Positions 1-64,000 of a stretch of 64,000 nucleotides of DNA are shown here, piece after piece. The notes under the pieces were generated by a model, which did not search any database, was not told the DNA's origin, and saw only the letters and a list, made by a program, of their open reading frames with translations. This DNA is from Rugalucina vietnamica (lineage: Eukaryota; Mollusca; Bivalvia; Lucinida; Lucinidae), in the NCBI GenBank assembly GCA_964017185.1, contig OZ024875.1, forward strand, positions 33,117,456 to 33,181,455, given 5' to 3'. The translations under genes and the position numbers were made by a program. Within the stretch, counting starts at the first letter, position 1. Every line of letters begins with the position of its first letter.

Positions 1-637
1 TTTGTCACTTGTCAGTGGCTGAATTTATTTCAATATAGTACATGAAGTATGTGTTTTGTGGACAGCCACAAAAGCACATTTAAACAGATAAGAGCAACAT
101 TTAATCTTGCAATTTGATCTAATCATAGGAGGGCTAAATATTTTGAAGCATGTAAATATTTAATTGATTTTACTTCAATTCACCTGAGTCAGTGAACTGA
201 CCAGCTGTCACACAAATTACATGGGCGGGACTTAGGTTTATCTACCAGCTTGGGTAAAGTTTACTAAACTATAATTGGCTAATTCTTTGCCACTGTCTTG
301 AGGTTAAACTAGTTCACTTTATACTACAAAGGGTTTTCATAGTCTTTGAAGTCTGATGTTGAAACATCTTGAGTTTGTCTTTGATTTTGACACATGGAGA
401 CACTATTTCGCAATTGGCAATAAGCGCACTGTGCGCTAAGTATAACAAATATGGTAGTTTAAATATCTATAAATAGAAGGAATCCATTTACTGTGACTCG
501 TATCCAAGATTGTGACTATAGCCATATCATTAAGGTATCAGTTTATAATTGCCACAAAAGTTGTTTAACGGATCATGTCCTGCTCATACCTTTCTAAAAC
601 TTTAACAAGAACAGATAACTTTAACAATTTTAAATAC
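1..637. other. Unannotated AT-rich DNA
   Basis: I see no open frame with domain character, no RNA gene and no clear repeat here. It could be intron of the deacetylase gene at 6347-7932, whose next exons are not visible before the left edge. Confidence 0.4.
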
Positions 638-911
638 CATCAGGAAAACATGTCCGTGTGATGAATACCCAATTATACCCCACTTATTTATATAAAAACT
701 GGGGTATACCTATTTTACTTATTTTTGATCCAAAACATAGATTGTGGGTACTCGTAAGAACTGTCTCGACGAGGCGGTTTGGTTCTAACACGTACCCACA
801 ATCTATGTTTTGAGCAAAAGTGAGAAAAATATCCAAAAATTTCTACTGAAATGTTCAATTTTTACAGGTGAAAAAAGTCTCTATATACTGCATGGGTGTG
901 TTTTCGTAGTG
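638..911 (+). mobile_element. Family A MITE, copy 1
   Basis: The left end reads CATCAGGAAAACATGTCCGT and the right end CATGGGTGTGTTTTCGTAGTG. These are imperfect inverted repeats of about 21 bp, seen in all copies as CATyAsGAAAACAyGyCCrTG. The middle holds an inverted pair around AACATAGATTGTGGGTACTC and its complement. No coding capacity is seen, so it is a non-autonomous DNA element. Other copies lie at 5331, 6458, 6950, 28897, 55993 and 60851. I could not define a target duplication. Confidence 0.75.
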
Positions 912-939
912 ATATCTTGTGGCTATAACCACATTATTA

Positions 940-1606
940 AAGCTAGTATCTCACTGGCATGCTAATTTCTCGCGACTGTTTTGCAAATTTTGTCGCGGAC
1001 TTTCACACTATGTCGCGAGAATTTTCATTGGTCGCGAACTAGCCGAGAACTGGTCGTGAAGGTTTTAAACATGTGTAAAAATTTTATGCGAATTTTTTCG
1101 CCAAAATATTTCGCAAGACTGTCGCGCGACTGTTGTGCGACATTCGTGCGAGTGTCGTGAACCTTTCGCCGCGAAATTTTGGCGAATTTACAATGCAAAA
1201 TTTTTGCGACACTCGTACAAATGTCATATGACAGTCACGCCACAGTCTTGAGAAAACATGCGAACACCTTGCGACTATCTGGCGAGAAAATAAAACTACA
1301 CGTATTCGACATTCAAATGAATGTCATGCGACACTCTCACTAATGTCTCGCGACTGTCATACGAATTAAAAAGAAAATAAGCTACATTCGTGGGAATGTC
1401 GTGAGACACTCTCATGAATTTCGTGCGACAGTTGCGCGACTATCACGAGATATATTTTCAAAATTAGACCGAAATTCGCAAATTTGATGCATAAATGTCC
1501 ATTCAATGAGCCTGCACCGTGAAAGTTGTGTTTATATCGTTAATCTTTGTCGCGAAATAGTCGCGAACTAGTCTCTAATTGTCGCATTCCAATGAGATAG
1601 GGGCTT
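940..1606. mobile_element. Foldback element rich in TCGCGA-type motifs
   Basis: The ends are imperfect inverted repeats: TATCTCACTGGCATGC at 947-962 and its complement TATCTCATTGGAATGC ending at 1599, with AAGC and GCTT outside. The interior is crowded with short self-complementary words such as TCGCGAC, GTCGCGA and TGTCGTG. It is much richer in CpG than its surroundings. No coding frame is seen. The terminal repeats make a transposable foldback element the best reading; the class is unknown. Confidence 0.55.
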
Positions 1607-1662
1607 AAGGTAGCAGTAACCACAGTTATGGTAGCCGTCATATAAGGCATGATTCATGAAAT

Positions 1663-1784
1663 CCAATTACACAGTAGATAATCATGTGACTTGCGGACAG
1701 TCCACTTAATCGGAACTCGCTACACTGTCCGGCCCAATCATAACGAGGATCGCAATATTGGCATAAACACCTCAAGGTGAGTGA
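1663..1784 (+). repeat. Inverted-repeat partner of 6038-6157
   Basis: This stretch (including ACTTGCGGACAGTCC and CTCGCTACACTGTCCGG) recurs at 6038-6157 on the other strand with few differences. Similarity stops after about 120 bp on the inner side. It is either the terminal repeat of a 4.5-kb composite element or two opposed copies of a dispersed repeat. Words of the GCAATATTGCGG type occur near both (2140-2220 and 5765-5870). Confidence 0.6.
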
Positions 1785-2395
1785 CCGTTTCACTTTGTCA
1801 ATTTTCTTATTTTTATTCGTATTTTTGCTCGAAATCAAACCGTGTTCCATAACGTGAGTATTTTTGCTTGAAGCCCACGGCAACAGAATGCATCCCGGCC
1901 ACCTACACTGTAAAATGAAACTGAAAAATCTGCGACTCGCTCATTTCAATTCTGACATAATGATCCAACACATCTGTGTGAAATGGTGAATAAAATCAAT
2001 ACTACACGGATATTTAAGGCATTCTTGATGGGTGGTTACAAACTAGCATATGTCCCTTCCCTTTCCAACCACGGTTTAACAGAAACCGCAAGATTTCTTT
2101 GATTTTGCATCAAAATGTAATCACACCCTGTAGATGACTACTGTACGCAATATTGCTCATATGCATTTTTCTACTGACCGCAATATAGCCATTGCATTTT
2201 ATTACTGTCCGCAATATAGCCATTAAAGCTCATATTCTAGTTTGCATTAAAAACAGGGTTAGACCTCAAAGCTTTCGACATTATACAATTGCTGCCTTAA
2301 TGTTCAGGCTGGCACGAGTGTTTTGAGGGTTTTTTCTTCTCAGTAAAAGCCCCAGTGCTTTCAATATGTTATTTCATTCATGTCAAGACGAGGCA

Positions 2396-2555
2396 ATAAA
2401 TAGAAGGGGCGAAAACATGAATATCCTGAGAAAAATCACCAGACACAACCGCATGCAGAGCTTGGCGCTCTAACACACCCAGTGACCAGGCCACAGCGGA
2501 TGATTGAATAAATTAAGAGCGACAATGATATCAGCGGCCGCCGAGACTGCCAAAG
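2396..2555 (-). repeat. Degenerate tRNA-type SINE fragment
   Basis: It resembles the SINE at 46785-47035: GGGGCGAAAACATGA, a cysteine-tRNA-like body and GCGGCCGCCGAG at the end, in the same minus orientation. It is diverged and has no good box B. Confidence 0.45.
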
Positions 2556-2956
2556 GAGTGTTATGAACAGTAATCAAAGGAAGAATTTGTTTATATCTAC
2601 ATTCTTTTCAGTCTATTGTTGGAAAATATACCGAGACGATCACATGTACATGCAAATAGAAAGTTTACACACAATTTTTCTTCAAACAACGGCACGGCAT
2701 CAATGACATAGTAGCGCTAACAACATCCAATCACATCGTTGAGAGCCACGACTTTTGATGTCACTACTTCTAAGTTCATTATGACGTCGTGTCGTGTGAT
2801 GCAATGTATTTCTGGAACAATGAACCACACTCCGGTTGTATAATTTCATTTAGGCTTTGTATCAAAAATGTAGATACTTGCTATAAATAAATCGTACAAG
2901 AAAGATCATTTACTATCATGGAAGTGTGTGTAATTTCCCATAGGCGCACAACCCCA

Positions 2957-3053
2957 CTGAGAAAACCAACGCTGTAACAATGTGGTTTCCGATCAGGTCT
3001 GACACAAACTGGGCTCTACAGCCACAGAAGATAGTTAGAGGCTCGATATTTTG
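2957..3053 (+). repeat. Family B MITE fragment
   Basis: It matches the left half of the 234-bp family B element (GAGAAAACCAAC, then TGTGGTTTCCGA and CAGGTCTGACACAAAC). The right half is missing, and the outer flank of the tandem-core element follows directly. Confidence 0.6.
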
Positions 3054-3069
3054 TTTTCATATAATTTCT

Positions 3070-4245
3070 ACATGGCCTAAAAATAATTGTGTGTTTCAGG
3101 TTACCCGACCGTGCCTAATTTTTTACCGCCGACTCTAACTTTTTTTAGCAGTTTTAAGGGATTTCCTAGGGATTTCCCTGTTCCACCATTTTTTTTTCTA
3201 TCTGTCCCATGTAAAAAAATATAAAAAATAAAAGCGCTGCAGGCATGCATGATACCCCGCCACGCAAATTTAATTTAGCAAAAATGTTTGTCAATAAATT
3301 CTCAAGATAAAGAGCAGAACAAAATTTTGTCATAAATGAAGGACCATAACTCTGTATACATTGATAAAATTTACCCATCTTCAATCCCAAAGTACTACTT
3401 CCTGATTTGAACTTTTATACAAAGTTTGAAGAAAATTGGTTGATAAATGCACAAAACAGAGGCAGGAAACGAAATTTTAATGTAAATCATGGGCCATAAC
3501 ACTGTATTTATTTAACAAAATTTATTCATTTTCAATCCTAAACCACTCCTTCCTGATATGAACTCCTATACAAAGTTTGAAGAAAATCAGTCAATAAATG
3601 CTCAAGATAGAGTCCGGAAACAAAATTTTAACGTAAATCAAGGGCCATAACTCTGTACTTATTTGACGAAATTTACCCATCTTCAATCCCAAATCACTCC
3701 TTCCTGGTATGAACTCCTATACAAAGTTTGAAGAAAATCAGTCAATAAATGCTCAAGATAGAGCCCGGAAACAAAATTTTAACGTAAATCAAGGGCCATA
3801 ACTCTGTACTTATTTGACAAAATTTACCCATCTTCAATCCCAGACCACTCCTTCTTAGTATAAACCCCTATACAAAGTTTGAAGAAAATCGGTCTATAAA
3901 TGCTCAAGATAGAGCCCGGAAACGAAATTTTAACGTAAATCAAGGGCCATAACTCTGTACTTATTTGACGAAATTTACCCGTCTTCAATCCCAAACCACT
4001 CCTTCCTAATATGAACTCCTATACAAAGTTTGAAGAAAATCAGTCAATGAATGCTCAAGATAGAGCCCGGAAACGAAATGCTGACGGAGGGACAGACGGA
4101 CGGACGGATGGAAACTCGAACGCAAATTTTTTTGGAGGGTATAACATAATACCCTGCACTTTTTTTAAGTGGCGGGGTATAAAAATCCTACCTACCGTCC
4201 CTATTTTGAAATTTCATGTAACCTGAAACACACATATTTTTTAAG
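3070..4245. mobile_element. Nested tandem-core element with 151-bp repeats
   Basis: The inner element is bounded by TACCCCGCCAC (3253-3263) and its complement GTGGCGGGGTA (4169-4179). Its core is about five direct repeats of 151 bp; AAAGTTTGAAGAAAA recurs at 3421, 3572, 3723, 3874 and 4025. A short ACGG microsatellite (4094-4110) follows. Flanking copies of TGTGTGTTTCAGGTTAC in opposite orientation (near 3090 and 4220) suggest an older outer element. From memory, bivalve pearl-type elements have this layout of a tandem core plus tetranucleotide microsatellite; I could not confirm the match. No coding capacity. Confidence 0.7.
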
Positions 4246-4804
4246 CCCATACAAAACGGTGGATTTCTCGCTATGCGGCTCAGTCATGTGTTCCCAGATT
4301 ATGGTACGAAATGGCAAGAAATTAAAAATACATCTGCATGCACACATAATTCAACATATCAATGAGTAAAAGATGCAAATCCAAACTGTTGCTGGACTAT
4401 TTTTGTGAATGCTTATAAAATATTTTATCAGAGAATCACTAAAACTGTATCTTCATCCCAATGCCAACACAAAGAGGTGTACAAATGCAATTATATACGA
4501 GTAGACTGTAGTAACTACGTAATCCATCACATGTTGATACATTTAGGAAAGTGCGTGGGAGGGTGGGGGGGGGGGGTGGAGAAAAAGAAACAAAACAGTC
4601 ATAGTCCGACTACGACCTTAGGTGGATCACCAGTCAGACGATTCCATGGTGTGACACATAGAAACGTGAAATGTCCTTGCAAAACATAAATAACAGACTA
4701 CACAAGTAGGATATATGCTTTAGCGAAATCAACCTGAACATATTGTTTCAACAAAACATCGTTTATCAAATAAATCATTCTCATCTCACAACTACATGTA
4801 TTGA

Positions 4805-5185
4805 TGACTAGTTGAGTGTGGACTGGTGTGGGTGCGAATCCCACTCGGGTCAAATGTGAGACAAACCAAGTGCTTATTGCGGGTGAGACATGTAGGTTTT
4901 CTCGGGGTACAGTTCAACCTCATTATAACGCGCCTCACTATAGTGCGGTTTTCTATATAATGCGGCCATGTCATGGCTCCCAAATTAATTATTTTGCTAT
5001 ATGTCTATTGTAAATAACCTCATTATGACGGTTCACTTATAACACAGTCTGTTTTCATGGACCCCAAAGATAGCGTTATAATGAGGTTGACCTGTAATTC
5101 CATTTTTGCCAACCTGCCTATTGGCTCTTCTCGACATGAGTGAAATAATCCTGAAAATTAAGAAAAAGTGAATAATAACTGAATA
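4805..5185 (+). repeat. tRNA-derived SINE interrupted by a MITE
   Basis: A box-B-like GGTGCGAATCCCACTC is followed by the body shared with other SINE copies here (AAATGTGAGACAAACCAAGT, TTTTCTCGGGG, then GCCTATTGGCTCTTCTCGACA and GAAATAATCCTGAAAA). The body is split at 4909 by the 185-bp MITE at 4910-5094. Compare 58928-59110, which is uninterrupted. Confidence 0.65.
4910..5094. mobile_element. pogo/Tigger-like MITE, 185 bp
   Basis: Inverted ends start CAG and share the run CAACCTCATTATAACGC (one mismatch over 22 bp). TA dinucleotides flank both sides (4908-4909 and 5095-5096). CAG ends plus a TA target duplication fit the Tc1/mariner superfamily, pogo/Tigger branch. It is inserted in a SINE. 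Confidence 0.75.
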
Positions 5186-5330
5186 GATCATTTTCTGATT
5201 ATCACCTCAGGCGTGGAGACTGGCTATATTTAGCTAGTTAAAAGAAAATGAAACATTCGGGATGCGCCAATAAAACTATTTACAAAAAGCAGACAAACAC
5301 ATTACCTTTGTACCACAAATCTCAATTAAG

Positions 5331-5599
5331 CATCAGGATTACATGTCCGTGGCATGTATACCCCCTTGAACCCCACTTTTATATAGCAAAACTAGGGTAT
5401 GCAGGGGTATGCCTATTTTTCTTATTTTTGTTCCAAAACATATATTTTGGGTACTCGTTAGAACCAGGCGGTTCTAACGTGTACCCACAATGTATGTTTT
5501 GAGCGACAATATTAAAAATATCAAAATGTTTCAATGAAATTTTCAAATGTTTGCTTCTGACAAAATCTCTGTATACTTCATGGGCGTGTTTTCGTAATG
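5331..5599 (+). mobile_element. Family A MITE, copy 2
   Basis: Begins CATCAGGATTACATGTCCGT and ends CATGGGCGTGTTTTCGTAATG. The central inverted pair GGGTACTCGTTAGAACC / GGTTCTAACGTGTACCC is well kept. Confidence 0.8.
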
Positions 5600-6037
5600 A
5601 AAACGCCTCGGCGGTCTTAACTGAGACCACTGGAGAGGGTAGTTAGAACTGTGTGAGAAAGAAATTTATAGCATCAATAATCTCTATACTACATGGGTAG
5701 GCTTTGGAATCTTTTATTATCTAAATTTCCATCTCATAATGCGGCTTCTCTGTGTATTTTTATGCGCAATATTGCGGAAAGTCCAAATCTCGACACAAGC
5801 AATATTTGATTCCGTACAGCTGCAATATTGCGGTCAGTCATGTGGCAAACACTGCAATATTTTTCTCGGGAGCCGGTGATTTTCCCGATATATTTTGGTG
5901 TCGTATGGCTCATAGAAAAGGAAATTACCTGTCAGATTTTGTACAACTGCTTTTCGTACCAGCCTCTTTTAATGTGTAGGTCGTTTTAATAATTTTATGC
6001 AACGTGTATAGTGGAAAAAATCGAAAATATGTGTATA

Positions 6038-6157
6038 ACTCACCTTGAGGTGTTTAGGGCAATATTGCGATCCACGTTATGATTGGACCGGACAGTGTAG
6101 CGAGTTCCGATTAGGCGGACTGTCCGCAAGTCACGTGATTATCTACTGTGAATTACA
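6038..6157 (-). repeat. Inverted-repeat partner of 1663-1784
   Basis: Reverse-complement copy of 1663-1784, including GGACAGTGTAGCGAG and GGACTGTCCGCAAGT. Confidence 0.6.
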
Positions 6158-6346
6158 TGTATAGCAACATTTTTCTTGAATGAATGCATGAAACTTATGA
6201 ACGTACTAGCACACCTGATTCTATTTATAATGCCTTCAGGCTATATAGCATGTAGTTTACCAGTATACAGCATAGTTAATGTGTGACCATGCCAGCACCC
6301 CTGAAGGTTTATTGTGTTCTATGTTCTTCTTATATTCAATTTTTAC

Positions 6347-7932
6347 CTGATTAGTTAGAACTTTGTCAACTAGATCCAGCGTTCCTCCTAAAGCAAGTCT
6401 GGCGTTCTCAAATGAGTGCTGTAAAATACAAATTTCAAAACATAATTTATCCTTTAGCATTACGAAAACACCCCCATGTAATATAATTATAGATTTTTCT
6501 TAAGATGTAAAAATTAAACATTTTCAGCAGATTTTTTTTTTTTATAATTTTCTTATATTTGCTCAAAACATAGATTTTGGGTACTTGTTAAAACTGCCCC
6601 GATGAGTTTAAAAATAAGAAAAATGGGTATACCCCTGCATACCCCAGTTTTACTATATAAAAATGGGGTTTAAGGGGGTATTCAATACATGCAAATGTTA
6701 TCCTGGGATTTAGAGATCTTTTTTAAGGAAAGCTGTAACAGTTGCTTTTGATCAGTATATGTAATGACACATGGTAGGATATGGTCTATTTGCAGAAAGA
6801 TCTAAACAGGAGTTTTGGGGTTGTTATTTTCCAAATCAAAATTTCTGTCTAGGCTTAAAGGCGTTTTTGCCTAAATGAAAAGGACCTGATCTTGAAGTTT
6901 GAGACCCCGTCTCAAATTTACTAAAAAGCTGCTAGGATCCTTTCAGTTACATCAGGAAAACATGTCTGTGCAATGAATACACCCTTATACCCCACTTTTA
7001 TATAGTAATACTGGGGCATGCAGGGGTTTACCTCTTTTTCTTATTTTTGCTCCAAAACATAGATTGTGGGTACTCATTAGAACCGCCTAACAATCTATGT
7101 TTTGAGCAAAAATAAGAAAAATATCAAAATTTTTCAGTAGAACATTTTCAATTTTGACCAGTGAAAAAATCTCTGTATATTGCATGGGAAAGTTTTCATA
7201 ATGCATTGCATTGGCTTTGGGAACAAAAAAAAAACATATTTGAAAACACATCCCTGAATTTGTACACCTTATTGTTTCATATACCTACAGGATGGAAGTA
7301 GATGAAGTCATATTTCTCTGATTTTGCCTTCAGTTCCTCTTCTGTCATATTGCTGGTCTCCCGTAGTTTCTCAACGTGTTCTGAGGAATGCATCATCTTC
7401 ATTTCTTCTTCTGTGGCTTCTCTACACTATAGGAAATAAAGAGCATTTGAGGTATAAAACAGGGATCCCAATGGGTGAATGGTTTGTCTCTGTTATTGAT
7501 TAAGGTCCTTCTCAACACTTTTTCAGTAATATCAGAATGTAGCAATAGTTTACTGGAAACATTAAGAAGAAAGTAGTGCTATGGCATGTCAACTGTCTTG
7601 CTTAAACACAAAGCATGGTGGTGGTAAGTTTCAAATTCACTATGTCTGAGTATGACAATTTCTACCAATGAGCCATAAAATGCCCCAAAAGTTCATGCTG
7701 AATAAATTACAAAGCTCTTGGTATGAAGAATCTACTAAAAGTTGCAATGGAATGCGTAAACTTAAGACTGTCCATGCAATTTCAACTTACTTTAATCTCT
7801 AGGCATCTCTGCGGCAGTTTATATCTCTGACAAACAGAATATGGTTCTGTGAGTCTAGCAGGAATCTCTGTGAAGTCATCATTCCATAAATGGTAATGGC
7901 GGCTTAGTCTGCTGTCATAGACAAGGCAGGTC
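6347..7932 (-). CDS. HDAC10: Histone deacetylase, class IIb (HDAC10/HDAC6-like), three exons of the N-terminal catalytic domain
   Basis: Three exons run right to left: 7791-7932, 7289-7426 and 6347-6418. Each has good AG/GT borders, and phases agree (2-in/0-out, 0/0, 0/0), giving 118 codons. The protein starts TCLVYDSRLSRHYHLWNDD, then RCLEIKCREATEEE, HSSEHVEKLRET, YDFIYFHP and FENARLALGGTLDLVDKVL. This is the opening of the arginase-like deacetylase fold in class IIb enzymes, which remove acetyl groups from histones, tubulin or polyamines; HDAC10 is the polyamine deacetylase. The wording of the RET..EEL and IYFHP..F..ARLA..LVD stretches is closer to HDAC10 than HDAC6 from memory. The catalytic His-His and zinc-binding exons are not visible here. 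The 5' exon, needing a 2-nt overhang, was not found. Two family A MITEs sit in the second intron. Confidence 0.8.
6458..6704 (-). mobile_element. Family A MITE, copy 3 (intron of deacetylase gene)
   Basis: Begins CATTACGAAAACACCCCCAT; the other end (CATGCAAATGTTATCCTGGG) is diverged. Opposite orientation to copy 4, 245 bp away in the same intron. Confidence 0.7.
6950..7203 (+). mobile_element. Family A MITE, copy 4 (intron of deacetylase gene)
   Basis: Begins CATCAGGAAAACATGTCTGT and ends with a shortened GGGAAAGTTTTCATAATG. The central AACATAGATTGTGGGTACTC and its complement are present. Confidence 0.75.
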
Positions 7933-8218
7933 CTAAATAACAAAAACAGCAACAAAAATAAGAAAACATATTGACAGCGCACAGGAGGCTGGTTGGCAGG
8001 TTTTGAACCAACCCAATATCCGGTCCATCCTCAAAGAAATTATAAGTTTGCTGTGCTCCCATACACACAGTGGATAGCCCAAGTGGCACCTGACAGGGCT
8101 GCCATGCTGAGATGGAAACAAAATTCCCTGACATTTCCCTGTCATTGAACTATGAATTAATTTCCAAAACACAGCACTTGAAGAAAAAATGAGTTGATTA
8201 TCTATAACATAAGGAAGT

Positions 8219-8332
8219 GTTCTATCCATGTAGCGAAAACAAAGGCGCAGATCAGCTTCTCGGTTCCCGCGAAGCTGATCTGCTTCTTTGTTTTTGCATA
8301 TGCCAATAGTTGGTTTTCCAATGAGGCGGCTC
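8219..8332 (+). repeat. Family B MITE, right half
   Basis: Contains ATCCATGTAGCGAAAACAAA, the central palindrome GATCAGCTTC...GAAGCTGATC, and the end TTGGTTTTCCAATGAGGCGG. The left half is absent or unrecognisable. Confidence 0.6.
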
Positions 8333-8454
8333 ATTTATTACAGAAACTACAAAACACCGATCAGAACTTAATTATAATCAAATACACTTCTGGATACAAT
8401 CTGATTTAGACTGCCCCTAAAACATTGATGGGATGTAGACAAATTCCCTAAGTA

Positions 8455-8600
8455 ATTTGACCTGAATCTTGTATTCTCAAAATTCCTTGACAATTTCCTG
8501 ACAATTCCAAATTTCTCTGACAGTTTGCAGAATTCCCTGACAATTCCCTGACCTTGAAATTTTTTTTTATTTCCCTGACTATTCCCTGACACGTGTCAAC
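8455..8600. repeat. Degenerate minisatellite of TTCCCTGACAA units
   Basis: About ten imperfect units of 10-14 bp of the form AATTCCCTGAC. The open frames across it on the minus strand (GNCQGIV-type repeats) are by-products of the repeat. Confidence 0.5.
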
Positions 8601-8630
8601 CCTGCCTGAGTTATTATATATTATATATAT

Positions 8631-9181
8631 GAGCCGCCTCGTGGGAAAACCAACAATGTGGTTTCCGAACAGGTCCGACACAAACCGGCCTGTACAAGCA
8701 CAGAAAAGAGCTAGAAGCTTGAAATTTTGGAGTTAAGTAGAGGAGGAATTGTACTATCCTTGTAGTGAAAACAAAGGCGCTGATCCAGGGATTTTCCTAC
8801 CTTTTCAAAACAGGGACCCGGGACCAATGATTTTGGGAAAAATAATATGTATATCAGTCAAATTGGGAAAATGGATACAAAACAGAACATGGGATAATAT
8901 GCGACTTTGGTGTTAATTTGAGGATATTTCTCCGAATAAAAAATTTTGAGGGTATGATCTACATTTCCACAACAAATGTACAAGGATTTATTTATTATTT
9001 TGGGATTTTTTACCTCAAAATTGGGAAATTTTACACATTTTTTCTATTGGGAAAGGGGCCCGTAATGGGCCCCAAAATCAGCCCAGGAAAATCCCTGTGA
9101 TCAGCTTCGCGGTTACCGCCAAGCTCATCTGCGTCTTTGTTTTCGCATATGCAGATTGTTGGTTTTCTCACGAGGCGGCTC
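8631..9181 (+). mobile_element. Family B MITE carrying a nested hAT-like MITE
   Basis: Ends are inverted repeats GAGCCGCCTCGTGGGAAAAC and GTTTTCTCACGAGGCGGCTC. The full-length relative at 28481-28714 is 234 bp; this copy is larger because of the 312-bp insertion at 8786-9097 in its central palindrome. Flanks are TA-rich (TATATAT), so the target duplication is uncertain. Confidence 0.8.
8786..9097. mobile_element. CAGGG-ended MITE (hAT-like), 312 bp
   Basis: Inverted ends CAGGGATTTTCCT and AGGAAAATCCCTG (13 bp). TGATC is duplicated on both sides (8781-8785 and 9098-9102). The empty site GGCGCTGATCAGCTTCGCGG is present intact in the family B copy at 28481-28714, which confirms the borders. CAGGG ends suggest hAT; a 5-bp duplication is shorter than the usual 8. 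Confidence 0.85.
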
Positions 9182-10192
9182 ATATATAATAACTATTATA
9201 TACACTGTATTATAGTTATTATATTATATAAGGCTCCTATGTGCATGATTCAGTAACAAACCCTATTTGTTTTTAGATTGATATTTTACTAAACATTCAT
9301 TTTGTGGGGATATAAATCTTCACAAAAACTTAAATGGGAAATATATGTTAAACAGTAAAACCACCAAAGAATCCAGAAAGGTGAAAAATAAGTTCTTAAG
9401 TAGCCTTCGGATTCTGCATATACATGTAATATTTTTTGTCTTGTGCGTCGTGATACAGTTTCCAATACTTGTTAGCTCACCTACTCCTGGTTTACAAGGC
9501 AAGTGACATACTACCCACGGCAAAACTATGTGGCAAAACAACTGGACAATAAAGAGAGCCAAAGCTTCTGAGATTGACAGGTACTTTGAATAACAGTTAA
9601 GGTAGTTTTAAGCTTAAATATACTGTTACCATAATATTATATACTTTCAAAGAAACAACTGACAGTTTAGAAGAGACTAGTTTATGAAACTGAACTAGAC
9701 CATTATTATCATCACCATTATCATTACAACCACCATCACAATCATCATCATCAATTTATCATCATCATCATCATCAACAAAATAATTTTCACAATAATAG
9801 ATTTCAATATTTTTTACCTATTTTTATGAAGATTCCTCCTTAAAAAATCAATACTTCCTTTGACAGTGTTTATGGTCAGATCAAATACTACATTTACTAT
9901 TATGTCAATCATCTAACTTGGTCTCTTTGATGTTTGAATTTTTAACTGGATAGGCCAATTCCCAGTAGGACTGCTTTTGTTTTCTGACCACCTGATTTGC
10001 CACATAAGTCTGCTAACCACTGCGCCACAGAGTAAGGGCATATGTGACTTGTCCACAAAATTGTTTTTGGATACTGTTTCAAACTGTTTTCTCCGATTGG
10101 CTTCTGTATTTTACAATGTAAGATTCTATTACACTTTTTTGCTTCCATATTTTTAGAATGCAAGCAAGGCATGCGCAAATTTCTTACCTGGC
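9182..10192. other. AT-rich DNA with a short trinucleotide microsatellite
   Basis: No gene or element recognised. An imperfect (ATC)n/(ACC)n run spans 9704-9780. The deacetylase 5' exons could lie here but none is supported. Confidence 0.4.
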
Positions 10193-10429
10193 CCCGAGGT
10201 TATAAAACTTTTTTCAAGCTCAGCTCAGCTGAGCATGAAATTTCAACTGCTCATAAATACCAAATAACCCAAAATATATTGAAATTGAAGGTTTAGAACG
10301 CCAAAGCCTGTAATTTATCCTGCTAATAAATGTTAAAATGCCAACAACTGTTGGCATTTTAACATTTATGAGCAGGATAAATTTTAGTCGCAGCTGAGCT
10401 GAGCATGAAAAAAGTTTTATAACCTCGGG
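10193..10429. mobile_element. Foldback MITE with 39-bp ends
   Basis: The left end CCCGAGGTTATAAAACTTTT is repeated in reverse at 10410-10429. The match continues through GCTCAGCTCAGCTG. A second inner hairpin has AATGTTAAAATGCCAACA and its complement around ACAACTGT. ACCTG flanks both sides and may be a 5-bp target duplication. The element folds back almost end to end. Confidence 0.7.
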
Positions 10430-11143
10430 ACCTGATGTTAGCATCATGATGTATATAAAGCATACAAACAATGACTGGCTGTTCCAGGAGTCAGCTTTAT
10501 TGATTCTTGTGGTTTAATACATGTAGAAGGAAAAGGTCAATTGTATTGAATGTTGTAAAATCGCAAGAAGCTCTCTTTTTTTGAACATTCTGATTGTTGA
10601 ATGATACCAAAACTGAAAACAAGACTTGTCTTGCCAAACAAGGGGTCAGGGCAATATATGACTTCAATGATGGTTTAAAGGCAATCGTAGAAAAATGAAA
10701 TCTTATTGAAAACACATTATTATTTTGCACAAACGAGCATATATATGCATGGTCATGTTATGGTAGTGCAAACGAAAATTTCGTAATTCATGCAAATGTA
10801 TTGTTCGCATTAATTCAGACTCATTAACTAATTAAAGCAAGTTGCCTGACCTGCGATCTAATGTTTGGTTTTGGCAGTTTTCAACTTTTCATACATATAA
10901 AAGACCAGACAGATCTAGCACTAAAAATTATAACAATTATAAAACTTTAAAAGGATTACCATAATAGCAATTACATTTTTAACATGCACAGGACATCCTC
11001 TCTCTCTCTCTCTTTCTCTCTCTCATGGATTCATCTGCTTTTCTTCTTTTTTGTTCTTCATTCTTTCTAATGCTCACTAGTATGGGCTGATATACATTGC
11101 ACACCAGAAAGGATATGTCCAAGTGTGCATGTACCCAGTAATT
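10430..11143. other. No gene seen; short CT microsatellite
   Basis: AT-rich. A (CT)n run with one interruption lies at 10997-11024. Otherwise nothing recognised. Confidence 0.4.
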
Positions 11144-11151
11144 ATGCTTTA

Positions 11152-11336
11152 CATGCGCGGATCCAGAGGGGGGACCGTGGGTCAGAACCCCCCCCCCCCC
11201 CCTTCCCCCTGGAATTTGAAAATTTTACCTAAAAAAAGGTAATTTTGGGATTTTTTGAGGGTTGGACCCCCCCTCGTCTGTGACCAAAAATTACCATTTT
11301 CATGTAATACCCTCATGAAAATTTCTGGATCCGTGC
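11152..11336. mobile_element. hAT-like MITE, 185 bp
   Basis: The 8-bp duplication ATGCTTTA flanks it (11144-11151 and 11337-11344). The ends hold CGCGGATCCAGA and its complement TCTGGATCCG. The interior has long C and G runs (GGTTGGACCCCCCC) and an inner inverted pair AATTTT/AAAATT. The 8-bp duplication supports hAT. Confidence 0.7.
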
Positions 11337-11621
11337 ATGCTTTATACCCATGATAAAATATATATACGTTCAGGGAAAACCTTGATAATTATATGAATAC
11401 TGTATTAATAAACGACGCCAAAAAGCCGTCTTAAGGTAATCATGTACTGCACTCATGGCTGCCCTTAATTCGTCTTTTCTCACTATTGTTTTATATTAGC
11501 TGCAATATGTCACTGCGTTTCATATGTGGCTGATAGCTGCGTTACACTATATATCCCCATGTGCTGCGTTTTCCTATATATTATATATTGCTGCATAAAA
11601 CTACTGTGTTTTATACTGGGC

Positions 11622-12562
11622 CGCAGTACCTTAATTAGCATGCGTATTTGCGTAATTACTCAATTAAATTATCGAAATACGCAATTCATAACGATCCTGT
11701 AGCCTAAAAAAACGCAATACCGGAAAAATCAAAGGGGTACCTGTTTTTATCAAAATTTCGAGCCGTTTCTTTTCGGCAAGTAGTTGTACCAATTTCATTT
11801 GGAATTTTTCGGTTTGTCACTGGTTTCCAGCGCGCCCTATTTGCAATATCCGATAACGACGAGATCCAGTATCGGGGGATTTTCTCAAAAATGGAAAACA
11901 TGGCTTCCATTCGCCGCAAAGCAAATAAATAACGATAAAAAAAAACGGTGGTCTATGCCAATTTGATCTTTATACGCAGCATTTCTTCAAAGGAATTGTG
12001 AAAGATTGTTTTTGACAAGTGTCAGGTTGGGAATATATGTTTGAAATCGGGTTTAAAATCACTTTTAATGAGGGTAAACATGATTTTGTTGAAAATGAAA
12101 GTAGAACCACTCAGTCCGCAAATGAGAGATTATTTTTAGCTTTTCAAAGTAGCTTGGCTGGTCTCAAATCATTAAGAAAACAGTTATGACCCAGGTCTGC
12201 AGCATATTCAAATCAGCTAAAATCCATTGAGTGGTGTCTTTGTTTTGGGGTAGAAATTTTAAAGTCTTTCTTACATTTGGCTTCATTTTGTCCCTTCAGT
12301 TCAGTGAAACAGAAATATCTAAAAAAAAAAGAGCTTTAATAAATGATAAAAAAATAATTAAACACATAATACCCAATAAATATTTTTTTCGTGACAAATT
12401 ACCCAATTGTTTTTCATTTTACCCAATTGATTGAAAACAGAGTGGGTAAAAATATTGAAATATTGAACATACCCAATTAAAATTTCAGATACCCAATTGA
12501 ATGAAAAAGGGGTGGGTAAATACCCAATGGTCTAAAAAAATTAATTAAGGTATTGCTGGGCC
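11622..12562. repeat. Possible inverted-repeat element
   Basis: CCGCAGTACCTTAATTA at 11622-11638 is mirrored by TTAATTAAGGTATTGCTGGG at 12541-12560. Inside, 12366-12535 is a degenerate run of ACCCAATT words (ACCCAATAAAT, TACCCAATTG, TACCCAATTGA). No coding frame. The borders are weak. Confidence 0.3.
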
Positions 12563-12654
12563 GTCATTTGTAACCACTGCCCACCGCCCCACCCCCCATT
12601 TACGGGGGAAGGGTGGGGGATAGCCGGGCTACAGTACAGTGCGGGGCAATTTCT

Positions 12655-13445
12655 TTTCAAATCTGAATCTGAATCTGAATGGTTTACTGGTGACATGCCA
12701 AATTGACCATACCTCACCAGGAGTGGGGGGGGGGGGGGTGCGCCAGGAGGGAAATTAGTCTCTGGCTCTCACAAGAGATGTGAACTTGGACGGTGTGTTC
12801 CTTTACCGGAATAGACCGGAATGGACCTGAATACCGGAATGGACTACCGGAATGGACATTTATATGTGTCATTGAGTACTTTTCATTTGGTTTTCGAGGA
12901 CAGACTGGCCTAGAATAAATACATACAGTGATTAGTTCGAGAATTTAACGAGAATTAGTTAAATTGTGTTCATTACGTTCGGGTAGCCTAGGTCAGGTGC
13001 CCATATATGGTTATATAGGTCCCCGTCACAGTGCCAGCACATTTTACTCATTTCTACTTCTATATATATCCATATGTTTGCTATATAACAACCACTGGTA
13101 ATCTCTATATATTTCAATCAAAGAAACCTCTGAACAGTGGCCCTATCCCGGACCCCACCACTGAGCTACCCTAACCACCCTGGGAAGTCAATTTTGCTAT
13201 ACTGAGATGATTCTTATCTGATGCAAACTACTCATATGACTACAGAAGTACATTTTATGCAAATAAAATACATTAAAAGCACCCAAAGCCATAGCATAAT
13301 GTCCATTCCGGTAATTATGTCCATTCCGGTAAAGGAACGCACCCCGAACTTGGACACACAGTCATCAGACATTTCAGCAGAGGAGATAAGTGTCCCAGCA
13401 GTGCAGGGGAAATGACAGGGTTTAGACATTAGGATGCTTTCCCCA
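12655..13445 (+). repeat. Dispersed repeat split by a hAT-like MITE
   Basis: AATCTGAATCTGAATGGTTT, then TACCTCACCAGG, CTCTCACAAGAG and CATTTCAGCAGAGGAG. The same series occurs uninterrupted at 41165-41345. Here it is split by the insertion at 12791-13346. This may be a SINE or LINE tail; the class is unknown. Confidence 0.55.
12791..13346. mobile_element. hAT-like MITE, 556 bp
   Basis: AACTTGGA is duplicated at 12783-12790 and 13347-13354. The ends contain GTTCCTTTACCGGAAT in inverted orientation, with extra copies of ACCGGAATGGAC inside the left arm. No coding frame. The interrupted host repeat, uninterrupted at 41165, supports the borders. Confidence 0.8.
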
Positions 13446-14499
13446 GGGAGGTTTTGCATTGCGAAGGGTTGGGCAAAGAGCAAAGTTTTGACCTCCAGAG
13501 TCCAGTTTGCCTCCTCGGGGTGGGGCTCATAGCAGGGCACTGAAACTGAAAAGTCATAATCCCTGCCCTTCCCCGAGCTTAGCTTATCTAAAGCTTGAAT
13601 TCTTACTTTTCAAGCGTGTTTGAGGGCTGAAATAATTAAACTTCAGAGACCTGTGCTCTGCAACAAACCTTGTTGCCGAATTATGGGACAGTCCGAAAAA
13701 AGTAACTTTACCTATTCCAAATAAAAGCACCATAACGCAGTGTTAAAGAGAACAAATTACACAGGCAAATGCAATACTATATTTTAGAATATACCTTTTC
13801 AATAAATCTGCCATTTACTTGCAATGACAAGACGTAAATCATGCGATAATTAGCAAAAACTTCTATTCGAACTGGAGGAAGTGTCTGCTGAATGTTTCCG
13901 GTCTTTTCCGTAATTAAGCACCGGTTATATTTTCCGGACCTTAAGGAGAGGCCGGTAACGAATGCTTCATCATCATCATCATCATTAGACGGAATATTTC
14001 CATCGGTATTCCGTTAGACCTCTCCCATACCGACGGAAATGACTTCTACTGAGCCCTTAGTCGAAAATGAAATATCATCGAAGACTCCAAAGAAGTTGAA
14101 AAGGAGATCTATGCCTTAGATTGGGATACTCCCTAATTGACAATATGTCACTTTCATAGACGAAAATGCCTAGTTTTTTATTATTATTGTGTTCTTGCAT
14201 ATTTTGATTGTCAATGACATAATTTATGTCCATTTTAACATTAGTTTGGGAATTCACATTTCTAAGCATTTATGCAATACGATAGATTGAAAGCAAATTT
14301 ACTTTTGAACCTGTACTGTATCTCTATAAATACATCTACATAACCTAAATATACTCACCCTGACACCGGTTTTACAAGAAATACGACCATGAATGTTTAC
14401 AATTCTACAGTTGATGTCTTTAAAATTGTCCATAACAACTGTGCTTATTTTAGTTCATGGAAAATTTCAGGAAATTATACATTTTCGCCTTGCTGACCC
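13446..14499. other. No gene seen
   Basis: Unannotated. A loose inverted pair around TTTCCGGTC...GACGGAAAT surrounds a short (ATC)n at 13966-13986; it may be a worn foldback element. Nothing else recognised. Confidence 0.35.
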
Positions 14500-14598
14500 T
14501 GTTCCCCCCCTAGACCCAGGATGCCACTTTGATATGATGTGTTAATTTGAAAAACACACAAACTGGCGAAAGGGCATGCTGGGTCCAGGGGGGGAACA
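14500..14598. repeat. Short palindromic element
   Basis: TGTTCCCCCCCTAGACCCAG pairs with CTGGGTCCAGGGGGGGAACA across about 60 bp. It is likely a small MITE; target duplication not seen. Confidence 0.5.
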
Positions 14599-14599
14599 C

Positions 14600-15420
14600 A
14601 CTTAGAAATAAACTATAAGATTGTATATTAAAGACCTTATGCAGTAAGATTACATTTCTTTCAAAATAAACTTAAAATTACAAAACGATAAACAATCAAT
14701 GTGTGGATATTGTTCAGCATTCATATGACAAACAAGCCCATATTTGTTTGCTTGAAAAGTGTGTTGACAAACAAATACAAATCAGTTCAAAGTTAATGGT
14801 TCATTTTTGCCAAATATGGGGTGGGTTGTGAAAATATTAAGTTGCATTGTCTGGATTCTGTTAAATCAGTCAAACTGTTTTGTAAACAAAAGTGTATATA
14901 TTTCTTCTCCTATAAATGCTAAATTCAGCCCCATAGTCATAACATGAAAATTTCGTCCTCCCAAATCTGAGATTTAGGGACTTTTTACATCTAAGGCATA
15001 GATGTCCTTATGTTATGTCATATCTTTCTGACTGATAGGACTTCATTTATATATATTCCAGATGTAAAATGACGCAGGTTCATAAAATACTTCATGTTTT
15101 CTGTTGAAAATATCACATATTACTATAAATAGATTAGGGGAGACTACTGTAAAATATGAGACAAGAAAGTAGAAAATCGATTGCATTTTGCAAATTTATT
15201 GAAATTCGGCAGGCTACCCAGATGTTTACTAAAAGATTTATGCATTTTCTAACAAAACATAACATTAATTCTAACAATCATCACCAAATAAAGCAGTGAT
15301 AAGCTTCTTACGATATTCATAATCTGTTCGACCATAGTTTAAAGGCAACCTATGCTAAGCTGTCAAGAGAGAGGAGCGAGGTCACGAAGTGTATCGGAGT
15401 GCAGGTTAGCCAGCTGATCT
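14600..15420. other. No gene seen
   Basis: AT-rich and unannotated. GAGAGGAGCGAGGTCACG and CAGGTTAGCCAGCTGATC at 15370-15419 lead into the microsatellite and look like a retroelement tail, but I cannot name it. Confidence 0.35.
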
Positions 15421-15421
15421 A

Positions 15422-15456
<35 letters not shown>

Positions 15457-15573
15457 ATTACAACAACAACAACAACAACAACAACAACATCATCATCATC
15501 AACAACAACAACAACAACAACAACATCATCATCATCATCATCATCATCATCAACAACAACAACAAATCAAAAA
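15421..15573 (+). repeat. (ATC)n/(AAC)n microsatellite
   Basis: Alternating blocks of CATCAT and AACAAC. The 76-residue frame over it (runs of N and I) is not a gene. Confidence 0.9.
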
Positions 15574-15666
15574 TCAACTTCAGGTTTGCTGCTGCAATGT
15601 TTACAACCGAATTCTCTCAGGAAAAATAAACTTTTGGGCATTTGGTAAGGCCAAAAAAAAATTGTT

Positions 15667-16025
15667 TGTTTGCCCTCTCCCTACCTAGTCACCAAAAATG
15701 GGGCCTACTCAAAAAATTTTATTGCCCTTTCACAAGATTATTATTATTATTATTATTTTCTTAATGTTTCTTTCAGAAGATATTTAAGTTGTTTTCCCTA
15801 GAAAGTAATGTGTTTTCATTTAAACCATGACTCTTCTCACCAATTGGATATTTTGTTCTTATGTTCAAGCACTTCAAAACATAAAATGCACCTATAATTG
15901 TGAGTAGCTTTGACAAAATTGTAGCTAATTTCTTTGACCAAAATAATGCATAATACAGTAGTTCATGAAAAAAAAGCCCACCTACCTAGCCAACTTTTCT
16001 AGACAGGGTAGGGAGAGGGCAAACA
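15667..16025. mobile_element. Inverted-repeat element, 359 bp
   Basis: TGTTTGCCCTCTCCCTACC (15667-15685) is exactly mirrored at 16007-16025. ACCTAG words follow on the inner side of both. No coding capacity. It lies directly before the LINE. Confidence 0.6.
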
Positions 16026-16278
16026 GAAGTAACTTTAAATGTGGCCTAAGACAGAACAACACGCTGCTGCTAACTACAGTCCTGTGCTATCCAGAACATT
16101 GTCCGGTTTACAGAAGGTCCACAAGCCTATTATGTACGCCCTGCTGACGCTAGCTCATTAGTACAAGATCTACGTCCAAACAAATATCACCACATCAATT
16201 CCATGTACAACCCTGTCATGCTCATCGTTCCGCCACAGACCGACCAGACCGAAACACCATATCTTGTACCTGAGTTAG

Positions 16279-16584
16279 CTACTGATTCTCAGATCCTCGG
16301 ATACAGAAATGAACCCAGGCCCCAGAGCTGTAAAATTTCCATGTGGAGTATGCAGCAAGGGATGCTATTGGCGGCAACGTGCCATCTGTTGTGACAGTTG
16401 TGAGACATGGTACCATGCACAATGCTTGAACATGAGGAATGAAATCTACCTCCCATACACGAGGTCTGACGAAACATTACCTGCTTTAACTGTGGTATCC
16501 CAAATTTCTCAAGTGGATTATTTGACACAGTGTGTGGAAATTCAGTTACCAGCCCCACTACTAATAACAGCCAAGGCTCCATAA
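16279..16584 (+). pseudogene. LINE N-terminal segment: 2A-like motif and PHD finger
   Basis: Reading in the frame of the ATG at 16309, the product is LLILRSSDTEMNPGP. DTEMNPGP fits the 2A consensus DxExNPGP, at which ribosomes skip the Gly-Pro bond. An in-frame TAG at 16276 cuts the upstream reading. After it come FPCGVCSKG, a gap, and CCDSCETWYHAQC, a C-x2-C, C-x2-C, H-x2-C zinc-finger pattern of PHD type as found in the first part of CR1-like elements. The frame stops at 16584; the endonuclease continues in another frame. Confidence 0.7.
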
Positions 16585-16734
16585 AATCATCCATTTGGAG
16601 CAGTGACATCCCTGAGTCTGACCGTAGCAGTTCCTCATGCAACATATCAGATCTCTCAAGCATCAACAGCCCCTCACCCAATAACTCCTCCGCCATTGAA
16701 GATGAAAGGCACCCTCTATGCTCAAGTCCCACAA

Positions 16735-17821
16735 GGAAGACTCCCCGGAAACTTGGTTCAAGCAATGTCAAACTGGCATCCATCAACATCCAGAGTGTGA
16801 TGAGTGCTAAAAAGAAACCTAGTTTTTGGAATTTCCTAGACACCGTAGATGCTGACATTGTTTGCGGATGCGAGACTTGGCTATCATCCTCTGTAGGAGA
16901 CGGTGAAGTATTACCATCAAACAGCCCATACAACGTATACAGGAAAGACAGACCTGATGGCTATGGAGGCTCACTCTTACTGATCAAAAGCGATATCATC
17001 AGTGAACCCGTAGACGTCCAGACAAGCTGCGACATCATATTTCGGAAGGTCCAGTGCTCAGACTCCCAGACCCTGATCATTGGCTCTGCATATAGGCCCA
17101 CAGACAACGACATAGATTATGCCAAGGAGCTTGTAGACGTAATCCGGAATGTTTGTCACAAATACAAGGAAGTGTTGTATGGTTTGCAGGTGATTTCAAC
17201 CTCCCAGATATCAATTGGTCGAATAGTACTATCACTGGATATCAATACAGAAAACATGTCAACGAGACCTTTCTCGCCCTTCAAAGTGACTTAGCCCTAC
17301 ACCAGACTATTGATACACCTACCAGAGAGAATAATATCCTGGACTTGTTCTTCACAAACAGACCATCACTGGTAAACAGATCAACAGTAATACCTGGAAT
17401 CAGTGACCACCATGCAGTCTACATTGACTCTCATATCACCATGACAAGGCAAAAACCCGTTAAAAGGACCATCTTCATGTGGGGCAAGGCAAATACTCAA
17501 GGAATAAAAGAGATAAGCAGAGAACTCTCCAACTGTATTATCCAAGAGTACACGTCCAAGAGCAACATCAACGAAGTCTGGACATTTTTCAAGGACGGAT
17601 GCCAGAAGATAATCGAGGACAACGTACCATCACGGACCACCTCACAAAGATTCACACAATCCTGGATTAACAGAGATGTCCGACGTATCACTCGCCTGAA
17701 AAGACGTTGCTTTAGGAGAGCTAGGAGATCCAACCAATCCAAAGATTGGCTAAGGTACAAGGCACTGAAGAAACAAGCTCAGAAGACCTGTCGTGTGACA
17801 GCTACACCAATGACATGCTGA
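16735..17821 (+). pseudogene. LINE endonuclease (EEP/APE domain), frameshifted
   Basis: First frame (to about 17170): LASINIQSVMSAKKKPSFWN, then DADIVCGCETWL with the catalytic Glu, PYNVYRKDRPDGYGGSLLLI, and GSAYRPTDND. The chain then changes frame: FAGDFNLPDINWSNS, DTPTRENNILDLFFTN, and GISDHHAVYID. These are the asparagine, glutamate, GDFN and SDH motifs of the endonuclease that nicks the target for target-primed reverse transcription. A frame change near 17170 and another near 17795 make it inactive. Confidence 0.8.
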
Positions 17822-18067
17822 CGAATGACAACAAGAATCCAAAGCGCTTTTGGAGCTTTATCAAATTCCGGAAGAAAGAGCCCCTTTGAAGAAAGAAGGA
17901 CTCACCTTCTCAGACAGCCTCAACAAGACCAACATCATGGATGACCAGTTCTCTTCAGTCTTCACCCAGAAAGACATATCAGAGCTACCAGATCTCGGAC
18001 CAAGCACAACACCTAGTGTTCCACCTATAAAAGTAAACATCAAAGGGATCCAAAAGCTGTTAAATAA

Positions 18068-18147
18068 TAATAATTGTAAGATCCTTTGGAAGCAGTAAAA
18101 CATTTAAAGCAAGAAGATGGGCCATATTGTACAATTTCGGGTAATGA
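18068..18147 (+). repeat. Fragment of the 380-bp tandem repeat inside the LINE
   Basis: ATCCTTTGGAAGCAGTAAAA and GATGGGCCATATTGTACAAT match the tandem units at 52617-53500. Without it the LINE would read LLN-NLHHIKPHKATGPD. The shared GAACCTTCATCA at the right junction is native to both, so the join is at microhomology. Confidence 0.75.
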
Positions 18148-19652
18148 ACCTTCATCATATCAAGCCACATAAAGCAACGGGACCGGACAACATCCCTGGA
18201 AGGCTTCTAAAAGAAGCCGCAGATAAACTGTCACCTGGACTAGCCCATCTCTTCCAGATCTCAGTGAACAACGGCAAGATCCCACTAGATTGGAAAGCAG
18301 CCCTGGTTACACCAGTCTTCAAGCAGGGAAACCGTACGACCCCGTCCAACTACAGGCCAATCTCGTTGACATCAATTGTGTGCAAAGTCTTGGAACATGT
18401 CATCCACACCAGCGTCATATCCCACCTCGAGAGGAACGGCATCCTTACAGACTGCCAGCATGGATTCCGAAAGCGTAGATCATGTGAGACACAACTCATC
18501 CTCACCATTGATGACCTCGCTAAAGAACTAAACGACAAGCGGCAGATTGATGCCGTCCTACTTGATTTTTCCAAGGCCTTCGACCGCGTCCCCCACCAGC
18601 GACTTCTACTCAAACTAAACCACTACGGGGTACACGGGAACATCCTCAGCTGGATAGAAGACTTCCTGTCTGCCAGAACACAAGAGGTCGTCATTGAAGG
18701 CTCCAAGTCATCACCATCCCCAGTTACATCAGGTGTCCCTCAATATACAGTCTTGGGTCCTCTCCTGTTCCTGGCCTACATTAACGACATGCCAGAATGT
18801 GTCCAATCACAGATCAAGCTCTTTGCTGATGACAGCCTTTTATATAGGAGGATACAGGACAGTACGGACAGCCAACAGCTTCAGGATGACCTGGATAAAC
18901 TCCAAGAGTGGGAGCAAAAGTGGCAGATGTCCTTCAATGCAGACACGTGCGAGGTTGTCCGCATCACCAGCAAGAAGAAACCCTATTGCTCCGACTATTT
19001 TATCCATGACCAAAAGCTAGTCCTGAGAACAGAGACAAAATACCTAGGCGTGACCATATGCAGTGATCTATCCTGGAGCAGGCATGCAGACAATGTTACC
19101 AAGAAGGCTAACTCCACCATGGGCTTCCTCAAGAGGAACATTAGATCTGCACCTCAAGCTGCAAAGGAGACTGCCTACAAGACCTTCGTCCGTCCTATAC
19201 TGGAGTATGCCTCTTCATCCTGGGCACCTTTCAATGACACAGACAATGGAAAGATTGAGAAGGTCCAGAGAAGGGCAGCAAGATTTGTCATGAATGATTA
19301 CCGCCGTACCAGCAGCGTCACAGAGATGCTTACAAACCTTGACTGGGACACTCTGCAGGAGCGAAGAGACATTGCTAGACTCAGCATGATGTACCGCATC
19401 GTACACGGACTAGTCGACATACCAGCTGAGTCGTATCTAACACCATCTACTAGCACGACTAGAGGCCACAACTCTCGCTTCCGCCAGATCCGGACGTCAA
19501 ACAGCACATACCAACAGAGCTTTTTCCCGAGGACCATTGTACTTTGGAATCAACTCCCTCAGACTGCCGTGAGCCAGAACGCTGGAGGCCTTCCAGAACC
19601 AGCTGGCTACCCACACCTACTAAACGCCACACCATGTTTTTACCAGTTTTAA
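18117..19652 (+). pseudogene. LINE reverse transcriptase, 511-codon frame
   Basis: HKATGPDNIPGRLLKEAADK (from residue 18), PSNYRPISLTSIVCKVLEHV, DFSKAFDRVPHQRL (150-163), SGVPQYTVLGPLLF and FADDSLLYR (236-244) are the classic RT blocks with the catalytic Asp pair. The thumb and tail include ILEYASSSWAPF, KVQRRAARFV and LPQTAVSQ. Oddity: the usual Gly in the PQG block is Tyr here. The first 10 codons come from the foreign insertion, so the ATG at 18117 is not the element's own start. The tail ends by frameshift near 19570. Confidence 0.85.
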
Positions 19653-19792
19653 ACCTTTTGACCGATGTATGTACCTCTTTTAACCGTGGCGCATGGGCAC
19701 TCTCCACCACATTGCGAGAATACTCAAGTACTGAGGGAGGCAATTACTGAAGATGATGACGATGAACAACAACAAAGTAATTAATTATTATT

Positions 19793-19830
19793 GTAACGAG
19801 CGGCCGAGCCAAGCCACAGCAAACCCCGTC
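19793..19830 (-). repeat. Terminal 38 bp of the miniature LTR element, duplicated
   Basis: TGTAACGAGCGGCCGAGCC through CAAACCCCGTC repeats the LTR end at 19864, together with the preceding TAATTAATTATTAT. Confidence 0.6.
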
Positions 19831-19863
19831 AACAACAACAACAACAAACTAATTAATTATTAT

Positions 19864-20438
19864 TGTAACGTACGGCCGAGCCAAGTTACAGCAAACCCCG
19901 TCGGTGGAAAAGCATGCTCACCCACCAAGGGTGGTTTACTGCGCAATATAGTCGACACTTACTCGCTTCACAAAGTTTCGAGTTTCTAATTTACATTACT
20001 TGCACTTAATATGCCGCTAATACGATGCACCAGCGTATTCTACCAAGGGATACTATCCCGTCACATTACTTCCCCCTCCGAGAAGACTCGTCCCGAGTCT
20101 TGGCCTGGGGACTACATGGGTAAGGCAACTCCGGTCTGGCAGTTGTCATTATCCCACCGCTGCCACCAAATGAAACGAACGGCCGAGTCAAGCCACAGCA
20201 AACTAATGTCATTTGGCGTGTCACCAGTAAACTATTCAGATTCAGATTCAACTATTCAGATTCAAACCCCGTCGGCGGAAAAGCATGCTCACACACCAAG
20301 GATGGTTTACTGTGCTATATAGTCAACACGTACTCGCTTCACAAAGTTTCGAGTTTCTAATTTACATATTACTTGCACTTAATATGCCGCTAATACGATG
20401 CACCAACGTATTCTACCAAGGGAGACTATCCCGTCACA
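19864..20438 (-). mobile_element. Miniature LTR retroelement (TRIM-like), copy 2
   Basis: In minus orientation: LTR 20171-20438, internal 20066-20170 (105 bp), LTR 19864-20065 (202 bp). The internal part begins TTTGGTGGCAGCGGTGGGAT and ends GGAGGGGGAAGTAA, and differs from copy 1 at one base. The first LTR carries an extra insertion of about 65 bp of CTATTCAGATTCA-type repeats. No coding frame exists between the LTRs. A target duplication is not evident because both flanks are repeats. Confidence 0.8.
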
Positions 20439-20445
20439 TAATCAT

Positions 20446-20469
20446 CATGATTTATCATCACTCGGATAT

Positions 20470-20521
<52 letters not shown>

Positions 20522-20847
20522 ACAACAACAATAAAGTCATTACTATCATGATGTTTTATCATCACTCGGATATAAACACTTTGAATCCGAGATCATCATC
20601 ATCATCATCATCATCATCGTCATCATCATCATCATCATCATCAACAACAACAACAACAATAAAGTCATTACTATCATGATGTTTTATCATCACTCGGATA
20701 TAAACACTTTGAATCCGAGATCATCATCATCATCATCATCGTCATCATCATCATCATCATCATCATCATCAACAACAACAACAACAATAAAGTCATTACT
20801 ATCATGATGTTTTATCATCAATCGGATATAAACACTTTGAATCCGAG

Positions 20848-20886
<39 letters not shown>

Positions 20887-20887
20887 G

Positions 20888-20931
<44 letters not shown>

Positions 20932-20935
20932 TTGT
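20446..20935 (+). repeat. 128-bp higher-order repeat with (ATC)n
   Basis: CATGATGTTTTATCATCACT recurs at 20547, 20675 and 20803 (period 128), with a shorter first copy at 20446. Each unit is GGATATAAACACTTTGAATC plus an ATC run plus AACAACAACAATAAAGTCAT. The serine-rich frames here are not genes. Confidence 0.85.
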
Positions 20936-21404
20936 TTGAAACCGTGTTTTACGCCACACACAAAAAACAAAGGTTATGTATCAACATCAACCAGTACATG
21001 GAGACGGTACTGTACCTTGTTCAAAAGTCGCACGTAAAATACTCAGGGAGAAGCCTGGGGCCGAACGTATGATCGATACAGCACCACGGCATGGAGACTT
21101 CTGGTATGCATGACCTCAATCATGTGATCACCTGTGGAAGTGCTAGGAGGTGGCAATGTTTACTACGAGAAATAAACTGTAGGAAAGGTTGAACGAAGCA
21201 AAGTAGGAGAATGTGAAAAAGATGAAAACTTACTGTGAGGAGGGTTGTTATGATTGGTAATGAACAAAATAATGTGTGGTGGGTTGGGATTGGAAATGTA
21301 AATTCGGATAGACAGACCAACAGGCAAATGCACTGTGCACGTGGTTGTCAGTTGGTACAGGTAACAAAATAACGACAAAATCTTAAACGTTCATACTTGT
21401 ACAA
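20936..21404. other. No gene seen; downstream flank of the secreted-protein gene
   Basis: No domain-like frame or repeat recognised. Confidence 0.4.
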
Positions 21405-21410
21405 TTTATT
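21405..21410 (-). promoter_or_regulatory. Polyadenylation signal AATAAA
   Basis: TTTATT on the plus strand, 160 bp past the stop codon of the minus-strand gene at 21570. Confidence 0.5.
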
Positions 21411-21569
21411 CTGTTTCATGACAGAATGTCTAAGCTACTTTATTTTAACTGTTATAGGTACTGCACATTTTGTTGAGATTTCGTGATTATTCTTTAATCA
21501 GTGGTGGCTACAGTTTTTAAAGAGTTTAAAGGGTTTAGTTGTAAAGGTCTCTCTTTCTTGTTGCATGTC

Positions 21570-24476
21570 TTAGCATTTTGGTCTAATATCTGAAAAAGAA
21601 AAAAGAAAACATTCACAACGAGTAAGAAATGATAAAGAGTGATACATGTATATACGTAGAAACTTAACATTTCTTAGCTTTCACTATATCGGAAGACTCA
21701 AAGACTGATAAAATCGAAATGAGATCTAAATGAAAGGCCGGTTGTTACAGCGACTGCGGAGAATGTTGTTTTTCACGTTCTGCATCCAATCTTTCGAAAT
21801 TTACATTCAAGTAGTGAGAAATCAGTCAAAACATTGGCCTTCAGTGCCTCTATATACCGTAGTATACATGCTACATTTTTATAATCATGTCAAATCTACC
21901 ACGAGAGGATGGCGATAGAATCAACACATCATGGGTATATGAAACCTAATAATAAGCTTACCAAAGCCAAGCCCCACAGTGGCCGCCTTTACCCCGTACT
22001 GGTTACCCATTGTAGCGGTAATGTACCCTCCACAACCACCGCAATGCATCTCGTAGAAGAAGAAATCCTCTTCTCGGAGATAGCGGTTAGTGGGAACTAG
22101 CTCATCGTTTTGGAACCACTTCCTCATTCTGATATTGTCACCGCCACTGCAAAACATAAATACAGGAGGAAAATACACCTCAGTTCATTATGCGTGACAG
22201 CGAGAGATTCAGAACGCGTTTGTCATGTTGGATATATACTATACATGTAATAACTTGCAGCAGTGAGTTCAATTGATTTAAAAAAAGATTTGCTTAAAGA
22301 AGCTAACAATTTGTAGCGCTTTGTGGGTTGCAATTAAATTGGTGTTATACATTTTAAAAATACTTTGAAAATACTATAACATAGAACCCGAAGATAATAT
22401 ACCAGAGTGCAGAGAACATGGTTTCTCATGATGCAAGAAAAAATCTTACCCCATCCACCTGGGATGCTCAGTCACATTGCCATCATTTCCGAAGAAGGCG
22501 ATGTAGCTGTTCGGGTTGGTGTCACACTGATTGTAGAGTACGTCTTCCGTGCCGGCTCTGTAACCGACCTGTGGATTTCCTCCGGTTTTCGTCTTGAGAA
22601 GAACGAGATCCCTCGGTAGGAAACCGACATACAAGTACGGCCTCAGCGCGTCATTCATTGGTAGCTTATAACCATCGGCTTTGCTGATCTGGAAACTCAG
22701 CGCATACTGAAACTGGTATTTCGATATCTGCATCACCCTAACCTGATGCTGCCGGTCGTTATTGTACAAGACCCTGATGACAGCATGATCGCTGATCGTG
22801 TAGAGCCCTTCTAGGCTGTTCAGCTTTGAGAGCGCCCCTCTCGAGAGGAACATGTGGCCACGGGTCCCGTAGAAGTCGCAGTATACTTCTGCGACATCCT
22901 GTCCGTCGTTGATAGAGATGTTGTAGTATCCATGGCCGGTCGTAGGATCTCGCTGGCGGACTTCCAAACAGCTTTCTGTAAAAGATTTAAAGGTTTTGTT
23001 GTGTCAGGTTTTAAGTTTTATCTCTCCTCTTAATAAGGCATTATCAATATAAGGTATCGTTTAAATGCTCATGATTTGAAAGTGAAAGATTTCTACCATA
23101 GGGAATTTGGAGTTGAAATACATATCACGCTATTTTTTCAATCTGCATTATGCTGTTAATGTGCATTTGAGACTAAAAGCCAAATTCAGGGAAAATCCGC
23201 AATGAGCGGAAGCAAATACGCAGCGATGGCGGGCCAATTCGGGATTATCGTTGGGCAAAACGCATTGAGCGAAGTTATTTAATTTCATCTGAAAGACGAC
23301 AGTACTGTAACATGGGATTTTGTCCTTAAATGACATATAGTAGTAGTATTAGTGTACCGCCATTGACTTATCGGCGAACCTCGTTTCAAGGGTATTACCA
23401 TCACCAGACCCCAATGATAGAACTACAATGCCCGCCACCAACCATCACTTTAACTTATTTACTGTATTCCTATCATTGAGGCTATCATATTTTATTTTTT
23501 TTTTTTTGGAGAAGAGAAGCCAGTGCTTGCCTTATAATGCTGAGCGCCAAGCAAGGTAGCCACTGGTACAACTTCTAACATCGTATGACGCGGCCCGGGA
23601 TCGAACCCACGATCTCCCACTCCCGAAGCGGACGCTCTGACTATTACGCTATCGGGACTGGTTAAGTTTTTTTAATCATGAAGATGCACACTCGCATACG
23701 GGCGCGCTTGGTACATTTTCATACATAAAGATATGAACAGCTGCATAAAAACCAACAATCTGCATATGCGAAAACAAAGGCAGTTTCAAGTGCAGTTAAA
23801 GTGAACCTGAGAAACCATTTTTGGCTTACGATTATCACTGGCAAAGTTTATTATGGGGTTCCCTATCTCATTGGTTAAACGCTTCAAGAAAGAGGCATTA
23901 CTTACTTGGTAGGTCTGATTTTGGACACATATCTGAAAAAATAGAATAAAAATTATTTCTGTCCGTAAATAAATGACAATATAACAAATATAGTAGTTGG
24001 TACATACATGTATCGCACTATAATAACTAATTAAATCATTGCATCTTCAAAACTCACTCACAAAAAAAAAACATATGCGAGCATCAAATATATCACCATT
24101 CAACTGCATTCTTTTATTGTTTCTTAAAACAGTATTTCCCCCATTGTGATTTCACTTTGACTTTGATTGCGCCCGGATTTTAATCATATCTTGCCTTCAT
24201 TAACTGAACTTCCCAATTTATTCATGTTGTATATTTTAAGTCTATCGCTAAAACACGCTTACCATCTTTTATTTCCTGTACAATGGATTCGACGTCGTCT
24301 AGCCGAGCTTTCGTGGCGATTTGTGCGTCCGACAGATTATTATAGGCGCACAGCATTTGATTCGCACGATTTTCCAGTTTATCTATTCGCTTTCTGAGTT
24401 TCTTCCGACCTGCGCTTACGGGTTGAGCAACCAAGCAAACAATGCTGATAAGTATGCAAATGCGAAGAACATACAT
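21570..24476 (-). CDS. Secreted coiled-coil protein with fibrinogen-like opening segment, complete, 323 residues
   Basis: Five exons: 24263-24476, 23906-23932, 22450-22975, 21962-22146 and 21570-21589. All borders are AG/GT, phases agree, and they sum to 972 nt with a terminal TAA. The ATG at 24476 opens a signal peptide (MYVLRICILISIVCLV, cleavage likely after PVSA). Residues 25-70 form a charged helix with heptads (LRKRIDKLENRANQM). Exon 2 is a 27-nt microexon (MCPKSDLP). Exon 3 starts SCLEVRQRDPTTGHGYY and VYCDFYG, the shape of a fibrinogen-domain opening, but then leaves that fold: GLYTISDHAVIRVLYN, LYVGFLPRDL, NPNSYIAFFGN. Exon 4 has MHCGGCGGYITATMGNQYG; the end is DIRPKC. I recall unnamed molluscan proteins with the same C-terminal motifs but no function. 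Likely extracellular, perhaps multimeric through the helix. Confidence 0.8.
23495..23662 (-). repeat. tRNA-derived SINE with poly(A) tail
   Basis: On the minus strand: box A-like TAGCGTAATAGTCAGAGCGT, box B GGGTTCGATCCC, a body ending CAGTGGCTACCTTGCTTGGC, and a 14-nt A tail (plus-strand T run at 23493-23507). It lies in intron 2 of the secreted-protein gene. Confidence 0.75.
23749..23782 (-). repeat. Family B MITE end fragment
   Basis: AAACCAACAATCTGCATATG followed by CGAAAACAAAGG, the right-end sequence of family B. Confidence 0.55.
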
Positions 24477-24559
24477 CTGTGGAGATATAAAAATGCAATA
24501 TACGGTAAATGTACGTAAATCTTTTAACAAAAACTGTGATTGATATGCTGTGAAATTGG

Positions 24560-24962
24560 GAAGCTATCTTCAACAGTCAGCTCTTTGAAAATATCTGATG
24601 GCTTTGAAAGACACATTGTAACATCTTTGAATCATAATTCATATATACATGTATGCAAGATATATTATAAGCTTTGCAATATATCTTAAAAGTTTTGAAA
24701 ACTACCTCGTAACAATATTGAAAAATTCTTTGTAAACTTTGAAAGACATCTTATAAAGTTTGAAAGATATCCTTGAAGCTTTGCAAGATATCCTTTTAGC
24801 GCTTCGAAATGCATCTTCACTATAACATTTGAAGGTTTCTTAGAAGATTTGTAAGATATTCATATGCTTTGATAATTATCTTTAAAACTTTGAACGATAT
24901 CTAAAAGCTTTGAAGGCTGTAAGCTATGAAATATATATCTTATTAACTTTCAAAGATATCAT
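24560..24962. repeat. Degenerate minisatellite of GCTTTGAAAGATATC units
   Basis: About 14 imperfect units of 24-32 bp, each built on (C)TTTGAAAGATATCTT with drift (TTTGCAAGATATCC, TTTGAACGATATCTA). It begins about 85 bp upstream of the first coding exon of the secreted-protein gene, so it covers the promoter region. Confidence 0.55.
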
Positions 24963-25280
24963 ATCAAGGTCCAGGTGTATATGGGCTTTTCATTCAGCGC
25001 CCCAGCAAAACGATAATTGAAAAGATGGTGACATGTGCAGAAACTATGGCAAAATCACAGCATGACTTTTATCCGGACAATATAAGCAATTGGCTGTTTT
25101 AATTACTCTTTTTGATATTTTTGTAATAAATTGATCAGTTGTGACAACTGTGAAACAAAAATGGAAGAAAATTACACAGAGCTCTTAATCGCAATTTTCC
25201 ACTTTTATTTCAACATTTTGCTATTGAATTCTGCCAAATGATAAATGGCCAGCGAATTTGAATGATAATAATATATTCCC

Positions 25281-25327
<47 letters not shown>

Positions 25328-26681
25328 CACTTAAAGTATGATGTGGAACTATATTCTATCGTTATGTTAGAGTTTAAGTACCGAGTAGAAAAAATTAAGT
25401 AAAATAAAGCGAGTCAAAGACGAGCTGTTTTTACTTTTTTTCTACGAGGTCTTTAACTAACTTGCGGTATGACAGACCATCAGTTGACAGTTCTTTATTG
25501 TTACTTCCAATATCAAGAAGTTACAGTACAGTTTTCATTCCGCCTCCTTCCTGAGTATTAATATGTAGGCCCGCCTCCCTAGCTATTCACTTGTATTGGA
25601 TTTAATGTTACAAAAACTTCAAAGGAAAGACAGAAAGTCATACTACAAATACATATACTGGTAACTTGGATCTTTTTTTTTTTCTCTGAAGCGAAACCTG
25701 CATATTGCTATTCTGACACCGTTTATAGTTCATTTCAGAAACACGAGTTATGCTTTGGACGCTGCCAGTTGCAGTTTCACTGTTATATCTCAAAATATAT
25801 GGTCCATTAGGTGATATGTAAAAGCAAACATAAATGCACAGAGAATATACCAACATGCTAAGAAAAATGAAGCATATTTATCTTTCATCGGATCTTACGT
25901 TTGATGAAATTTGATTTTTTCCATATTACTGCTCAATTGGATGAAAAGGTACAAGTAGGCAACGACCAGGAAAAGGCGCAATCAGAAATAGATTCCCACT
26001 CCAAAAACTGCAACTGGTGTTTAATTTAAGTCACACTTTATTGTTTCGTTATACTGACTAGTATGCCATCTGGGTGCATATTTACATGCATTGTATCACG
26101 TTTATTTTGAATGATAAATGGTACAGGGGCATGAATGTTTTTCCATAGCCGGTCTACCCGGTTAAGCAGTAGTCTGAAAGGGGTTGCCGGAAACAGGCCA
26201 GTAGATAAAGTGCATGTGGCTTATGGAACAGGTGGTTGATGCATATGACGCATAGCTGTCTTGAAACCATGTTTGGCCAATGAATTTTCGTTTGCATTCT
26301 GATGCATTGGTTTAAATACACACACGTTTTATCTATCAATAAACATAATAAATTATACGTTTACAGATATAAATGCACAAACAATACAAATACATGCAGA
26401 ACTTGAACGGAAGCTACAATAATTTATTGAGCCCACCTCCCCTGATCAATTGCATATTCGTGATTAACTGCTCTATCAGATTTTTTTTGTCGGTACAGAA
26501 AATAAATTATCTCCATTGCAGTAAAATAAAAATGATTTCAAAGTCTCTCCACTGTTTTTTAATCATTTATACTAAACCATGCTTAATCCTGAGATTGATC
26601 AAATATTGTAAATTGTTTTCATTCTTTATTCATATTTCAGTATTGCACCTAAAATGCGCTCCTACACCAGAAAATGCCATC
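24963..26681. other. No gene seen; ATT microsatellite and a retroelement 3' fragment
   Basis: (ATT)n at 25283-25325. At 25940-26010 GTACAAGTAGGCAACG and GATTCCCACTCCAAAAAC match the 3' end of the RT-associated element at 36715. Otherwise AT-rich and featureless. Confidence 0.5.
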
Positions 26682-26848
26682 CACCATTTTTGCATTATCC
26701 GCTGGTTCCCAGCTTTAGAAAAATCAATATTGGAAAAACAGGTAACCAGAACCCCCCTGACCTTTGAGGTCAGGGGGGTTCTGGTTACCTGTTTTTCCAG
26801 TATTGATTTTTTGTAAGCAGGAAACCAGCCAATAATGCAAAAATGGTG
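26682..26848. mobile_element. Long hairpin element, 167 bp
   Basis: The arms pair almost end to end: AACAGGTAACCAGAACCCCC with its complement around the loop CCTTTGAGG, extended by CACCATTTTTGCATTAT and its complement at the tips. The centre is perfect for about 45 bp per arm. No coding frame. Confidence 0.65.
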
Positions 26849-27598
26849 AATAATGTATTGATAAAAGGTGAAGTGAACTGTTTTGACGTCAGATTTGGGT
26901 ATTAATGAATTTCACAATTTACTCCAAAGGCAGCCATATCTTTCTTGTTAAAAAGAATGAAATACTTTTGTTTCATTACCATGACACAATAAGAAACATA
27001 AAAATAAAAAAAAAAATGCACTTTTTGTCATTTTCAACGTTGAACCACATGCGTTTTGAATGCAGCTTCAGTTTGGAACTGTCGTATAAAAATTCTTAAG
27101 GACTGGAATTTGTTTTTGATGAGCAAGTTCCTATGTTGTCATTTCATTGTTTCTAAATCACTTTTATTTTTATTTTGCCGTGAATCTGAACCAGTGTCTT
27201 AGTCTCTCCAAGTTTTCGACCTTCTTAATTAAAATCAAATAAAAGAACCATTGTCTAAGTATCTCCCAGTTTTCGACCTTCTTAATCAAAGTTGAATAAA
27301 AGAAAACATTTCAATAATTAATCAAATAATTTAAAACAAAACGCGATATGCATATTTATGCAAGCTTGTAATAGTTACAAAAGCAGGAATTTCCCTTAAA
27401 AATGAAAATAATTCTTACCTTTATTTTTTGTGAGCACAAGTAAGAAATAGTTATGTCAGTTATGTTTCGAACAGATCCAGATCTGAGAGAGCGGGCAATG
27501 CCTAGCTTATTTAATATTTCTTAAAGAAAAGGAAAGCTGTTGCAGACAGTTAACGTCAATGAGGGTTGTTCAAGATTTTTCTATTCAGCTGATGTAAT

Positions 27599-27649
<51 letters not shown>

Positions 27650-28480
27650 ATATGGACGTGTATGGATCTTTCATGCTAAATGAGTCCCATTAGTGAAAGA
27701 TGCTTATATTATGAAATGCCATAGCAAAGCATAAATTTTACTATGATTTGGGGACATCAATTGCACATTTTACACACTCCTTTATTTAAATAAACGTAGG
27801 GTAGAACAGAAGGTCCAGAAATTGATACAATTTTCGAACTGAATCATAAACATTTTGTCAGATCTTCTTCATGAGTGTCTTAATTTCATTATTGTATTTT
27901 ACAAAAGTTTCAAACATTTTTACTTTAAAAAATAGCCCGGGTATGGCACTAAAGCAAAATATGTGATTTTTTCTTGTTTTATTTGAAGTATCACAACACA
28001 CATATAGATCATCTAAAATGAGTGACGAGTAAGGTTGACATAAGAGGTTACCATGTTTATCATGTTTGGACAAATTAGTAAATTAATATGAGTAATAGTG
28101 GAGTTTTCAACTACATTTTACATAAATCTGGACATTTTCTATCAAAACAGTTGAAAACAGTGAGATGATACTGTCTTAAAGTCAATATATTAAGCTACTG
28201 CTTTATGAAAGAATATCTTAGACATTTGATCAAATAACTGAATTATCAGCTTATAAACTTTATCAATAAATGCTTTGACAACCTAGCCGAGACAACATAT
28301 TTCCAATAAATAAGGTACATATACCGTAGTTACATATCCGATCTTTATTGGATCCGAGAGAAATGTAAAAATAAGCAATGCTCAGGACTTGGTGTAATTG
28401 GAAGCAAAATCCCACCCTAAATTCCAGGTGGAAAAACAAAAGGACGATTAGATCTAGGTACTGAAACAAACAGAACAAAT
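26849..28480. other. No gene seen; TC microsatellite
   Basis: A (TC)n run spans 27601-27646. CTCCAAGTTTTCGACCTTCT is directly repeated nearby (27206-27299). No domain-like frame. Confidence 0.4.
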
Positions 28481-28714
28481 GAGCCACCTCGTGGGAAAAC
28501 CAACAATGTGGTTTCCGAACAGGTCCGACACAAATCCGGCTGTACAATCACAGAAGCAGGCTAGAAGCTTGAAATTTCGGATTTGAGAAGAAGAGGAATT
28601 GTACTATCCGTGTAGTGAAAACAAAGGCGCTGATCAGCTTCGCGGTTACCGCGAAGCTGATCTGCGTCTTTGTTTTCGCATATGCAGATTGTTGGTTTTC
28701 CCATGAGGCGGCTC
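28481..28714 (+). mobile_element. Family B MITE, full-length 234 bp
   Basis: Inverted ends GAGCCACCTCGTGGGAAAAC and GTTTTCCCATGAGGCGGCTC. The central palindrome is GATCAGCTTCGCGGTTACCG with its complement. This copy has the intact site into which the hAT-like element inserted in the copy at 8631. Confidence 0.85.
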
Positions 28715-28896
28715 AAATGGTAAAACCAGAGTGAGCAGCTATTTCCTTATGGGGACCACTCAGTTACCTGAACTTAGAATCCATGATATTTCTGTTTTGT
28801 AGACATCATGAAAAACATTAGAAAAAATGTGGAAATGTGAATACGCATAGATATGCAAAGGAGAAAAGAAGCAGTACGACCAACGAATGGGAGTCT

Positions 28897-29128
28897 CATT
28901 ACGAAAACGCGACCATGTTTTATACAGATTTTTTTCCGAAGCAATAAAAATTGAAAATTTTCATTAGCAAAATTTAGATATCTTTAACATTTTAGCTCAA
29001 AACATACACGTACATTGTGGGTACACGGTTCTAACGAGTACCCTAAATGTTCAAAAATAAGAAAATAAGGTATACCCCTGCAAACCCAGTTTAGGGGATA
29101 TATATTGCAAGGACATGTTTTCCTGATG
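28897..29128 (-). mobile_element. Family A MITE, copy 5
   Basis: CATTACGAAAACGCGACCATG at the left, GGACATGTTTTCCTGATG at the right, and AACATACACGTACATTGTGG in the middle. Confidence 0.75.
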
Positions 29129-30081
29129 TGTCATAATGTAGACCGGAGAGCGCGTGACCTAGAGATCTCGAATCGAAATGTGAAAAAGACGTGCATATGA
29201 CCTGAAAGTTTCCATTGATAATTAATTAGTTTAACATCTGTTTAGTTCTGAATTAACAGTAATTAATATTTTGTAGAGAGATTTAAACGCCTTTTAAACA
29301 TAATTTATGGCAAAATCAACCAAATGACTTTTGTATCCCGCCAGGACTCGTGACAGCGATATCGTACATACAGCCTTATCATCTTGTATTTTACTATTTC
29401 ATTTGGCCATTTTGTAGTAACTAAACCGACTCGCAGATAGAATTCTATTCTGCGCTACACTCTTGCAGGTTTCCTGATCATTTCTTGAGACATAGCATCT
29501 GAGGTGAAATCTTTGTGGGGTGTTTGTGGGAGAATGCCCTGAGATTGGAAAGCTAAACCAAGAGAAGATACAATTTAGACAGTGCATGTTTATGTTAGTT
29601 ATCACTGTTGTTTGTATCTTCTATGAGACTGTTCAAGACTGATTCGTGTCCGAAAAACATGTTTGAGATTTTCCGAGTTTATGCAAGACATAAATGCCTC
29701 TGCCCAATTAGAATCATTTATTTTGTAATAAAGAATTTGTATTTGCATTTGCATTACAAGTAAACACGCTTCGAAGAGCATTGTCCAGTAAGTAACAGTG
29801 TAGGTTCACAAATTGGCCCTCGTCTTTAATTTGCTCTAGCATTTGCAATTTTGTGACAATGCTTGTAAACTATGATTAACTCAGTCCACAAATTCGCCAA
29901 TATTTGTTTTCTTTATGTACCTTTTACCTTATTTTAAAGGCACAGATGGAGGTTCACTTTCTCCGAACACAGCTCTCTTAGGTAACAGTTTGTATCCAAT
30001 TAACAAGTGAAAGGGCCCCCTAAATCGTTCCGACGTAATGTGCACTACAGGTGTCCATTAACAGAAATTTATGGGACATAG
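29129..30081. other. No gene seen beyond a candidate terminal exon
   Basis: AT-rich. The only item with any support is the possible last exon at 29478-29538. Confidence 0.35.
29478..29538 (-). CDS. Candidate last exon of the DSL/EGF gene (cytoplasmic tail)
   Basis: A splice acceptor TTTCCAATCTCAG precedes a segment that continues the transmembrane exon in phase (2-out, 1-nt fill), reading AFSHKHPTKISPQMLCLKK then TGA. It would give a short basic tail. No family similarity supports it, and any acceptor in this AT-rich intron could do the same by chance. Confidence 0.25.
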
Positions 30082-30148
30082 GCAAACAGTATAGCCCCAG
30101 ATGTGCCGCCGCTGAACGCGGCGTCCCATGTGGGGCTTTTCTGTTTGC
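30082..30148. repeat. GC-rich stem-loop
   Basis: GCAAACAG, AGCCCCA, CATG and GCCGC pair in series with GCGGC, CATG, TGGGGCT and CTGTTTGC around a short loop. The stem is about 30 bp in a 67-nt span and is GC-rich in an AT-rich neighbourhood. A small MITE or a structured RNA are both possible. Confidence 0.5.
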
Positions 30149-30464
30149 TTAGAGGAATTTCATCGAGAAATGGAATAAAATATCAAAATCACTTCTGATG
30201 CCCCTTAAAATGACAATGGACACGCCCAAATGATAATGATGATTGATGAGAAAGTCGATTTGTCATATATGGGTTAAGCCTGAGTCTGTGTTTGATACAA
30301 AGAGTCATATGTAGGGTTTGCTATCACAACTCGTTCTTTTCCGTCCATGTTAAACATAATTTCTGGCTGCACAAAAGAATCTTGTGGAATATCTTGTTCT
30401 CCGTTTTGATACTTATAATTCTTTCTTCGTCTGAAATTAAAATAGACATTCTATGTAGTATTAC

Positions 30465-30978
30465 TGTGACGGGATAGCCTCCCTTGGAAAAATACGTTAG
30501 TGCAACGTATTAGCGGCATATTGAGTGCTTGTTATATGCAAAGTCTAAACTCGAAACTTTGTGAATCGAGTAAGTGTTGAGTATATAGCGCAGTAAACCA
30601 CCCTTGGTGGATGAGCATGCTTTTCCACCGACGGGGTTTGCTGTGGCTTGGCTCGGCTGTTCGTTACATTTGGTGGCAGCGGTGGGATGATGACAACTGC
30701 CAGACCGGAGTTGCCTTACCCATGTAGTCCCCAGGCCAAGACTCGGGACGAGTCTTCTCGGAGGGGGAAGTAATGTGACGGGATAGCCTCCCTTGGAAAA
30801 AATACGTTAGTGCAACGTATTAGCGGCATATTGAGTGCTTGTTATATGCAAAGTCTAAACTCGAAACTTTGTGAATCGAGTAAGTGTTGAGTATATAGCG
30901 CAGTAAACCATCCTTCGTGGATGAGCATGCTTTTCCACCGACGGGGTTTGCTGTGGCTTGGCTCGGCTGTTCGTTACA
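30465..30978 (+). mobile_element. Miniature LTR retroelement (TRIM-like), copy 1
   Basis: ATTAC is duplicated at 30460-30464 and 30979-30983. LTR 30465-30668 (204 bp) and 30774-30978 (205 bp) begin TGTGACGGGATAG and end GCTGTTCGTTACA; they differ by one indel and two substitutions. The internal part (30669-30773, 105 bp) has a primer-binding site TGGTGGCAGCGGTGGGAT 2 nt after the LTR, whose complement ends GCTGCCACCA as a tRNA-Leu 3' end does. A stem-loop AAGACTCGGGACGAGTCTT (30738-30756) and a polypurine tract GGAGGGGGAAG (30760-30770) follow. There is no gag or pol. It must rely on an autonomous Ty3/gypsy-like partner. A TATATAG in the LTR may be the promoter. Confidence 0.9.
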
Positions 30979-31262
30979 ATTACGTTAAAACAATAAATCT
31001 TCAAATGATATTGTTTCTCAAAATTCATACCCTTCATCCAAACAACCATGCATTTATATATAATTCTTATTTGTAAATACTCCTAAAATCTAGGTACGTG
31101 TCTTCCTCTGACACCCACTACCTATATATGTATAAGTAATTAGTACAAGTGTTTAATTTTACTAAAATTAAAATTAATTTTCATATTAAATAATGTAACC
31201 AACTACGACACTGAAAGAATGATTGAATATTTATTAAAAGTATTGTCTGTTCTGGCTAAAGC

Positions 31263-31326
31263 CAAATAAAAGAATTTGGTTGCTTGTGTTTTATTATAAA
31301 CACAAGCAACCAAAATCTTTTATTTG
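31263..31326. repeat. Short perfect-arm hairpin abutting family B MITE
   Basis: CAAATAAAAGAATTTGGTTG and GCTTGTGTTT pair with their complements around TATTAT. Its right edge meets the MITE start at 31326. Confidence 0.6.
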
Positions 31327-31559
31327 AGCCTCCTCATGAGAAAACCAACAATCTGCATATGCGAAAACAAAGACGCAGATCAGCTTCGCGGTAACCGCGA
31401 AGCTGATCAGCGCCTTTGTTTTCGCTACTCGGATAGTACAATTCCTCTTCTACTTATAGCCAAAATTTCAAGCCTCTAGCCTGCTTCTGTTACTGTACAG
31501 GTCGGTTTGTGTCGGACCTGTTCGGAAACCACATTGTTGGTGTTCCCACGAGGTGGCTC
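31326..31559 (-). mobile_element. Family B MITE, full-length 234 bp, next to a splice donor
   Basis: Ends GAGCCTCCTCATGAGAAAAC and ACGAGGTGGCTC, with the central palindrome GATCAGCTTCGCGGTAACCG. It lies 13 bp inside the intron after the transmembrane exon (31573-31664). Confidence 0.85.
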
Positions 31560-31572
31560 AATTTTAATATAC

Positions 31573-33674
31573 CTGTATATTAATGATCCTATGACTATTA
31601 TTATGACCAGAACAACAGCACCAGCTGTACCCCCAACTATTGGCATGTGGCTACTTATCCATGACTGAAATTGAAACAAAATTAATGGTTGCATGATTGT
31701 ATGTGAACTGTTTCACAACCAAACAGATTATTTGTAAGCACGCCTGTGTCCACAGAATGTACCCCTGTTGTAGAGTATTGCGTCATACAGTTCCAAATGA
31801 TTTGACAGGAATTCTCAAAATGAGGTACCAAGTTCAAAAGTAGTATACCTTCAATTATTGTAGGTCTTATTAAAAAAACAGAACTTCCTATAATTTGCAA
31901 CTGGACTCTGAAAAAGCACAACTGAGAGTTCTTATGGCCATGAAATATAAAAGACTTAAGGGAAATCCTGAATGTATTGCGTGTATATATCTATGAAACA
32001 TGGCAAATTAAAAACAGAAGTTTGTTGTTTAAGTATCTACCAAGTTTCAAAAATGAGAAAATAAGGCTGACTGTGAATTAACTATAATACATAATTCAAG
32101 CAAGTGTTTTTCAAAAATAAATCACAAGACAGCCAAACATTTTGACAGTTTTTATTTTCATTTACAATAATACATTTACAGACAACGCAAAAATGTCGGT
32201 AATAATTATTACCTTTGTTTTAGGCTCTGGTGCGAGCTGCTTGAGAGGCTGTGGAAAATACTGCAAAAGTTTCTCATCTGAAAGCGTCCGAATCGCCGAG
32301 TTGATTTCTTCATTGGTGAGATGGTGTCCGTCGCACTGTGCGTGGAACTCTACTGTCTTAGGACTGTTAGAAAATAGTAAGTTTAATGAAATTAATCAAA
32401 AAGAACTATGGTTCAGGTAGACGCCAAAGTGGGATCATTTTAATATCTTCAGCATATGCCTTCTATATTAGTTTACACACGTACAATTTTTGAAAGTTGA
32501 AAATATGCAAATTAAGCAATCATAACACACACAATGCCAGGAACACTGCTTCTTCAGAGAAACTAGTGCTGAATATTATGCATAGAACAATTGATTTTAG
32601 ACCAATTAATCATGAAATCATGAACGCGTATCGTTTCTTACTTTGATATTGAGTTGTCAACTAAAGACACATAAACGTTTGAGGAGTCATGGCAATTCAG
32701 AAGTTTTAGTATATCATGTATCCCATTCCTGACAGCTGGTAAATCTGTAGAAGCAACTGGGTTGGCAAACTGTAGTGAGAACACATCTGTGAGGGAAACA
32801 ATGTATGTAATAAATATTAGGAAGATCCACAGGATAAAACAATAAGGCACCTCCTTAGCACCTAGTGAAAAAAGGTTTAGTATTGCCAATTCTATTTCTT
32901 ATAAATATCTTCACAATCTTAAAGGAACTCAGTTTTACTTTTATTTAGGAATCATTAGAAACAGAAAAGCTACATAAATTCGATGAATGGGAACAGAAAT
33001 AAACAATCATCTAAATCAGACTGGGGCAACATTAGGTAGCAAAGTAATGCATAAATTGATTTGTAGAATTGGCATTAGCACTGACATGAGATAATTTATG
33101 AAAACAATGCATTGACATTAGCATTATTTGGCAAAATAATGCATATGCAGTGGTAATCTAATGCTAATGCATAAGCAAAATTTGCAAAAGTAATGCATTA
33201 GAATTAGCAAATGTTCCAATGCCAAAATTAATATTAGCATTGGGATTAGCATTAGTTGAGAAACGGCTAATGCATTGCTAATGCGTTGGCATTAGTTTAA
33301 TGCATTTTCCAAGCCTGATCTAAATAATAAATTAATTGACAATTTATTCGGCACACCGACATTGTGAATGTATCTCTTCTTCAACTGAGATTTTTTTTTA
33401 TTAATTCTTAGTCTAATATTATAGTATCAATTTGAACAATTGATAACATACATGTACATGTAAATGATTGTCTAACATTTTTCTTACCAACACTCAGTGG
33501 GACAGTGCTGGATGGTGGCATTGTCGTTGTGGACTCGAACTGAGTGGTCCTTACACTTGATGATAACGATGTCTTCATTGTAGATAAAGACAATGATGAT
33601 GTTGATCCAGTTGTCGTCGTTCGAGTACTAGTTGCTGTTGGCAAAGTTGTTGTTGTTGTTGTTGTTGTTGTTGT

Positions 33675-33709
<35 letters not shown>

Positions 33710-36700
33710 TCGCTACTGTAGAAGTTGAGGAGGTCGATCCAGTTGTCGTCGTTCGTCGAGTACTCTGGGTTGTCGTTGACAAAGTCTCACAAGAATAACT
33801 ACCTGGAAAGTTATTGCACACCTGACTTGACGAACAAGGAGAATGGAGACATTCATTCACATCTGCTTGGCAATTCAAGTCGTCCCAGCCGTTCGGGCAT
33901 ATGCATTTATAGTGAGCAATTTTATCAACACATGTACCCCCATTGAGGCACGGTGAACTCTGACACTCGTCTATATTAATTAAACATTTAGGTCCTGTGA
34001 AACCATCAAAACACTGACAGTGATAAGCACCTAATGTGTTGATACAAATTGAGTAATTGCCGCAGGAATCCTGATTTTGACATTCATCGACGTCCTCCAT
34101 GCAATGTTTACCCTGCCACCCCAAGAAACAACTACAGTTAAACCCTCCTGGAAAATCGGTACAAGTGCCATGTGCACAAGTACCAAGTAAGTCGGTGCAT
34201 TCATTTATATTTTCAGTGCAATTTAATCCTTTCCATGCACTTGTACAGTTGCACGAATAGCCTCCATCGACATTTATACAGGTTCCATTGTTTTGACAAG
34301 GCTGATACAAAGAACATTCATTCACATCAACTGAACATTTGGCACCTTGCCAATTAGGCGGACAAGAACAAGTATATCCTCCAATCGTGTTTTGACATGT
34401 GCCTCCATTAGAACAGACACCGATCGTGGATTCACATTCATTTATGTCCAACGTGCAGTTTTGTCCATCCCAGGATTCATTGCAAACACATTCATATGTT
34501 CCATTCAAATTCAGACAAGTAGCATTATTTTGACATGGTGTCAGAGTTGCACACTCATCTACGTCATACTGACACGCGTCACCATGCCAACCAGTTGCAC
34601 ATGCGCAGTTGAAGCCACCGGGTGTGTCGGAACACGTGGCGTTATGAAGGCAAGGGCTTGAAGAACATTCTCTGAGATCTGTATTGCAAAACGAACCGGT
34701 CCATCCTTTCTCGCACGTGCAATGATAACTACCCGGAGTATCCGTGCAATTACCGTGAAAATGACATAACGATCTTCCTCCATCAAATCTGTAATGAAAC
34801 GTTTGAAAAAAACTGAAGCCTTCTCTGATCAATTGCAAAATGCTCATTTAAAACTTATGACGATCCTAGATACGCTTGATTCCAAGGAAAGCGTGTACTG
34901 AAAGAAGTCCAGTATCTTAAGGGACTCGATGATTTGACTTGAAGTCTTAGGTTAGTTCCAAGGCCTCATTATATTTTAAGTGTAGGAAATACGAGATAGG
35001 GTTCGGAAAACAGATCCTTACAGTTTTGTTAATTTAAAAAGACAAAATTTACGCTGCTTAAAATATGGACATTTCAACTTATTTGCAAATTCTACCCTGC
35101 ATGAACGTATAGCCATAATAAAATTCTTACATCAAGCACTCATCGTAATTTTGTGTACAAAACTGTCCGTGCCAACCACCGGCGCAGCTGCATTGAAATC
35201 CTCCACCTTGCAAATTGGAACAAGTGCCATCATTATGACACGGTGTTTTATCACACGTGTCAACCGGCACGGTGCAGTTATCGCCCGTCCAGGCTGGCGG
35301 ACAGTGACAGATATGTCCATCCGCAATGTTGTTGCATCTTCCTCCATTCTGACATGGTCTCAAGACACCACATATGTTGTTACGTTCACATTTTGAGCCA
35401 ACGTAACCCTGCTTGCATTTACAAGTGAAGCTACCTAAAACAAACAGATAAAGTAACATTAAAACTGAGATCATATTAATTTAATGAGAAAGGTGATGGG
35501 CGGTTTCGTCTACGTAAGTTTCGTCTTCGTCAGTTTATAATTTCGATTAGATTTTATCATTGCAATTTTATGGATATTATTATTTGTGCTTATAGAAGTG
35601 AACCAATGAAGCGTTGGCATAGTTAAATTCGATATTGCCCGTATGACAAGTGCAGAGAAGAGATGATTCTGTTCGTTGTTCAACATTAAAGTAAGCAATG
35701 GGAAATAATATAACTCAAAGCCTCATAGCTGTTCAATGTCTAATGCTCATCACACCGAAAATACAACTGACGCACTTTATCAAGTGTACATTACTTACCT
35801 GGTATGTTAAGACATTCAGTGGAAGATTTGTTGCTACATATGTTTTGTGAACATTCATTTACGTCTTGATTACAGGTCTTATTCGTCCAGCCAGGCTTAC
35901 AAGAGCAAGTGAAGTCCCCAACAGATTCTGAACAGTCTGTTGCATGTTCACATATCTATAGGAAATATAATCAATGGAAGAAAAACAAAGGAAATACAAT
36001 CATTAAAACTAATCATTTATGATTATTATAAAGCATGTACGGGCGATGGCATACGATGTCAAACTTCCCTTATCTCTGATTACGTTTTTTAAAAAAGAAA
36101 TTTTACATCAACAGGTATAGCATCTCTGAAAAGCTGCTCTCCTGTCGGAAGAAATTTTCTTAAAGTGACAATACATTCGCCCATAACTGTTAGAATATGG
36201 GGCACGTGTTATTTTAATATTTGCCAATTCCCGCCCTTGCATGAGAATGCATAATACTTACACCTTGTGAACAGAAGTCCGACACATTACAGAAAGGTCC
36301 CTTCCAATATTTTGCACAAATGCACCTGAAACCTCCGTAAGTATTTAGGCATGTTGACCCTTTATGGCATGGTGATGATTGACATTCGTCAATGTCCTGG
36401 TCACAGTTCTGGCCACCGAAACCTCAGGAAAAGAAGACAAAAATAAGCCTATGTTTTCATATGCATAGTGTTTTGTAAACTGGGCATTTTAACTTTTAAA
36501 GTTATGCTAAAATGCCCGGTTTACAAAACACTATGCATATGAAAACATAGGCTTATTTTACTAAAGATGGGTTTTTTTTTTCTTCTTTTTTAAATTAATA
36601 TTCCAATGTGGCCCATATTTTCTATTCGCATGAATGATTGCCCGCATTACATTCACCTTGTTCAAAGACATTATGCGTGAAATTCCACAAACATGCCTCT

Positions 36701-39143
36701 TTGTGTGTTTATCAAGAAAAAGGCACAAGTAGGCAAAGATCAGGAAAAGGCGCAATCAGAAAAGATTCCCACTCCAAAAACCGAAGTGGGAAAAAACCAA
36801 ACCAACAATCAGGTACTTAACCATGAAACATATCGTAAGCCGAATGAGCAGCTATTTTCCCAATAGGTGGCCACTCAGTTACCTTAACTTAACTAAAACT
36901 ATGAAAACACACATAAAGCGCCAACAGCACAAAAAATTTTAAACACCAAGATATAAAACAAAAAGAACCACCACAGAAGTATCGCATTGGAACGATCAGT
37001 AACACAAAGTTACTGGCGGGCTTAAACCGGTTTTACAGGCGCCTAATCTCACCCTCAGCTTCTGCAGTGGTTCATAACATTTAGTTAGTTCTTCGGTCCT
37101 CGTGGTGAATCTCTAACTAGTCAATGAATCATCAAGAACAAACATATAAATCAAGATAAACATCCTGATGAATCAAAACCCAGGACTCACAGATTCAGTA
37201 AGCTGCCCGACGATGGAGATCCCTGGGCGCCGAATAACCTACCAACTCCGGAGCAAAAGAAAAACACCAGTTGGACCCCGGTGGGCCAAGCAACAGACAA
37301 GAAGCTCCGGCCCCAACCAACTAAAATGAATAGCTTTAAGTCGGGGCCATCATACAGTCTGACGTCCGACCCACCGGCGTGCAATTAAAGAAGGCAGCAT
37401 AGTTATCAACCATGATTGGGTTAAAAACTAAGCATGCAGATTGTCGCATAACATTCAAGTTATAACCTATACGTCTGTAACGTGTTATGATTTTTCTGAA
37501 TTGAAAAGAAAAATCATTAATTCCTTTAAGTTTCTTAAATTTGTAAACCAAGTCACCATAAAATTCAGGTTCCGAAAGGCCCTCACTTAAAAGCGTCTTT
37601 AACCCAACATTATATTTGGAAATCAATTCATAGTGTCTACGATAAAATTTAGAAAAGGTTTTTCGAAGTTTATGATACCGATAGCCCTGTTGGAGAAGTT
37701 TTGCCATTAAACATTTATTTCGAGCGTTGAAGTCTGTAACATGATTGCAGACTCTAGCAAACCTAATAAGTTGCGAAATGTATACACCATAAGAAGCACG
37801 ACGAGGAACGTCACCATCCAAAAAAAAGAAAATTTACCATATCAAAATCAAAGTCATCGGAGTCAAAGTGTCTCTTTTAGGATCTGGCGAGTAAAATTAA
37901 GTTGTGGTGTTTTACCTTGAGTGCAGTTGCAGCTGTAGTTTCCATGTGTATTCTGACAGCTGACTGAGTTGACACAGGTGCCGATCTCACACTCATCAAT
38001 GTCTACTGTGCATGTTACGCCTGTCCAGCCCTTCGGACAGATACATACACCATCTTGGCATATTCCATTATTCTGACAAGGGGTTGTGTCTATAGCCAAA
38101 CATATAATAAAACATTGATCAATAATTGGCACTACTTTAATAAATTTCCTTTATATCTTTTTGTCTCAAAAACAAAAACAAAAAATAAATAAATAAATGT
38201 AGCAGTTCAGACATAAGCCATTATGAAGCAATAAATAGTACCTTATTAACATTTTCTGTAAAAAAAATCAGTATCTTTGTAAAAATCGGAGGATACATGT
38301 TCCAGTGGCTTCCAGAGTTCTTTAATACTAGCTAGTGTATGGCTGTACGTTGGAGCATACCTGTGCACACAAAGCGAAACATTCCAACTAACTTTGGTGG
38401 TTTGGGGAAGGAGCAGCTCGGACCACCATTCCTTGCTCCACACCAAGACATGATTTCTAGCGACAAACTGGAAAAGGTTTTATCAAAGTACTTTTTATTT
38501 AGCCATATCATGAGATTAAGATACTTACTGAATGTATGATGTTCATGTCCTTTAACACTATTGTTAGGTATACGCTCATAAACCGTAGCAAATTATTCGA
38601 AAAAAAATGTTAGCGCCTAATAAAGTTTATTTATTTATTTTTTTTTTTTATGATTTTTTACACTAGCTGAATTCCAAATGGTAAGAAATAAAATCATATC
38701 CTATCAAGGATTAAAGTTAATTAACACTTTTAATTAGATGCCCTTTTTGTTGTTAAACCACATGTAAAATTGTATATGAAAGTTAAACAAACATAAAATT
38801 TGTGGGTCATCTTAGGAGACGGGCTTTATCCATCAAATTTATTATATGCATCATTTCTTACGTTACGTTATTATCTGTGTTCTTGTATGTGTATGGAAAC
38901 GCTGTGGAGAAGAAAGTTTGTATACTTTTTACCACTTGGTTAACAGAGACATTAAAGGAGGAAATCACTTTGCTACCCGTCCTTCCGCCAGAAACAGAGA
39001 CTAGTAAAGTGTCCTGAAACAAATCGATATGTATAGGACTTTTAAAAATAGATATAATATCTTCTCATATTTTCTTTGTAATTTAGGAAATTAAAATATA
39101 ATTGTTGTCTAATAGCTATTTATGATCAGTTGTGATTGTGACT

Positions 39144-39197
<54 letters not shown>

Positions 39198-40530
39198 TGT
39201 AAGTATTTTCACAAAGAGTAAGAATTATTCCATGTCACATAGGTCAACAATAGTAAACTAATGATAGTTATACAGTATGAAAGCTAAAAATTTTGCATAA
39301 TTTTTTTCATAGTCCTTGAGTAGTAGATGGATGAATAATACGTTCCCGAACACTGCAAAGTTCAACATACTGGAAAGGAGGCCAGAGAAAACAGCATTGT
39401 TGGGTTTGCTTTTGTACCGATTTGTTTAGTATCTACCAAGTCACCATAACAATCATCTAGTTCTGTTGCATTGTAGACGGTTACAGCTTTACAGAGTGAT
39501 CTGTAAAATAATAGGAAACATTAAGATAATTAAATAATGGCTTAAACTCTTGACCTTACTAGTTATCAGATTGGGCGTGAGTCTCTTATGTTTTATGCGC
39601 TCACAATATTATTCAGTCTGATTTTCTGAAGTTCTGTTATACATCACACGTATACGTACAAGCATCTATCTTGGTTTGTAACAAATGTATGCGGTCGAAT
39701 ACTAGTGTATACATTAAGCAAGACTTACCCTCGAAAACAAAAGTTTATTACATGATTACATGTTTGTCCATCAGTTCTCGTCTCACAAATATGTGCTGTT
39801 TTGATTTCCAATCTTATAATCCTCACCATGAAATATACCGTCTGCAAAATATAAAAACATCGTTAGCTTTTTGTAGGTTCTTGGTATACGAAATTTTCTA
39901 CCAGTGAATGCGTAAACTAGTTTGTAAGAAAATGGATACAAATACGTAAGTAAAACAGATTAAGAAAGTTCTAGGCGGCAGTTGAGAATGGTATTTTAAA
40001 AGTTGTTGGTCTTTTCAATAACATGATAGGTCGAATGCCCTTTGGATCTCACTATGACCAGTAGGTTATAAAACGAGAACTGAAGAGCCGGTAGACTCGG
40101 TAAAGAGCCAGTAGACTTGGTAAAGAGCCAGTAGACTCGGTAAAGAACCAGTAGACTCGGTAAAGAGCCAGTAGACTCGGTAAAGAACCAGTAGACTCGG
40201 TAAAGAACCAGTAGACTCGGTAAAGAGCCAGTAGAATCGGTAAAGAACCAGTAGACTCGGTAAAGAACCAGTATATTCGGTAAAGAGCCAGTAGACTCGG
40301 TAATGATTCGAATTTGTTACAGTTCACATACCGTATGGTTTTGGTGAACACCAAATACAGATATTTTTGGTGAAATCGCTGGAACATTGAAAACATTCCT
40401 CGGGTATTCTTGATATAAAGGGTGTTGGTTTAAAATGTAAACTGTTTGTATAAATTTCAGCCTTGACACAGCAGTTCCGTTACAGAAGGCATAAAATTCC
40501 ACATCAACCACTGACTCAGCTGGACTTAAC
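31573..40530 (-). CDS. Notch-ligand-like transmembrane protein: MNNL/C2/DSL-like head, about 16 EGF repeats, Ser/Thr stalk, TM helix (5' and 3' ends missing)
   Basis: Exons: 40332-40530, 39729-39841, 39437-39500, 38862-39013, 38361-38467, 37916-38089, 36262-36422, 35799-35955, 35131-35434, 33488-34788, 32642-32786, 32213-32363, 31573-31664. Phases agree at every join; about 1,040 codons. The head reads SVVDVEFYAFCNGT, CNHVINFCFRG, AFPYTYKN, then SWCGARNGGPSC, aligning part by part with the cassette at 43574-45518, though the DSL-like segment is poor in cysteines. EGF repeats follow (DIDECQSSPCHKGSTC, GWTGVTC), many calcium-binding type. The last runs into a stalk of Thr/Ser runs, then a juxtamembrane region (LQFANPVASTDLPAVRNG) that may be SEA-like, and a helix GGTAGAVVLVIIIVIGSLIY. 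Likely a cell-surface ligand or adhesion protein. The first exon enters in phase 2, so a signal exon upstream is unseen; the cytoplasmic exons are unseen. Confidence 0.8.
36440..36558. mobile_element. 119-bp hairpin element at a splice acceptor
   Basis: AAAATAAGCCTATGTTTTCA and TATGCATAGTGTTTTGTAAA pair with their complements over about 52 bp per arm, with a 12-nt loop. It ends about 17 bp from the acceptor of the EGF exon at 36262-36422. Confidence 0.75.
36715..37865 (-). pseudogene. 3' part of an RT-associated retroelement with C-terminal ORF remnant
   Basis: The minus-strand frame 37336-37821 encodes about 160 residues: DGDVPRRASYGVYISQLIRF, GYRYHKLRKTFSKFYRRHYE, EPEFYGDLVYKFKKL. I recognise this as the common C-terminal segment that follows reverse-transcriptase regions in marine invertebrate retroelements; the superfamily is uncertain. 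The preceding residues DSDDFDFDMVNF at 37822-37858 lie one frame off across a T8 run, so it is frameshifted, and it is cut at 37865. A 620-bp 3' region follows, ending near 36715 in GCCTACTTGTGCCTTTTT. Copies of this 3' end, cut at different points, occur at 25940, 43865, 46068, 54045, 56663 and 58739, the pattern of 5'-truncated LINE copies. It lies in an intron of the DSL/EGF gene. Confidence 0.7.
39144..39193. repeat. (GA)n microsatellite
   Basis: About 24 perfect GA units in an intron. Confidence 0.95.
40085..40310. repeat. 20-bp minisatellite, about 11 units
   Basis: Unit AGTAGACTCGGTAAAGAGCC with few variants (AACC/AGCC). Because 20 is not a multiple of 3, the minus frame shows a 20-residue repeat; it is not a gene. 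It lies just inside the intron after exon 40332-40530. Confidence 0.95.
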
Positions 40531-41164
40531 CTGAAAATGAATTAATACTATTTTAATTACATTCCGTTTCTATAAGACGTCCAAAGCAACATTACACAAT
40601 TCTAAATGCAAACGGTTCAAGTAAAAATGAACTCTTGCACCTATACATCATTGAACAGCTGATAAAAAGTTTGTCCCCGTTAAGCTGCCCAAGATTGTGT
40701 TTGCAAGGCGTGGCCGGTTTTGCATATTTCACCACAGTGCATGAAAACTGAGACGCTACCGAAACAAATTTATTTATTTTATTTATTTATTTATTTTTTT
40801 TTTTTTGTGATTTCCTTGCTTAAGTTTCAATCTACTAGCTGAAAACTACCAAACCGATCACTGTGAAGGTCTACCCAAACAAGGTACAAGGCATGCTTGC
40901 AATAGCTTTTGGTCCTTGTGGGAGCCTTCTATATTTCTTTCGTTGGTGATTTTATTGCTATCACATTATTTCTGTTTTCGAATATATCATTGTTGACCCA
41001 CAGGTCATTGACACTTACTCATTAATGTATACTGATTTCTGAAATAAGGCCCATTTGTCCCAAATACGCTAGAATGACTACATTTCGAGTATTAAGAGTG
41101 TTTTATGGTCATAGAGCGACAATGACCTGTGGTTGGCCACATGACACTCGAGAAACGCCTCAGA
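40531..41164. other. No gene seen
   Basis: Presumed intron or upstream flank of the DSL/EGF gene; the missing signal-peptide exon may lie between here and 43560 but I could not place it. Confidence 0.35.
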
Positions 41165-41345
41165 ATCAGAATCAGAAAGGTTTACATGTGAAACGTAAGA
41201 CTGACAATACCTCACCAGGGGGATGGGGCTTGATCGGAGGAGATTGGTCACAAACTCTCACAAGAGAAGTAAATTTAAAAATATCTGACATTTCCACAGA
41301 GGAGGTCAGAGAATCAGGGAGGGGATTCCAATCTCTAATAATATT
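41165..41345 (+). repeat. Dispersed repeat, uninterrupted copy
   Basis: AATCAGAATCAGAAAGGTTT, AATACCTCACCAGG, CTCTCACAAGAG, CATTTCCACAGAGGAG: the same series as 12655-13445 without the hAT-like insertion. Confidence 0.6.
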
Positions 41346-41403
41346 TGTACTTGCTGTTGGTATCTGAAATGCCATTGAGTGTCGAGTCCTACAACGCATA
41401 TTT

Positions 41404-42835
41404 TTAGATCATCTGAGCCGTTAGGCTGACAAGGTGAGCTTATAGTATACCCATGCTCCGTCGTCTGTCGTCGTTGTCGTGGTTCACACTTTTCAAACAT
41501 CTTCTCTGAAACAGCATGGCCAGTCAAATTCAAATTTCATGTGGAGCATCCTTAGGAAGGGGGAACCAAAGTTTATATAAATGATCCAGGTCACATGACC
41601 AAGATGGCCGCCAGGGCTATAAATAGCAGAAACCTTAAAAAACCAGAATCAGAATGCGTATGATTTTGAAACTTGGCATGAAGCAACAGGGAATAGAGTT
41701 CTTTAAAGTTTGTATAAATCGAGATCCTGGGATGACCTTGACCTTTTTTACGGCAAGGTCAACTTAGGTCGCCCATGCATTTGAATGGGGGAAAACAGGA
41801 AATGTCATGGCAGAAATCTTTCTAGGAATGAGCAAATGGACAGAAGATTTATGTTTGTGAAAATTTTTTGGTCCCAGGGCCCAGGAAGGTTGTCTGCCCT
41901 TGCCCCGGGGCTATATACATGTATATTACCATAATATTCAAACATCTTCTACTCTTAAATCGCTTGGCCATTCAAAGCCAAACTTTATGTGGAGCATCCT
42001 TAGCAAGAGGGAATGAAAGTTTATAGAAATGGTCAGATCACATGACCAAGATGGCCGCGATGGCTATAAATAGCAAAAACCTTTAAAAATCTTCTTCTTC
42101 AGAACCAGAATGCCTATGATTTTGAAACTTGGCATGAAGCATCTGGCAACAAAGCTCTACAAATTTTGTATAAATCATGACCCTGGGATGACCTTGACCT
42201 ATTTTATGGCAATATCAACTTAGGTAGCCCATGCATTTGAATGGGAAAAAAAACAACAGGAAAATGTCATTTAATGGCAGAAATCTTGCTAGGAATGAGC
42301 AAATGGACAGAAGATTTATGTTTATGAAAATATTTTGGGCACAGGGGGTTATCTGCCCCTGCCCAAGGGCTATATACATGTATATGACCATAATATTCAA
42401 ACATCTTCTTCTCTGAAACCGCTTGGCCATTCAAAGCCAAACTTTATGTGGAGTATCCTTAGCAAGGGAGAATGAAAGTTTGTATAAAGGTCACATGACC
42501 AAGATTTTGAAACTTGGCATGAAGCATCAAGGAATGGAGGTCTCCAAAATTTGTATAAATCATGACTCTGGGATGACCTTGACCTATTTTACAGCAAGGT
42601 CAACTTAGGTCGCCCATGCATTTGAATGGGCAAAATTGTTAAAATGTCATTCTTGCCGTAAATTGGCAAATGAACTGAATTTTTATGATTTGAAAAAGAC
42701 ACTGACTCCAGAGATTATTCTGATCCTGCCCTGGGGTTGTATACATATTGCCATTCTAGTCAAGCAAGTTATTTGGTATCTCTGGTCTCAGGTGAGCGTT
42801 TACAAGACCATTGGTCCTCTGGTTTTGGGATAAGG
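41404..42835 (+). mobile_element. Tandem-core element with hairpin end
   Basis: Begins near CTGAGCCGTTAGGCTGACAA then GGTGAGC. The core is three units of 380-450 bp, each with CTTGGCCATTCAAAGCC, CATGACCAAGATGGCCG, GATTTTGAAACTTGGCATGA, GGGATGACCTTGACC and TATACATGTATATGACC. The right end has CTCAGGTGAGCG. No protein frame. It is related to 50070-51236 (opposite strand) and 56555-58370. Confidence 0.7.
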
Positions 42836-43573
42836 TCATCAGTGGGTATTATGCTCTCCCTTTAGACCTTTGTAAAGCAATATAATTCTATCATCTTTCC
42901 TTTTTTTCTGCAGGGATTCCCATTTTAGTTTTTTCATTGTATAATTCCTAGTTACAAACCTAACACACGCTTTTGCACTTTCTCCAAATCATCTTTCAGA
43001 CCTTCATAATGAGGGTCCCAAACTGAGCTACCATATTCAAAGCAGCATAGTGGCTCCATGCTAATAGGGATGTGAGATCAAACAACGAATGTCATATGAT
43101 CGGAGCAAAAACAAATGTTCGTCTTACTGTTTGTACTGTATATCATGCAGCTTCACTGTGACTGGGTGTGTATGTGGGGGACAGACATTGGTGGCTGTAA
43201 ACACTACCAGTTTGCGCTGAATGTTCGATAGTGGTAAAATGTCTAGTGGGGTCGCTTGCAATGATAACACAAGTAAATCTGAAATTCGTAAAAAATGTTA
43301 CACCCTATGGCGGGTTGCCTTTATTACGTCAAAGCAGCAACATATTTGGTTTAAAAATGCAGCTAAATGAACGATCGTCTACATCCTCAAAAATAAGTCA
43401 GCCTCCGGGCATTGAAATTGTATGGCATTTTCTTGACTGGCTGGTCGTGATGTATTGATAATGTATTTCCACTACACTGTAAATCTTGAAAGTGGCCAAT
43501 ATTATCATGCGTATTGTCTACCTATTTTACTTTCAAAAGAATTTCATTTTATATTTTTTGTACTTACACTCAC
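42836..43573. other. No gene seen
   Basis: Between the tandem-core element and the head cassette. I looked for EGF-type exons on the minus strand and found none. Confidence 0.4.
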
Positions 43574-45518
43574 CTTTTGACGAACAACTATCAACTGACT
43601 TAAGAGAACCATTCTTGGCACAGTTGTGGAAGCTTCCGGAATATGAGGAATTGCAGTGATGTTGGCATGAATCACCATACCACCCGGGAGTACACCACAC
43701 TCTTATGCTTAATGCCAAACTGAAGGTATAGTTAACAGATCGTACAATTGCTTGTCCTTTCTTTTAAAATTGTCAGAAAGAGACGCTTTCGTTGAAGGAT
43801 GAATTATGACAGAACGTTGACAGTTGGCGTGAAAGACTTGTATGGTTCTAAGTATAAGTACCTTATTGTCAATTTAGTTTTTCCCACCTCGGTTTTTGGA
43901 GTGGGAATTACTTTCTGATTGCACCTTTTCCTGATCATTGCCTACCTGTATCTTTTTGTAAGCAGTAGTCAAATACCAGCATGACATGATGTAAGTTACG
44001 GACAAAGCGCTCACTGGCATTACTTATTATAATTCTTATACGAAAGAAAAACAAACCATTTTGATGTTCTAATAGTGAATCCTACCTGACTTCATTTATT
44101 AGGACTTTTGTCTGACCCTTTGACTGAACCAGGTTAGCCGCTGGTGTAATGTTAAGGGGCTTAGAAAACACATCTACAAGCTCCCTATTTGATGCAAAAG
44201 AACCTCCATTGACTGCATCGTCATCAAAAATATTTGCTGTGAGGTAAACAAGACTCTGAAACATGGGATATGGAAACTGAAACTCCTCATAACAGACTAA
44301 ATTGTCACGAAATATTTTGGATATAGCAGTATAGTTTCTGATAACGGATCCCAGGCTGGCATGGTCATATACATTGACATGCATGTTTTCACACTAAATA
44401 CCGAAGTAAATTTAAATAACCAAACTCTTTGAATGTGGCTATGAGCGACGGAACTATACTGTATTTCTGCGGGTATTTTTTCTGTGCGATACAGATGACC
44501 TGATCCCTACATGATCAATAGATTTTGCACCTATATATTTTGCTATTTAGAACATGTTTATCATAGAAACACATAAATAAGTTGAAACGAAGAATTCAGA
44601 ACTTACGTTGTCCCACCACGACATAGATGACATCCGTATGAGATTTTTTCTTTGTGTAGAATTTATGTGGTTCAAATTACGTTTGATGCTTTCCTTCATG
44701 TCTATGTAGCTTCCATTGCACCCATTGAAACTTGATCCTGGATCTATACTGTAAGACGAAAAGTCGTTTGAAAATATTCCAGTCATTCTATGTATTGGCT
44801 TCGCAGCTTAACATATTGTCCAAACCGCGGCAAACCGAGACAAGAGGCCCAAAGGGCAACAATCGCTCACCTGAGAGTCAACAAGTACAGACACTGGACA
44901 AAAGAACTGTAGTTGGGGTTTTACCATATATGTTCATGGCGGCAAAAGATACATGTACGTTATGTCTACGTCATGTTATGGTATATTAGTATCAATCTTT
45001 ATGACTATAGCTGCTGTACTCACATTCCAATACAGAAGGCAAATACGACATCACACGTGTCTGAAGCTTGGCTACAATCGCTTCCAGTGGCACCGGTGTC
45101 ACAACATTTCCTGTTACTCGTGTAATTCATCCCATGGTACGATGTACCAGAGGGGTTGTCATATTGTAACACCGCCACCTCCAGATCTACATAGGCCAGA
45201 CACAGGGTCAGACAAATCTAAAAAAATGAAATTATAACAAGAAAATTATAAACATAATCTATGAATTCTAAAGAATAAACAAAAAAAAATAATAATAATA
45301 GTAAAGCGGAAACAGCGAAAACGAATTTTAAAGAAGACAATATAACTCCAATGGAATATTATTTTATTATGATTAAAAATGGGATATTTTAATAAAAGCA
45401 ACTAAATTTATGATATATATATAGTAGTAAAGAATTATTATTTTTGAAGGAATGGGGTGAAATAAATTGTGACTACCTGAAATATTATTAGAACCGTCAA
45501 AATCCGAAGAAAGTGCAT
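43574..45518 (-). CDS. Second Notch-ligand-like head cassette: signal peptide, MNNL, C2 and DSL-like exons
   Basis: Exons 45477-45518, 45024-45217, 44607-44787, 44086-44393 and 43574-43719; AG/GT borders and phases agree, 290 codons. The ATG at 45518 gives MHFLRILTVLIIFQ, continuing ICLTLCLAYVDLEVAVLQYD, a signal peptide running into an MNNL-like start. RKCCDTGATGSDC and CDVVFAFCIG match the CC and C-x-F-x-FC pattern of MNNL. EFQFPYPMFQSLVYLTANIF matches the C2 core of Delta/Jagged. LSIRVWCTPGWYGDSCQHHC and HNCAKNGSLK match the DSL domain that binds Notch. The chain ends in phase 1 (AAA G). No EGF exon follows before 40530, so it either uses the EGF array starting at 38089, whose phase fits, or is a broken gene. 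Confidence 0.75.
43865..43960 (+). repeat. 3' end of the RT-associated element
   Basis: TTTTTGGAGTGGGAAT, CTTTCTGATTGCACCTTTTC and CATTGCCTACC, the terminal 90 bp of the 36715 family in the opposite orientation. Confidence 0.6.
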
Positions 45519-46784
45519 TTCTATGGCTGTTCATGGAATTTTCAACGCAATTAAAACCAAATACACATAATTCGTATTTTACTTAAAGCTATTAAATGTA
45601 CCATAATTTATACTCACGTAATCGACAACGTATTTCACCTTCACCCGAGTAAGCAAAGTGGAAGATGAATAACTTGGACTGAACAAAATGAATAAGCATT
45701 GTAAATTTTGTAAGGATAGAAACTGAAGTATTGGTGTGGTGCTATTGAAACGTAGGCGACACGTGAAGGATGCAAAATATCTTGGGCAGCAAATTTATAA
45801 GTGCTTCAAAATAATGAACAGTTACGGTATCTGAGATGGACGAATCGAGAGAAAGTGCATTGATAACGACATGTCATCAGGCTTGTTAATCTGATTGTTT
45901 CATCTATTGTGTTTGATAAGTGATGTCAACATCTATATTAATTCTATATTTCGTTATCTTTTTAACAATAGCACAGCAAATCATAACCTATGTATCTACC
46001 TGTATGCACTTGTACATAATGGTTAAAGTTTTAAAGCAATAATCAAGAAATTGTGCCATCAAAACGAAATTCCCACCCTAAAACACGATATGTTGGAAAA
46101 AACTAAATTGTCAATCAGGTACTAATACAAAGAGAACACATCGTAAGATGAGTGAGCAGCTATTTCCCTTCTTGTGGCCACTCATGCTGGCGTCACATCT
46201 AGCCGATTTTGGCACACGAAGGCAACACGAATATGAACTTTTGAATTTCGCGCGATATTTGTCAAGAATTTGGCGAAAAGCCAATGTTGAGCCGAAGGAT
46301 GTACGAAGCCCGCTACCGAAGGTCACACGATGGATACACGAACACCACACGATTATGCCCGAAGCACTCACAACGAAGGAAGTGGTAGTTTGCATACGAT
46401 GTTGATGGGAATGGTACACGAAGGCTTAACGACATCGTGTTATGTGTAAAATGTATTCCCGATTGTGTCCCGCAGGCATCACTTGACTTCCCGATGTTAT
46501 GTAATAATTAATTGTTGAAATTACATAGTGATACTGAAAACACATCAGCTTTGTCAGTTTCTTTCTTTTGAAAATGACACTGAAAATGCCACCTAAACCA
46601 GGAAGAGGGCGCGGGCAGAAATTTGCCCCAATCAGCCGGAGAACAAAACCGAAGAGAAAAGCAAAGAGGAAAAAGCTCAACAGACATTGATTTAGTTTTC
46701 TGTTCCACTCCAAAATTTTCCTCCAAGGTTCCATTCCGAGAATCCACTTCAAAACTCCAGTCCATTTCTTCTTTTTTTTTATTC
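45519..46784. other. Upstream flank of the head cassette; one retroelement fragment
   Basis: At 46068-46195 AATTCCCACCCTAAAACAC and GTGAGCAGCTATTTCCCTTC match the 36715 retroelement tail. Nothing else is supported. The promoter of the cassette gene should lie just above 45518; no TATA box was obvious. Confidence 0.45.
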
Positions 46785-47035
46785 AGTTTAACGTCCCTTT
46801 CAAGATTATTTCAGCTCATATGAGACGGGCCAATCAGTAGGTGGGGCGAAAACGGGAGAACACGGAGAAAACCACCTGACACACCCGCAAGTAGAACTTG
46901 GCTTATCTCACATGTGGCCAGAGCGGGGCTCGAACCCACACCAGACACAGCGGTGAGATTATCGAATGGTTAAGTGCGATAATGAAATATCAGCGCTCTT
47001 AACCACTCGGCCACGGGGGCCGCCACTCCAGTCCA
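46785..47035 (-). repeat. tRNA-derived SINE
   Basis: On the minus strand: box A-like GTGGCCGAGTGGTTAAGAGC, box B GTGTGGGTTCGAGCCCCG, and the body with CTTGCGGGTGTGTCAGG, ending in AAGGGACGTTAAACTGAATA. The pseudo-tRNA head looks serine/leucine-like and carries an internal duplication. Confidence 0.8.
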
Positions 47036-47209
47036 TGACTACACTCCAAAAAACTCCAATCCATAAAATGCACTATGTCTACTGTAGGCAGGAGGTTGAA
47101 CGAGTCCCATTTTTATTTGCATGTAAAGTAAACATTGTCTCTTTAGAGAGTATTTAAATTGTATGATTTCATTGTTGACGTCCACGGTAAAAGGTTAATA
47201 CAATGACTG

Positions 47210-47549
47210 TATAATTCGGCAAATAGGTTACTGTACGGGCGTTACCTCATGAATACGTTATTGGGTATGGTCTACCTTTGACTTAGGTAAAGCCAAAGGT
47301 ATACAGTTAAAAGATTCAACTCACATGTTTTCCGTTAGAAAATAAGAATGGAATACGAGTTTGTCTAATTTACTGGATTGGACATAACACGGGTATCTGA
47401 TTTCTAACGGTAAATATGTGACAGCGGTCTAGGCCGACTGAGTTTGACTTTCCTATAATCTCCCAACTGGAACAGATGGACTAGCCGACCACGCCCAGAT
47501 ATGAATATTAAAGTTGCCGCCTATACAGTGACCTATTTGCCGAATTATA
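47210..47549. mobile_element. Inverted-repeat MITE, 340 bp
   Basis: TATAATTCGGCAAATAGGT (47210-47228) is exactly mirrored at 47531-47549, followed by TACTGTA / TACAGTG. A second inner pair TTTCCGTTAGAAA / TTTCTAACGG exists. No coding frame. Confidence 0.7.
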
Positions 47550-47607
47550 ATGTCAGTTATTTTACAACACTGTTCAAGCTTCACGGTGAGTTCAATAGTA
47601 TTTCAGT

Positions 47608-47810
47608 CTGTGCGTGAGAAAACCAGCAATTTTGGTTTCCGACCAGGTTCGACATAAACCAGCCTGATGGCTAGAGGCTGGAAATTTCGCATTTAAGAAG
47701 GATTGTACTATCCGTGCAGCGAAAACATAGGCGCCGATCAGCTATGCAGTTACTGCACAGCTGCTCTGCGGCTTTGTTTTCGCCTATGCAAATTGGCCTG
47801 CGGCCTCGGT
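47608..47810 (+). repeat. Family B MITE, diverged copy
   Basis: GAGAAAACCAGCAATTTTGG, TATCCGTGCAGCGAAAACAT, then GCCTATGCAAATTGGCC. The central palindrome is changed to GCAGTTACTGC. Confidence 0.55.
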
Positions 47811-47924
47811 GAATATCACTTTTTCAGGTATATAAATTCTTATATATTTAAGGACACTTCCAACGCTACCGATATAGTTTTTGCTGTAATTTCAAAACTA
47901 CTCAAGGTATTGAAATGAAAATTG

Positions 47925-48805
47925 CAGGGACGATAGAAAAATTTGATAGAAAAACATTAGACGTGTACTGAAGGCAAAATGATGCCAGCAGATTTTTATA
48001 AAGAAGCGCTCCGGGCATTTGGACACACCACACCTCATTTTTAAAATTCACAAAACCATGTGTACCGAACAAAGATCTTCTCAACACTTCCTCCATATTT
48101 TCTTCTCGTTTTATTTCCTCTTTTTGCCACAACACATAACGGGAAGAATAGCACAGTTCTCAGAAACTGACTAACAGAAGTATGCGTCTGACGCACGACG
48201 GTGCGACGTCTCATACAGCACGTAAGACTGTAAACCTTCTGCAAGCAAACATAGTTAATTATTAAGCCATCCAAATCATCGACTTAAATCAAATCGACCA
48301 TATTTGTCCTATATCTGGGACATTATCAGCTGTGTAGGAAGGAGACGGTACCCTGCTTATGTTATACAGTTTTATCAATTTGTAATGTATGGGTGGAAGG
48401 TTATAGCGCAGCGCTAGTAGTACTTGTATGCGGTACGTGGCTTCGATGCGAAGTTGTTGGCTATCTGTCATTCGAATAAATGGCGGCATAACTAGGTAAT
48501 TTGATCGGATCAGATGAATATTTTGGTGTGATAGTTTAGTTTCATTTTTTTTTTTTTTTTTTTTTTTTTTTCTTTTTTTTTTTTTTCTTTTTTTTTTTCA
48601 TCTTTCTTCATGAATAAAAGATACACTATGACAATAAATATTGTAGGTTTATTGTTTAAATGATGTTTTGTTTAATCCCTCAAGTTTTGCGACTTTTGAA
48701 AATGAAGTGTAGTTTGTCTAAACGTCCGGTCTGTTTCTTTATAAAGGTTTGCTGGCATGATTTTGCCTTCAGCACACATCTCATGATTTTTTTCTATCGT
48801 CCCTG
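47925..48805. mobile_element. Foldback element, 881 bp, with poly(T)
   Basis: CAGGGACGATAGAAAA at the left is mirrored at 48790-48805. Arms stay similar for about 120 bp (TGAAGGCAAAATGATGCCAG and its complement). The interior holds a 50-nt T-rich run (48548-48599). No transposase frame. Target duplication not found. Confidence 0.55.
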
Positions 48806-48814
48806 TTAAGTTAT

Positions 48815-50062
48815 CTTACAGTCAACAATGATTGCTTCGTGTCCACTTATTTCACAGGATCAATTATCTTTCACTTACACACTCTGTAAAATTTTACATT
48901 TTTGATTCAGTCACGCCTATGTATTCTGCTGCACTACTGTTTCTTGGTCAAGGTTTCCATTTCATTTTAACCTATACTAAGGGTTATACAGCCGGAAAGC
49001 ATATTGTTCCATGTACATTAATTTCACACAAAAGGGGTTTATCTCCAGTATGTGTGCCAGTTAATATTTTGTTTAAGATAATGCTAAGGCATGTGTAGTT
49101 AAGATTTTCATATCTATAATGTCAACGTGTTGCATACTACTGGTTTATATTCTTCAATAGTGTCCACTTATTTCACGACGACATTTCATGCAAATTTATT
49201 TCTGGTATGTGTGTGAAGTGCCAGTTTTCATTCGGTTGTAGATTACCTAGCCGATTATTGTTTCATGTTAACATGTTTCTTAGTTATGGTTTTAAAGTAT
49301 TATCTTATTGTCATTGTTTAGAGATAAAACAATGATTGCTTTGTGTCCACTTATTTCACAATATCAGTTATCTTTCATTTACACAAAATGTAAAAATCAT
49401 ACATTTTTGATTCAGTCACGCCTATGTGTCCTGCAACACTACTGATTCTTGGTAAAGGTTTCCATTTCATTTCAACCTATATTAAGGGTCATACAGCTGT
49501 AATGCATATTGTCCCATGTCTATTAATTTCACGCGAAAGGTTCATTTCCAATATGTGATGTGCCAGTTTACATACTGTTTTGGGGAGCGCGGTGGCTTCG
49601 GACTCCGAATCGAGAGGTCCTGGGTTCGATCCCCATAGGCGCCATTGTGTTGTGTCCTTGAGCAAGACATATTTACTCCCTACAGTACTGGTTAAACCCA
49701 GGAAGCGTTGGCTCCGTCCCGACATAACTGAAAATTTGTTGACTGGGACGTTAAGCCTCACCACAAACAAACACATATTGTGTTTAAGATAATGCTAAGG
49801 CATGTATTGTTAATATTTTCATGTCTATAATGTCAACGTGTTTCATACTACTGGTTTATATTCTTTAACAGTGTTTGTTACGACACGATTACATAATTGC
49901 TACATGTCCACTTATTTCACGGCAAAATTTCACGCAAGTTTATTTCTGGCATATGTGTTAAGTGCCAGTTTTATTCGGTTGTAGATAACCTAACCGATTA
50001 TTGTTTCGTCTTAGTTATGTTTTTAAAGTTTTAATCTTACAGTCATTGTTTAGAGATAAATC
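48815..50062 (+). repeat. Two-unit tandem duplication (503 bp), second unit carrying a SINE
   Basis: ACAATGATTGCTTCGTGTCC at 48825 recurs at 49328, followed in both by TTTTTGATTCAGTCACGCCT, GTTTCCATTTCAT and AAGATAATGCTAAGGCATGT. The second unit is longer because of the SINE at 49581-49772. Confidence 0.7.
49581..49772 (+). repeat. tRNA-derived SINE with target duplication
   Basis: GGGGAGCGCGGTGGCTTCGG (box A region), GGTCCTGGGTTCGATCCCC (box B), body GTCCTTGAGCAAGACA, end GACTGGGACGTTAAGCCTC plus ACAAACAAAC tail. CATACTGTTTT before and CATATTGTGTTT after it are the likely target duplication, supported by the empty site in the first tandem unit. Confidence 0.8.
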
Positions 50063-50069
50063 AGGTAAG

Positions 50070-51236
50070 GTAGGCCTCCTGGTTCTGAAGAAGATTTTTT
50101 AAGATTTTTGCTATTTATAGCCATGGTGGCCATCTTGGTCGTGTGACCATGACTTTTTATGCAAACTTTCATTCACTCTTCCTGAGGATGCTCCACATGA
50201 AGTTTTGCTTTGATTGGCCAATTGGTTTCAGAGATGCTCGAATATTTTGGTCATATACATGTATATAGCATACATGTGTATAGCCCTGGGCAGGGGCAGA
50301 CAACCCCCACGACCTAAAATATTATTATAAGCAATAATCCTCTGTCCATTTGCTCATTCCTAGCAAGTTTTCTGCCATTAAATGACATTTTCCTATTTTT
50401 CCCCATTCAAATGCATGGGCGACCAAAGTTGACCTTGCCGTAAAATAGGTTAAGGTCATCCCAGGTCATGATTTATTCAAACTTTGTAGAGCTCTATTCC
50501 CAGATGCTTCATACCAAGTTTCAAAATCTGGTTCTGAAGAAGAAGGTTTTAAAGGTTTTTGCTATTTATAGCCCTGGCGGCCATCTTGGTCGTGTGACCT
50601 GGACCATTTATATAAACTTTCATTCCCTCTTCCTAAGGGCGCTCCACTTAAAGTTTGGCTTTGATTGGCCAAGCGGTTTCAGAGAAGAAGATGTTTGAAT
50701 ATTTTGGTCATATACATGTATATGGCCCCGGGGCAGGGGCAGACAACCCATGGGGCCCAAACTATTTTCATAAACATAAATCCTCTGTCCATTTGCTCAT
50801 TCCTAGCAAGTTTTCTGCCATTAAATGACATTTTCCTAATTTTTTTTCCCCATTCAAATGCATGGGCAACCTAAGTTGACCTTGTCGTAAAAAAGGTCAA
50901 GGTCATCCCATGGTCATGATTTATACAAACTTTGTAGAGCTCCATTGCCTGATGCTGCATGCCAAGTTTCAAAATCATAGGCCTTCTGGTTAAGAAGATT
51001 TTTAAAGGTTTTTGCTATTTATATCCCTGGCGGCCATCTTGGTCGTGTGACCTGGACCATTTATACAAACTTTCGTTCCCCCTTTTTAAGGATGCTCCAC
51101 ATGAAATTTGAATTCGATTGGCCAAGCGATTTTAGAGAAGAAGATGATTGAAAAGTGTGAACGACAACGACGGATGACGGAGCATGGCCATCCTATTTAA
51201 GCTCACCTTGTGAGCCTAACGGCTCAGGTGAGCTAA
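50070..51236 (-). mobile_element. Tandem-core element, opposite orientation
   Basis: Three units of about 450 bp with GGCGGCCATCTTGGTCGTGT, GACCTTGCCGTAAAATAGG, and TATACATGTATA. It ends in a terminal hairpin AGCTCACCTTGTGAGCC / GGCTCAGGTGAGCT at 51204-51236. The left side is truncated. Confidence 0.7.
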
Positions 51237-51834
51237 TAAGGTAAATCAACGAAATAATTAAAAAATAAGAAATGCTGATTACATTGTACATTTTATTATT
51301 AAAGTGTAACGCATGTAACAATTCTGAGAGCAACATTATATAACGTGAATGGAAAACCCATTTTATTCATATTAAATGTAGAAATTGGCAGAAATTGTGT
51401 TATCTTTATTGCTTTTGCGACCAAACCAAGTTTATTGATTTTCACATATTGTTTAATCAAGTTTTAGGTTAGGTTACAGGGTGTTTATGGAATTCTTATC
51501 CCATATAGTAAAACATGGTTTTCTAAGACTCTGAGAAATGTCTTTGACTGATGATAACAACCCAGTTTTTATCTTCCTTAGGGGTGCATAGAAAATTAAA
51601 AATAGCCCACATATTTCAGATTGGCCCCTAGACCATGTGGAATTTCGGCCATGCAGATACCGATAGGTTACTGCTAAAATTGATAAAATTCTGTTTTTGT
51701 CCCTATCCTATTCCAAATGTGTGTTCTTTAAATTTGCATTGTATATGTTGCACAAAGAATTTTGAAGTAAAAATGCGCTTTAACCAAATGCAAAACAATT
51801 GCAATGTTTTTACCTGAAGAGGTGACATCATTAC
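51237..51834. other. No gene seen
   Basis: AT-rich, no repeat or coding signal recognised. Confidence 0.4.
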
Positions 51835-52066
51835 CATACTGTATTAGCGGCAATGCGGAACGAGTGATTTTATACAAAATTGCGTTCTCGACTGCCAAAA
51901 AAGGTGTTTTAGATTGTCAAAAAGCACGTGTTGGCAATCGGGAACATTCACTTTACGTTCTACATCGTCAATTTCGCCACCCAAAGCGCCGTTTTTTTGC
52001 AATTTAGAACTCATTTTGTTAATAAAATTAGTTGTTCGCAATTGCCACTAATACGGTGTGATTACC
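51835..52066. mobile_element. Inverted-repeat MITE, about 230 bp
   Basis: GTATTAGCGGCAATGCG near 51840 is mirrored by CGCAATTGCCACTAATAC near 52055. ATTACC occurs just outside both ends and may be the target duplication. Confidence 0.55.
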
Positions 52067-52616
52067 TAAAGATAAATGCTGAATAGATTTTAAGAGTTTC
52101 TGTTCTAAAATCACGAAAATAGAATAAAAAGTTACCTGGTTTACACACAAATTTGATTGATCTAAATGCTCAAACGGCAAACTCGAGTGAAAGGGGCTGT
52201 ATGAAATGAAGCAAGACAACGTATCCATGGTCTCGACCCACTTTATTTTACATGCTTACAAGCTTTTTGGACCGTATACTTTTATCTGGCTTCAATTGGT
52301 CTTGAATCTATACAAAGACGTAAATTCAAATAAGGTTATCGGTTATACAAATACTTGAGAATATGTATGATAAAATGTTTCCACTTAGAAACCTTCAGTT
52401 TGTTTCATATTGGAATAAACTTTTGAGATACCTGTAAACTATCAAAGTAAGTATAAAGTACAATATCCTAAATCATAAAACTCATTATTTCAGTCATCAG
52501 AGTATCTCTATGTGGACAAATTCTAAGAGTCTAGAGTCTTTCTCACGATTGTTCTAAACTGCTCCACTGCGCATGTGTCGGAATTGAAAATCCAATAATA
52601 CAGCGGGCATCTGTTC
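52067..52616. other. No gene seen
   Basis: Nothing recognised in this AT-rich stretch. Confidence 0.4.
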
Positions 52617-53500
52617 AGCAAATAAAAATAATTGTTAGATCCTTTGGAAGCAGTAAAACATTCAAAGCGAGAAGATGGGCCATATTGTACAATTTCTGGT
52701 AATGAACCTTCGTCAGTGACCCTTTACAAAACTGACAGTAAAAGTCAGACATTTTTTGCTGCAATTTCAATAATTTACATCTGTGTAGTCTAAATCAAAT
52801 TTAAGACTCATATTCCCAAAGGGGCCAAATAATCAAAATACAGTTAAGAAGACGATTCTTAACGTACAATACATTTGAAATACTCCAAATATATTCACTG
52901 ATCCCAAAGGATCAAAAGAAAAATATAATCTGCACTATGGATGATGTACGGGGAGACATTTTAGGGCCGCCACACGGCACAACACCAGCTGCAGTAATAG
53001 CAAATAAAAATAATTGTTAGATCCTTTGGAAGCAGTAAAACATTCAAAGCGAGAAGATGGGCCATATTGTATAATTTCGGGTAATAAACCTTCACCAGTG
53101 ACCCTTTACAAAACTGACAGTGAAAGCCAGATAAGTTTGCTGCAGTTTCAATAATTTACATCTGTGTAGTCTAAATCAAAGACTCATATTCCCAAAGGGG
53201 CCAAATAATCAAAATACAGTTAAGAAGATGATTCTTAACGTACAATACATTTGGAATACTCCAAATATATTCACTGATCCCAAAGGATCAAAAGAAAAAT
53301 ATAATCTGCACTATGGATGATGTACGGGGAGACTTTTTAGGGCCGCCACACGGCACAATACCAGCTGCAGTAATAGCAAATAAAGATAATTGTTAGATCC
53401 TTTGGAAGCAGTAAAACATTCAAAGCGAGAAGATGGGCCATATTGTACAATTTCGGGCTAATGAACCTTCATCAGTGACCCTTTACAAAACTAAGCTTTT
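52617..53500 (+). repeat. 380-bp tandem repeat, 2.3 units
   Basis: Units start at 52617, 52999 and 53375 with AGCAAATAAA and TAATTGTTAGATCCTTTGGA, pass through GATGATGTACGGGGAGAC and GGGCCGCCACACGGCACAA, and are over 90% alike by eye. A single related unit lies at 58370-58738, and an 80-bp piece is inside the LINE at 18068-18147. Confidence 0.85.
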
Positions 53501-53509
53501 CTAAGAGTT

Positions 53510-53832
53510 CCTCCGACGGCTCGCAGCTTCAACGCTGGTTACCTCTGTGTGTCGGGTAGATGTTTCTAACGATATGACTTATGGCGCTGCTATGAAAGTG
53601 TTGTTCATTTACTTTGTTTTATACATACGTATATTGTATATATATTTCATAATATGTCTCAAAGTTTTTATAGTTTTTAAGAATTTGTTTTATATATATG
53701 GTTCAACTTTAGGTTTGTTCGTTATCTCAATATAGTGTCTCATAAGTCTTAAAGGCTGGATATCAAATTTAATGTTTTATGTATATATATATCTAATATG
53801 TGACACTTTAATAAAACATTACTTACTTACTA
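53510..53832 (+). repeat. Probable LINE 3' terminal fragment
   Basis: It reads SFLRRLAASTLVTSVCRVDV-like residues with stops, then AT-rich sequence and a terminal AATAAAACATTACTTACTTA, a short repeat tail typical of LINE 3' ends. Confidence 0.4.
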
Positions 53833-54044
53833 TATCAAGGATTCGTGGATGTACTTTTATGCTCTCAGGGTGCACTGACTGACTCGTGAACATAAACATA
53901 TTTTTTGTATATTTTGGTGTTGAATATTTGTGCTGTATGTACGTTTTCATATACATGTACGAGTATTTATGTAAGTCCGGGTAAATGATTGGCCACGGAA
54001 ATAGCTGCTCAATCGGCTTTTGATTTTTAGTTCGTATTTTCCAA

Positions 54045-54117
54045 AACGCGCTTTTTGGAGTGGGAATTTCTTCGGAATTTCTTTCTGATTGCACACTTTC
54101 CTGATCTTTGGTAACTT
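54045..54117 (+). repeat. 3' end of the RT-associated element, next to a splice acceptor
   Basis: TTTTTGGAGTGGGAATTTCT, TTTCTGATTGCACACTTTCC and GATCTTTGG match the 36715 family terminus; the TRIM-like gene's acceptor follows within 20 bp. Confidence 0.55.
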
Positions 54118-54136
54118 TTATTTTTTATGATTACAG

Positions 54137-55972
54137 ATGGCGGATGCGGTCGGACCATCAGATGCTGCCTTGTCATCCGAAACAGACGTTGACCCTTTTT
54201 GTGAACCTTGCCTTAAAGACGGTCACTTGAAAGAGGCAGTTGGTTATTGTCCAACATGCGTGGAGTATTATTGCCCAGCCTGCATAAGATCCCATCAGAG
54301 ATTCGCGATGACCGAACATCACCGAACAGAAGCAAATGATAAGATGCCAAAATCGATGGCAGATAAACCGGTGAAATATAAGTTATGCAATGAACATAGT
54401 GGTGAGTTGAGAAACGTATACTGTTTTGGTCATCGGGAGGTCATTTGTGGGAAATGTGATGAAATGAAACATAAGAAGTGTAATACCAAATCTGTTATCG
54501 ACGCATGCAAGCGGTTTTCTATTTTGAGCGAAGCAACTACCTTTTCCAAAGAAGTTAAGAAACTGATAGACTTTACAAAAACTGTAAAGGAATCAGTCGA
54601 TGAGAGCATAAACGATCTTGAAGAACAAGAGCAGAAAGTGTTGAAAGAGGCTGAGACTTACCGAGACGAGCTCATAAAGCAGATCCATGAAAGTTACCAA
54701 GAGTTCGATGTCATGAGAAACAATGTGCTTAAAGAACTGAAAAGTAAATTGTCAAGAAGTATGTCAGATCTTGAAAAAATAATCAGCGATCTTACACTTA
54801 TAGAGCAATACACAGGGATAGAAAAACATAGTGAACCAAACAGATTTCTTGAGTTAAAAGCAAGAATTGATAATTTCTTAGTGGCTGCAGAAAAAGTTAG
54901 ATTTCTTGCCAATGACACGAAGTCCGTGGAAATAAAGAGCCGTTTGTATAGGACAACGCAGCCCGTGTTAGAATCTTTGGGCAAATTTGGCGAGATATCA
55001 ATCCAAGAAAGTAGCTTATCGTGTGGAATATTTCCGGAGCTTCGACTAGACTATCTTCACTGTCGTGAAGATTCCAAGCAGACAGCTGGGCCAACAACGA
55101 CAAATAATGGCGACCCTAACACGATGCCACTGATGCTCACGAAGATAGAACCGGTTGATGTTATGCTGGGTGGCGAAGATGAACCTCGAATATCAGGGCT
55201 AGATGTAACGGTTGACGGTGATATCATTGTTGCTGACATCTACAACTTCGACATCAAATTGTTTTCGCCTTCTGGACAAAATTTATCGTTTGTAGATGTT
55301 GAAACATTGGGTGAGGCAGCTCAAGATGTCAGTGTGATTAGCAACACAGAATTTGCGGTAACTATGAATAGACAGATAGGCATTATAGACATAACTCATA
55401 TGCGTTTAAAGCATGTTATAAGAAGCAGAGGTTACAACATGGGAATTACAACATATAACAACCATCTGATTATTACTTGTGATAGTGAGAATCCAGACAA
55501 GGCTCGTACAGTTAAAATGATGACTATGGGAGGAAGTGAGGTGTGGGCCGTAACTAAAGACACAAAAGGTGAAAACTTGTTTGAAAGAGCTGATTATATC
55601 ACAAAGCGGTGCACTGAGGCAGGGGACTTTGTCGTAGTTTCAGACTGGAAAAAATGTAGAATAACTATTCTTGATGCACGTTCAGGAAAAGTTATCAAAG
55701 TATGTGATTTAAAAGAAAAGAAATCGTTTGGTGTTACTGTCGATGACCTTGGCAACATTTATGTTGCTTACATATCTGCTGGTGAGTCACAGATTGGTGT
55801 TTGGTCTTGGGACATGACAGAGCAAATGTGTGTCGTTACAGGAAAAGAATGTGTAACCTATCCGTGGGCCATGGCCTTTGATCAAAAGCAGTCTCTACTC
55901 CTTGTGACAAGCTCTGAATTTGCACAAGGTAGCAATCGTAACTACGTTCATCGATACAAAGTTCATAAATGA
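54137..55972 (+). CDS. TRIM-like B-box protein without RING, NHL/propeller C-terminus, 611 residues
   Basis: A single 611-codon frame. The ATG directly follows a splice acceptor (TTATGATTACAG at 54125-54136), so an untranslated exon lies upstream. Residues 22-62 form a first B-box (FCEPCLKDGH, YCPTCVEYYCPACIRSHQ, EHH). Residues 82-116 form a second (YKLCNEHSGE, YCFGHREVICGKCDEMKHKK). Residues 150-260 are a coiled coil (ESINDLEEQEQKVLKEAETY). From about 360 on, repeats such as ISGLDVTVDGDIIVADIYNF and VTVDDLGNIYVAY are NHL-type propeller blades. The RING ubiquitin-ligase domain is absent, as in many bivalve TRIM relatives with scaffold or immune roles; no specific function can be claimed. A family A MITE starts 20 bp after the stop. 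Confidence 0.9.
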   Translation: MADAVGPSDAALSSETDVDPFCEPCLKDGHLKEAVGYCPTCVEYYCPACIRSHQRFAMTEHHRTEANDKMPKSMADKPVKYKLCNEHSGELRNVYCFGHREVICGKCDEMKHKKCNTKSVIDACKRFSILSEATTFSKEVKKLIDFTKTVKESVDESINDLEEQEQKVLKEAETYRDELIKQIHESYQEFDVMRNNVLKELKSKLSRSMSDLEKIISDLTLIEQYTGIEKHSEPNRFLELKARIDNFLVAAEKVRFLANDTKSVEIKSRLYRTTQPVLESLGKFGEISIQESSLSCGIFPELRLDYLHCREDSKQTAGPTTTNNGDPNTMPLMLTKIEPVDVMLGGEDEPRISGLDVTVDGDIIVADIYNFDIKLFSPSGQNLSFVDVETLGEAAQDVSVISNTEFAVTMNRQIGIIDITHMRLKHVIRSRGYNMGITTYNNHLIITCDSENPDKARTVKMMTMGGSEVWAVTKDTKGENLFERADYITKRCTEAGDFVVVSDWKKCRITILDARSGKVIKVCDLKEKKSFGVTVDDLGNIYVAYISAGESQIGVWSWDMTEQMCVVTGKECVTYPWAMAFDQKQSLLLVTSSEFAQGSNRNYVHRYKVHK

Positions 55973-55992
55973 CCGTGAGGAAAATTGTCTTC

Positions 55993-56237
55993 CATCAGGA
56001 AAGCATGTCCGTGTAGTGTATACCCCCTTGAACCCCACTTTTATATAGCAAAATTGGGGTATGCAGGGGTATATCTATTTTTATTATTTTTGCTCCAAAA
56101 CATAGATTGTGGGTACTCGTACCCACAATCTATGTTTTCAGCGAAAATAAGAAAAATATCTTAAAAATTCTACTGAAAATTTTCAATTTTTACAACTTTA
56201 TAAAAATTGTATATTACTAGGGCATGTTTTCGTAATG
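55993..56237 (+). mobile_element. Family A MITE, copy 6 (3' flank of the TRIM-like gene)
   Basis: CATCAGGAAAGCATGTCCGT at the left, GGCATGTTTTCGTAATG at the right. The centre is a nearly perfect palindrome: AACATAGATTGTGGGTACTC directly followed by GTACCCACAATCTATGTT. Confidence 0.85.
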
Positions 56238-56554
56238 TGTCTGAGATGTGTCGTCGATTGCATCCAAACCACGACACGATCATCTGAGCGTATGGTATAG
56301 CCATTCACCGGTGTCTCGTTAGGCGTATTCAAATTCTCTGAAACGACTTGCCAGACATCAAAATTAAGCCGTAGCGCCTTTTGGCCCTAGGGTATAGCTT
56401 TTATTATCTAGTAGAAGCTAAAGACATAGCTTCATGTATTAATTTTTGAATAATCACAGATTTACTGAAAGTGAGTGATCGGTCATATTATGCCTCCAAC
56501 TTTGGAGATATTTTTGGGCTCGTTTGTGGGTCTGGCTGTTAGTCACTTTTTAGC

Positions 56555-58370
56555 TCACCAAAGATAAGCTTATAGGATAGCCATGCTCCGTCGTCCGTCC
56601 ATCCGCCTTCCACAATTTCAAAGATTTGCTCCTCTGAAATCTCTTGGCTAATCAAAGCCAAACTTCATGTGGAAAAAGTAAAAGTAGGCAATGATCAGGA
56701 AATGACGCAATCAGAAAGAAATTTCCACTCCAAAAACTGAGATGGGAAAAAGCAAACTTACAATTAGGTACTAATACTAAGAAACATATAGCAAGCCGGG
56801 TGAGCAGCTATTTTCCAAATAGGTGGCCACTCAGTCACGCAAACTTAACTAAAATATGAAAACATACATAAGGTGCTAACAGCACAAACACTCAACACGA
56901 AGATATAAAACAGTAAGAACCATCACAGAAGTATCGCATTGGAACGATCAGTAATATGAAATTACTGGCGGGCTTAAATCGATTTTACAGGCGCCTAACC
57001 TCACCATTAGCTACTTCTGTAGTGGTTCACAACATTTAGTTAGTTGTTCGGTCCTCCTGGTCAATCTCTAAAGAGTCAATGAATCATCAAGGGCAAAGAA
57101 ATAAATCACAAAAAAACACCATCATGAATCAAAAACGAGGATTCACAGATTAAGTAAGCTGCCCAACGATGGAGATCCCTGTTCGCCTGAACTTTCTGAA
57201 AATCTGGAGCAGCCTTAGGAATTGGGAACTAAAATTTATATAAATGGTCCAGGTCACATGAAAATTGGCATGAAGAATCAGGGAGATGAGTTCTACAAAG
57301 TTTATAAAAATCATGACACTGGGATGACATTGAACTATTTTACAGCAAGGCCATGCATTTGAATTGTGAAAATTGTTCATATGTCATTTGAAGGGCAAAA
57401 CTTGTAGGAAATTGGCAATTGAACTGAAGATTTAAGTTTCTAAATAAAATTGACCCCAGGGGTCTGGTTTGCCTCCATCCCGGGGCAATATACACGTATA
57501 TGACCATAATATTCCTGAATCAAGGTTATTTTGACCCTGTCCTGTGGCTATATACACGTATATGGCCATAATATTCATGAAAATTATGGTCATGTACGTG
57601 TATATTGCCCCGGAGTGGAGGCAAACCAGACCCCTGGGTCATTTTTTCAGAAACTTAAATCTTCAGTTCATTTGCCAATTTTCTACCAATGTGCAAATAA
57701 ATATATACTCCAGGTCACTCGACCAAGATGGCCGCCATGCCCATAGAAAACTTCTCCGAAACCGGTGGACCGATTTCAACAAAACTTGACATGTATAATG
57801 GAGGACTACAGTTGTACAACGTATACATAAATTTTGACACTGTGATGACCTTGACCTATTTTACAGCAAGGTCAACATAGGTCGCATATGTATTTGAATG
57901 TGGAAAATTATTCGAATGTCATTTGAAGTTCAAATCTTGCAGGGAAAGGGCAAATGAACTAATTTTAAAAGTGAACTAAAGATTGAAGATTCTGAAAAGA
58001 ATTTGGACCTCAGGGGTTGGTCTGCCCCCAATCCGGGGCGGTATACATGAAAATAACCATAATATTCAAAGATTTTTTTCTCTCTGAAACCGCTTGACCA
58101 ATCAAAGTCAAATTGTATAGGAGCATCTGTATGACGGGGTAACTAATGTATAAATAAATAAACCAGGTCAGATGACCAAGATGGCCGCCGTGCCCATATA
58201 TAGTAAAAAAAGAACCTTCAAATATCTTCTTTTCAAAAACTTCTGAACCTATTACAATGGAACTTGACATGAAGGAATTAAGACTAATGTACTACAATGT
58301 TTGTATAAATCAAGGCCCTGTGATGACCTTGAAAGATTTAATAGCAAGGTCAGCATAGGTCTCATAAAAT
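56555..58370 (+). mobile_element. Tandem-core element split by a retroelement copy
   Basis: Starts AGCTCACCAAAGATAAGCTT with CCATGCTCCGTCGTCCGTCC, then core units with GATGACCTTGACCTATTTTA, CCAAGATGGCCGCCATGCCC and TATACACGTATATG. It is interrupted at 56663-57195 by the tail of the RT-associated element. It is more diverged than the copies at 41404 and 50070. Confidence 0.65.
56663..57195 (-). mobile_element. 5'-truncated copy of the RT-associated element
   Basis: It matches 36715-37205 nearly throughout (AAGTAGGCAATGATCAGG, GGCCACTCAGT, TACTGGCGGGCTTAAATCG, GGCGCCTAACCTCACC). It stops before the ORF region, as 5' truncation predicts. Confidence 0.75.
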
Positions 58371-58738
58371 AATCAAAGACACATTCCTAAACGGGGTCAA
58401 ATAATTTAAACATTGCTTAGAAGTATGTTTCTAAGCGTGAGTGTTTTGAACACTCTAAATATATTTACTGATCTGAAAGGACCTAAATAAAATAAAATCT
58501 GCACTATGGGTGATGTACGGGGAGACTTTTTAGGGCCGCCACACGGCACAACACCAGCTGCAGTAATAGCAAATAAATTATAAAGGTTTGATCCTTTGGA
58601 AGCAGAAAAAACATTCAAAGGGAGATAGTATGGACTATATTGCGCATTTTCGGGTAATGAACCCTCTTCAGTAGCCCTTTTAAAACCGGCAACGAAAGTC
58701 AGACTATATATTGTACTGCAATTTCAAAAATTTACACC
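58370..58738 (+). repeat. Single diverged unit of the 380-bp repeat
   Basis: TGATGTACGGGGAGACTTTT, GGGCCGCCACACGGCACAAC and GATCCTTTGGAAGCAG in the same order as in 52617-53500. Confidence 0.75.
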
Positions 58739-59110
58739 ATGAAAGCATATCGTAAGCCGAATGAGCAGCTATTTTCCCAATAGGTGGTCACTCAGTTACC
58801 TAAACTTTACTAAAATATGATAACATACATAAGGCACCACCAGTACAAACAAATTTAAACGCCAAGACATAAAACAATAAGAACCACCACAGAAGTAACG
58901 CCTTGGAACGATCAGTAATATAAAATTACTGGTGTGGGTTCGAACCCCGCTCTGGCCACATGTGAGACAAGCCAAGTTCTGCTTGCGGGTGTGCCAGGTG
59001 GTTTTTCTCGGGGCTCTCCCGTTTTCGCCCCACCTACTGATTGGCCCGTCTCATATTAGCTGAAATAATCTTGAAAGGGAAATCGAATGAAAAAAAAATA
59101 AATAAATATA
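58739..59110 (+). repeat. Retroelement fragment fused to a SINE 3' part
   Basis: 58739-58945 matches the RT-associated element tail (AAGCCGAATGAGCAGCTATT, GGAACGATCAGTAATAT). At TACTGG it changes to SINE sequence: box B GTGTGGGTTCGAACCCCGC, CTTGCGGGTGTGCCAGG, AAATAATCTTGAAAGGGAAA and an A-rich tail. The SINE head is missing. Confidence 0.65.
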
Positions 59111-60609
59111 AAAGTGATAGGAACGTTAGAAAGTGCCACTGTATTTGGCATTCTTGCCAATCTATTAATTAAAGTTGGCATCAGTATTAATAAGTAAAGT
59201 TTTGTACAATCTTATAAACGACAATACAAAGATGTTTAAACAAATCGAGGAATCAGTCAAATGTCTTTTACCATTATGGTGGTCAAGCACAAATTAAATC
59301 AATGTTACTCAAATAAAATTATCCAAATACATCTAAACCTAAAGACATACGTATTTAGCGATGAAAGTGTAGAAAAGAAAACATTTCATTAATGTATTTA
59401 AACTGAAAAGGTTGTTGACCATTAGTATAATAAATTAATAATAACTTTTAAGGTAGGTTAGTATTAAATATGTGAAATTGTCAAGCCAAATAAGCATTTT
59501 TTTCATACTTAGAATTCATGTTACGTATGAGTATTTCATTTCTAATGATAAAATTATGGAATAACATGATTTTAGACGAAAAAAAAATAATAAAAAATAA
59601 AATAGCTAAAAAAATTAAAATCCATTTTTATCAAAATTGACAAACGTGTATACGTATCATGTACATTTCAACAGTGTTACCTGTTTTGAAAATTATTAAA
59701 ATTTTACCAGCACAATGAGGTTACCGTTGGCTTATTTTATAAACAGTATCATAAGTTGACAAGCTGTAGAACATATTAAATATAAGAGACAATTTGTCAT
59801 TCTCGAAATAAAAAAAAAATGATAAAATTTTGATAATTTCAAATTAAAGTTTACATAGAATATTTATCTGTATATCTATTTAGGCCAAAATGACATCAAA
59901 GTAACCGATATGGGGTCTGTTGAATTTTAGTTTTAATTGGGTTAATAAAAATCAAATAAGTGATAAAATATAGGCAAAGAATAAGACAGGTATGGTCAAA
60001 AAGATGGAGTAAGTTAGGGTGCTCTCCTGAGACCTAAAAACGTTTTTCAAAACAAATAAATGTATTTTTATAGGTGTTAGCATGAAGGCATTCGCCATGC
60101 AAAGCAAGAACAAAAATGGTGCCTGGGCGCATATGAGACCCCCCCTTTTCACTTCATTCACTATAAAGTGTTCATCTGTCATCCCTAAGAGCTCAAGTTT
60201 GCAGAAATCTGAGTATTTATCTCTATTTGTTATTTAGGGGTGAGGGGTGTTTGCACCTCCGTCATTTGCAAATGCCATAAGTCATAGCAACGTTCAAGCA
60301 TTAGCAGACCTGCATCTTCTAGGTTTTTTGTTGAAAAGACCCCACTCCGTGTACAGTAAGTATAAATATTTTGTGACCTAATATAGTCGTAGGGTTATTT
60401 TAATAAACGATACTGAATCCGACCTCTTTATTTCGGCTGTCCACACTGCATCTGTAGTGACTGAACCAAGAATAAGGGCTCAACTACCCTTCAACCCCAC
60501 TATTGTTTTCAGTGTTATGCTGCAACTTTCGCATAACATGTTTTACACAAGTATATTCATTTTTCATTAGAAATAAAAAAAAACTTAAACAATATTTATC
60601 GTAATAATA

Positions 60610-60642
<33 letters not shown>

Positions 60643-60850
60643 AAAAATCATGAATATTTACATTTTCCATATTTCGATTTGTTTGAATTTCAAGAATTTC
60701 TATGTCATTTTTTTTTCAATGCAAAGTCTCAAAGCTAATGTTTGTTCAAAATGTTTGTAATATTCAATTAACATGTTTTCACAATTTGCAAAAAACTTTC
60801 TAACCAACTTACGGAACCCGGGAAGGGACATTTGAGAAGCATTGAACTCA
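59111..60850. other. AT-rich intergenic DNA
   Basis: No gene or named element. A poly(A) run lies at 60608-60641. Short frames here lack domain character. Confidence 0.45.
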
Positions 60851-61134
60851 CATTTTGAAAACCTGCCCATGAAATTTACATCAATCTTTTTAATATTAGA
60901 TACAATTGAAAATTTTTTGGTAGAAAAAAATTCTATATTTTTTAATATTGTTGCCCAAAACACCGACCGCGGGCACACGCTAGAATCGCCTCGTCAAGGC
61001 GGCTCCAACGAGCACCCACCATCCCTGTTCCAGGCCAAAGTAAGGAAAATAGGTATACCCCTGCATACCCCAGTTCTACTATCTAAAAGTGGGGTCTAAA
61101 GGGGTATTCATTGCATGGACATGTTTTCCCGATG
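60851..61134 (-). mobile_element. Family A MITE, copy 7
   Basis: CATTTTGAAAACCTGCCCATG at the left, GGACATGTTTTCCCGATG at the right, with CGCCTCGTCAAGGCGG in the centre. The LINE reading frame at 61138 stops right at its edge. Confidence 0.75.
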
Positions 61135-61137
61135 AGA

Positions 61138-63480
61138 TCAGGGACACTTTCTTAACATCTCAAAACGTTGCATATAGCAGTCATAAACAAACACTGACAA
61201 CTTTCTTATAACATGAGCATTTTCATTACTAAAAAGCCATATAAATTTTTGTACATCAGACATGCCACTAAAATTTACAAATAATTTACCTATGTCATTA
61301 AGGAACTGTTTCCTTTTGGTGCTAAATAAAGAACAATTTGTTACAAAATGGATTTCGTCTTCAACTTCAACTTGACATAAAGGACATAATCTTGCATCTG
61401 CTTGCACTTTTTTATAATGACCAAGTTCAATTTCAAGTTTATGGCAGCTTACTCTTAATTTTGTAAAAATTCTTCTTACAGAAATATCTTTAATTTATTT
61501 AAAATATGACTCTCTACATAGCCGATATTTGAACGATGGATATGTACGTAATTTTCCAGTTTGATTGTCCCTATTTTTGATAAGGCATTCATCCATTCAG
61601 CTTTATATCTTTTTATAAGCTTTGACTTTGCAACACTAGCCAACTTATCATTTGAGATAGATGATTTAGATATATTCAAATATTCAAAAAGAAAGTACAA
61701 GCTAGATAACCAATTCTTTTTCTTGTGTTCATGTAAATAACCATTTTCTTTCAAAGCTCCCTTCAGCAAATTACTTACATCGTTTGAAATTAGCCTTTCA
61801 AAATATTTAACAGTGACATAAAACACATTAATTATAATTGGATATCGACCTAGCTCTCCCATAACAGCAACATTTATGGTCTTTCTATGGACTCCTAAAA
61901 CATATTTCAAAACTTTGATATGTAACTTTTCACATGGCATGTTACAAAATGCATCAAAAATACTAAAACCTTCTTTCTTAACATTAGCTGATAAAGTGTT
62001 TATGGTTCCCCATATTTCACTACCATACAGTAAAACTGGTTTAACAGTATGATCAAATAAGTGTAAAATAATATCCACATTCTGATGCAAGTCTCCAAAA
62101 CATTAACTCAACTTAAACTGTGCCTTTAACGCTCTTTTATATAAATCGTTTTGACAATGAGAAAAAGTACCAGATGCTGAGAATAAAATACCCAAATATT
62201 TATATGACTGGACTTCTTCTATTTCTACATTGTTATACAAAAAATGCAGTTGGATTTTCTACCACTTTTACTAAAAGTAATAATTTGTGTTTTCTTCAAA
62301 CTGACTGTCAGCCCATTATCACAACAATAAAGGGTCAGTTTATTCAAGCAACGTTGTAAACCTGCCTCAGTCGTGGAAAGTAAAAGCAGATCATCAGCAT
62401 ATAAAAGGCAGATAAAGGATATACTGTCTAAAGAAACTTGATCTTTCTCATCAAAACATGAGGGAAGATCATTGAGGAATAATTTGAATAAATTAGGACT
62501 AAGGTTATCTCCTTGTCTTACGCCAACATTTTGTGAAACTTGTTCAGATAAATTATTACCAACCTTTATTTGTATACAATTTTCAGAATACATATTCTTT
62601 AGCACATTATAAAACAAGCCAGATATATTTACCTTGCAGAGCTTATAAAACAAAATATTGTGAACAACAGAGTCAAATGCCTTTTGAAAGTCAACAAAGC
62701 ACACGTATAGCTTACTATCTAGACTCTGGTACTTTTCAATTAATGTACGTAAAACAAACATATGGTCTGAGGTTCTTGCTTTCGGTTGAAAACCTATTTG
62801 TGTTTCATTAATAATTTTATTCTTGCAATCTATTATTAAGAACACTGCTAAATAACTTAGACATGCAAGACATTATTGATATACCTCTATAATTTGATGG
62901 ATTTAGAGGATCATCACCTTTATAAAGTGGTTTAATATAACTATTTTTCCATTCTTTAGGATACTGACCCGATGACAAGATGTGATTAAACAATTTAACG
63001 ATGTAAGATGTTAAAGAGCTCTGTCCACATTTCAACATCTCATATTTTACTCCATCTAAACCTGCTGACTTACCATTTTTCAATTTGACAATAGCTTGCA
63101 TAACTTCCTTTTCAGTTATTTTAAAATCCAGTTCTGTGAAAGTCCCGTCTCCATATGACCTTAGCTGTTGGTGGGACGTTAAACCCCAATCAACCAAGTT
63201 CTGTGAAAGATTTGTCCTTTTCTATATCGCCTAAACGTTTCTCAAAATCTGTATTTAGTCGCTGAAATTGACTTTTAACTGAAAATAATTTAGTAAAATG
63301 GGATATCCATGTATCACAAGAAATTTTATTACTTGGATCATCATTGTTATGTTCATCTTTAAGTTCTTTGACCAATTTCCAGTACTCTGATGGATCATCC
63401 TTGAGGAGCTCATTGTCACGGAGCCATAAGTTCCGTACACCATTTTGATACAAATACACAAGTTGAGTGGTATGCTACGT
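61138..63480 (-). pseudogene. Second LINE: reverse transcriptase and zinc-finger tail, degenerate, 5' truncated
   Basis: Minus-strand pieces: 63190-63459 (DPSEYWKLVKEL), 62817-63197 (GLDGVKYEMLKCGQSSL, NPSNYRGISIMSCMSKLFSS), 62225-62845 (CFVDFQKAFDSVVHNILFYK, NVGVRQGDNLSPNLFKLFLN, LLYADDLLLLS), 61476-62090 (KPVLLYGSEIWG) and 61138-61407 (CPLCQVEVEDEIHFVTNC, a zinc-binding motif). RT catalytic YADD is intact. Frames shift near 62830, 62100-62220 and 61440, and a SINE piece interrupts it at 63143. There is no endonuclease before the TA microsatellite at 63508, so it is cut at the 5' end. The superfamily is not certain. Confidence 0.8.
63143..63196 (+). repeat. 54-bp SINE 3' end inserted in the LINE
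   Basis: AGTTCTGTGAAAG is duplicated at 63130-63142 and 63197-63209. The insert ends GGTGGGACGTTAAACCCCAA then TCAACCAA, close to the GGGACGTTAAGCC end of the SINE at 49581. Confidence 0.8.
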
Positions 63481-63502
63481 TTCTTTTGTTAACAAGTAAA
63501 GT

Positions 63503-63690
<188 letters not shown>

Positions 63691-64000
63691 ACCCTGGTGC
63701 ATTAATAATGTCATGAGAATTTTTTCATGTCATGAAGGGGGTTTGGACGTTACATTAAAGATTCCTTCATTTTGTTGATGTGGGACTCTACAGCGGTTCC
63801 AGGTGAGATCGGCTGGCTTGTCAGCATTGTGGTCTGGGTTGTAGCTCGTGACGTAACGGGGGTTTTCCAAAATTACCATAAGTAGGTTTATGCGTGAAAG
63901 TATTTTTGACACGCAAGATAATTGTGAATCTTTTGAGCCACTACATAGCGAAATAGAGTATTTGCAAGATGTGTTGTATTTGAGGATACAGAACTGTTGT
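63691..64000. other. No gene seen
   Basis: Unannotated flank at the right edge. Confidence 0.4.

Follow-up and report, generated by a model that had tools for sequence, protein, structure and literature searches.

The window, a stretch of 64,000 nucleotides from the genome of the lucinid bivalve Rugalucina vietnamica, carries a member of a TRIM family whose structure, copy number, target site duplications (TSDs), traces of the primer tRNA, joins to other elements and single two-LTR hybrid with a TSD of its own are all recorded in the DNA of this animal. As for its movement, it is very probable that this gene-free element is transcribed from its LTR, copied in particles of Ty3 type with tRNA-Leu as primer and the polypurine tract (PPT) as the start of the plus strand, and inserted with 4-bp TSDs by the integrase of a helper.

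The whole element is 514 bp long, with two LTRs that are 98.5% identical around a short core and a perfect 5-bp repeat at its flanks; its features, in window positions, are the following:

30460..30464, no strand: left copy of the TSD, ATTAC
30465..30668, plus strand: 5' LTR, 204 bp, TGTGAC...GTTACA
30582..30588, plus strand: TATATAG in the 5' LTR, a probable Pol II TATA box, which recurs in the 3' LTR
30669..30773, plus strand: core, 105 bp
30669..30724, plus strand: 56-nt leader, common to the TRIM and to the non-autonomous family C, whose LTR is unrelated
30671..30688, plus strand: primer-binding site (PBS), 18 nt, matching the antisense of tRNA-Leu plus CCA, with a 2-nt spacer from the LTR
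30738..30756, plus strand: hairpin AAGACTCG-GGA-CGAGTCTT, 19 nt, 8 bp with a 3-nt loop, directly 5' of the PPT
30759..30773, plus strand: PPT, CGGAGGGGGAAGTAA, before the 3' LTR
30774..30978, plus strand: 3' LTR, 205 bp
30979..30983, no strand: right copy of the TSD, ATTAC

An earlier note, made from the letters of the window, had placed the element exactly, with its LTRs, core, primer site, stem-loop, PPT and flanking repeat, and its view that this is a TRIM layout agrees with every structural trait found: the element is shorter than 1 kb, its direct repeats fall in the range of ∼100–250 bp, it has a tRNA PBS, a PPT and a TSD, it is noncoding, and it has many dispersed copies. No frame of at least 120 codons overlaps it in the open-frame listing of the window, and the core offers merely 105 bp. 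The element is not a product of chance: neither the PBS context nor the LTR head had a match in 100 shuffles of the window, and a 25-mer across the LTR end and the PBS had 1,581 exact matches in the genome and none for the reversed control.

There is a second copy in the window, on the opposite strand (19864–20438), whose flanks have no matching TSD:

20171..20438, minus strand: 5' LTR, 268 bp, holding an insertion
20066..20170, minus strand: core, 105 bp, with one difference in 105
19864..20065, minus strand: 3' LTR
19792..19830, minus strand: extra fragment beside this copy, in which the LTR end (plus flank) is repeated

The neighborhood contains other repeats. Two near-perfect long hairpins occur at 31263–31326 and 31361–31425, the arms being 29 nt long and 97% complementary in the first, 32 nt and 94% in the second; the latter lies within a 41-nt, 78% inverted repeat at 31315–31570, and translated strings akin to this region were seen by eye at window positions 7933–8334 and at loci L072 and L096, which suggests, again by eye, that the hairpins at 31263–31425 form a palindromic MITE-like repeat. 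Two stretches that look like LINE reverse transcriptase, their frames broken or adjoining, were recognized by eye at 16470–19652 (plus strand) and 61476–63221 (minus strand). Finally, the Rfam model SECIS_1 scores 38.5 bits at 37294–37361 on the minus strand, a match that overlaps a 165-codon frame of the same strand (37336–37833) at its 3' end; this frame is possibly a selenoprotein gene.

Regarding the size of the family, the animal genome searched amounts to 1.09 Gb in 47 contigs. The search with the whole element gave 49 matches with 79–100% identity, from 40 scored of 2,605 candidates. The leader pattern matched 2,618 times and the LTR pattern 5,436 times (both with up to three mismatches), and the core is near-identical across copies. 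From the LTR/leader ratio of 2.08, solo LTRs are seemingly not dominant; this ratio is rough, the patterns being of unequal length and family C being included in the leader count. Among 19 two-LTR copies, the divergence between LTRs was 0–5.6% with a median of 1.5%, and young copies exist within the family; core length was 105 bp in 18 of these 19 pairs, which were chosen with a gap of 61–169 bp, a choice that favors uniform core length. Tandem arrays with three or four LTRs within one TSD were found at L030, L038 and L148.

The perfect ATTAC duplication described in the earlier note is present on both sides; however, its length is atypical, since copies of this family mostly have a TSD of 4 bp. 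Indeed, 13 of 17 complete-ended elements or arrays have a 4-bp TSD (L002, L003, L004, L007, L008, L015, L029, L030, L031, L033, L038, L074 and L148), the window copy and L041 have 5 bp, and two, both within L012, have none, so that a TSD is present in 15 of the 17. This sample is not random: eight loci were taken first as those closest to the window copy, and the 30 after them as the hits that come first on contig C1. The count leaves aside the second window copy, partial chains, chains running into further core or PBS (such as L016), the single LTRs L021 and L032, and any locus already counted.

The PBS occurs without the following TRIM bases at 71 places, of which 67 were read; gag-pol elements with the same PBS do exist, one of them with similar LTR ends. 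This one, family A, has LTRs of ∼1,101 bp, a 4-bp TSD (ATCG) and an open gag-pol frame of 2,001 codons; the domain scan recognized protease, RT, RNase H and integrase in it, while gag fell just under the cut-off. Its likeness to the TRIM covers an identical PBS, the same TT spacer, LTR ends TGTGAC...CGTTACA, a similar hairpin, a PPT of CGGAGG type and the length of the TSD. The alignment of its LTR with the window LTR is limited to 32 nt at the 3' end (78%, E 0.026), and with the TRIM LTR of L040 it comprises 38 nt of LTR end and PBS (92%). In family B, three frames together encode gag, protease, RT, RNase H and integrase; its 3' LTR was not found within 9 kb. Families A and B differ from the TRIM in their retroelement coding domains and in the bodies of their LTRs, which are unrelated to that of the TRIM.

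Three more families share the PBS, each defined from few copies, the domain scan having covered A and B. Family D, a relative of A, has LTRs of ∼1,140 bp and is 68% like A over 394 nt; no TSD was found for it in the stretch read. Family C is gene-free, with an LTR of 967 bp, a core of 179 bp and the TSD GTGG; its PBS and first 56 core nucleotides are nearly identical to those of the TRIM (94.6–98.2% in three copies, 82% in the fourth). Family E comprises four loci with a common LTR end and internal start (L064, L122, L137 and L140). Families A, B and D of the same genome have the tRNA-Leu PBS of the TRIM, and A and D also have the hairpin plus PPT; family A would be the best helper candidate, with family D second. 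Two readings of family A were dropped: an LTR of 228 bp, now placed at ∼1,101 bp, and its exclusion as helper on account of its 4-bp TSD, since 4 bp is the norm of the TRIM family. One family A copy (L070 and L074, C2:81163400-81172400), with LTRs identical over the 228 bp compared, has a TRIM copy ∼420 bp beyond its end, and at L107 (C17:4912866) an internal start like that of family A follows an LTR end of another kind, so that LTRs may have been swapped at the PBS here too.

Such resemblances of LTR ends, PBS and PPT type to families A and D would also be expected if the TRIM copies were repeated, independent internal deletions of one autonomous element and not a self-perpetuating miniature lineage. 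This explanation is barely conceivable: the near-identical core of nearly constant length (in pairs picked as above) speaks against it, and no gag-pol copy with the TRIM leader or hairpin was met among the sequences read. The leader followed by letters other than the core matched at 28 places, and the 22 read were 20 variants of the TRIM core and two runs into unrelated DNA (L026; L093/L096); a second search of this kind gave 43 matches, nearly all of them assessed by the two letters that follow. With letters other than the core in front of it, the hairpin matched at 32 places, 30 being core variants by eye and two unexplained (C10:51970382 and C11:7030684). No gag-pol element having the 56-nt leader or the LTR body of the TRIM as its own was found by these genome searches among the sequences read. 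L096 was considered as an autonomous relative with the TRIM leader and dropped, its large frame having PHD and endonuclease domains and being read as part of a LINE. Accordingly, independent deletion from one gag-pol element was rejected, as no parent with leader or hairpin was found among the sequences read and the core is nearly uniform; the earlier note had foreseen this outcome as an alternative, with the core always inside gag-pol elements and the two copies as separate deletions, and the genome did not bear it out.

As for known relatives, TRIMs have already been published for bivalves (PMC6934838), and what is new here is the family and its unusually rich fossil evidence; no earlier description of the family, its primer evidence or its hybrids was found in the open-licence literature, repeat databases being outside that search. 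According to the available part of that report, biv-TRIM is likewise gene-free, has TDRs of 202–218 bp and occurs as dispersed copies and as tandem arrays TDRx-I(x-1); its internal domain is 77–80 bp, it carries the motif TGATCCCAAAGGAC in most species, and it has no clear PBS and no known partner (PMC6934838). The element described here differs in its core of 105 bp, its clear tRNA-Leu PBS and its candidate helpers, and TGATCCCAAAGGAC is absent from both of its strands. Other likenesses, as far as the accessible texts go, are with SMART FRetro129 of grasses, a tiny LTR element whose PBS, PPT and internal sequence, shared with another element, led to the proposal of a helper (PMC3281118), but SMART is 292 bp long, has 85-bp repeats and is believed to depend on a Copia element for its movement (PMC10886601), while the candidate helper here is Ty3-type by domain content; and with Cassandra of plants, which forms tandem LTR-core arrays and, unlike this TRIM, has 5S rRNA sequence in its LTR (PMC7215508). 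The element had no match in viral contigs or in bacterial or archaeal contigs.

It is quite unlikely that the element is a TRIMp3 like Helenus or Ajax, whose LTR would contain a Pol III promoter. The accessible part of the relevant source describes the same TRIM layout for these elements, with animal Helenus making 4-bp TSDs, having a Gypsy-like PBS, being present in bivalves and thought to depend on Gypsy, and with Ajax using tRNA-Leu (PMC10886601); moreover, the TRIM LTR holds one A-box-like string, TAGCGCAGT. However, the tRNA-like or 5S-like sequences of Helenus and Ajax (PMC10886601) were not detected in the LTRs: beyond that single string the tRNA-derived A and B boxes of Helenus were not seen, GGTTC being absent from either strand of either LTR, which leaves no B box; the window has no tRNA gene according to ARAGORN; at the gathering threshold the LTRs have no Rfam hit, 5S rRNA (the trait of Cassandra and Ajax) included; and a TATATAG box is present. 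Judged by its sequence, then, the element is not biv-TRIM; nothing in it points to Ajax, and the A-box-like string is its sole likeness to the promoter of Helenus.

Concerning the primer, the earlier note had seen in the PBS the complement of a tRNA-Leu-like 3' end, and the 18 nt do match genomic tRNA-Leu genes with CCA added. The matching 3' half of the tRNA lies at 21 genomic places, of which 11 were read; of eight fetched for a tRNA test, seven are tRNA-Leu genes with anticodons AAG or TAG (ARAGORN), and one, L100, is a captured copy. With three more of the 21 (L055, L066 and L105), there are four captured-tRNA loci in all, where the LTR and PBS are followed by the antisense body of tRNA-Leu, continuing past the PBS. 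The LTRs are those of the TRIM at L055 (by BLAST) and L100 (by eye), and L066 and L105 belong to other families. G37 of tRNA-Leu bears a blocking methyl group. In L066 and L100, the captured tRNA ends at position 38 or 39, just short of G37; two shared letters make the end point in L105 ambiguous, and L055 may extend to position 35 (positions in our own numbering). The captured tRNAs resemble an over-extended minor plus-strand product of HIV-1, which stops at the modified position 37 according to the available text of a review (PMC13191261). L055 (C3:2179012) and L105 (C17:1384059) are also head-to-head palindromic pairs of two different families, joined through the captured tRNA-Leu, apparently by snap-back of over-extended cDNA.

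The leader is preceded by a different PBS, TGGTGTCAGAAGTGGGA, at 53 places (31 exact and 22 with one mismatch), among which the TRIM and C, sharing the leader, are not separated save at L148 (a TRIM array), L100 and L131; at one of these places the site is intermediate between the two. This switched PBS fits tRNA-Leu(CAG): its antisense occurs at 20 places, and of five fetched two are tRNA-Leu(CAG) genes and three have no gene. Swapping of the whole site between two leucine tRNAs is what copying primed by tRNA would predict, and these accidents in some copies indicate that a leucine tRNA would start the copying of the TRIM. The same 17-nt tRNA-Leu primer site is also held in the unit of a 67-bp tandem repeat at L041–L046 (C1:61272699-61273121) and C11:39527930-39528084; its LTR-end context is another one, and this is a different element family with a PBS amplified in tandem.

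Joins at or beside the PBS connect TRIM LTRs with four other families (B, C, D and E). The clearest is L024, with a complete TRIM 5' LTR (87% to the window LTR), the core and the 3' LTR of C (the latter 72% to its counterpart in L072), and TGTG on both sides; it is most simply read as having integrated as a hybrid. It is the one two-LTR hybrid locus with its own TSD, and a 4-bp match arises by chance once in 256. L036 consists of LTR_C, PBS, TRIM core, partial TRIM LTR, PBS, C core and LTR_C, flanked by AAAG; L040, read for its inner structure only, follows the same plan with LTR_B, PBS, TRIM core, TRIM LTR, PBS and the coding frames of B. The last 78 nt of a TRIM LTR are joined to family D at L126, beside a TRIM in the opposite sense, and a TRIM LTR end is joined to family E at L120; L131, L136 and L141 have another LTR and PBS, then a TRIM LTR, and at L050, L114, L118 and L133 a TRIM LTR end is joined to unidentified DNA. 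No hybrid of the TRIM with family A was seen among the PBS loci read, and the joins tie the TRIM to several families without singling out A.

The hybrids are most simply explained by template switching at the PBS in shared particles, and they indicate that the TRIM would be copied in particles that it shares with other elements. Gene conversion or DNA recombination between copies already integrated is an improbable source of them: in L040 and L036 two PBS copies inside another element do enclose a TRIM core with all or part of a TRIM LTR, and such composites could in part be due to DNA recombination after insertion, and tandem TRIM arrays exist that could recombine; yet L024 has two LTRs and its own 4-bp flank repeat, and the sequence shared by the partners at the joins, just ∼20 nt with B and D or 56 nt with C, is short for DNA recombination.

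A further signal shared among the families is the hairpin near the PPT, compared in the TRIM, C, D and A (the 3' ends of B and E were unread):

TRIM: AAGACTCG-GGA-CGAGTCTT, ending 17 nt before the 3' LTR, shuffle p 0.0095
Family C: AAATTCG-GGA-CGAATTT, ending 24 nt before the 3' LTR, shuffle p 0.01
Family D: TCATGCG-GGT-CGCATGA, ending 18 nt before the 3' LTR, shuffle p 0.002
Family A: AATCG-AGGT-CGATT, ending 20 nt before the 3' LTR, shuffle p 0.118, not significant alone

None of 2000 joint shuffles attained the summed stem length of 27 over the four families; the stems stand out less when compared with random stretches of the window (2.4%, 5.3%, 5.3% and 32%, in the order listed), and of 102 internal 60-nt pieces of family A, 23 have a stem of at least 5 and three of at least 7. 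TRIM, C and D have the center CG-GGN-CG in common, and the arms of all four hairpins differ between families yet are complementary. The exact stem is present in 39 of 52 distinct TRIM cores, with the loop GGG in 21 and GGA in 18, and the remainder show mostly one-sided decay; no covariation was found within these copies, so that the covariation rests on the comparison between families. In one of the four family C copies read, L056, the 3' arm is broken.

Because of its position and of the center shared across related families, the hairpin looks like a PPT-side signal, and these data argue for a real one, which probably helps to mark the PPT or to recruit the helper. The earlier note had proposed a role in dimerization or packaging of the RNA instead of a PPT-side signal, and this is possible though doubtful: the stem is nearly palindromic, two RNAs could pair, and in Ty3 RNA the dimerization site is in the apical part of a short hairpin, as described in the available text of PMC11381356; however, the 3-nt loop of the TRIM hairpin lacks such symmetry, the hairpins of TRIM, C, A and D lie close to the 3' LTR (they end 17–24 nt before it) and not in the 5' leader, and the 56-nt 5' leader common to the TRIM and C is a better candidate for packaging. 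Plus-strand priming would be at least as likely a role for the hairpin as these two. No description of a hairpin upstream of the PPT in Ty3-type elements was found in the open-licence literature, as far as it is accessible, which is no proof of absence.

In the cycle proposed for the TRIM, Pol II would transcribe it from its own LTR, and the RNA would be taken into particles made by Ty3-type elements. There, reverse transcription would start from tRNA-Leu and the plus strand would be primed at the PPT, after which the integrase of the helper, possibly family A, would insert the product, usually with 4-bp TSDs. More tentatively, the tRNA-Leu-primed elements of this genome, autonomous and gene-free, might form one exchange community, with the PPT hairpin and the 5' leader serving for recognition in trans and the PBS as the swap point at which LTRs and internal regions are routinely reassorted in common particles; the arms of the hairpin would be free to change, and the center CG-GGN-CG is conserved in three of the four families with a 3' end that was read. 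Were this the case, new TRIM types would arise by exchange at the PBS and not by deletion.

In conclusion, the way in which gene-free LTR elements are recognized and mobilized is still debated, and the part available of the work on biv-TRIM describes neither a clear primer site nor a partner (PMC6934838). The genome of R. vietnamica keeps traces of both, as captured tRNA, a switch between leucine tRNAs, hybrids and candidate helpers with matching signals; therefore, the question of the helper can be tested by sequencing the RNA of the particles.
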